Assembly: GCA_026394375.1 (NCBI GenBank)
Contig: JAPKYJ010000028.1
Span: 1-34,785 of the forward strand
Direction of reading: 5' to 3'
DNA length: 34,785 bases
Origin: Methanomassiliicoccales archaeon
GTDB lineage: Archaea; Thermoplasmatota; Thermoplasmata; Methanomassiliicoccales; UBA472
The notes under the pieces were generated by a model. It was given only the letters and a program-made list of their open reading frames with translations. It searched no databases and was not told where the DNA came from. A program made the translations under genes and the position numbers. How positions within the stretch are numbered: position 1 is the stretch's first letter; each line of letters begins with the position of its first letter. Positions 1 to 34,785 of the stretch are shown one piece after another.

Positions 1-678
1 GGAGGCGATGAGAGCGGCATCGGCCTTGCCGGCGGTCAATGCCTCATAGATATGCTCCAGCGTTCCAGCGCCGCCGGAGGCGATGACCGGTATGCTCACA
101 CGCTCCGCGACCGCCCGCGTCAGCTCGACATCGTAGCCTTCCTTCGTTCCGTCGGCATCCATGCTGGTGAGCAGTATCTCGCCCGCTCCTAAATCCTGCA
201 CCCGTCCGGCCCATTCCACCGCGTCCACCTCGGTTCGCCGTCGACCTCCATGGGTGTACACCTTCCAGGACGTCCCTTCGCGCTTGGCGTCTATGGCGAC
301 CACCACGCACTGGCTTCCGAAGTCCTCGGCGCACTCGCTGATGACCTCCGGCCGTTGCACCGCAACGGTGTTCACGGAGACCTTATCCGCTCCGGCGTTC
401 AAGGCGCTGCGCATATCCTCCTTGGACCGGATCCCTCCTCCCACGGTCAAAGGCACGAACAGCCTTTCGGCGGTCTTCTCGACCACATCCATGAGCGTCT
501 TCCTTCCCTCCGCCGAGGCGGAGATGTCCAGGAAGACGATTTCGTCCGCTCCTTGCCTCTCGTACTCGGCGGCCATCTGCGGTGGCTCTCCCACGTCCTG
601 CAGATCGACGAACTTGATCCCCTTGACCGTGGTGCCGTCCTTGACGTCCAGACAGGGAATGATCCTTTTGGTGAGCAT
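1..678 (-). CDS. hisF: Imidazole glycerol phosphate synthase cyclase subunit HisF (3' end outside window)
   Basis: HisF is the TIM-barrel subunit that uses ammonia from HisH to turn PRFAR into imidazole glycerol phosphate and AICAR in histidine synthesis. The protein opens [15 protein letters not shown], with the first catalytic aspartate at D11 and the second at D130 (VVVAID). Phosphate-binding motifs are visible as TVGGGIRS near residue 80 and IASGGAGT near residue 205. All 226 codons to the window edge are open, and roughly 25-45 C-terminal residues are missing because the window ends. The ATG abuts the hisB stop with no gap, so the two are almost certainly translated from one message. It is the last visible gene of the his operon. 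Confidence 0.96.
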
Positions 679-1227
679 CTACTTCTTCCTCACTCTGGGC
701 TGGGCCTTGGTGCTGAGCAGGTCAGCTCGCGGAACCACCGCCTGGCGCAACGCCAGACCGAGCGCCTTCACCGTCGCCTCCACGATGTGGTGCTCGTCGA
801 ACCCTCGGACCACCAGCACGTGCAAGGTCATCCCGCTGCTCATGGCGAAGGAGCGCAGGAAGTGTTGATAGAGCACGTCCGGGCAATCGACGTCCACGTA
901 AGGACGGTCAATGAGGTCCAGGGCGACCGTGACCAGAGCATCATCCATTGGCACCGTGGCCGAGGAAATCCTCTCTATCGGCTGCTTGCCTATGGCCTCT
1001 CGCATGGCCGTGCCCAGGACGATGGCTACATCCTCAATGAGGTGGTGCTCGTTGTCTCCTTTGGCCTGGAGGACCACGTCGAAAGAGGCATATTTGGTCA
1101 GGGACTCGAGCATATGGGTGAGGAACTGATCGTCGACATCCACTCTCGCCGTTCCTTTGCCATCCAGCTCTATCTTCGCCTTTATATCCGTCTCCCTTGT
1201 CTTCCTGTTCACTTCCGCAGTCCTCAT
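679..1227 (-). CDS. hisB: Imidazoleglycerol-phosphate dehydratase HisB
   Basis: HisB dehydrates imidazole glycerol phosphate to imidazole acetol phosphate, the step after HisF/HisH. The 182-residue protein is the monofunctional archaeal/fungal-size enzyme without the bacterial phosphatase domain. Both metal-binding signatures of the family are present: NEHHLIED (H61, H62, E65) and DEHHIVEA (H146, H147, E150). An R-x-T-x-E-T-like opening (RKTRETDI) and a conserved HML (residues 38-40) are also seen. The start overlaps the hisA stop by four bases and the stop abuts hisF, so it is embedded in the operon. Nothing is odd apart from the LTHML where many homologues have FDHML. Confidence 0.96.
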   Translation of the reverse strand: MRTAEVNRKTRETDIKAKIELDGKGTARVDVDDQFLTHMLESLTKYASFDVVLQAKGDNEHHLIEDVAIVLGTAMREAIGKQPIERISSATVPMDDALVTVALDLIDRPYVDVDCPDVLYQHFLRSFAMSSGMTLHVLVVRGFDEHHIVEATVKALGLALRQAVVPRADLLSTKAQPRVRKK

Positions 1228-1934
1228 TTAGACCGCCTCCAGAGCTCCGCCGGGTTCAGCCTGCCGGTGTAGAGCGCGATTCCTGCCACCGCTCCCTCGA
1301 CGCCGATGCTCTCCAGCAGTCTGACGTCGTCCATAGAGCGAATTCCCCCGGACGCGATGACCGGGTGGGGGCATCTTGCCACGAAGCTACGCACCTCGGT
1401 CGGATTTATGCCTTGCGCACGGCCCTCCACGTCCACGTCGGTGTGCAGCACCGCCGCCAGAGGTAAGTCGCGAATGAGATCGAACATAGTATCCAGAGTG
1501 ATACGGGACGATTCCTGCCATCCTTTCACCTGGATCATGCCCTTGGCCACGTCCAGAGCTAGGACGATTCGGCCCGGGTGATCGTAGGCCACGTCCCTTA
1601 GCCAGTTGGCGTCGGTGATGGCCTTGGTGCCCACTATGACCCTGTTCGCCCCCCAATCTAGATACTGGTTGACGGTGGCAGTGGTTCGCACGCCCCCTCC
1701 TACCTGGACCGGGACCTTGAGCGTTTCCAGTATTTTCCTGACGAGGGTGAGATTCCCACCTTTTCCCAACGCCCCGTCTAGGTCCACCACGTGTACCATG
1801 GGCGCGCCCTGGCGCTCCCAGTCCTTGGCCACCCCTACCGGGTCGGGGAGCACGATCTGCTCCGTTCCAGGTTTGCCTCCGACCAGCTGCACCACCCTTC
1901 CTTCGAGGATGTCCACTGCGGGGATAACCCTCAT
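1224..1934 (-). CDS. hisA: ProFAR isomerase HisA
   Basis: HisA is the 1-(5-phosphoribosyl)-5-[(5-phosphoribosylamino)methylideneamino]imidazole-4-carboxamide isomerase. It performs an Amadori rearrangement in the fourth step of histidine synthesis. The 236-residue TIM barrel starts MRVIPAVDILEGRVVQL with catalytic D8, and the second catalytic aspartate is D128 (VLALDVAKG). Phosphate-binding GGG (VQVGGGVR, about residue 80) and ASGGIRS (about residue 195) are clear. These half-barrel repeats are shared with HisF. The protein is not the PriA type as far as can be told, and no separate trpF lies nearby. Four-base overlaps with hisH upstream and hisB downstream place it inside the operon. Confidence 0.95.
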   Translation of the reverse strand: MRVIPAVDILEGRVVQLVGGKPGTEQIVLPDPVGVAKDWERQGAPMVHVVDLDGALGKGGNLTLVRKILETLKVPVQVGGGVRTTATVNQYLDWGANRVIVGTKAITDANWLRDVAYDHPGRIVLALDVAKGMIQVKGWQESSRITLDTMFDLIRDLPLAAVLHTDVDVEGRAQGINPTEVRSFVARCPHPVIASGGIRSMDDVRLLESIGVEGAVAGIALYTGRLNPAELWRRSK

Positions 1935-2530
1935 AGGCAGTCCTCCGCGAAGCGCACGAAGTTGCGTAGGAACCTCATCCCCGAATCGGACGATTTCTCA
2001 GGGTGGAATTGCGTGCCGTATGCGTTGCCCTTGAGGAACACGCTAGGGAATCTGCCGTAGTAGTCGGTCGTTCCGATGACCACATCCTCCTCCGGTCTTC
2101 CGTTATATGAATGGGCGAAATAGAAGTAGGGTGAGTCGATGCCCTCGAAGATCTGGTCCTCGCATTCCACCGAGTTCCAGCCCATGTGCGGGACCCTCTC
2201 CGCCCTTAGCCTGGTCACCTGGCCAGCATAGAACCCGAGGCCGGGCATCTTGCCCTCCTCGCTCCCCTGGAACAGTATCTGCGCCCCGATGCAGATCCCT
2301 AGGCAAGGGACAGCATCATCCAGTTTCTCCACCAGCCGGTCGCGGATGGGACGGAGCTTCTCCATGGCCTTGTCGAAAGCGCCTACGCCCGGCAGAACGA
2401 TGCAGTCCGCCTTCAACAACTCGCGCATATCATCGACCACGTAGGGCGAGGCGCCGCAGTTCTCCAACGCCTTGCGGATGGAGTGCAGGTTCCCCACCCC
2501 GTAGTCGGCGATGGCCACCCTCACTGGCAT
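1931..2530 (-). CDS. hisH: Imidazole glycerol phosphate synthase glutamine amidotransferase subunit HisH
   Basis: HisH hydrolyses glutamine and passes ammonia to HisF. The 199-residue class I amidotransferase shows the nucleophile in LGICIGAQ (C80) and the His-Glu pair in QFHPEKS (H176, E178), with DYGVGNLHS at the N-terminus. The reading frame is open for another 25 codons upstream, but that stretch lies inside hisC and looks like antiparallel noise, so the ATG at 2530 was chosen. A GTG at 2524 would give a four-base overlap with the hisC stop and is an equally plausible start only two residues shorter. The C-terminus overlaps hisA by four bases. Confidence 0.94.
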   Translation of the reverse strand: MPVRVAIADYGVGNLHSIRKALENCGASPYVVDDMRELLKADCIVLPGVGAFDKAMEKLRPIRDRLVEKLDDAVPCLGICIGAQILFQGSEEGKMPGLGFYAGQVTRLRAERVPHMGWNSVECEDQIFEGIDSPYFYFAHSYNGRPEEDVVIGTTDYYGRFPSVFLKGNAYGTQFHPEKSSDSGMRFLRNFVRFAEDCL

Positions 2531-3570
2531 TCGCCGAGCACCTCTTTGAGCTTGACCAGGAGCTGAACGTTCATCTCCTTGGTGCCGATGGTGGTGCGCA
2601 CGCAATCCTCCAGCCGACGCTTGCTGCCGAAGTCCCGTATCATGACCCCTTTCTCAGCGAGCTTCTCCACCAGCGACGAGGATCGGATGGGGCTCTTGAA
2701 CAGGATGAAGTTCGCCTCCGACGGAAATGCCTTCAGTCCGAGCTTCTTCAGCCCCGACTGGAGCTGCTTGCGTCCTTGGTTCACGACGCGAACGCTCTCC
2801 CGCACGAACTCCTGGTGCTGGAGCGCTCTTATCGCCACCCGCTCCGAGACGCGGTTGAGCGAATAGGGTATCTTCACCCGCTGCATGACGTTCGCCAGAT
2901 CCTTGCCTGCCACCGCATAGCCGATCCTCATGCCTGCCAGGGCATAGGCCTTGGAGAATGTCCTGGTGACGACGAGGTTGTCGAATCTCTCCACGTCAGG
3001 AATGAACGATTCGCCAGAGAACTCCCCGTAGGCCTCATCAACCACCACCGGTCCTTCCCGTTCCTCGAGTATCCGCTCCACGTCCTTGCGCCGGAACAGG
3101 TTGGAGGTAGGGTTGTTCGGAGTGCATAGGATCACGATCTTGCCCTTCGCCCGGCATATGGCGTCCACGTCCAATTGGAAATCATCGGTCAGGTCCACCA
3201 TGGACACGCAGCCGCAGTTGACCTTGACGAAGTAGCCGTGCAGCGAGTACGAGGGATAGGGCATGACGACCGTCTCGCCCGGCTCCATGAACGATTTGAA
3301 GATGATGTCCAGGGCTTCGTCGGAACCGTTGCCGACCACGAAGTTGTCCGGATCAAGGCGATAGAGATCGGCCAGCGCCTCTCTCAATCCGTCCGAGTAG
3401 GGCGAAGGGTATTGGTTCAGGTCCATGTCCGCGCATTCCCGGAGGGCCTCCTTGACCGCTGGATTCGCGCCCAGGGAATTGGTGGAGGTGTCCATGCGGA
3501 TGCCCGAGACCTGGGGGTTGTAGTACAGCGGGATGTCCCGGATGGTGCTCCTCTGCCATTCTTTCTTCAT
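2521..3570 (-). CDS. hisC: Histidinol-phosphate aminotransferase HisC
   Basis: HisC transfers the amino group of glutamate to imidazole acetol phosphate, using PLP. The 349-residue fold-type I aminotransferase carries the PLP-lysine motif TFSKAYALAGMRIGYA (lysine near residue 210). It also has the substrate/PLP region NGSDEALD (about 81), TPNNPTS (about 150) and DEAYGEF (about 180). The start ATG lies nine bases beyond the hisG stop. HisC could in principle also act on aromatic keto acids, as some archaeal HisC proteins do, but its place inside the his operon makes histidinol phosphate the expected product. No frameshift or truncation is seen. Confidence 0.95.
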   Translation of the reverse strand: MKKEWQRSTIRDIPLYYNPQVSGIRMDTSTNSLGANPAVKEALRECADMDLNQYPSPYSDGLREALADLYRLDPDNFVVGNGSDEALDIIFKSFMEPGETVVMPYPSYSLHGYFVKVNCGCVSMVDLTDDFQLDVDAICRAKGKIVILCTPNNPTSNLFRRKDVERILEEREGPVVVDEAYGEFSGESFIPDVERFDNLVVTRTFSKAYALAGMRIGYAVAGKDLANVMQRVKIPYSLNRVSERVAIRALQHQEFVRESVRVVNQGRKQLQSGLKKLGLKAFPSEANFILFKSPIRSSSLVEKLAEKGVMIRDFGSKRRLEDCVRTTIGTKEMNVQLLVKLKEVLGECQ

Positions 3571-3578
3571 GCCACCAC

Positions 3579-4442
3579 CTAGGGAACCATTCTGTCGATG
3601 GGGACGATCAATATGCCGCTCGCACCCAGGCGCTTCAATTTGGCTATGGCGTCATAGGCACTGTCTTTCTCGATGACCACGTGGATGGCGACCACATCAT
3701 CCCGACCCATGATGTTCATAATCGTCGGCCCGGCAATGCCAGGAAAGTGCTTGCGCACCGCTTCCAGGGACTTGACCGGCACATCGGCCATGAGGTAGCG
3801 TTTGTTGGCCGCGTTCTCCACGCTTTCGATGGCGGCCACCAGCTCCTCTATTTCGTCCTTCTTCTTCTTGAACGCCTTCTCATTGGTGATCATGACCGCG
3901 TTGGACTTGGCGATGATGGCGATCTCCTTGAGGTGATTGACCTTCAAGGTGGAACCGGAGGAAACCAGGTCGACGATGAGGTCCGCCACCCCTAGGTGCG
4001 GCGTGACCTCCGCCGCTCCGGAAATGGTGGTGATCTTGATTCTCTTTCCTGCCTTGGCGAAGAACTTGCGCGTGACGTTGGGGAACGAGGTCGCTACCAC
4101 TGAGCCATCCTTCACGTCATCCACGGTGACGATGCCCGAGCTTTCCGGCGCCGCCACCGACAAGCGGCAATGCCCGAAGTTGAGGTCGTGGAGAGTTTTG
4201 ACGTCCAATCCAGCCTCGAGCACCAGGTCCTTGCCGGTGATACCCACGTCCACCGCGCCCATGGAGACGAAGTTGACGATGTCCTGGGCCCGGACGAACA
4301 TGACCGCGAAGTCCCGCTTCTTCACAGCCGCGAACAACTTGCGTTCGTCCGAGTCCTCGATCTCGAGGCCGGCCTGTTTCAGCAGCTGGACCGAGCTCTC
4401 GCTCAGCCTTCCCTTGTTCGGCACGGCCAATCGCAATGTCAC
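3579..4442 (-). CDS. hisG: ATP phosphoribosyltransferase HisG, long form
   Basis: HisG condenses ATP with PRPP in the first, committed and feedback-regulated step of histidine synthesis. At 287 residues this is the long form: two catalytic lobes (about 1-210, with MGAVDVGITGKDLV near residue 65 and the PRPP-binding stretch near 150-165) plus a C-terminal ACT-like HisG_C domain (about 212-287). That domain binds histidine, so allosteric inhibition can be expected and no HisZ is needed. The start is a GTG preceded by GGTGAG at short spacing, and it is the first gene of the operon. hisD, hisI and hisE are not in the window. Confidence 0.95.
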   Translation of the reverse strand: MTLRLAVPNKGRLSESSVQLLKQAGLEIEDSDERKLFAAVKKRDFAVMFVRAQDIVNFVSMGAVDVGITGKDLVLEAGLDVKTLHDLNFGHCRLSVAAPESSGIVTVDDVKDGSVVATSFPNVTRKFFAKAGKRIKITTISGAAEVTPHLGVADLIVDLVSSGSTLKVNHLKEIAIIAKSNAVMITNEKAFKKKKDEIEELVAAIESVENAANKRYLMADVPVKSLEAVRKHFPGIAGPTIMNIMGRDDVVAIHVVIEKDSAYDAIAKLKRLGASGILIVPIDRMVP

Positions 4443-4481
4443 TTGCTCACCTGTAGCACTGGATACGAGAAAGAAGAATGC

Positions 4482-4489
4482 ATACTTAA
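4482..4489 (-). promoter_or_regulatory. Putative TATA box for the his operon
   Basis: On the minus strand this reads TTAAGTAT, about 43 bases upstream of the hisG GTG. Allowing the usual 25 or so bases from TATA centre to transcription start leaves a leader of roughly 17 bases that contains the GGTGAG ribosome-binding site. A nearly identical TTAAGTA element precedes carA. There is no experimental support and the match is short. Confidence 0.35.
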
Positions 4490-4556
4490 GAATGACTGAG
4501 ATGGCCCGAGGCTGGCGTTCCGGTCCTGGCGGCGAGAGTTCCGCTCCATTCCATTC

Positions 4557-4733
4557 TCAAGGTATCTGAGCCAAGGGACTGCAAGGTACTGCCTTCCGGG
4601 CGAATGCGATGAAATGCTCCATAGAATCGAGCCCAGATCCCCCGAAGTCCCAGAACGTGTGGCGAGACCGTTCCATCCAGTCGCGTAACAGAGGCGCGGT
4701 CTTTCGCATCCTTGCGTCATGGCGTTCTTTCAT
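4557..4733 (-). pseudogene. Short coding-like frame, possible 3' remnant of a gene (58 aa from first ATG)
   Basis: This minus-strand frame reads MKERHDARMRKTAPLLRDWM and continues with an aromatic- and charge-rich segment ending AFARKAVPCSPLAQIP. Composition resembles a real protein rather than a shadow. The same frame stays open upstream of the ATG (LIKWECNFALLGEWDA) to the 11-G tract at 4781-4791, and the first in-frame stop lies just beyond, at 4800-4802. No start codon lies in the upstream part. I do not recognise the family. It could be the C-terminal end of a decayed gene, a short gene starting at 4733, or chance. It lies upstream of hisG on the same strand, ending about 115 bases before the hisG start. 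Confidence 0.35.
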
Positions 4734-4780
4734 GGCATCCCACTCCCCAAGGAGTGCGAAGTTGCATTCCCATTTGATGA

Positions 4781-4791
4781 GGGGGGGGGGG
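4781..4791. repeat. Homopolymeric G tract (11 G)
   Basis: Eleven consecutive G residues lie at the edge of an AT-rich block. No other homopolymer of this length was noticed in the window. On the minus strand it is a C tract at the upstream boundary of the short coding-like frame. Such tracts are prone to slippage in replication and to sequencing error. Confidence 0.9.
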
Positions 4792-4981
4792 AGTGTAGTT
4801 TATTATTAGAGTCAATCACTAACTATTTAATTCTAAAATCAAATTGTGCCCGAAGAGATGGTTTCAGGGGGAACCACCCGATGGGCAGGGAGGGCTGCGA
4901 TTGAAGACGAGGATCTTGCTGATGGATGCCTATTGCCGAATGACCAAGAAGGCCGCCTGATTCCGTTGGGGGAATAGCAAC

Positions 4982-5704
4982 ATGTTGCCAACACTTGGGA
5001 GAAGGGCATTGGCGGAGTTCCTGGGAACGATGACATTGATAATCGCCGCCATAGGCTCGTGCATCCTTCCGGTGCAGGTCTTCCATGTTGAGGCCGGATT
5101 GGCGGTCCTCATGAACGCGATGGCGGTGGCATTCGTTCTGTTCGCTGTCATAGAGGCTTTCGGGCCGGTGTCCGGTGCGCATTTCAATCCCGCGGTCACC
5201 GTCGCCATGGTGGTGTCCGAGAAGATGAGAAAGAAGGATGCGGCGGTTTACATCGGAGCGCAGTTCTCAGGCGGGTTCGTAGGGCTGCTGCTCACCCACT
5301 TGATGTACTACGATACCGTGCAACAACTCCTGGTGGTATCGGAGAACACCAAGGGGCCGTTCGTGGTCATAACGGAAGCGTTGGCTGCATTCCTGCTTCT
5401 TGCTGTGATCTACGGCTGCGTCAGGGGAAGGTCAAAAATGACGAGCCTTTCTGTGGGCCTGCTGGTCGGAGGACTCCTGATCACCACCTCGAGCACCATG
5501 TTCGCGAACCCGGTGGTGACGTTCTGTCGGATGTTCACCTACGCTTTCTGCGGGATCGCGCCGTCGAGCGGGGTACTCTTCATGATCGCCGAATTCTCTG
5601 GTGCACTGGTCGCCGTGGCGGCTATGTCGTATCTCTATCCAAAGAAACTTGTGGAGAAATGCAATCCGTATGACTGCCCGCCAAGGCCTGTGGAGCTTAC
5701 CTGA
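4982..5704 (+). CDS. MIP-family aquaporin / aquaglyceroporin-like channel
   Basis: A 240-residue integral membrane protein of the major intrinsic protein family, which forms channels for water or small neutral solutes. Hydrophobic segments fit six membrane helices. The first half-helix signature is GAHFNPAVTVAM (about residues 65-76). The second is FANPVVTFCRMFT (about 174-186), where NPV replaces NPA and the arginine is four residues further on than in classical NPAR. This second motif resembles the NPxVTxxR form of MIP channels sometimes found in arsenic-resistance loci. No ars genes are nearby, so substrate remains open. It stands alone between the his operon and the convergent UPF0280 gene; the start ATG has only a weak upstream GGGGG. 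Confidence 0.9.
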   Translation: MLPTLGRRALAEFLGTMTLIIAAIGSCILPVQVFHVEAGLAVLMNAMAVAFVLFAVIEAFGPVSGAHFNPAVTVAMVVSEKMRKKDAAVYIGAQFSGGFVGLLLTHLMYYDTVQQLLVVSENTKGPFVVITEALAAFLLLAVIYGCVRGRSKMTSLSVGLLVGGLLITTSSTMFANPVVTFCRMFTYAFCGIAPSSGVLFMIAEFSGALVAVAAMSYLYPKKLVEKCNPYDCPPRPVELT

Positions 5705-5731
5705 GCAACCTGCAGCCTGATCCGAAATGCA

Positions 5732-5768
5732 GAGACGTGCGCGAAGAACCCATCAGCAGATACGTCTC
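5732..5768. other. Inverted repeat between convergent aquaporin and UPF0280 genes
   Basis: Perfect 7-bp arms GAGACGT (5732-5738) and ACGTCTC (5762-5768) are separated by 23 bases, in the gap between two converging genes. It could form a terminator-like stem, but the loop is long and no T run follows. Confidence 0.2.
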
Positions 5769-5833
5769 GCCGTTCTTGAGGTGGCGGGTCGGGCCAGAAA
5801 GTATCATGGTATCGGTGAGCGCCGAGAACGGGC

Positions 5834-6577
5834 TCAACCGAATTCCCGCCTAGCCACCGATTCCTTTGAGTTTCCGATCCTCACTAGTTTGGGAACGGAC
5901 CCTTTGAAGGCCATCCTCTCCCCCACGATGACCAACGCTCCTTCCACACCTTCGATGTTCATGATCTCATCCAGCGCCTTGCGCACCGTCTCCTCATCGT
6001 CGGAGGTTATCAGGTTCCCGAGCCGCGTGGCGCATGCATCCGCCAGGGCCACATCCTTGGACACGACCGTGGCCGCATCGGCCATGCCGAACGAGATCGA
6101 TGGTCCGACCGTTTTCGAGGAAGTGCAGATGCCTTGGATATTCGGCGAGGGAATGCAGTGCAGTCCCAATCCCGCGAATCGGGAGTTGAGGGTGAAGATG
6201 CCCACGTCGATCGGCTCGGAAAGTAACATGGCGATGTCGCCTCCGTTGTCCACAACCGTCTGTCTTGCGCCCGCCTGCATCATGGCCTTGACGGCCTCCT
6301 CGGCCACCACTCCGGCGACCGTGGCCATCGGTCCGACGTTCGCCTTCCGGGCCGCGTCGCACATGTGCTTGATGATGGGGTGCGCGTCATCTGGCTCCTG
6401 GTAAGGTTCGAGCGCGTCCTGGAACAGGGGGTTGAAGGCGATGAAGCGCTCGATGACCTCCCTGGTATCGAAGATGGAATTGTCCGCGAGACTCATGAAC
6501 CGCTCCTGAGCGAGGATGGTGACCGCCGTCTCCCGATACTCGAAATGCCTCCTTACGATCGGTTCGGGATCGTCCAA
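5834..6577 (-). CDS. UPF0280 family protein (ApbE-like; homocysteine/sulfur-assimilation associated)
   Basis: The 247-residue protein belongs to UPF0280/COG2122, related in fold to the ApbE FAD-dependent flavin transferases. The conserved core GPMATVAGVVAEEAVKAMMQ followed by VVDNGGDIA (about residues 82-115) is clear, as is DACATRLGN near the C-terminal part. In Methanosarcina, MA1715 of this family is linked by genetic work to homocysteine formation together with DUF39 and NIL-ferredoxin proteins; its exact reaction is not settled. Its presence just downstream of those two genes fits that role. The start is TTG at 6577; no ATG lies near the family's expected N-terminus, so the start is uncertain. 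Confidence 0.87.
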   Translation of the reverse strand: MDDPEPIVRRHFEYRETAVTILAQERFMSLADNSIFDTREVIERFIAFNPLFQDALEPYQEPDDAHPIIKHMCDAARKANVGPMATVAGVVAEEAVKAMMQAGARQTVVDNGGDIAMLLSEPIDVGIFTLNSRFAGLGLHCIPSPNIQGICTSSKTVGPSISFGMADAATVVSKDVALADACATRLGNLITSDDEETVRKALDEIMNIEGVEGALVIVGERMAFKGSVPKLVRIGNSKESVARREFG

Positions 6578-6616
6578 CAGTAGCGCGTCTCCTAGATATC
6601 CAGCTGAGAAATGTAT

Positions 6617-6642
6617 CCAGGGAGGCTTAGAACTTCCCTAGG
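6617..6642 (-). terminator. Candidate hairpin after the 88-aa gene
   Basis: A 9-bp stem with one bulged base joins 6617-6625 to 6633-6642 around a 7-base loop. It lies about 50 bases downstream of the stop of the 88-aa gene on the minus strand and upstream of UPF0280. No strong T run follows, so it may be a weak terminator or an mRNA stability element. Confidence 0.3.
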
Positions 6643-6693
6643 ATGATCGAACGAAGAGCAGAAAAGCAGAAGGCCGTTGACATCCGGCCGAGC

Positions 6694-6960
6694 TCAGATG
6701 CCTTTCAGCTTGCGCTTTTTCAACGTCATGAGCAACATCGCGGTCAGGAAGCCCGCGACCACGATTATGCCGCCCAGCGCCACCACGAGGCCGCCCTCGC
6801 TTCCGGGGCTGGTGTGGTTGCCTTCACCTGCTGCAGCCCCTTCCTCGACCACGAGCTGCGGGACGTTCACCTGAGTCGAGGAGGCGGATGCCCCGGCCTG
6901 CAGGGCCATGCCCGAGAACATGATGAAAGCCATGGTGACAGCGAAAGCCAACTTTTTCAT
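6694..6960 (-). CDS. Small secreted/membrane-anchored protein of unknown function (88 aa)
   Basis: I do not recognise the family. The 88 residues start MKKLAFAVTMAFIMFSGMAL, a classical signal peptide ending near ALQAGASA. A short polar linker rich in Glu, Gly and Ser follows (about 28-56). Then comes a membrane helix (LVVALGGIIVVAGFLTAMLL, about 58-77) and a basic tail TLKKRKLKGI. This predicts a small domain outside the cell anchored by its C-terminus. The ATG at 6960 is chosen because GGTGAGG sits three bases or so upstream; the frame stays open further but only as a shadow of the ferredoxin gene. It lies between the NIL-ferredoxin and UPF0280 genes, both tied to sulfur transfer. Confidence 0.78.
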   Translation of the reverse strand: MKKLAFAVTMAFIMFSGMALQAGASASSTQVNVPQLVVEEGAAAGEGNHTSPGSEGGLVVALGGIIVVAGFLTAMLLMTLKKRKLKGI

Positions 6961-7024
6961 TTCCTCACCTTTGCCTTTCGGTAGCGACGCTTCTAGCGCC
7001 GGCGGTCGGCTAATCGCTTGAATC

Positions 7025-7032
7025 CATAAATA
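7025..7032 (-). promoter_or_regulatory. Putative TATA box for the 88-aa protein gene
   Basis: On the minus strand this reads TATTTATG in the sequence context GCAAGGTATTTATGG, just after the NIL-ferredoxin stop. It would place transcription start near 7002 and a leader of about 40 bases before the ATG at 6960. It suggests the small gene can be expressed separately from the genes upstream. Confidence 0.4.
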
Positions 7033-7046
7033 CCTTGCTTGGCGGC

Positions 7047-7460
7047 TCACGATTGAGCACGGAGCTTGATGGCCCCCGGTGGACAGGCATCGATGCACAT
7101 GCCGCATGCGATGCACTTCTCGTTGAGGAAGACCACCTTCCAAGTGGCCTTGTCCACCTGGTAGGCGGACACTGGGCAGATGGAAATGCACATGCCGCAG
7201 TTGGTGCACCGAACATCGTCTTTGCGGATGAACTCCTTGAGCTCTTGCACCTGGACGCCAGCTTCCTCGAGATACTTGACCGCTCTCTGGATCTGCGGCC
7301 CGCTGCCTTCCAGCGCCAGCATGAGGCGGCCGCCCATCTCATCGATCTCCGCCCGAAGGATGTTGATCACCAGGTCGAAGTCCTTCACCAGACGGAAGGT
7401 GATCGGCTCGCTCACCAGATCAGGGGTGAAGGTTATCAGGAACTTCTTCACCGGCATCAC
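7047..7460 (-). CDS. NIL-domain ferredoxin (sulfur carrier/reductant partner of DUF39)
   Basis: The 137-residue protein has an N-terminal NIL domain (about 1-78, a ferredoxin-like fold also found in methionine transporters). Two 4Fe-4S motifs follow: CTNCGMCISICP (C85, C88, C91, C95) and CIACGMCIDACP (C116, C119, C122, C126). It matches the MA1822 type, which in Methanosarcina works with the DUF39 enzyme to deliver or reduce sulfur for homocysteine synthesis from aspartate semialdehyde. The start overlaps the DUF39 stop by four bases, so the two are translationally coupled, which is the usual arrangement. The tail KLRAQS is short, and nothing seems missing. Confidence 0.93.
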   Translation of the reverse strand: MMPVKKFLITFTPDLVSEPITFRLVKDFDLVINILRAEIDEMGGRLMLALEGSGPQIQRAVKYLEEAGVQVQELKEFIRKDDVRCTNCGMCISICPVSAYQVDKATWKVVFLNEKCIACGMCIDACPPGAIKLRAQS

Positions 7461-8623
7461 TCCACCTCCTCTTTGGCATGTAGGTCGAGCTGAAGCTGCG
7501 CTCGCTCCTCTGGAAGACTGGCGACCTTCTCCGTCAAACAGAACTCGCCCTTGATGATCTCCTTCTTAAGCGTCTCGGCGATGAGCTTCGCCTTCTGGTA
7601 GGATGAGATGGAGGAGGTCCTAACTCCTTTTCCGTTGATATCGATGTGCCCGGAACGGAGCTCGGCGTAGCTGACCTGTCGGATGGCCTTCTTGTTCCTG
7701 GACTGGACCGAATAGTCCAGCACGGGCGCGAATATCTGATCGTCCCGAATGCACACTCCCTTCATCACCTCCTCATCGAGGATGGGGATGGGCACGCCGA
7801 TGCCGACGCCCAACGAGACCCCGTACTTGTGGAACGTCAGGGCTCTCACGAACTCGCTGGACATCTGCTTCAGATCGCCTATGACCGCCAGGGTGCGCGA
7901 CGAACCGGTAGGGACCCCATGGCTCATCTCCGCATTCGTCTTGAACTGCGTGCCTTCCCAGGCGACATAGCCCTGGGCACCGCCCAGGAAGATCCTGGTG
8001 CCGATGCCGATGGTGCGCAGCTTGGGGTCGTTCAGGAGCGGAGAGAGCTGGCCTGCCGACGAGTAGGTGGCGTTGCCGTAGCGGGGCAGCAACTTGCCCA
8101 TGTAGGTGTACAGCGTCCTCTCGGAGGAGTTGGTCGCCACGCCATAGTTCTGGTAGGCGTTGCGGGGATTGTACATGTAAGCTTGGTTGATGGTCTTGAG
8201 CGAGATCCAGGTATCGATCTCCCGCCGAGGATAGCAGTCCGTGCCATAGGACGAGGCGCGCAGATGCACGCCCTTCCCGGCGATGAGGTCCTCGATCACG
8301 TGGGCGCCGCCATAATCGATGCTGCCATCCTCTCTTGGCTCCGAGGCGCCGAGGTAGGCGTCCACCGCCGCCAGTCCTCCGTACGCGGGAACGCCATTCA
8401 GCCAGACCTTGATCATCTTCATTGGCGGTTCGGAATGTCCGAAATTGAGGAAAGCTCCCGAGGAACACATGGCTCCGAAGGTCCCGGTCGTGACCACGTC
8501 CACCTCTTTCGTGGCCTTCTCCACGCCCTCGCGCTCGACGACCTCGATGATCTCCTCCGCCGTCAGGACCACCGCGTCGCCCTTCCTGATCTTATCGTTT
8601 ATCTCCTCATAGCTGCGCTTCAT
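7457..8623 (-). CDS. DUF39/HcyBio protein, probable L-aspartate semialdehyde sulfurtransferase
   Basis: The 388-residue protein is a DUF39 (HcyBio) member of the MA1821 type. In methanogens this type converts aspartate semialdehyde to homocysteine with sulfur carried on a cysteine persulfide. Two conserved cysteines are in place: C53 in GAMCSSGA and C130 in GTDCYP, the positions expected for the family's relay cysteines. The stretch GIGTRIFLGGAQGYVAWEGTQ (about 201-221) and GVPIPILDEE (about 277) are typical. The ATG has GAGGTG five bases upstream. No C-terminal CBS domains are fused; the partner NIL-ferredoxin is encoded next, with a four-base overlap. The asd gene that makes its substrate lies 61 bases upstream. 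Confidence 0.93.
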   Translation of the reverse strand: MKRSYEEINDKIRKGDAVVLTAEEIIEVVEREGVEKATKEVDVVTTGTFGAMCSSGAFLNFGHSEPPMKMIKVWLNGVPAYGGLAAVDAYLGASEPREDGSIDYGGAHVIEDLIAGKGVHLRASSYGTDCYPRREIDTWISLKTINQAYMYNPRNAYQNYGVATNSSERTLYTYMGKLLPRYGNATYSSAGQLSPLLNDPKLRTIGIGTRIFLGGAQGYVAWEGTQFKTNAEMSHGVPTGSSRTLAVIGDLKQMSSEFVRALTFHKYGVSLGVGIGVPIPILDEEVMKGVCIRDDQIFAPVLDYSVQSRNKKAIRQVSYAELRSGHIDINGKGVRTSSISSYQKAKLIAETLKKEIIKGEFCLTEKVASLPEERAQLQLDLHAKEEVE

Positions 8624-8684
8624 GTGTTCACCTCAGGGTTTCCAGATGACATGGATTCGTGATGGTCAAAGGTCATCCTTCAAC

Positions 8685-9740
8685 TCACTTCAGTATCCCT
8701 TTGGCGTAGGCGAGCTCGGCATTGAGCACCGAGCCGCCAGCTCCGCCCCGGATGGTGTTGTGGGAGATAAGGAACAGCTTGAGGTATTTATCCTTCTTTC
8801 GCACCCTTCCCACGGTGACGGCCATACCTTTGGCCCTGGATGGTTCGCCGGCGTTCACATCCCAGTGGGGCTGCGGCCGGTCCGGCTCATCTCGCACGAT
8901 GATAGGTTCCCTGGGAGCGGTCGGTAGTTTGAGCTTCTGCGGTTCCGCGCGGAACTGGCGCATGACATTGATCGCTTCTTCTGGAACGCAATCCTTCTTC
9001 GTGCGGACGACCACCGACTCCAGATGGCCGTCGATGACCGGTACCCTAACGCAGGAAGCGAGCATATCGAAGTCGGCGTTGCGCACCTTTCCGCCTCTCA
9101 GGGTGCCGAGCATCTTGAGGATCTCTTCCTCCATCTTCTCCTCCTCGTTCTTGATGTATGGCACCACGTTCCCCAAGATGTCCAGCGACGGCACCCCCGG
9201 GTATCCTGCACCGGAGACCGCCTGGTAGGTGGAGACGACCACCTGCTCCAGACCGAACGCGTCCTGCAACGCTTTTAGCGGAGGAGCGAGGCCGGTGGTG
9301 GAGCAGTTGGCATTGGTGACGATGAAGCCGCCCTTGGCGAAGGTGCTCTGCTTCTTGATCAGGTCCAGATGCTCCGGGTTGACCTCGGGTATCAGCAATG
9401 GAACATCATCGCGCATGCGATGCGAGGCGGCGTTCGAGAACACCGCCACCCCCGCCTCCGCCAGCGAGGATTCGTAGTCCTTGGCGATGTCCGAAGGCAG
9501 TCCTGAGAACGCCAGGCGGCAGTTCTTGGCGATCTTCCTCACGTCGATCTGCTCCACCTTGCGTTCCATGGTGGCCGAGGAGAACTGGAAATCTTTGAGC
9601 TTGTTGACCTCGCGCAGCCTCCTGCCCTCCGATCGTTCCGAGGCGTAGAGCCCCTCGATCTCGAAGTAGGGGTGCCCTTCCAACAGCTGCACGAACCTCT
9701 GGCCGATCATTCCAGTGGCGCCCAGCACGGCTACCTGCAT
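8685..9740 (-). CDS. asd: Aspartate-semialdehyde dehydrogenase Asd
   Basis: Asd reduces aspartyl phosphate to aspartate semialdehyde with NAD(P)H, feeding threonine, methionine, lysine and, in archaea of this type, aromatic amino acids. Counting from this ATG the protein has 351 residues. It shows the Rossmann motif VAVLGATGMIGQRFV at the N-terminus, the active-site cysteine in TNANCSTTG (about C146) and the substrate-binding GGKVRN/ HLESV region near 235-260. It is the archaeal/fungal type. The frame also has a TTG at 9749 directly after the tyrA stop, but MQVAVLGATG fits the family better. It sits between the aromatic pathway and the homocysteine genes, both of which draw on its product. 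Confidence 0.95.
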   Translation of the reverse strand: MQVAVLGATGMIGQRFVQLLEGHPYFEIEGLYASERSEGRRLREVNKLKDFQFSSATMERKVEQIDVRKIAKNCRLAFSGLPSDIAKDYESSLAEAGVAVFSNAASHRMRDDVPLLIPEVNPEHLDLIKKQSTFAKGGFIVTNANCSTTGLAPPLKALQDAFGLEQVVVSTYQAVSGAGYPGVPSLDILGNVVPYIKNEEEKMEEEILKMLGTLRGGKVRNADFDMLASCVRVPVIDGHLESVVVRTKKDCVPEEAINVMRQFRAEPQKLKLPTAPREPIIVRDEPDRPQPHWDVNAGEPSRAKGMAVTVGRVRKKDKYLKLFLISHNTIRGGAGGSVLNAELAYAKGILK

Positions 9741-9749
9741 GCGCTTCAA

Positions 9750-10835
9750 TCACTCGCCTCCGAAGTACTGTCGTCCTTGCTCCATCACTTTCACGAAGTG
9801 CTCGCTCTCTTGCTCCGTGGCCGCTTGGCGCACCTCTTCCACAGATTGCACCAGCAGATCGAGCACCTCCTGAGTGTGCGGGTTGACATGCTGTATCTCA
9901 TAGTAAAGCTCCGGGTTCTCCGAGGCCACCGCCTTGGCGGTGCATTCCTGCTTGGAGAATGTGGTGGACGAGAGCGCGCTCAGCTCCCGGTAGGAGCGCC
10001 CGCTCTTGGCCAGGGCAGCGAAGAAGGCGATGTTGATGGCGTGGCTCAGTCCCAGCACATAGGCCATGATGGCATCGTGCTCCTCCACCTTGATCTCTCG
10101 CAGATTCGCTCCCGTGCTTTCGAAAAGCGCCTTGGTCTCTTTGAGCCCGGCCTTCGACCCGCAGTCGCAGAAGACGATGTTCTTCTCCAGGAGCATGTGG
10201 GTATCGGGACCGAACATGGGATGCACGCTGCACACCTTGACCCCCTTCTGCGCCGCCTTCTTGAGCAGCGGCAGCAGGGGGGCTTTGATGGAAGTGACGT
10301 CGAACACCACTCCCTTGGGCTTCAGGGATAGCACCCGCTCCAGCATATCTGGCGTTCGACCGATGGGCGTGGCGATGACGATCACGTCCGCTCCGCTCAC
10401 GGCCCGTCGCAGATCGTTCTCGAATGGAAAACGGGTACTGGAGGCTATGTCGTGCACCATCACCTTGTGCCCCCGTTCGGCAAAGAACTTGCATAGCCAG
10501 TTGCCCATCTTCCCCGAGCCGCCGATGACGGTGATTCTTTTGGCCTCTGGAGCTTTTGGGATGCGCATCTGCGCGTCCACCGATTCGTGAATGAGGAGCA
10601 TGGCGATCCTCTTGGCCGCGCCCTCGCTGATCTCCGCTTCCTTGGCCCGGGAGACGAAGCGGGCGATGACCTGGTCTTCCACTCGGACGTTCCTGATGGG
10701 CATGGACCTGCCCACTTTGAACTGCCCCATCTGTTTGGCCAAATGCATCCTCTGGCCAATGAGGTCCAGGATATGGTTGTCCACCTCTTCGATGCGCCAC
10801 CGGATGGCGTCCACGTTATCGGGCAATGAAACCAC
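9750..10835 (-). CDS. tyrA: Chorismate mutase-prephenate dehydrogenase fusion TyrA
   Basis: The 361-residue protein has an AroQ-type chorismate mutase domain (about 1-90, RIEEVDNHILDLIGQRM). A NAD(P)-dependent prephenate dehydrogenase follows (about 98-361, Rossmann ITVIGGSGKMGNW with SVHPMFGP near residue 200). Together they convert chorismate to 4-hydroxyphenylpyruvate on the way to tyrosine; the mutase product can also feed phenylalanine. The start is a GTG at 10835 that overlaps the 3' end of aroC by 20 bases; a TTG nine bases further in is the alternative. No ACT domain is fused, so feedback control is not obvious from the protein itself. Confidence 0.94.
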   Translation of the reverse strand: MVSLPDNVDAIRWRIEEVDNHILDLIGQRMHLAKQMGQFKVGRSMPIRNVRVEDQVIARFVSRAKEAEISEGAAKRIAMLLIHESVDAQMRIPKAPEAKRITVIGGSGKMGNWLCKFFAERGHKVMVHDIASSTRFPFENDLRRAVSGADVIVIATPIGRTPDMLERVLSLKPKGVVFDVTSIKAPLLPLLKKAAQKGVKVCSVHPMFGPDTHMLLEKNIVFCDCGSKAGLKETKALFESTGANLREIKVEEHDAIMAYVLGLSHAINIAFFAALAKSGRSYRELSALSSTTFSKQECTAKAVASENPELYYEIQHVNPHTQEVLDLLVQSVEEVRQAATEQESEHFVKVMEQGRQYFGGE

Positions 10836-11895
10836 CTCTCATGCACAGGTCTGCGATCACCAGCGCCGAGGCCGCCTCCACCACCACCACCGCCCGGGGC
10901 ACGATGCATGGGTCGTGCCTGCCTTCGATGCGCAGGGTGGCGTTCTCCATCTTGGAGAGGTCGACGCTCTTCTGCTCTTGGGATATCGAGGCCGTGGGTT
11001 TAAAGGCCACCTTGAAGTCCAGGGGCATGCCGTTGGACATTCCTCCCAGGACTCCTCCTGCGTTATTGGTGGTCGTAACCACCTTTCCCTCCGATACCTG
11101 GAAGGGGTCGTTGTGCTGGGAACCTCTCATCCCGGCCGCTCGGAAGCCGGCCCCGAACTCGACGCCCTTGACCGCGGGGATGGCGAAGAGCATCTTGGCC
11201 AGCTCCCCATCCAAAGCATCGAAGAAAGGCTCCCCCACTCCCACTGGAAGTCCGATGCATAGGCATCGCACCACTCCGCCCACGCTATCGTTCTCCGCCT
11301 TGGCCTTGAGGATCTCCTTCTCCATGAGCGTGGCCATCTTGGATGATGCCGCTCGGACCGAGAACTTGCGTGGGTTCTGCTGGACCTCGGGGAACGGATG
11401 CTCGTCTGGATCCACCACGCTCCCGATCGCCTGCGAATAGGCCGCCAGCTTGATCCCCTTCGTATCCAGCAGTGCCTTGGCGATGGCGCCGGCGGCCACG
11501 ATGGGCGCGGTCATCCGGCCGGAGAACTGCCCCCCGCCACGGATGTCGTGGGCCTCGCCATATTTGATCTGAGCGGGATAGTCCGCATGCCCGGGACGGG
11601 GCACGGTGCGGAACCTCTCATATTTGGAGGAATCCGTGTCCAGATTCGCTATGAAGAGCTGGATCGGTCCGCTGGTGGTGAGGTCGTTGACGATGCCAGA
11701 CTGGACCTGGACCCGGTCCTCTTCCGTTCGAGCCGTCCCGATGCCCTTGCTTGGCCGGCGGAGGTCCATCTCCTTCTGGATCATCTCTTGAGAGATCATC
11801 AGACCGGCCGGGCAACCGTCCAGAACACAGCCCACGCCTGGACCGTGGCTTGATCCGGAGAGGGTGAGCTTGAGCGCGGTACCGATGCTGTTCAC
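10816..11895 (-). CDS. aroC: Chorismate synthase AroC
   Basis: AroC eliminates phosphate from EPSP to give chorismate, using reduced FMN. The 359-residue protein carries SGSSHGPGVGCVLDG near residue 13 (where many bacteria have GESHG), RRPSKGIGTARTEEDRV (about 46-62) and RPGHADYPAQIKYG (about 99-112). It also has RGGGQFSGRMTA (about 119-130) and RHDPCIVPRA near the end. These cover the FMN and substrate sites. The N-terminus overlaps aroA by four bases. The SGSSHG variant is a difference from the bacterial consensus but the catalytic histidine equivalent is kept. Confidence 0.95.
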   Translation of the reverse strand: MNSIGTALKLTLSGSSHGPGVGCVLDGCPAGLMISQEMIQKEMDLRRPSKGIGTARTEEDRVQVQSGIVNDLTTSGPIQLFIANLDTDSSKYERFRTVPRPGHADYPAQIKYGEAHDIRGGGQFSGRMTAPIVAAGAIAKALLDTKGIKLAAYSQAIGSVVDPDEHPFPEVQQNPRKFSVRAASSKMATLMEKEILKAKAENDSVGGVVRCLCIGLPVGVGEPFFDALDGELAKMLFAIPAVKGVEFGAGFRAAGMRGSQHNDPFQVSEGKVVTTTNNAGGVLGGMSNGMPLDFKVAFKPTASISQEQKSVDLSKMENATLRIEGRHDPCIVPRAVVVVEAASALVIADLCMRGGFIAR

Positions 11896-13160
11896 GGTAG
11901 CATCTCCATCTTGGCTCCCAGGGCGAGCATGTCCTCCAGGAACCGGGGATAGGATATGTTATAGCACAAACCATGGCTGATGACGGTCGGGCCCTGGGCC
12001 ACCAGACCGGCCACCGCCGCGGCCATGAGTATTCGGTGATCGTCGAGCGAATCGACCTCTCCGCCCTTTAGAACGGTAGGTCCCTTGATGATGCAGCCAT
12101 CGCTCTTCTCCTGCACCTCTGCCCCCATGACCTTGAGGAAGTCGGTGGTGGAGCGGATGCGGTCGCTCTCCTTCAGTCGGACATGCTCGGCATTCTTGAT
12201 GACCGTCGTGCCTTTGGCTTGAGAGCCAAGCACCGCCACGATAGGGAAGAGGTCCGGGGCGTTCGCCAGGTCCACATCCGTCCCCTTCAGCATCCCGGGC
12301 AGGGCGCGCACGCTGGACGAGCCGCGCATCACCTGGCATCCGAAATCCTCCAGGATGTCCATTATGGCCATGTCTCCCTGGCGATCCTGGGGGTCCAGTC
12401 CGCTGACGACCACGCCGTCGCTCAGGGCCCCGGCCACCAACGGGAAAGCGGCCGATGAGTAGTCGCCTGGAACCTTGTAGGTGCGCGGTTCATATCGCTG
12501 CTTGCCAGGCACGTGGAAGCCTTCATCGGTCATTTCCACCTCCGCCCCGAACTCGCGCATCATGCCCATGGTTATCTCCACGTAAGGCCGCGATTTCAGC
12601 GGCGTGGTAAGGATGACCTCCGTATCCACTTCCTTCAACGGCGAACTGAGAAGCAGGGAGGAGATGAACTGCGAGCTCACGTCTCCCTTGATGTGGGTGA
12701 TCGTCCCCCGGTTCGGACCTCTAACAACGAGTGGTGCCAGTCCGTTTCCCCGGGTGGAGAAGCTCTCCACGCCCATCTCCTTCAATGCCTCAATGAGAGG
12801 CTGCATTGGCCTTCTTCGAACGGAGGCATCCCCGGTCAGGACCGTATGGCAAGAGAGAAGGGAAGCGATCCCGGCCATGAGGCGGATGGTGGTGCCGGAG
12901 TTGTCGGCGTTCACCACGTCCTCCGGGCAGCTCAGCCGTCCTCCGTCCACGACCACCATGTCGCCGTTGACGGTGGTGCGCGCGCCGAACATCTGCACGG
13001 CGCGATAGGTAGCAAGAGTATCGCCGCTCAGCAGAACGTTCCTTAGCGTGGAACGGCCGTCGGCCAGCAACCCGAGCGCCAAGGCGCGGTGCGAGTAGCT
13101 CTTAGATGGTGATGCTTGGACCGTGCCGGTGATGGTGGAAGGCGTGACCTTGAGTCTCAT
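11892..13160 (-). CDS. aroA: 3-phosphoshikimate 1-carboxyvinyltransferase (EPSP synthase) AroA
   Basis: EPSP synthase joins phosphoenolpyruvate to shikimate 3-phosphate. The 422-residue protein has the shikimate-3-phosphate loop PSKSYSHRAL (K20, S21, R25) and NADNSGTTIRLMAG (about 84-97). It also shows DASVRRRPMQPL (about 111-122), KGDVSSQFISSLLL (about 158-171) and RLKESDRI (about 330). It is one continuous two-domain enzyme with no sign of truncation. Its start lies two bases downstream of the aroK stop and its end overlaps aroC by four bases, so it is a middle gene of the aro operon. Confidence 0.96.
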   Translation of the reverse strand: MRLKVTPSTITGTVQASPSKSYSHRALALGLLADGRSTLRNVLLSGDTLATYRAVQMFGARTTVNGDMVVVDGGRLSCPEDVVNADNSGTTIRLMAGIASLLSCHTVLTGDASVRRRPMQPLIEALKEMGVESFSTRGNGLAPLVVRGPNRGTITHIKGDVSSQFISSLLLSSPLKEVDTEVILTTPLKSRPYVEITMGMMREFGAEVEMTDEGFHVPGKQRYEPRTYKVPGDYSSAAFPLVAGALSDGVVVSGLDPQDRQGDMAIMDILEDFGCQVMRGSSSVRALPGMLKGTDVDLANAPDLFPIVAVLGSQAKGTTVIKNAEHVRLKESDRIRSTTDFLKVMGAEVQEKSDGCIIKGPTVLKGGEVDSLDDHRILMAAAVAGLVAQGPTVISHGLCYNISYPRFLEDMLALGAKMEMLP

Positions 13161-13162
13161 TC

Positions 13163-14008
13163 CTATTCCTCACCGTTGTAGATGTCCGCCAGGATGAAAT
13201 CCTTTCCCCCTAGGGCCTCGACGACCGCCTTCACTCGGCGCTCCTTGACCAGGATGGCCGTGGCCGGTCCCGTTCCAGACAGTCCTGCGGCCACCGCGCC
13301 TTGCTGCATGGCATCCACCGTCATCCTTGGGTCCAGCGAGAGTGCTGCCGAATAGGCCAGGGAGTTGATGATCATGGCCTCCGGCCACCTGCCCACCAGC
13401 ACTTTCTGGTAAGCGATGTCGATTATGGGGGACAGGAGGCGCATGCGTTCCAAGGGCAGGCCGCTCTTGCGTATCTGTGAATGTGGCACATGGATGATGA
13501 CTCGCAGGTCCTCAGGCATGGCCGTGCGCTTGACGATCTGATCGCAGTGGTTGTCCGTGACCACCAGGCCACCGAGCATGGAAGCGCAGGCATCGTCGAA
13601 AGCTCCAGTCACGGAGACCCCGGCCTCGATGGCGCACCTCGTGCCCAAGCGCACCGCCTCCACGGTATCCATCTCGACATCCAGTGCTTGCAGCGTTGCC
13701 ATGATCATGGCGTTCGCCGCGGCACTACTGCTCTTCAATCCTCGAGACACTGGTATCTCCGATGAAGTGATCACCTTGGCGCCCAGACCCCGGTTAGGAG
13801 CGTGCCGGTCCAGGACGCTTCGGATACATAGCCTGGCGAGCATGTCATCCTCGTCCTTCAGGCCGTGCAGCTCCGCCACCACCTTGCCCGAGGAGTTGAG
13901 CTCCACCGTGGCCTTGGTCTCCAGACCGATGCCGAAGGCCGCTCCCTTCCCCGTGGCGATGGCGTTGATGACCGTCGCCGCCCCGTGCGCGATCGCCACT
14001 CCCTTCAA
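13163..14008 (-). CDS. aroK: Archaeal shikimate kinase (GHMP family)
   Basis: This enzyme phosphorylates shikimate using ATP and belongs to the GHMP kinase superfamily, unrelated to bacterial AroK/AroL. The 281-residue protein opens KGVAIAHGAATVINAIATGK and has the phosphate-binding VSRGLKSSSAAANAM (about 86-100). AGLSGTGPATAILV follows near residue 240. The start is taken as TTG at 14008 because it forms a TTGA overlap with the stop of the upstream aroDE gene and has AGGAGGT eight bases ahead. The frame continues upstream for many codons but only as a shadow of aroDE. It fills the shikimate kinase step in the operon. Confidence 0.93.
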   Translation of the reverse strand: MKGVAIAHGAATVINAIATGKGAAFGIGLETKATVELNSSGKVVAELHGLKDEDDMLARLCIRSVLDRHAPNRGLGAKVITSSEIPVSRGLKSSSAAANAMIMATLQALDVEMDTVEAVRLGTRCAIEAGVSVTGAFDDACASMLGGLVVTDNHCDQIVKRTAMPEDLRVIIHVPHSQIRKSGLPLERMRLLSPIIDIAYQKVLVGRWPEAMIINSLAYSAALSLDPRMTVDAMQQGAVAAGLSGTGPATAILVKERRVKAVVEALGGKDFILADIYNGEE

Positions 14009-15468
14009 GAGAGCGACCTCCTGAGCGCCGCCATCATCACGTCCACTGGAGCTTCCTTCCCAGTCCAGAGTTCGAAGGCCTTGGCTGCCTGGTGCACCAG
14101 CATCTGCTCGCCGTTTCGGGTGTTCGCTCCTCTCTTTTCCGCCTCTTCCAAGAACTTGGTGCGAGGGGGATTGTAGATGGCGTCCACGACGAACTGTCCG
14201 GGCCGGAAGATCTCTGCGCCGATCGACAGCGCCTCTGGATATCCGGTCATCCCCAAGGGGGTGCAGTTCATCAAGATGTCGAAGTGCATTTTCGGGGCCT
14301 GGTCCAGTTCCATCGTCTGCGCCTGGAATTCCTTGGCCAGGGTCGCTGCCCGGCTCATGGTGCGATTGGTGATGTGGACGGAAGCGCCACCCTCCGACAA
14401 AGCGGCGCAACAGGCTCTGGAAGCTCCACCTGCACCCACCACCAGCGCCTTCCTTCCTTTGATTTCGACCTTGGCCAGCTCCAGGGTCTTGGCCACGCCG
14501 TAGACGTCGGTGTTGGTGCCTCTCAGCTCGTCGTTCTCGATGACGACGGTGTTCACCGCCTTGACCTTCTTGGCCACTTCATCCAATGAGTCCAGCAGAG
14601 GGATGATCGTTTCTTTGTAGGGGATTGTGACGTTGAAGCCTCGCATCTCCAGTTCCAGGGCCAGTTCGATAAGCGTCTCCAGCTCATCCAGCCTCGTCTC
14701 CAGTTTGAAGTAGCGTCCCGGTACCGACAGATGCTCGAAAGCGGCATTGTGCATGAGCGCCGAGCGCGAGTGCGAAAGCGACGCGCCCACCACTCCCACC
14801 ACCACCTTTTCGCCCATCAGGCGCTTCATCGTCATCAGGTCCAGCTGGCCCGGGGCCGCTTCCTTGCCTGGTTCTAATGCCGCGTAGGCGAGGGCACATC
14901 CCATGCGATCGGCGCAGACGCGAGTGATCTCCCCCATCGGTCCCATGCCCATGAGCGCGAACTCCCTGCCCGCGGCGGAAAAGGTCTTGCCGGCTTGCAC
15001 GAGGTTCAGCACATCACTGACGGAGCTGACCATGTAGGCCGCTTTGGCCACGTCCGCTCGCGCCACCTCCTTCACCAGCGTTTCCACCATGCTCGATGCG
15101 GACGGCGTTCGTTCCAGATCGTGGTGGGAAGCGATGATGCTCGCTCCCTCGAACGTCTCGTACGCCTTGAAGAGCAGCTCGGAATCGTCCTCCAGATCGA
15201 TGTACTTGAATCCAACCTGGATGGCCTTTCGCAGGAAGGCTGTCCGGTCAGCTTCGCTGCCGGTGTACTTCCCTCCCTGGGCCGAGGCGCGCAGGGTGGC
15301 GATCTTGGGAACGTCGATGGACGTGAACTCCGACAGCTCCGTAGGCAGCTCGTCCATCAGGTCGAAGCGCACCTCTATCAGTTCCGCTCCCTTCTCGACC
15401 GCGGACCTGGCCGCTGCGAGCGCCGACCCAAGCGTCAGCTCGTTGATGGAAACGCAGATGCGCGTCAT
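14005..15468 (-). CDS. aroDE: Bifunctional 3-dehydroquinate dehydratase-shikimate dehydrogenase (AroD-AroE fusion)
   Basis: One uninterrupted frame of 487 residues joins two successive steps. Residues about 1-210 are a type I dehydroquinate dehydratase with IEVRFDLMDE (E32), the catalytic histidine in ASHHDLERTP (H115/H116) and the Schiff-base lysine in VAKAAYMV (K142). Residues about 215-487 are shikimate dehydrogenase with VVGASLSHSRSALMHNAAF, the catalytic lysine in NVTIPYKE and the NADP-binding VVGAGGASRACCAAL. The ATG at 15468 overlaps the stop of the dehydroquinate synthase gene by four bases. In many archaea these are two genes; fusion keeps dehydroshikimate between sites. No linker repeat or frameshift is visible. 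Confidence 0.94.
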   Translation of the reverse strand: MTRICVSINELTLGSALAAARSAVEKGAELIEVRFDLMDELPTELSEFTSIDVPKIATLRASAQGGKYTGSEADRTAFLRKAIQVGFKYIDLEDDSELLFKAYETFEGASIIASHHDLERTPSASSMVETLVKEVARADVAKAAYMVSSVSDVLNLVQAGKTFSAAGREFALMGMGPMGEITRVCADRMGCALAYAALEPGKEAAPGQLDLMTMKRLMGEKVVVGVVGASLSHSRSALMHNAAFEHLSVPGRYFKLETRLDELETLIELALELEMRGFNVTIPYKETIIPLLDSLDEVAKKVKAVNTVVIENDELRGTNTDVYGVAKTLELAKVEIKGRKALVVGAGGASRACCAALSEGGASVHITNRTMSRAATLAKEFQAQTMELDQAPKMHFDILMNCTPLGMTGYPEALSIGAEIFRPGQFVVDAIYNPPRTKFLEEAEKRGANTRNGEQMLVHQAAKAFELWTGKEAPVDVMMAALRRSLS

Positions 15469-16508
15469 GTCTCGGTGATCGTCTCCGTTATCGCTCGCCC
15501 GAAGTGCCTTCCCCCTTCCTCCAGCCGGACCAAGACCTCTTGGCCCACCTTGAGGTCGGAGATGGAGACGGGACCGCTGGGCGTGCACAGCCGGATAGTC
15601 TCCGCGTTCTGCAATATGGTGCTGAACCTGCGCTCTGCGACCTGCGCCTCGAGCAGCAGCAGCGGTCGGCGCTCGGTCTTGCTTCTCCCGATGACCACCG
15701 CGCGGCTGTTGCCTTGAGCATCGGTCGCCAAGGCCTCCTCCCCGCTCCTCATCTCTGAGAGGTACTTGGTCTTGCCGTCGGGCGTGAGGACGTAGGCGTG
15801 GACCGCACCCGCGTTCACGCGGAACGGCCGGGCGGCCACATATTCGCTCTCCACGCTCTCAGAGCATACCAGGAATAGACAGGCGGACTGCGAACCGATC
15901 AGCATGCCCTCGCCCACCTTCATCAGCGAGCAGGTGTCCAAGCAGACACGGTCGCCTATGGCCAGCGGCAAGATCCTCGTCACCTTCGCCGGGACGAGAT
16001 CGATCTTGGGCAATGGTCTGGAGGCGAGCAGATGATATTCTTTGAGCTGGGATGGCGTATCCGCCTCTAGCACGAGACCGTCCACCCCCACTTCCAGAGT
16101 CTCCAGGAACAGCTTGGCCTCCTGGACGCTGGTGGCGACGGCCAGGACCTTGGTCCTGGACCGCTGCAGATCGGCGATGAGATTCTCTAGAGGAATGACC
16201 TTCCAATCCTGGGCGGAGATGACCACCGCATCCACCTTGTCTTTGAACGAAGCGGCCTTGTCCACATCCGCCGGCGAGCGGACTTCCACCCATTGCGCCA
16301 CCTTCCTCTGATCCAGGAAGAGGGAATCCCCCTTCCTCACCAGGGCGTCGTAGCGACCAAGGCGGGTCAGCTCCTTATCCTCTTCTCTGATGATGATCTC
16401 CACGTAGCCAGACTCCAGAGCGGTGGCCACGAGGTGCTTGCGCTCCTCGTAGCTTGGCAGATGGTCCGCCCTGATCCAGATGAGCTTCCCTCTCTCCTTG
16501 CCGCTCAT
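15465..16508 (-). CDS. 3-dehydroquinate synthase type II (archaeal)
   Basis: Type II DHQ synthase makes 3-dehydroquinate from 2-amino-3,7-dideoxy-D-threo-hept-6-ulosonate (ADH) by NAD-dependent oxidative deamination and cyclisation, replacing bacterial AroB. The 347-residue protein shows the diagnostic block GDRVCLDTCSLMKVGEGMLI followed by SRPFR-like ARPFRVNAGAVHAYV (about 230-285). The N-terminal segment KLIWIRAD matches the family start. The ATG at 16508 lies four bases after the stop of the ADH synthase gene; the frame open further upstream is a shadow of that gene. The pair with ADH synthase defines the archaeal entry to the shikimate pathway. Confidence 0.94.
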   Translation of the reverse strand: MSGKERGKLIWIRADHLPSYEERKHLVATALESGYVEIIIREEDKELTRLGRYDALVRKGDSLFLDQRKVAQWVEVRSPADVDKAASFKDKVDAVVISAQDWKVIPLENLIADLQRSRTKVLAVATSVQEAKLFLETLEVGVDGLVLEADTPSQLKEYHLLASRPLPKIDLVPAKVTRILPLAIGDRVCLDTCSLMKVGEGMLIGSQSACLFLVCSESVESEYVAARPFRVNAGAVHAYVLTPDGKTKYLSEMRSGEEALATDAQGNSRAVVIGRSKTERRPLLLLEAQVAERRFSTILQNAETIRLCTPSGPVSISDLKVGQEVLVRLEEGGRHFGRAITETITET

Positions 16509-16512
16509 GGCA

Positions 16513-17316
16513 TCACTGCAAGAACTTGATCGCTTCCTCGACCTCCAGGTCATGGAGGACGATGCCCGAGATGGCGCGGGTGATACCCACGATGTTGTGG
16601 TGCTGGAAGACGTTGCGGCCGATAGATACCCCCTTCCCTCCTGCCTCAATGGAATCCTTGACCATCTGCAGGATGCGCTCGTCCGAGTCCATCTTCGGAC
16701 CACCGGCGATGACCACCGGGGCGAGAGCGCCTCTGGTCACCTCGCGGAAGCTGTCGATATCCCCGGTGTAGTTGGTCTTGACGATGTCCGCCCCCATCTC
16801 CGTCGCCACCCGGGCGCACAGCTTGACCATGTCCGGGTCGTAGGAGTCCTTGATGTCCTTGCCCCGGGGATAGATCATGACCAGGAAGGGCATGCCCCAC
16901 TCTGCACAGCGCTTGGCCACGTAGCCCAGGTCACGCAGCATCTCTGGCTCATAGTCCGCTCCCAGGTTCACGTGCACCGATACCCCGTCCGCTCCCAGCT
17001 TGATCGCTTCCTCGACCGTCGTCACCAGGACCTTCTTGTTCGGGTCCGGGCACAGGTTGGTGGAAGCGGAAAGGTGAACGATGAGCCCGATGTCTCGACC
17101 ATACGCACGGTGGCTATAGGGCACCGCTCCCTTGTGCAGGACGATGGCGGTCGCTCCTCCCTGGGATACTTTATCGATCGTGCCCCGGAGGTCGATCAGC
17201 CCCTCGACCGGACCCATGGACATCCCGTGGTCCATAGGGACGATGACCGCCCTGCCGGTACTGCGATCCATCATGCGTTCCATTCTCACGGCCTTGCCTA
17301 GCGTGCCCAGTGACAT
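16513..17316 (-). CDS. 2-amino-3,7-dideoxy-D-threo-hept-6-ulosonate (ADH) synthase
   Basis: This class I aldolase-like enzyme transfers a C3 unit of 6-deoxy-5-ketofructose 1-phosphate to aspartate semialdehyde, starting archaeal aromatic synthesis. The 267-residue TIM barrel has [11 protein letters not shown] (D29, H30), the acid/base tyrosine in MIYPRG (Y149) and the Schiff-base lysine in DIVKTNY (K180). The phosphate site is VIAGGPK (about 202). The frame is open 17 codons further upstream, but a TATA box lies inside that stretch, so the ATG at 17316 is the sensible start and would give an almost leaderless mRNA. It is the first gene of the aro operon. An ordinary fructose-bisphosphate aldolase is less likely given its operon partner. 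Confidence 0.92.
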
Positions 17317-17345
17317 CTCAATCAGCCCGTGTCTAATGCTAACAT

Positions 17346-17353
17346 GCATATAA
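17346..17353 (-). promoter_or_regulatory. TATA box for the aro operon
   Basis: On the minus strand the sequence AAAGGATTATATGC contains TTATATGC, a good archaeal TATA element. Its centre is about 34 bases upstream of the chosen ATG of ADH synthase, predicting a leader of only about 7 bases. It also rules out the earlier in-frame start candidates. Confidence 0.6.
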
Positions 17354-17479
17354 TCCTTTTGCAGCATGGGTTAGCCACGAGTTTCGCAGCCAGAGGCAGG
17401 ATGCATTTCCCCGGTCTTCTTCCGAGGAGGTGATGCGCGTTTCGTAGTGGCGGCGAAGGAGAGCGGTAGAAGGGAAACG

Positions 17480-17487
17480 CTAAATGC
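17480..17487 (+). promoter_or_regulatory. Putative TATA box for the ACT-domain regulator gene
   Basis: CTAAATGC is centred about 27 bases upstream of the ATG at 17511, the distance expected if transcription starts at the start codon. This implies a leaderless message and argues against the upstream in-frame ATG at 17484. Confidence 0.4.
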
Positions 17488-17510
17488 TTCCGCGCACAAT
17501 CATCCGATGC

Positions 17511-18011
17511 ATGTGGAGCTCACTATCGAAGCACTTCGGTCGATATCCCTCTCAAGGTCGGGTAGCGCGCATGCTGCTGGAGTTAGGGCTGCGCATCGAC
17601 AGCGGCGACATCTACTGCGGCGAGATCAAGCTGGCGGACATCGCTGTCGGTCGAGCTGCTGGCGTGGATAGGCGTATCGTTCGAGCCACGGTGGAGACGA
17701 TCCAGGACAGCGAGGAGCTGATGAGAGTCTTCGGCCGCCTGCGACCGACCGCTCTTCTCCGGGACGTCGCCCCGGTGATGGGCTGGTCTGCCATAGAGAT
17801 CGTGCCGGTGAACGCCCAGATACCGGGCATCATCGCCGACGTCACTGGGGTCATAGCCAAGGCGGGCATAAGCATCCGTCAGGCCATCGTCTCGGACCCG
17901 GAGTTGAGCTCTGAGCCGAGGCTCTACGTCATCACAGGTTCCGCCGTGCCCCCCGAGCTCATCCCGGACATCAAGGCCTGTCGGGGAGTCAAGAGCGTGA
18001 TCATTCACTAG
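17511..18011 (+). CDS. HTH/ACT-domain regulator of amino-acid metabolism (COG2150 type)
   Basis: The 166-residue protein matches the archaeal family of small regulators with an N-terminal helix-turn-helix-like half and a C-terminal ACT domain. Residues 1-85 contain HFGRYPSQGRVARMLLELGL and VGRAAGVDRRIVRATVETI, a typical DNA-binding arrangement. Residues about 95-166 (IEIVPVNAQIPGIIADVTGV, then GISIRQAIVSDP) form the ACT domain, which usually binds an amino acid. Gene position, divergent from the aro/tyr operon and followed by a transporter two bases on, suggests sensing of an aromatic or aspartate-family amino acid. The target is an inference; no DNA site was proven. Confidence 0.87.
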   Translation: MWSSLSKHFGRYPSQGRVARMLLELGLRIDSGDIYCGEIKLADIAVGRAAGVDRRIVRATVETIQDSEELMRVFGRLRPTALLRDVAPVMGWSAIEIVPVNAQIPGIIADVTGVIAKAGISIRQAIVSDPELSSEPRLYVITGSAVPPELIPDIKACRGVKSVIIH

Positions 18012-18013
18012 GT

Positions 18014-18892
18014 GTGGACGTGGCGGCCGAGATGCGCAAGGCCTACATGGCGCTGGTGGCCGGCGTCATCTGCTTCTCCTTCTCTTCCATCCTCATCCGT
18101 TATTCCGAAGCCCCGGCACCGGCGATAGCGGCCTACCGCATGCTCCTGGCCTCGCTCATCATCGCGCCCTTGGCCTTGATCCGGTCACGCAAGGAGATCG
18201 CCTCGCTGCAGCGGCGCGATCTACTCTTCCTTCTGGCCGCGGGCTGTGTCTTCGCCCTCCATTTCCTCTTCTTCGTCAGCGCGGTGAAGATGACCTCTGT
18301 GGCCAGTGCGACCATCCTCATCAACGCCCACCCCATCATCGTGGTCATCCTGGCCTTCGCCACCCTCCATGAAGGCTCAAAGTACACCACCGCCGGGGCG
18401 GTAGTGGGTGTACTGGGCATCTGCGCCATCTCCATCGCCGACATGGGCAGCAACAACCTCCTCGGCGATGTCCTGGCGATATTGGGGGCGGGCATGGAGG
18501 CGGTCTACATCATCCTGACCCGCTTCATGAGACGGCGCATCGGCATCTTCGCCTTCGTGCTCATCGTGAACTTCGTCTGCGCCCTGACGCTGATAGGCAT
18601 CTGCATCGGTGGGGGAGTGCCCCTCTGGCCCTATTCCGAGCGGGAGCTGCTCATCTTCCTAGGAATGGCCTTGGTGCCGGCGGTGCTCGGCTACACGCTC
18701 TACAATTACTCCTTGAAATGGATCATCGCGCCCAGGGTGAGCGTCATCCAGCTGGGAGAGGCTCTCCTGGCTTCCATCATGGCCGCCGTGCTCTTCGTGG
18801 AATTCCCCTCCGCCCTCATCTTCGTCGGAGGAGGCCTGGTATTGCTGGGCATCTATCTGGCAATGAAGAACGGCCGAGCTCAGCGAACCTGA
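18014..18892 (+). CDS. EamA/DMT-family transporter, possible amino-acid or metabolite exporter
   Basis: The 292-residue protein has about ten hydrophobic helices arranged as two EamA repeats (about 10-140 and 150-285), typical of the drug/metabolite transporter superfamily. Motifs such as ILIRYSEAPAPAIAAYRML and the repeat end LLASIMAAVLFVEFPSA fit the family. Many relatives export amino acids or nucleosides, but the substrate cannot be read from sequence. It starts with GTG two bases after the regulator stop (an ATG at 18032 is the alternative), so both are probably one transcript. Its last 13 bases overlap the end of the convergent carB gene. Confidence 0.88.
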   Translation: MDVAAEMRKAYMALVAGVICFSFSSILIRYSEAPAPAIAAYRMLLASLIIAPLALIRSRKEIASLQRRDLLFLLAAGCVFALHFLFFVSAVKMTSVASATILINAHPIIVVILAFATLHEGSKYTTAGAVVGVLGICAISIADMGSNNLLGDVLAILGAGMEAVYIILTRFMRRRIGIFAFVLIVNFVCALTLIGICIGGGVPLWPYSERELLIFLGMALVPAVLGYTLYNYSLKWIIAPRVSVIQLGEALLASIMAAVLFVEFPSALIFVGGGLVLLGIYLAMKNGRAQRT

Positions 18893-21800
18893 GAGTTGAG
18901 GTCATGATAGTATTGCAGGTCCTGCACGCTCAGGTTGCCCTCCCTGGCCCTCTGGATCGCTTCGGTGGTGACCTTCGCTCCCTGCACGGTGGTGATGAAC
19001 GGTATCTGCAGTTCCACGGCCAGGCGGCGCATCATGTACCCGTCTCGTCGAGCGCCGGAGTTGTTGGTGGGGGTGTTGATGATGAGGTCGATCTCGCCCC
19101 GTCGCATGAGGCCCAGCGCATCAGGCTGCAGCTTCTCCCGGATGGTGTAGACCGTGGTCGTCTCCAGTCCGTTGTTGCGCAGGAATGTGGATGTTCCCTT
19201 GGTGGCATAGATCCTGAAGCCCAGCGACCGCAGGTGCTTGGCGACCGGCAAGATGGCAGGTTTGTCCGCCTCCGCGATGGTCATATAGACGCTCCCCTTC
19301 AAAGGCAGCTTCTGGCCTGCGGCCTTGAGGGCCTTGTAGACCGCTGCCGCGTAATCGCGGTCAATGCCCATGACCTCGCCGGTGGACTTCATCTCCGGGC
19401 CGAGGATGGAGTCCACTCCCGGCAGCTTGAGGAACGGGAACACGCTTGCTTTGACGGCCACGCTCTCGAATCTGGCCATGCCGACCAGGCCCTGCTCTTT
19501 GAGCGATCTGCCCAGCATGACCTTGGTGGCCACCTTGGCCAGCGGAATGCCAATGGCCTTGGAGACGAAAGGCACGGTGCGAGATGCCCTGGGGTTCGCC
19601 TCCAGCATGTAGACCTCGTTGTCCTTGATGGCCAACTGCAGATTCATCAGGCCTACGACCTGGAGCGCGTGGGCGGTCTTGTCCGTGATATCGATGATCC
19701 TCTGGATCATCTCCTTGGAGATCGTCTGCGGGGGCAGGACCATGGTGGCATCGCCCGAATGCACGCCCGCCTCCTCGATGTGCTCCATGATGCCCCCGAT
19801 GAAGATGTCCTGGCCGTCGGCCACGACATCCACGTCCATCTCGATGGCGTGGGAGAGGTACTTGTCGATGAGCACCGGATGGTTCTTGGAGACCTTGACC
19901 GCCGTGGACACGTAGGTCAGCAGTTCCTCCTCGTTGTAGACGATCTCCATGCCCCTGCCCCCGAGCACGTACGAAGGGCGCAATAACACAGGATAACCGA
20001 TTCTCGAGGCGACCGCCTTGACGTCGTCGGCGGAGAATCCCGTGCCTGATTGCGGTTGTCGGATTCCGAGCTCGTTCATGAGCGTCGTCCAGCGCTTGCG
20101 GTCCTCGGCCACATCAATCATGTCCGGGCTGGTGCCTAGGACCTTGCACTTGTGTCCCTTGAGCGCTTCCTCCAGCGGCACCGCCAGGTTTACGGAGGTC
20201 TGCCCCCCGTATTGCACGATGACGCCGTCCGCGTCCTCCTTCTCGATGACGTTGAGGACGTCCTCCAGGGTCAGCGGTTCGAAGTACAGCCGGTCGGAGA
20301 TGTCATAGTCGGTGGAGACGGTCTCCGGGTTGTTGTTGATGACGATGGCGTCCACGCCCTCCTCCTGGAGCGCCATCACGCCATGCACGCAGCAGTAATC
20401 GAACTCGATCCCTTGCCCGATGCGTATCGGTCCTGCGCCGACGATGACCACCTTCCTATTCTTGGAGGGCTTGGCCTCGCAGCTCGACTCGTAGGTGGAA
20501 TAGAAGTAGGGCGTCTCCGCCTCGAACTCGGCGGCGCAGGTGTCCACCATCTTGTACGTGGGCAAGATGCCAGCGATGATTCTGCCTCCGCGCACATGGT
20601 CGGGCGGCACTTTGGTCAGGGCGGCGATGGTCTCATCGGGAAAGCCCATTCTTTTGGCGGCGCGCAGCAGCTTGAGGTCCAGGCTGGTCGATTCCCGGAG
20701 CGCTCGTTCCATGTCCACGATGTTCTTGATCTTGAGCAGGAAGAAGGGGTCCCATTTCGTGAGGCCGGCGATGTGCTCCATGCTCATTTTCCGCCGCACC
20801 GCCTCCGCTATGGCGAACAGCCGCTTGTCCGTGGGCGTTCTGAGCTCCTCTTCCAGCTCCGCCTCGTTCCACTGCTCGGCCTCCAGGTCCATCTTGTCGA
20901 TCTCCAGCGAGCGGACCGCCTTCATGATCGATTCCTCGATGGTGCGGCCGATGGCCATCACCTCGCCGGTGGATTTCATCTGGGTGCCGAGGCGTTTGTC
21001 GACGGTGCGGAATTTGTCGAACGGCCAACGAGGTATCTTGAGGACCACGTAGTCGAGCGTGGGCTCGAAGGCGGCGTAGGTCTTGCCGGTGATGCGGTTC
21101 GGGATCTCGTCCAGGGTCTTGCCGACGGCGATCTTGGCCGCCACCCGGGCGATGGGATAGCCGGTCGCCTTCGAGGCCAGAGCGGAGGATCGCGAGACCC
21201 TCGGATTGACCTCGATGACGCGGTATTCGCGGGTCTCAGGATGGAGGGCGAACTGCACATTGCAGCCGCCCTCGATCTTCAGGGCGCGGATGATCTTGAT
21301 GGAGGCGCTTCTCAGCCGCTGGTGATCGACGTCGTTCAGCGTCTGCGAAGGCGCGATGACTATGCTCTCGCCAGTATGCACGCCCATGGGGTCTAGGTTC
21401 TCCATGTTGCAGATGATGACGCAGTTGTCTTTCCTGTCCCGCATGACCTCGTACTCATACTCCTTCCAGCCGAGCACGCTCTCCTCGATGAGCACCTGGC
21501 GTATGCGGGAGTAGATCAGCCCGCGACCGCAGATCTCCTCCAATTCCTCTTCGTCATGGGCGATGCCACCGCCCGTTCCTCCGAGCGTGTAGCCGGGGCG
21601 GATGAGCACGGGGTATGCGCCGATCTCTCTAACGGCCTCCTTCGCCTCCTCGATGGAGTGCACGGCCTTGCTCTTCGGTATCGGCTCGCCGATCTTGATC
21701 ATGGTCTGCTTGAAAAGCTCCCGGTCCTCGGAGAGGGCTATGGCCTCCGGCTGCGTGCCCAGGAGCCTGACATCCAATCTATCCAGGATGCCTTGGTCCG

Positions 21801-22107
21801 CCAGCTCAGAGCACAGGTTCAGGGCCGTCTGCCCGCCCATGCCGGAGAGGATGCCGTACACCTTCTCCTTGGCGATGATCTCGGTGATGGTCTCCACGTC
21901 CAAAGGCTCCACGTACACAATGTCCGCGGTGCTCAGGTCGGTCTGAATGGTGGCCGGGTTGGAATTGACCAGGACCGTCTGGTAGCCTTCCTCTCTCAGA
22001 GAACGACAGGCTTGAGAACCGGAGAAATCGAACTCCGCCGCCTGGCCGATGACGATGGGTCCGGACCCGATGACCATGAGCTTGGCTCCTTGGGGTGGGG
22101 GGCTCAT
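18880..22107 (-). CDS. carB: Carbamoyl-phosphate synthase large subunit CarB
   Basis: CarB makes carbamoyl phosphate from bicarbonate, two ATP and ammonia delivered by CarA, for pyrimidines and arginine. The 1,075-residue protein is full length. It has the first carboxyphosphate domain (GSGPIVIGQAAEFDFSGSQA near residue 15, ATP-grasp about 125-400) and an oligomerisation segment (about 400-545). The second carbamoyl-phosphate domain follows (GAGPIRIGQGIEFDYCCVHG near 555, ATP-grasp about 660-870). A C-terminal MGS-like regulatory domain (about 930-1075) carries the TKGTSTFLRNNG motif. The start ATG overlaps the carA stop by four bases. The two halves are not split as they are in some methanogens. 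Confidence 0.97.
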   Translation of the reverse strand: MSPPPQGAKLMVIGSGPIVIGQAAEFDFSGSQACRSLREEGYQTVLVNSNPATIQTDLSTADIVYVEPLDVETITEIIAKEKVYGILSGMGGQTALNLCSELADQGILDRLDVRLLGTQPEAIALSEDRELFKQTMIKIGEPIPKSKAVHSIEEAKEAVREIGAYPVLIRPGYTLGGTGGGIAHDEEELEEICGRGLIYSRIRQVLIEESVLGWKEYEYEVMRDRKDNCVIICNMENLDPMGVHTGESIVIAPSQTLNDVDHQRLRSASIKIIRALKIEGGCNVQFALHPETREYRVIEVNPRVSRSSALASKATGYPIARVAAKIAVGKTLDEIPNRITGKTYAAFEPTLDYVVLKIPRWPFDKFRTVDKRLGTQMKSTGEVMAIGRTIEESIMKAVRSLEIDKMDLEAEQWNEAELEEELRTPTDKRLFAIAEAVRRKMSMEHIAGLTKWDPFFLLKIKNIVDMERALRESTSLDLKLLRAAKRMGFPDETIAALTKVPPDHVRGGRIIAGILPTYKMVDTCAAEFEAETPYFYSTYESSCEAKPSKNRKVVIVGAGPIRIGQGIEFDYCCVHGVMALQEEGVDAIVINNNPETVSTDYDISDRLYFEPLTLEDVLNVIEKEDADGVIVQYGGQTSVNLAVPLEEALKGHKCKVLGTSPDMIDVAEDRKRWTTLMNELGIRQPQSGTGFSADDVKAVASRIGYPVLLRPSYVLGGRGMEIVYNEEELLTYVSTAVKVSKNHPVLIDKYLSHAIEMDVDVVADGQDIFIGGIMEHIEEAGVHSGDATMVLPPQTISKEMIQRIIDITDKTAHALQVVGLMNLQLAIKDNEVYMLEANPRASRTVPFVSKAIGIPLAKVATKVMLGRSLKEQGLVGMARFESVAVKASVFPFLKLPGVDSILGPEMKSTGEVMGIDRDYAAAVYKALKAAGQKLPLKGSVYMTIAEADKPAILPVAKHLRSLGFRIYATKGTSTFLRNNGLETTTVYTIREKLQPDALGLMRRGEIDLIINTPTNNSGARRDGYMMRRLAVELQIPFITTVQGAKVTTEAIQRAREGNLSVQDLQYYHDLNSQVR

Positions 22108-23180
22108 CTCCTCACCTCCAGCAGGCGGGCGAACTCGTCGAAGAGGAACGAGGTGTCCTTGGGACCGGGGGACGCTTCCGGATGATATTGGGCGGAGAAT
22201 ATCGGCAGCTCCTTGTGCTTGAGCCCTTCCACCGTGCCATCGTTCACGTTGGTCATGCTGACCTCGAGCTCGCTGGGCAAGGTCTTGGGGTCGACCGCGA
22301 AGCCGTGATTCTGAGAGGTGATGTACACCCTTCCCTTGTACTTCACTGGCTGGTTCACCCCTCGATGTCCGAACTTGAGCTTGTAGGTCGAACCGCCGAA
22401 GGCACGGGCGATGAGCTGGTTGCCGAAGCACACGCCCATGATCGGATAGTCCTCCTTGATCGCCTTGAGCGTCCTTACCGTGGTCTCTTGGATGATCGGA
22501 TGAGCTGGGTCGCCTGGCCCGTTGGAGAGCACCACGCCATCGACCTCGTTATCACGGAAGAAGGAAGGTTCTGTGTCATAAGGAACGACCGTCAGCGAGA
22601 ACCGCTTGCGCAGTTCGCGGATGATGTTCGACTTGGTGCCGCAGTCGATGAGCACGACCTCCTTCGCGCCCTCCTGTTGATAGTGCAGGACCTCCTTGGT
22701 GCTCACCTCCTCCACCAGGTTCGATTCGGAGGGGAAGGGCATGCTCTGCACTTTCTTCAGCACCTTGTCCAAGTCCTCCTCGAAGCAGATCGCTCCTCGG
22801 GGAGTTCCCTGTTCGCGTATCTTGATGATGAGGGACCGGGTGTCCAGCTCCGAGATGCCTGGCACATTTCCCTTCTTGAGGAAGTGGTCGAGCTTGTCCC
22901 CGCCGTACATGCCGCTCGGTTCCAGGCACTTCTCCCTCACCACGTAGCCTGAGACCTGCACCCGGTTCGACTCGTAGTCGAGGTGGTTGACGCCATAGTT
23001 GCCTATGAGCGGATACGCCATCATGAGTATCTGCCCTCGGTAGGAAGGATCGGTAAGGCTCTCTTGGTATCCCGCCATCCCGGTATTGAAAACGACCTCG
23101 CCGAAAACGGTGTGCTCCGAACCAAATCCCGTGCCCTCCACAATCGTCCCATCTTCGAGCACGAGGAAGCACTTCGACAT
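22104..23180 (-). CDS. carA: Carbamoyl-phosphate synthase small subunit CarA
   Basis: CarA is the glutaminase that feeds ammonia to CarB. The 358-residue protein has the N-terminal CPSase small domain (about 1-150; DPSYRGQILMMAYPLIGNYG near 44-63). The class I amidotransferase domain (about 175-355) has the nucleophile in MGVCFGNQLIA and the His-Glu of QYHPEASPGP. The oxyanion-site neighbour is Asn (CFGNQ) rather than the His of bacterial CLGHQ, a change also known in archaeal homologues. It is the first gene of the carAB operon, with a TATA-like element about 30 bases ahead and probably almost no leader. Confidence 0.96.
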   Translation of the reverse strand: MSKCFLVLEDGTIVEGTGFGSEHTVFGEVVFNTGMAGYQESLTDPSYRGQILMMAYPLIGNYGVNHLDYESNRVQVSGYVVREKCLEPSGMYGGDKLDHFLKKGNVPGISELDTRSLIIKIREQGTPRGAICFEEDLDKVLKKVQSMPFPSESNLVEEVSTKEVLHYQQEGAKEVVLIDCGTKSNIIRELRKRFSLTVVPYDTEPSFFRDNEVDGVVLSNGPGDPAHPIIQETTVRTLKAIKEDYPIMGVCFGNQLIARAFGGSTYKLKFGHRGVNQPVKYKGRVYITSQNHGFAVDPKTLPSELEVSMTNVNDGTVEGLKHKELPIFSAQYHPEASPGPKDTSFLFDEFARLLEVRR

Positions 23181-23206
23181 TCAGGTCCGATGGAATAGGC
23201 ACGGGG

Positions 23207-23214
23207 TACTTAAC
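23207..23214 (-). promoter_or_regulatory. Putative TATA box for carAB
   Basis: The minus strand reads GGGTTAAGTACC with TTAAGTA centred about 30 bases upstream of the carA ATG. This implies a leader of only a few bases. The core is the same as the candidate element before hisG. Confidence 0.45.
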
Positions 23215-23362
23215 CCTTCTTGCAGGCGAGAAAACAGATGTCGAGCGGAAATGTCCGAACGAGGACAGGCGCGTCGGACCTCGATCTCATGCGACCATCT
23301 GGATGCGATTGGGACAGACCGAAAAATCAAATAACGATAGGCGCATGCTCATCCGAATCGAA

Positions 23363-24403
23363 ATGCGCCTCTTGCACCAGGACACCCGAACCGGGGAGAT
23401 CAAGTTCCAGATCGACAACATGGACGATCTCTGGCACCTCTACAACATCATCGATATAGGTGACCTGGTGCTGGCCGTCACCTTCCGACGGGAGGAGCAG
23501 AAGTCCGACAAGGTTCGCTCGGAGCGGGGAGAGAAGAAGCGCGTGTTCCTGGGCATCAGGGTGGAGAAGGTGGAGTTTCACGAGTTCGATTCACGCCTTC
23601 GCATCACCGGGGTCATAGAACAGGGGCCGCAGGACCTGGGATCACATCACACCCTGAACCTCGAGGAGGGCGACTCGATATCGGTCATCAAATCGGAATG
23701 GAGGCCGGCGACGCTCGAGCGGGTGAAAAGGGCGGTGGAGGACTCCAAACGCCCCACCATCGTCTTCGTGGCCATCGAGAACGACGAGGCTACCATCGCG
23801 GTCCTGAGGCAGTACGGCATTCAGAACCTAGCTACCATCCACGGTCCTTCGGGCGGAAAGATGTACGAGCAGAAAGAGGACAGCAATTTCCTCGGCGAGG
23901 TCTTGGAGAAGGTCAAGCAGGTCGCCAGCGAGGGCGTGCCCATCGTTATCCTCGGCCCGGGGTTCGCCAAGGAGTACCTGTTGTCCAGAGGGAAGGAGAA
24001 GGAATCGGAGCTGTTCAAGAAGGCTTTTCTCTACCACACCGGCCAGGCGGGAATGGCCGGCATCCATGAGCTCATGAAGAAGGGCATCGGAGCGGAGGTG
24101 CTCGAAGGCTCCCGGGTGGCGCAGGAGACGAACGAGGTGGAGAAGGTCCTGGAGGAGATCGCCAAAGGGGGACCGGTTGCCTACGGCCCAAAGGAAGTGC
24201 AGGAGGCCGCCATGGCCGGGGCGATAATCACGCTCCTGGTCCTCGAGCCCCTGCTCAGGGAGAAGGACCTCGATCCTCTGCTGAAGTCCGTGGAGGCGGC
24301 CCGAGGCTCGATTATGGTGGTCAGCGAGCACCACGAAGCAGGGAAGAAGCTGGATGCGCTTGGAGGAATTGCGGCCCTGTTGAGGTTCAGGATCGGCGCT
24401 TAG
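23363..24403 (+). CDS. pelA: mRNA surveillance protein Pelota
   Basis: Pelota (aPelota/Dom34) recognises ribosomes stalled on truncated or aberrant mRNA and, with the GTPase aEF1A and ABCE1, splits them. The 346-residue protein has the Sm-like N-terminal domain A (about 1-130, NMDDLWHLYNIIDIGDLV). The central eRF1-like domain 2 (about 130-255) lacks the GGQ of release factor. The C-terminal domain 3 is at about 258-346. The ATG at 23363 gives MRLLHQDTRTGEIK, matching the family start; ATG 23345 adds six residues. AT-rich CAAATAAC near 23330 may be the TATA, again with almost no leader. It stands alone between operons. Confidence 0.94.
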   Translation: MRLLHQDTRTGEIKFQIDNMDDLWHLYNIIDIGDLVLAVTFRREEQKSDKVRSERGEKKRVFLGIRVEKVEFHEFDSRLRITGVIEQGPQDLGSHHTLNLEEGDSISVIKSEWRPATLERVKRAVEDSKRPTIVFVAIENDEATIAVLRQYGIQNLATIHGPSGGKMYEQKEDSNFLGEVLEKVKQVASEGVPIVILGPGFAKEYLLSRGKEKESELFKKAFLYHTGQAGMAGIHELMKKGIGAEVLEGSRVAQETNEVEKVLEEIAKGGPVAYGPKEVQEAAMAGAIITLLVLEPLLREKDLDPLLKSVEAARGSIMVVSEHHEAGKKLDALGGIAALLRFRIGA

Positions 24404-24532
24404 TGGTCGATCGTTCTGGCCACTCCCTGCCCATGTGCCATTCCGACTGCGAAATACTTTAGTAGCATACCTTGCATCATCTTCCGTCTAGGCCCCATGG
24501 ACCAGGCTTGGGCGCTACATCGTCGGCGACCT

Positions 24533-24575
24533 GTCGGTTTTCCGACTCACTGCCCGTGCAAGTGTCTGGCACGGG
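24533..24575. promoter_or_regulatory. Cluster of inverted repeats upstream of the condensing-enzyme operon
   Basis: GTCGG-TTTT-CCGAC (24533-24546) is followed directly by CCCGTGC (24553-24559) and GCACGGG (24569-24575) around a 9-base spacer. A further GTCGG/TCGGA pair on either side could lengthen the second palindrome. All lie just upstream of a strong TATA box, so they are more likely protein-binding sites than transcribed hairpins. The regulator is unknown. Confidence 0.5.
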
Positions 24576-24584
24576 TCGGACCGA

Positions 24585-24592
24585 GTATATAT
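24585..24592 (+). promoter_or_regulatory. TATA box for the condensing-enzyme/aconitase/dehydrogenase operon
   Basis: GTATATATC is the clearest TATA element in the window. Transcription is predicted to begin near 24615, leaving a leader of about 70 bases before the ATG at 24686. Confidence 0.6.
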
Positions 24593-24685
24593 CTGGATGG
24601 TCTGCGACAACGGCGTCCTCGGCCCCGGTCTACTGCTGGAGCCCCGAGAACGCGTCCGAAGACAAGAAGAGGAATGGGAGCGGAG

Positions 24686-25858
24686 ATGAAGGACAGCCAG
24701 AAGATCCTTGCCAAGCTGAGCAAGAACCCAGTGAACGTCTGCGACACCACCCTGAGGGATGGAGAGCAGGCGGCCGGGATCGTCTTTGCCAACATCGAGA
24801 AGGTGCGCATCGCCCGCATGCTGGATGAGATCGGGGTGCCCCAGATAGAAGCGGGCATACCGGCCATGGGCGGGGATGAGAAGAGAGTGATCAAGGAGAT
24901 CGCCAAGCTTGGCCTGAGCGCATCCGTGCTAGGCTGGAATCGTGCTTCGCTCGAGGACATCGCCCACAGCATCGATTGCGATGTTGATTCCGTGGCGGTC
25001 TCCATGTCCTCTTCGGACATCCACATCGAGCACAAGCTCATGAAGTCCCGCGAATGGGTGCTGCAGAGGATCACCGAGGCCATCGAGTACGCCAAGGCGC
25101 ATGGCCTGTACGTCTCCTGCAACGCGGAGGACGCATCCAGAGCGGATCGCGATTTCCTTATCCTGTTCGCCCGCACCGCCAAGGAGGCGGGAGCGGACCG
25201 AGTGCGTTACTGCGACACCCTGGGGATCATGGAGCCGCTGCGCACCTACAAGATCATCAAGGACATCATCGACACGGTCGACGTTCCGATTGAGATGCAC
25301 ACCCACAACGATTTCGGCATGGCGACCGCCAACGCCATCGCAGGCGTCCAGGCCGGAGCCACGTTCCTCAGCACCACCATCATGGGCATCGGCGAGCGCA
25401 CCGGCAATTCCCCTCTAGAGGAGGTGGTCATGGCGTCCAAGTACGTCCTAAACCTGGAGACGGGTGTGGAGACGGCCCGCTTCCGGGAGATCGCCGAGTA
25501 CGTCGCTCGCGCCTCGGGACGCGTGATACCGGAATGGAAGCCCATCGTCGGTTCGAACTGCTTCGTGCACGAGGCCGGGATCCATGCTGATGGCGTACTC
25601 AAGTGCGCCTCCAACTACGAGGCGTTCTCGCCCGAGTCCGTGGGATTGGAAAGGCGCATCTCCATCGGCAAGCATTCCGGCCGTCACACGGTAAAAAGCA
25701 TTCTGGCCAAGCATGGCTTCGAGGTCGACGACGATGCTGCGGGCAAGATACTGGAGATGGTGCGTTCCAGCTCCATCGCCCTCAAGCGCGCTTTGACGGA
25801 GAAGGAGCTCGTTTACCTCTATCAAGATTGGAAGGATGAGGCGCAGAGATTGGAGTGA
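24686..25858 (+). CDS. NifV/AksA-family condensing enzyme: homocitrate synthase or Re-citrate synthase
   Basis: The 390-residue protein belongs to the isopropylmalate/homocitrate synthase (DRE-TIM) family and condenses acetyl-CoA with a 2-oxo acid. It carries CDTTLRDGEQAAG (D20-Q28, metal and catalytic arginine) and MHTHNDFGMATAN (metal-binding H205, H207). TIMGIGERTGN follows near residue 240, and the C-terminal subdomain has AGIHADGV. There is no leucine-binding LeuA dimer domain, so LeuA proper is unlikely. The first part is most like NifV/AksA. Because aconitase-type subunits and an isocitrate-dehydrogenase-like gene follow, oxaloacetate (citrate product) and 2-oxoglutarate (homocitrate product) are both possible substrates. 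ATG 24686 is preferred, with GGGAG five bases ahead; ATG 24674 is the alternative. Confidence 0.88.
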   Translation: MKDSQKILAKLSKNPVNVCDTTLRDGEQAAGIVFANIEKVRIARMLDEIGVPQIEAGIPAMGGDEKRVIKEIAKLGLSASVLGWNRASLEDIAHSIDCDVDSVAVSMSSSDIHIEHKLMKSREWVLQRITEAIEYAKAHGLYVSCNAEDASRADRDFLILFARTAKEAGADRVRYCDTLGIMEPLRTYKIIKDIIDTVDVPIEMHTHNDFGMATANAIAGVQAGATFLSTTIMGIGERTGNSPLEEVVMASKYVLNLETGVETARFREIAEYVARASGRVIPEWKPIVGSNCFVHEAGIHADGVLKCASNYEAFSPESVGLERRISIGKHSGRHTVKSILAKHGFEVDDDAAGKILEMVRSSSIALKRALTEKELVYLYQDWKDEAQRLE

Positions 25859-25868
25859 AGGTGAAGGC

Positions 25869-27122
25869 ATGGGAACCATCGCAGAGAACATACTCACCAA
25901 CCACGCGGGGAAGGAGCTGCACGCCGGGGACATCGTGGTGGTCCCGGTGGACTTCATGATGAGCCAGGACGGCACCACGCCGCTCACGATCAAGGCGTTC
26001 AAGGAGATGAACGGAGAGGCGATATTCGATCCCTCCCGGTACGCCATCGTCATCGATCACAACGCGCCCTCGCCTCTGGAATCGGTATCTAACATTCATA
26101 AGGAGATGCGGGAGTTCGCCTCGGAGCAAGGGGTGAGGCTCTTCGATGTGGGCGAAGGGGTATGCCACGTTCTCATCCCTGAATCGGGCCAGGCTCTTCC
26201 GGGCAGCCTCATCATCGGCGCGGACTCGCACACCACCACCTACGGCGCATTGAACGCCTTCTCCACCGGGGTGGGCTCGACCGATCTGGCGGCCGCGCTC
26301 ATCTCTGGCAAGACCTGGATGAAGGTGCCTTCGACCATCAAGACGCAGTACGACGGCTCGCTGCCCAAGGGCGTCTACTCCAAGGACATCGCGCTGCGGA
26401 TGTGCGCCAAGCTAACAGCGAACGGCGCCACCTACAAAGCCTTGGAGATATGTGGCGAGGTCATCGACTCGCTCTCCGTGGAAGCGAGGATGACCATCTC
26501 CAATCTGGCCGTGGAGACCGGAGCCAAAGCGGGAATGATGCGCTGCGACCAGAAGGTCGAGGCGTATCTGGAGGGCCGCGCCAAGCGCCGTTTCCAGGGC
26601 GTGGACGCAGATGACGACGCGAAGTACGAGAAGGTCATCAAGGAGAACGTATCCAAGCTCTCCCCTCAGATCGCCTGCCCGCCCGACGTGGATAACGTAG
26701 TCCAGATCGAGAAGGTGCTGGGGAAGGAGATCGACCAGGTGTACATAGGAACGTGCACCAACGGTCGCATCGAGGACCTGATGATCGCCGCCAGCATCCT
26801 TAACAAGAACAAGGTGGCGAAAGGTGTCCGCTTGATAGTCGCTCCCGCGTCTCGGGAAGTCATGATGGCGGCCATGGAATGCGGCGCGCTGCAAAAGCTG
26901 GTGAAGGCAGGAGCGGCCGTCACCACTCCTTCCTGCGGACCGTGCGTCGGCACATGCAACGGCATTCCCTCGGACGATGAGGTCGTTCTATCGACAGCCA
27001 ATCGCAACTTCAAGGGGCGCATGGGCAACACAAAAGCCTCTATCTTCCTTTGCTCGCCTGCCACCGCTGCCTACTCGGCCATCAAAGGGTTCATAGCCGA
27101 CCCGAGGGAGGTGCTGGAATGA
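25869..27122 (+). CDS. Aconitase-family large subunit (LeuC/HacA/aconitase type)
   Basis: The 417-residue protein is the catalytic large subunit of a split hydro-lyase that isomerises citrate, homocitrate or isopropylmalate type acids. Cluster ligands appear in IGTCTNGR (about residue 298) and SCGPCVGTC (about 359-367), and VIDHNAPSP (about 64-72) and GADSHTTTYGA (about 118) are also conserved. The ATG at 25869 follows GGTGAAGG and lies ten bases after the stop of the condensing enzyme; the frame open upstream overlaps that gene and is not used. Substrate cannot be decided from the large subunit; the partner small subunit and the dehydrogenase downstream are better guides. Confidence 0.92.
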   Translation: MGTIAENILTNHAGKELHAGDIVVVPVDFMMSQDGTTPLTIKAFKEMNGEAIFDPSRYAIVIDHNAPSPLESVSNIHKEMREFASEQGVRLFDVGEGVCHVLIPESGQALPGSLIIGADSHTTTYGALNAFSTGVGSTDLAAALISGKTWMKVPSTIKTQYDGSLPKGVYSKDIALRMCAKLTANGATYKALEICGEVIDSLSVEARMTISNLAVETGAKAGMMRCDQKVEAYLEGRAKRRFQGVDADDDAKYEKVIKENVSKLSPQIACPPDVDNVVQIEKVLGKEIDQVYIGTCTNGRIEDLMIAASILNKNKVAKGVRLIVAPASREVMMAAMECGALQKLVKAGAAVTTPSCGPCVGTCNGIPSDDEVVLSTANRNFKGRMGNTKASIFLCSPATAAYSAIKGFIADPREVLE

Positions 27123-27622
27123 AAGACCTCTTCGGCCGGGCGCACAAGTTCGGGGACAACGTGAACACGGACTATATCATCGCGGGAAAGTACAAATTCA
27201 AGTCGCTGGACATGAACGACATGGCCAAGCATCTGATGGAGGACCTCCGTCCCGGCTTCTACGATGAGATAGAGGACGGTGATTTCATCGTGGCGGGGGA
27301 GAACTTCGGCATGGGCTCGTCCCGCGAACAAGCGCCGCTGGTGATCAGGGCCGCGGGAATCAACGCGGTCATAGCCAAGTCCTTCGCGCGCATCTTCTAC
27401 CGCAACTGCATCAATATCGGTCTTCCAGTCATAGAATGTGACACCGACGATATCGATGAGGAGGACGAGCTGCGCATCGACCTGGAGAGGGGTTTCGTGC
27501 ACAGCGTGACCAAGGACACCAGGCTGAAAGCGACCCCCTTGCCTCCGGTGATGGTCAAGATCCTCAACGACGGCGGGCTGGCGGAGCATTTCAAGAAGCA
27601 CGGCGGTTTCAATCTGGAGTGA
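27119..27622 (+). CDS. Aconitase-family small subunit (LeuD/HacB type)
   Basis: The 167-residue swivel-domain subunit completes the hydro-lyase. It has [18 protein letters not shown] (about 14-31) and the substrate-carboxylate site [11 protein letters not shown] (about 61-71), with [16 protein letters not shown] near 86-101. The specificity loop after the YIIAGKY segment reads KFKSLD. That differs from the YLRV/YLRT loops of methanogen isopropylmalate and homoaconitase small subunits, so it may accept another tricarboxylate such as citrate. The ATG overlaps the large-subunit stop by four bases, making translation coupled. Confidence 0.92.
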
Positions 27623-27645
27623 GCGATTTCCATAAGGTGGAGAAC

Positions 27646-28854
27646 ATGGTCGACCGAGCGACGATCGAACGCGCGAAGGAGCACTTCGGGCAGCTCGTGG
27701 AAGAACAGCTCGAACGCGTGGAAAGGATGAAGAAGGAGGAGGGCTGGGTCGATCTCTCCAAAAAGGATAGGATCATCATCGGTATAGTGGGCGGGGATGG
27801 GATCGGTCCCTACATCTGCAGGCACGCGGAGAGCGTCCTCCGTTTCATGTTGGCCGAGGAGATCAAGGCGGGGAAGGTGGAGCTGCGCGAGATCCGGGGG
27901 CTGACCATCGAGGACCGGGTCAAGGCGCTCAAGGCCATTCCTGACGATGTGCTGGTCGAGCTAAGGAAATGCGACGTCATCCTCAAGGGCCCGACCACCA
28001 CGCCCAAGAAAGGGGACAAGTGGCCGAACATCGAGAGCGCCAACGTGGCCATGCGCCGCGAGCTGGACCTGTTCGCGAACGTTCGACCGGTGCGCGTTCC
28101 CCGTGAAGGCATCGATTGGATCTTCTTCCGGGAGAACACGGAAGGCTCCTACATCCTTGGAAGCAAAGGGATCGACGTCACCAAGGAACTGGCGTTCGAT
28201 TTCTGCGTCGCCACTTCCCCAGGCTCGGAGCGCATAATCCGACTGGCGTTCGAGCACGCGAAGAAGAATAAGATCTCAAAGGTGACGGTGGTCACGAAGG
28301 CGAACGTCGTCAAGGCCACCGACGGCAAGTTCCTCGCCATGGCGGAGAAGGTGGGTAAGGATTACCCCGGCATCAAATGGGATGATTGGTTCATCGACAT
28401 CATGACGGCGAAGCTCCTTGATACAGCGAGAAGGAAGGAGTTCCGGGTGATGGTGCTTCCGAATCTGTATGGGGATATCATCACGGACGAGGCGGCGCAG
28501 ATCCAGGGCGGCGTGGGCACGGCAGGCAGCGCCAACATCGGCACCAGGCATGCTATGTTCGAGGCGATTCATGGCTCGGCGCCGCGCATGGTGGAGGAAG
28601 GAAGGGCGGAGTATGCGGACCCGTCCAGCATCATCAAGGCGGCGGCCATGCTGCTCAACCACATTGGTCTCACGGAGAGATCGAGGAGGCTGGAGCACGC
28701 TTTGGACATATGCACTCAGTTCGAAAGGCAAAAGGTGGTCACTGGTCGCTCCAACGGGGCTACCGGCGCCGAGCTCGCCGACTACGTGATGCGAGTGCTG
28801 AAGGAACCGGACCTGGAGACGAAGTGGTCCAAGTACTCGGCCGCTCAAGTCTAG
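27646..28854 (+). CDS. Isocitrate/isopropylmalate-family dehydrogenase, probably isocitrate dehydrogenase
   Basis: The 402-residue beta-decarboxylating dehydrogenase has GIVGGDGIGP (about 46-55), PNLYGDIITDEAAQIQGG (about 266-283) and HGSAPRMVEEG (about 305). The substrate region ESANVAMRRELDLFANVRP keeps S131, N133 and R137 in the S-x-N-x3-R spacing that reads the gamma-carboxylate of isocitrate in E. coli Icd. Isopropylmalate enzymes have a different helix there. Arg-Met follow AP in the cofactor loop, so NAD versus NADP use is not certain. The ATG at 27646 has AAGGTGG five bases upstream; a GTG at 27619 overlapping the small-subunit stop is the alternative. An N-terminal extension of about 40 residues precedes the Rossmann-like core. 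Confidence 0.9.
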   Translation: MVDRATIERAKEHFGQLVEEQLERVERMKKEEGWVDLSKKDRIIIGIVGGDGIGPYICRHAESVLRFMLAEEIKAGKVELREIRGLTIEDRVKALKAIPDDVLVELRKCDVILKGPTTTPKKGDKWPNIESANVAMRRELDLFANVRPVRVPREGIDWIFFRENTEGSYILGSKGIDVTKELAFDFCVATSPGSERIIRLAFEHAKKNKISKVTVVTKANVVKATDGKFLAMAEKVGKDYPGIKWDDWFIDIMTAKLLDTARRKEFRVMVLPNLYGDIITDEAAQIQGGVGTAGSANIGTRHAMFEAIHGSAPRMVEEGRAEYADPSSIIKAAAMLLNHIGLTERSRRLEHALDICTQFERQKVVTGRSNGATGAELADYVMRVLKEPDLETKWSKYSAAQV

Positions 28855-29146
28855 CCTTTTCATCAGATGGCCACAAGGAATCGCACCGTTCATTTGGCAC
28901 CGGAGAAAAGGTGGTCTACATTTCACCGCGGAAAGGATGAAACCCTAGGACCAAAAGCAGAAGAACGGTCATCTGCCGAAGGCGACGGAGGAGCAGCCGC
29001 CCCAAGGGGGATACTCCTCCCACGATCTCAAAGACAAATGATTCCGAGATGCCTCGTCACCTTTGGATAATTGCTGGGAAAGGCAAATATCCATCTTAAG
29101 CAGATGGGTCGGGCAACCTATCCATAGATATCATGGAGGAAAAACG
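28855..29146. other. Intergenic region with candidate structured RNA or regulatory hairpins
   Basis: The 292-base gap before the giant protease gene contains several short complementary segments. The clearest is GGAGGAG (28987-28993) pairing with CTCCTCC (29014-29020) around an inner CCCC-AA-GGGG. An alternative pairing, GGCG (28981-28984) with CGCC (28998-29001), would exclude it. CACC/GGTG repeats occur further left. A TATA-like CAAATATCC lies at 29084-29092 downstream of these. I could not match the region to a known riboswitch class. No T run follows the main hairpin, so it is not a plain terminator. Confidence 0.45.
29084..29092 (+). promoter_or_regulatory. Putative TATA box for the surface protease gene
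   Basis: CAAATATCC is centred about 59 bases before the proposed CTG start. It would give transcription from about 29114 and a leader of about 30 bases carrying the GGAGGA ribosome-binding site at 29135-29140. It lies downstream of the TTG at 29063. Confidence 0.4.
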
Positions 29147-32100
29147 CTGAAGAAGCTCGTAGCCTTCGGAACGTTGCTGCTGTTCGTGGTCCCTTTGATA
29201 GCTGGCCTAGCGAACGCCCAAGGCATTGACGGAGCTTCGGTGGAATCTGGATCGAGCTTGGGCATCGCTCCCGGGGTTAGCTTTTCCACCGCTTCTGGCG
29301 CAAGATTTCACTATGCCACCGCATCCGACATCGAGCTGATGAAGGAGATGATCGGTGTCCGGGAACCCGGGCGAGACTACAACGTCATTCAGGGAGGGTT
29401 CGGCACCGGTCTAGCCCCGCCTACACAGGAAGCTTGGGATCGCATGGTCGGTAGCTCCCTGATCCTCGAATCGCTTCCTCAAGGTCCGACGGCGCCGGCC
29501 TCCTACGACCTTTCCACCCAGCCCTACTTCCCAGCGGTCGGCAATCAGGGAGGCCAGGGTTCCTGCTCCGCCTGGGCCGCGACCTACTACAGCTACGGAT
29601 ATACCGAGGCCAAGGACCAGGGCTGGACGGACGCGAAGACCGGTAACACCGCACATCTCGTCAGTCCCGCCTGGACCTACAATCGGGTCAACGGTGGTGT
29701 AGACCATGGTTCGTGGATGGATGAGAACATGGACATCATCGTCGATTGGGGCGTTCCGTCCATGCAGGCCATGCCCTACAACGACCACGATCTCTTGAAT
29801 TGGGGCAGTCCGGCAGCCTTCCGGGAGGCGCCGTTGCACCGGGCCTCAAGCACCGTTTCCATCTCCTATTCCGGGGACTTAACCATCAACCAAATCAAAG
29901 ACCTCGTTTCCTCGGACAAGCCGGTAACGTTCGCTTTCAATGTGTGGAACGCTTTTGATACTGGCCTCACCGACAACAATATCGTTTCTGCTGCCGAGTA
30001 CCTGGGAGGCGATACGAACCACGCCCAGACCATCGTGGGCTACAATGACAGCATCTCCGAGGACGGCGACGTCGGCGCGTTCCGAGTGGTCAACTCTTGG
30101 GGCACGAGCGACGGCTACACTGACCACGGCTACTACTGGTTCACCTACAAGGCATTGAAAGAGATCGGCGGCGCGGCCGGGCTCTGCTACATTGAGGATC
30201 GCGTCGACTACAACCCGCGACTTCTGGCTGTCTGGCACTTCAACGCCCAGCCAAGCCGCAACAACGGTTTCACTTTGGGCATTGGTAGTCCCACCACTCC
30301 GGCCGATCAGCGCTCTCCCCTGTTCTCTAGTGATTCCAACTCCGCTCACCGCCAGCCGGCCTTCATGTGCCTGGATATCACAGATTTCAATTCTACCTAC
30401 AACCTAGGCACCACCTCCTTCTTCTTGAAGTACCTGGCCACTTCCGCCAGCGGGGTCATCTCATCCTTCAGGGTGGAGATGTACGAACCCTCCTATGTCT
30501 CAGGAGCGGCCACCCAGGTCTCTCCGCAATCCTCGGACGTGCCGAGGACGACACCGGACACGGTCACGGTCAGCTTTCCCTACCATGCGCAGATAGGCTA
30601 TGACGAGGGTCTGGACACGAGCGGGCATACCTACACTTCCACGTCGCTTTCCAAGTGGGTCGGTGTCGATCACCGATCGATCTATGATGGAGATGCCCTG
30701 CAATCTGGCGATACGGCCAATTCCGACGAATCCAGCATTTCCACCACCGTCACCGGACCGGGCGCGGTGGGCTTCTATTGGCGGGTCTCCTCCGAGGCCA
30801 GCAAGGATTACCTTAACGTCTACCTGGATGGAATCAAGAAGGCATCGATCTCCGGTTCGGTGGATTGGAGGCAACAGGTGGTCGCTCTGACGGCAGGCGC
30901 GCACACCATCCGCTGGTCCTATGCCAAGGACAGCGCCAACAGCGTCGGCGAGGATGCCGGCTACGTGGACAGGCTGCGCATGCTGCCCCCGGACGACGGC
31001 TACGAGGAGAATGACGTCTACAGCACGGCCAAAATACTGTCACCGGGCACTTATCTTGGATTGGTATGCTACGACGACGATTGGTTCAAGGTGCACGTGG
31101 TCCCCGGCCAGGTCGTCTACGCGAACATCAGCTTCGTGGCCGCGGACGGGAACCTGGATCTCTTCCTCTATGACACCGACGGCACGACGCTCCTGGATTC
31201 CTCTCAAGGCACGAGTGAGTTCGAGACCGTGAGCTCCTCTGTGCTCGTAGAAGGCGACTACTACGTCCTGATACATGGTGTCAATGCAGATACCAATACC
31301 TACTCCCTGTCGGTGCAGACCACACTGGACAATATTGATCTGGGAGAGGTTAGCAGTCTGTCATTGTTCTCGGGATCGGGATCGTTCAGCGGTTTGGGAG
31401 CGAGCGACAAGGACATGACGGTCAACGCCGGAACGCATCTCACCGGCACGGTGGTCCTCAGGTACAAGAACTACTGGCCCTCTGCCTCCAACATCCCCCT
31501 GATCGGGACGACCAGCTGGGGCTCACACGCATCCAACTATTGGACGATCAGCGCGGATCTGCCCGACGGCAGCTCGCAGCTGACGGTGAGCATCGACGTC
31601 ACAGTGCCCGCCACGGCAGGCAACTTCTATCTCATCTTCGCCTTCCGGAACGAGTCGTCCGGGGCCCACATCGCCTCGGCTACGTCCTCCTCGGGCAGCC
31701 CGGTCTGGGACGACGGCAACGATATCGCTTCATTCAGCTCCACGCAGGTAACGGATGCACAGGCGGACGGACGGGCCGAGGTCTCCTGGCTCTTCGGTTC
31801 CAGCGGTCGATCGCTCTTCGTTCCCTCCGAGGCCATCAAGATCGTCTCCAAGGTACCGGACAATACGCCCCCCGTCACCGAGGTGCAGCTCGCGGGCACC
31901 GCTGGCAACGGAGGGTGGTTCAAGTCCTCGGTCACCGTCACCCTCACCGCCTCCGACGTAGGGAACGGTGTCCAGTACACCAAGTACCAGATCGATTCCG
32001 GAGGCTGGCAGACGTATTCCGTGCCTTTCGCCATATCCTCGGAAGGCACCAGCACCGTCTACTACTACTCAGTGGACTACGACAGCAACACAGAGACGAC

Positions 32101-34081
32101 GAAGGAGGTGGAGGTCAAGGTCGACCGCATCGAGCCGACGACGCTGATGACGATCTATGGAACGAAAGGCCTCGGGGATTGGTGCGTTTCGGTGGTGGTG
32201 GTCAACCTGACCGCTTCCGATACGCCTAGCGGCATCGCGTCTATCAATTGCAGGGTGGACGGCGGTCCTTGGCAGCTATACTCGTCGAATATCACGATCG
32301 GCGAGGAAGGGCAGCATACCGTCGAATGGAACGCCGTCGACGTCGCTGGCAACGCCGAGGACGTCGACAGCCTGTCGCTGCGCATCGACCTGGTGGCGCC
32401 GCAGAGCACCGCGACCGCCACCGGCGACGGCCAGGGAGGATGGTTCAACCGGACCGTGAATGTGACGTTGCAGTCGACTGATACGCAGAGCGGCGTGAAC
32501 TTCACCCTGTACCGTATCGATAACGGCTCCTGGCTCACGTACTCTCTGCCGTTCGATGTTAGCGGGGACGGAGGGCACGAGGTGGAGTTCTACGCCGTCG
32601 ACATGGCAGGCAACTCGGCCTCTCATCTCAATTTGACATTCCGGATCGATGCCACGCCTCCCATCTTGAGCCTAGAATTGCTCGGTTCCACAGGAGAACA
32701 GGGTTGGATGATATCCTCGGCATCGTTCACCATGGACGCCAGCGATCTTGTAAGTGGCCTGGCGCATTCCTTCGCGAGCATCGACAACGGCACGTGGTTC
32801 GAGTATTCTGAAGGGTTGACCGTCTCTTCCGACGGTCCGCACTCCATCCGCTGCTACGCCGTGGACGTGGCCGGGAACCCATCATCCGTCGAGGAAATGG
32901 ACTTCAAGCTCGACCTCACTTCGCCTGAGACCTCCTTCTCGCTGGAGGGTGTCGAGGGCAACAATTCCTGGTACGTCTCGGAGGTCAACGTCACCCTCGT
33001 GCCTTCGGATTCGATGAGCGGCGTGCTGCGCTGTCAGTACTCACTTGATAATGGCATCTGGTCGGACGTCTCAGGCACGATCCTATTACAGAACGAGGGC
33101 TCGCACACGCTTCGATTCCGGTCCGATGACCGGGCGGGCAATCAAGAGAGCGTTCAGAGCCTGAGCATCAAGATCGACACTCAGACACCAACGTCGAGCG
33201 CTCTTGCCTCGGGGTCGGAAGGGCTGGCAGGTTGGTATGTGAGCGCGGTGGTATTGCAGCTACAAAGCGCCGACATTTCCAGTGGCCTGTTGAACACAAC
33301 ATATAGTCTGGATGATGGACCTCTCGCCAACTACTCCCAACCCCTGACGGTCTCATCGCCAGGCGAACACACGATGAACTACTACGCCCAGGACCAGGCG
33401 GGGAACCTGGAGACGACGAGGTCCATATTGTTCCGCATAGACACCGGGAAGCCTCAGAGCTCGAACACCCTGACCGGGCCGATGGGCAGCGAGCAATGGT
33501 ATCTGGGAGAGGTGTCGATCAACCTTTCAGCTTCCGACTCAGTAAGCGGGATCCTCCAACTGGACTATCGAGTGGATGGAGGGGAGTGGCTCACCTTCCT
33601 TAGTGTGGTAGGAGTGGCGTCCGAAGGAGATCACGAGCTCGAGTATCGAGCCATGGACCAGGCGGGGAACGTGGAGACGACCAACGCCCTCTCCTTCCAC
33701 ATCGACAGCTCGGCCCCCAGCCTGGAGCTATCGGTCGACAATGCCAAGCACTCCACTTCAGGTTCCTTGCGAGTGGCTTGGACGAGCGCCGACCAGGTCT
33801 CTTCGCTCTTCCAGGTGAAGGTGAGCGTTGATGGCAAGGAGTATGCGGTCGTCGCTCCCGACGAAAAGGATCTGGAGATCAAGAACCTGGGAGACGGAAA
33901 GCACACGGTTTCCTTGCGCTCAACGGACGTCGCCGGCAACTCCGCCATCGCCAGCTACGAGATCACGGTGGATACCAACCCCCTGAGCCCCGACGGACCT
34001 CTGGGGCCGTGGCTCCTGGTGACCTTGGGCGCTTTGGCAGTGGCGGCGATCGGTTTGGTCATCTGGCGCAGAAGGAAGTAG
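29147..34081 (+). CDS. Giant surface protein: papain-like protease, PPC domain, eight Ig-like repeats, C-terminal membrane anchor
   Basis: About 1,644 residues. A signal peptide (KKLVAFGTLLLFVVPLIAGLANAQ) precedes a C1A papain-like domain (about 115-330) with Gln and nucleophile in NQGGQGSCSAW (C140), histidine in TNHAQTIVGY (H292) and asparagine in VVNSWGT (N316). A PPC domain follows (about 616-715, DDWFKVHVVPGQ). Then come eight Ig-like repeats of 86-89 residues ending VDVAGN-like (about 907-1608), and a membrane helix with RRRK tail (about 1620-1644). It probably acts at the cell surface on proteins or peptides. Start: GGAGGA lies six bases before CTG at 29147, which gives a perfect signal peptide. 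The conventional alternative is TTG at 29063, adding 28 residues upstream of the probable transcription start. Repeats may extend or display the protease. Confidence 0.9.
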   Translation: MKKLVAFGTLLLFVVPLIAGLANAQGIDGASVESGSSLGIAPGVSFSTASGARFHYATASDIELMKEMIGVREPGRDYNVIQGGFGTGLAPPTQEAWDRMVGSSLILESLPQGPTAPASYDLSTQPYFPAVGNQGGQGSCSAWAATYYSYGYTEAKDQGWTDAKTGNTAHLVSPAWTYNRVNGGVDHGSWMDENMDIIVDWGVPSMQAMPYNDHDLLNWGSPAAFREAPLHRASSTVSISYSGDLTINQIKDLVSSDKPVTFAFNVWNAFDTGLTDNNIVSAAEYLGGDTNHAQTIVGYNDSISEDGDVGAFRVVNSWGTSDGYTDHGYYWFTYKALKEIGGAAGLCYIEDRVDYNPRLLAVWHFNAQPSRNNGFTLGIGSPTTPADQRSPLFSSDSNSAHRQPAFMCLDITDFNSTYNLGTTSFFLKYLATSASGVISSFRVEMYEPSYVSGAATQVSPQSSDVPRTTPDTVTVSFPYHAQIGYDEGLDTSGHTYTSTSLSKWVGVDHRSIYDGDALQSGDTANSDESSISTTVTGPGAVGFYWRVSSEASKDYLNVYLDGIKKASISGSVDWRQQVVALTAGAHTIRWSYAKDSANSVGEDAGYVDRLRMLPPDDGYEENDVYSTAKILSPGTYLGLVCYDDDWFKVHVVPGQVVYANISFVAADGNLDLFLYDTDGTTLLDSSQGTSEFETVSSSVLVEGDYYVLIHGVNADTNTYSLSVQTTLDNIDLGEVSSLSLFSGSGSFSGLGASDKDMTVNAGTHLTGTVVLRYKNYWPSASNIPLIGTTSWGSHASNYWTISADLPDGSSQLTVSIDVTVPATAGNFYLIFAFRNESSGAHIASATSSSGSPVWDDGNDIASFSSTQVTDAQADGRAEVSWLFGSSGRSLFVPSEAIKIVSKVPDNTPPVTEVQLAGTAGNGGWFKSSVTVTLTASDVGNGVQYTKYQIDSGGWQTYSVPFAISSEGTSTVYYYSVDYDSNTETTKEVEVKVDRIEPTTLMTIYGTKGLGDWCVSVVVVNLTASDTPSGIASINCRVDGGPWQLYSSNITIGEEGQHTVEWNAVDVAGNAEDVDSLSLRIDLVAPQSTATATGDGQGGWFNRTVNVTLQSTDTQSGVNFTLYRIDNGSWLTYSLPFDVSGDGGHEVEFYAVDMAGNSASHLNLTFRIDATPPILSLELLGSTGEQGWMISSASFTMDASDLVSGLAHSFASIDNGTWFEYSEGLTVSSDGPHSIRCYAVDVAGNPSSVEEMDFKLDLTSPETSFSLEGVEGNNSWYVSEVNVTLVPSDSMSGVLRCQYSLDNGIWSDVSGTILLQNEGSHTLRFRSDDRAGNQESVQSLSIKIDTQTPTSSALASGSEGLAGWYVSAVVLQLQSADISSGLLNTTYSLDDGPLANYSQPLTVSSPGEHTMNYYAQDQAGNLETTRSILFRIDTGKPQSSNTLTGPMGSEQWYLGEVSINLSASDSVSGILQLDYRVDGGEWLTFLSVVGVASEGDHELEYRAMDQAGNVETTNALSFHIDSSAPSLELSVDNAKHSTSGSLRVAWTSADQVSSLFQVKVSVDGKEYAVVAPDEKDLEIKNLGDGKHTVSLRSTDVAGNSAIASYEITVDTNPLSPDGPLGPWLLVTLGALAVAAIGLVIWRRRK
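31865..33976 (+). repeat. Eight tandem Ig-like protein repeats within the surface protein
   Basis: Repeat units begin at about 31865, 32132, 32396, 32654, 32921, 33185, 33449 and 33713, spaced 258-267 bases. Each starts near a Pro (TPPVTEV, APQSTAT, TPPILSL) and has a Trp-containing G-WF/WY segment. ASD-SG follows, then an IDNG-W strand and a closing AVD-AGN motif with a final Asp. The eighth copy is the most diverged and lacks the G-W segment. DNA identity between copies is low, so they are old duplications. Confidence 0.9.
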
Positions 34082-34150
34082 AGAAGAGCACCTCTCATCA
34101 GATCGGGAAATATGCTGCAGCTGAAGAAAGGAAAGAAGGATGAAAGATAA

Positions 34151-34164
34151 CGGGGTTAGCCCCG
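34151..34164. terminator. Hairpin between convergent protease and superoxide dismutase genes
   Basis: CGGGG-TTAG-CCCCG forms a perfect 5-bp GC stem. It lies about 70 bases after the protease stop and 31 bases after the sod stop on the other strand, so it may act in both directions. No long T tract follows. Confidence 0.4.
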
Positions 34165-34194
34165 AACCGGCCGCTCTCTTGCTACGGCCCAAGC

Positions 34195-34785
34195 TCAGAT
34201 GGGAAGGCGCTTCTCCACCACTTCCCAGTTGACCAGGCTCCACCAGTTCTCCACGAACTTGCCGCGGTCGTTCTTGTAATCTAAGTAGTAGGCATGCTCC
34301 CAGACATCGAGCACCAGGAGGATGCTCATCATCGGATTGACGTTCGCGTTGTGCTTCTCGATCTGGAACAATATCGGACGGTTGGTGTGCTTGCAGAAGC
34401 CCAGCGCCGCCCAGCCGGAGCCTTCCGTGCTGTTGGCGGCCATGGAGAACTCCTTCTTGAAGCGATCGAAGGAGCCGAACTCCTTCTCGATGATGTCCCC
34501 GGTCTTGCCACCGGGCCTGCCGCCCCCTTGGCCGGTCGGAGCCATGTTCTGCCAGAATCGCTCGTGCAGCAGATTCCCTCCGAAGTGGAAGGAGAACTCC
34601 TTCAAGGTGGCCTTCATATCCAAATCAACGTTCTCTTTCCTTGCCTTGTCCAGCTTCTGCAGGATGGCGTTCGCACCGTTCACGTAGGCCGCGTGATGCT
34701 TGTCGTGGTGCAGTCGGAGCAGCTCCTCGGAGATCACCGGCGCCAGGGCCTTGTAGTCGTAGGGCAGTGGCGCCAGGACGTAGAA
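34195..34785 (-). CDS. sod: Fe/Mn-family superoxide dismutase (5' end outside window)
   Basis: The enzyme converts superoxide to oxygen and hydrogen peroxide in the cytoplasm. The visible 196 residues run from [20 protein letters not shown] to the stop. Metal ligands appear in [11 protein letters not shown] (first His), [13 protein letters not shown] (second His) and [17 protein letters not shown] (Asp and third His). [11 protein letters not shown] lies between. Only a few N-terminal residues are missing because the gene crosses the right window edge; an internal GTG at 34737 should not be taken as the start since the conserved [10 protein letters not shown] lies upstream. Fe versus Mn preference cannot be fixed from these residues. 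It converges with the surface protease gene. Confidence 0.95.

Follow-up and report, generated by a model that had tools for sequence, protein, structure and literature searches.

A predicted membrane-tethered papain-like protease with an unnamed partner domain in a methanogenic archaeon of the order Methanomassiliicoccales

The gene at positions 29147-34081 (+ strand) of the window, by which we mean the whole analysed DNA stretch of 34,785 nucleotides, encodes what is probably an active C1A (papain-like) ectoprotease, as judged from its sequence and from those of its relatives. A surface-tethered C1A protease on an Ig-like stalk had been proposed in a sequence-only reading of the same DNA, and this proposal is supported by invariant catalytic residues, by profile matches and by the hydrophobic segments at the N- and C-terminal ends. 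The only really unfamiliar feature of the protease family is its pairing with a domain without a name, here designated A4.

Gene, start codon and order of domains

The open frame extends on the + strand from TTG 29063 to TAG 34081 (1,672 amino acids), and counted from 29147 the protein has 1,644 residues, so that the more than 1,600 residues claimed for it correspond to a real long open frame. The start itself is less straightforward: codon 29147 is CTG, which is not standard, but it is plausible as a non-canonical start, being located 7 bases after GGAGG and at the position where the relatives L022, L027, L028 and L029 carry ATG. These relatives begin with lysine or arginine plus hydrophobic residues (MKRAIV in L022, MRRFIA in L027, MRRLLA in L028 and L029). 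Because they have ATG at the same place, it is likeliest that CTG 29147 is used or that the assembly contains a base error there, TTG 29063 being the alternative start. A promoter and terminator scan of the window gave no excess over shuffled sequences, the motifs employed being of the sigma-70 type, which is inapplicable to archaea.

Strong hydropathy (above 1.6 in 19 residues) is confined to the two ends of the protein. The predicted order is signal peptide, divergent C1A domain, beta-type domains including a PPC-like one, seven repeats followed by a diverged eighth, transmembrane helix and RRRK tail:

29135..29139, + strand: Shine-Dalgarno-like GGAGG, read directly
29147..29218, + strand: predicted signal peptide, residues 1-24, ending ANA/QG (hydropathy 2.52 over 19 residues from residue 4; ATG of the homologues; cut site placed by eye)
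29219..29479, + strand: pre-catalytic segment, residues 25-111, with a conserved YNV..G.GTGLAPP motif (alignment A1)
29480..30181, + strand: C1A papain-like catalytic domain, residues 112-345 (alignment and family profile)
29546-29548, + strand: Q134, catalytic by alignment
29564-29566, + strand: C140, catalytic by alignment
30020-30022, + strand: H292, catalytic by alignment
30092-30094, + strand: N316, catalytic by alignment
30200..30637, + strand: unnamed domain A4, residues 352-497, conserved behind the protease in relatives
30638..30985, + strand: tentative MAM/VesC-like beta-sandwich, residues about 498-613 (fold comparison of a low-confidence model)
30992..31318, + strand: PPC-like domain, residues about 616-724 (counterpart in L027 matches PF04151)
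31319..31867, + strand: further conserved segment between PPC-like domain and repeats, residues about 725-907 (similarity to relatives)
31868..33712, + strand: seven OmpL47-type repeats of 87-88 amino acids each, residues 908-1522 (profile and self-comparison)
33713..33976, + strand: eighth, diverged repeat of 88 amino acids, residues 1523-1610 (NF047446 E 9.4e-6, under the cut-off, own-genome scan)
33977..34081, + strand: NPLSPDGPLGPW motif, transmembrane helix (about 33995-34066), RRRK tail and TAG stop (hydropathy up to 2.34)

From the earlier list of domains the protease, the repeats and the anchor stand; what it had missed are the pre-catalytic segment, two domains between protease and PPC-like domain and one between the latter and the repeats. 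The pre-catalytic segment, which over residues 60-111 has 37-46% identity with three relatives, could possibly be a propeptide. An inhibitory propeptide of the I29 type is typical of many C1A peptidases; no Pfam family matched the segment, and none of the I29 type was among the Pfam matches.

Catalytic domain, A4 and the repeat stalk

Q134, C140, H292 and N316 stand in the Gln-Cys-His-Asn order of C1A peptidases and are invariant across the aligned family, which bears out the claim of a full catalytic set: the first two are kept in 31/31 aligned proteins and the last two in 30/30, the 31st row (L050) ending at a contig edge. In the catalytic alignment the members are 41-59% identical to the window protein. 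Alignment A1, from which the family profile was built, contains 28 of the 31 aligned proteins (L024, L033 and L050 were dropped because of an N run or a cut at a contig end). Against the PDB this 28-row profile matched 133 sequences at E ≤0.001, with 3ois (E 1e-16) and the cathepsins S and K (from 1.8e-13) as top matches, 3ois being what we take to be xylellain, a cysteine protease from Xylella fastidiosa. Pfam Peptidase_C1 was found at E ≤1 in 27/28 members of the catalytic alignment (best 8.1e-19), the exception being the window protein, and Peptidase_C1 (PF00112) was over its curated cut-off in 12/12 full-length relatives scanned. The window protein on its own yielded only Peptidase_C1_2, under the cut-off (domain E 0.012, whole-protein E 0.11), and 3ois at E 0.0033 in the PDB; PF00112 had no match in its own genome at E 1e-3. 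The window protein alone is only weakly papain-like, and its assignment to C1A depends on the motifs together with the family profile.

A retained papain fold serving as a mere binding module would agree with these poor scores of the window protein against papain models, yet the invariance of the four catalytic positions among members at 41-59% identity to it speaks against this, and we regard a pseudoprotease as very improbable. The nucleophile pair would consist of C140 and H292, with Q134 as oxyanion residue and N316 as the orienting one. Since residues 1-346 of the window protein contain no cysteine besides C140 (other members have 1-5 there), no disulfide is possible in its catalytic domain. 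Structure prediction of the catalytic part with two sequences as input reached a mean pLDDT of 29.2. The construct suggested earlier for expression, residues 115-330, would end inside the conserved G328-Y330-T333-Y334, cutting the catalytic domain short, and would omit A4.

In the 61 genomes of the order the A4 profile found 31 rows in 20 genomes. Of these rows 29/31 are directly behind a protease match and 2/31 coincide with the very start of a contig (G008:C76, G014:C4), so that outside the protease context A4 was seen only as two contig-start fragments whose preceding part is off the contig. Likewise, 28/30 protease places have A4, the remaining two being cut by contig ends (G008:C113, G016:C132). 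A4 matched nothing in Pfam beyond chance when 25 members were scanned (the alignment has 25 rows, the cut L046 having been removed), and its profile found no match in the PDB (best E 0.17), which does not show that the fold is new.

For residues about 498-613, comparison of a model of mean pLDDT 43.9 with VesC (6bqm) by VIA-align 2 gave Z 11.1, rmsd 2.4, 107 aligned residues and 16% identity, and the same low-confidence model gave Z 8.1-9.2 with meprin, neuropilin and other MAM domains. In the model of the two domains following the protease, block means of 50-80 are found only at model residues 181-270 (residues ~525-614 of the window protein), and the fold comparison is therefore readable only there. 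The sequence profile of the domain against the PDB yielded no more than the metalloproteinase chain 4k90 (E 0.048) and VesC (E 0.43). The underlying alignment A5 consists of 15 of 25 prepared rows and leans to the better-aligned ones, ten having been dropped by hand: L023, L026 and L042 as being without the domain, and L025, L031, L032, L034, L035, L038 and L049 as near-duplicates or poorly aligned. The designation as MAM/VesC-like accessory domain is therefore tentative.

The PPC domain proposed earlier is indicated only by way of a relative. PF04151 (PPC) found no match in the window protein itself (Pfam, E ≤1), but it matches the counterpart part of L027 with E 1.5e-6, and over residues 641-745 the identity to L027 is 35% (35-42% to three relatives). 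The segment that follows is similarly conserved, residues 746-907 being 39-47% identical to L022, L027 and L028.

The seven regular and one diverged Ig-like repeats were confirmed for residues 908-1610 and are of the OmpL47 type: NCBIfam NF047446 matches in 8 stretches with E 3.1e-127 and 415.2 bits (cut-off 40). The Leptospira OmpL47 equivalog NF047441 is also passed through the repeats (277.9 versus 250 bits), this model covering the repeat part only. The repeats are in register, seven of them at 30-41% mutual identity and the eighth at 20-28% to the others. Three other frames of the same genome match the repeat family, one on contig C19 over the cut-off and those on C3 and C22 under it.

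The claimed membrane anchor was found as a C-terminal hydrophobic segment with an RRRK tail; the relative L027 ends similarly in SPQGPFGPW, a helix and RRRKM. The motif before the helix resembles part of a tripartite sorting signal, an interpretation that was rejected: the GPxGPW DNA pattern occurs at 3 places in the genome, the other two being without a membrane helix after it when translated, and no archaeosortase was found there with TIGR04178, the only model used (E 0.1), which matched in 5/14 controls, 3 of them over the cut-off. The C-terminal end is therefore treated as an ordinary helix anchor. Another frame of the genome (L065:2232-3824, - strand) has at its C-terminus SPTGPMG followed by hydrophobic and then basic residues, which resembles the SPDGPLG anchor of the protease.

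Distribution, setting and likely role

A search of the order that covered 61 genomes, that of the window among them, found the protease at 30 places in 21 genomes. The 40/61 genomes without a match indicate that it is not essential for the lifestyle. By family, it was present in 12/22 genomes of its own, in 9/23 of four others and in 0/16 of the family f2; among genomes with completeness ≥90% and contamination ≤5% the count was 16/45. The difference between f2 (0/16) and the rest (21/45) has a Fisher p of 4.5e-4, in which shared ancestry is uncorrected. Weak matches of the profile (E 3e-7 to 5e-11) were seen in three f2 genomes (G048, G206, G319), that in G206 being limited to profile positions 185-275, as in other C1A proteins. 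Across the phylum, the A1 profile matches 107 of 389 sampled genomes at E 0.001; a hand count gives strong matches (E ≤4e-45), most of which span nearly the whole profile, in 31/389, and the next match below these (1.2e-16) covers less than half of it. Viral contigs gave 15 pattern matches, none of which could be confirmed as a relative.

A homology search for the same architecture in other Methanomassiliicoccales had been suggested, and the domain order is common to L022, L027 and L028 (two other genera), in whose frames the first repeat begins at residue 905-915; contig ends truncate L022 and L028. In the 12 full-length relatives examined with Pfam the protease is constant and the stalk varies, with fn3 domains in L023 and L031, Big_7 and others in L026, PKD in L021, a beta-helix plus Big in L035, and mixtures elsewhere. 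All 31 family frames (31/31) have an N-terminal hydrophobic segment (peak at least 2.0). A C-terminal hydrophobic segment with a basic tail is present in 19/21 frames judged, namely those that are free of N runs and end in a true stop, the other ten having been set aside; it is absent in L023 and in L025, where a frameshift may be the cause.

Ten neighbouring proteins were scanned and are ordinary metabolic, translation and transport proteins, which give no hint as to proteolysis. At 24497-28854 of the window, genes for homocitrate synthase, the large and small parts of aconitase and an isocitrate dehydrogenase-type enzyme are arranged in a row, presumably the coenzyme B (Aks) set, as fits methanogens. 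A gene for a Fe/Mn superoxide dismutase (34195-34785, - strand), cut by the window end, converges on the protease gene in this methanogen. Among the neighbours listed for the relatives, the isocitrate dehydrogenase-type gene known from the window adjoins the protease in two cases from genus g2, L042 and L050, where it is inverted, and in L027 a relative of the dismutase gene is located about 1.6 kb behind the protease. Such shared neighbours hint at a long residence of the gene at this locus. As proof of descent they were rejected, because in the tree L042 is on another branch, with L045 and L047 (97/91), whereas the window protein groups with L028 and L029 (90/82) and then with L022 and L027 (81/55), none of these supports being starred.

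The organism is a methanogen, since its genome carries mcrA (PF02249, E 1.5e-66); this gene and L021, the one relative found with the window protein as single query, from a Candidatus Thermoplasmatota MAG, fit the Methanomassiliicoccales. The genome also encodes a substrate-binding protein of the oligopeptide type (PF00496, E 1.8e-58). PF00496 proteins also bind other substrates. An OPT transporter was not found in the genome (2/14 controls matched). A further PF00496 match (L068, G000:C5:1732-2280, - strand) contains two internal TAG codons and is either a broken gene or one in which TAG is read as pyrrolysine, a use of TAG known from this order.

Other frames of the genome deserve mention. 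One (L065:3427-5118, + strand; G000 contig C19, about 47426-49117) matches the Ice_binding-like family PF11999 with E 2.6e-78, has two Big_5 stretches and ends in a hydrophobic and basic tail, by which it appears as a membrane-anchored ice-binding-like protein in a methanogen; its neighbour on the opposite strand carries OmpL47-type repeats. Another (L066:1757-6883, + strand; G000 contig C22) is a frame of 1,709 residues with NosD/beta-helix repeats and fn3 domains, which has at its end a CPICG..FCPECG motif and not a membrane helix.

With respect to function, the signal peptide would export the chain, the C-terminal helix and basic tail would fix it to the membrane, and the stalk of Ig-like repeats would keep the N-terminal enzyme at a distance from the cell, while A4 and the MAM/VesC-like domain probably aid folding of the enzyme or binding of its substrate. 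The likeliest job would be to cut protein outside, in the vicinity of the cell, into peptides that are then assimilated, and we consider it moderately probable that the protein is a membrane-tethered C1A endopeptidase of this kind. Assimilation, rather than energy, is suggested because the organism carries the methanogenesis gene mcrA. According to the accessible text of PMC9123169, extracellular peptidases are more numerous in Methanomassiliicoccales than in TACK and other Euryarchaeota; amino acids for biosynthesis are given there as one possible reason for peptidases in methane-cycling archaea, besides cell-wall rearrangement and osmolytes. The same text counts the order as non-protein-degrading and peptidase genes as a poor proxy for protein catabolism. 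For the methanogens of the order the window protein is a concrete candidate for extracellular proteolysis, a point that this source, as far as accessible, leaves open, since it records many extracellular peptidases in archaea that have not been observed to degrade protein.

It is also possible, with considerably less confidence, that the protein is of the adhesin type and that its protease acts on the surface proteins of the same cell or of partner cells by trimming or releasing them, the role then being remodelling or contact and not feeding. The architecture is like that of methanogen adhesin-like proteins as described in the available portions of PMC2812497 and PMC11532034, the stalk types differ among relatives (OmpL47/Big, fn3, PKD, beta-helix), three further frames of the genome match the repeat family (one of them over the cut-off), and cell-wall rearrangement is among the peptidase roles just cited from PMC9123169. 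Yet no partner gene or substrate was found, and turnover of pseudomurein is unlikely if the organism is wall-less like an isolate of another genus: according to the accessible part of PMC10673518, Methanomethylophilus alvi is without wall or S-layer and has long surface fibrils, M. luminyensis being reported with two membranes. The scan for PF09373 (pseudomurein) carries no information here, since no control genome matched. We favour assimilation over surface remodelling or contact.

A stalked ectoprotease could also act as a contact-dependent weapon against neighbouring microbes or on host-derived protein, for which nothing specific was found. This appears improbable: none of the ten scanned neighbours looks like an immunity or secretion gene, and the family was not found in f2, which might be the host-associated clade. 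In the part of PMC7883539 that could be consulted, the free-living as compared with the host-associated clade of the order shows a trend, which is not significant, to more Ig-like and fn3 domains.

One may tentatively go further and regard the family as a two-part Thermoplasmatota enzyme, in which the C1A protease needs the fused A4 for substrate capture or folding and is carried on exchangeable stalks (OmpL47/Big, fn3, PKD, beta-helix); we hold this for conceivable rather than probable. If it were true, wall-less archaea would display proteolysis on a modular surface scaffold. The window protein also delimits a protease subfamily that has A4 as its unnamed partner and is accessible to expression and assay.

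Comparison with known systems

Among solved structures, xylellain (3ois) matches the catalytic profile best (E 1e-16), the alignment extending from the region of the active-site Cys through His and Asn. Its chain of 291 residues leaves no room for A4 or for the MAM-like, PPC-like and repeat domains. In the C-terminal domain of VesC from Vibrio cholerae (6bqm) an accessory beta-sandwich is located behind a secreted protease, as is predicted for the window protein from a low-confidence model; the likeness is limited to the accessory domain, VesC being a serine protease. With OmpL47-type proteins (NF047446, NF047441) the repeat unit is in common. To our knowledge, the OmpL47 protein of Leptospira is without any known protease domain.

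Closest in design are papain-bearing adhesin-like proteins of Methanobacteriales. In the available portion of PMC2812497 several such proteins with a papain domain are described from Methanobrevibacter ruminantium, a role in wall turnover being proposed, and the accessible text of PMC11532034 lists one each in M. smithii and M. stadtmanae. By these descriptions they share with the window protein the location, here predicted, on a methanogen surface, the papain domain, anchoring of the adhesin type and Ig-like domains, and of the adhesin-like characters the window protein has the predicted signal peptide, the repeated Ig-like domains and the C-terminal membrane anchor. They differ, again by description, in that they belong to pseudomurein-walled cells and carry M1-C or ABD domains, whereas the window protein has OmpL47-type repeats, A4, a MAM-like domain and a plain helix. 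A beta-helix domain is common but not universal in methanogen adhesin-like proteins (PMC11532034, accessible text); no right-handed beta-helix family was among the Pfam matches of the window protein, and the relative L035 has one.

Within the phylum, a transcribed extracellular C1A peptidase is reported for Thermoprofundales/MBG-D in the part of PMC6461988 available, an extracellular location being predicted for the window protein as well. The available part of PMC10380794 mentions numerous prokaryotic C1A peptidases that are complex multidomain proteins, outside its own analysis, and the accessible part of a classification of papain-like proteases (PMC10318531) contains none of the terms sought, its reference list aside. 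Among the papers listed in literature searches, which left most subscription journals uncovered, there was none on the protease family. The partner domain of this protease branch is so far without a name, and the enzyme type is well known: already in print are papain-bearing surface proteins of methanogens and extracellular C1A peptidases of Thermoplasmatota.
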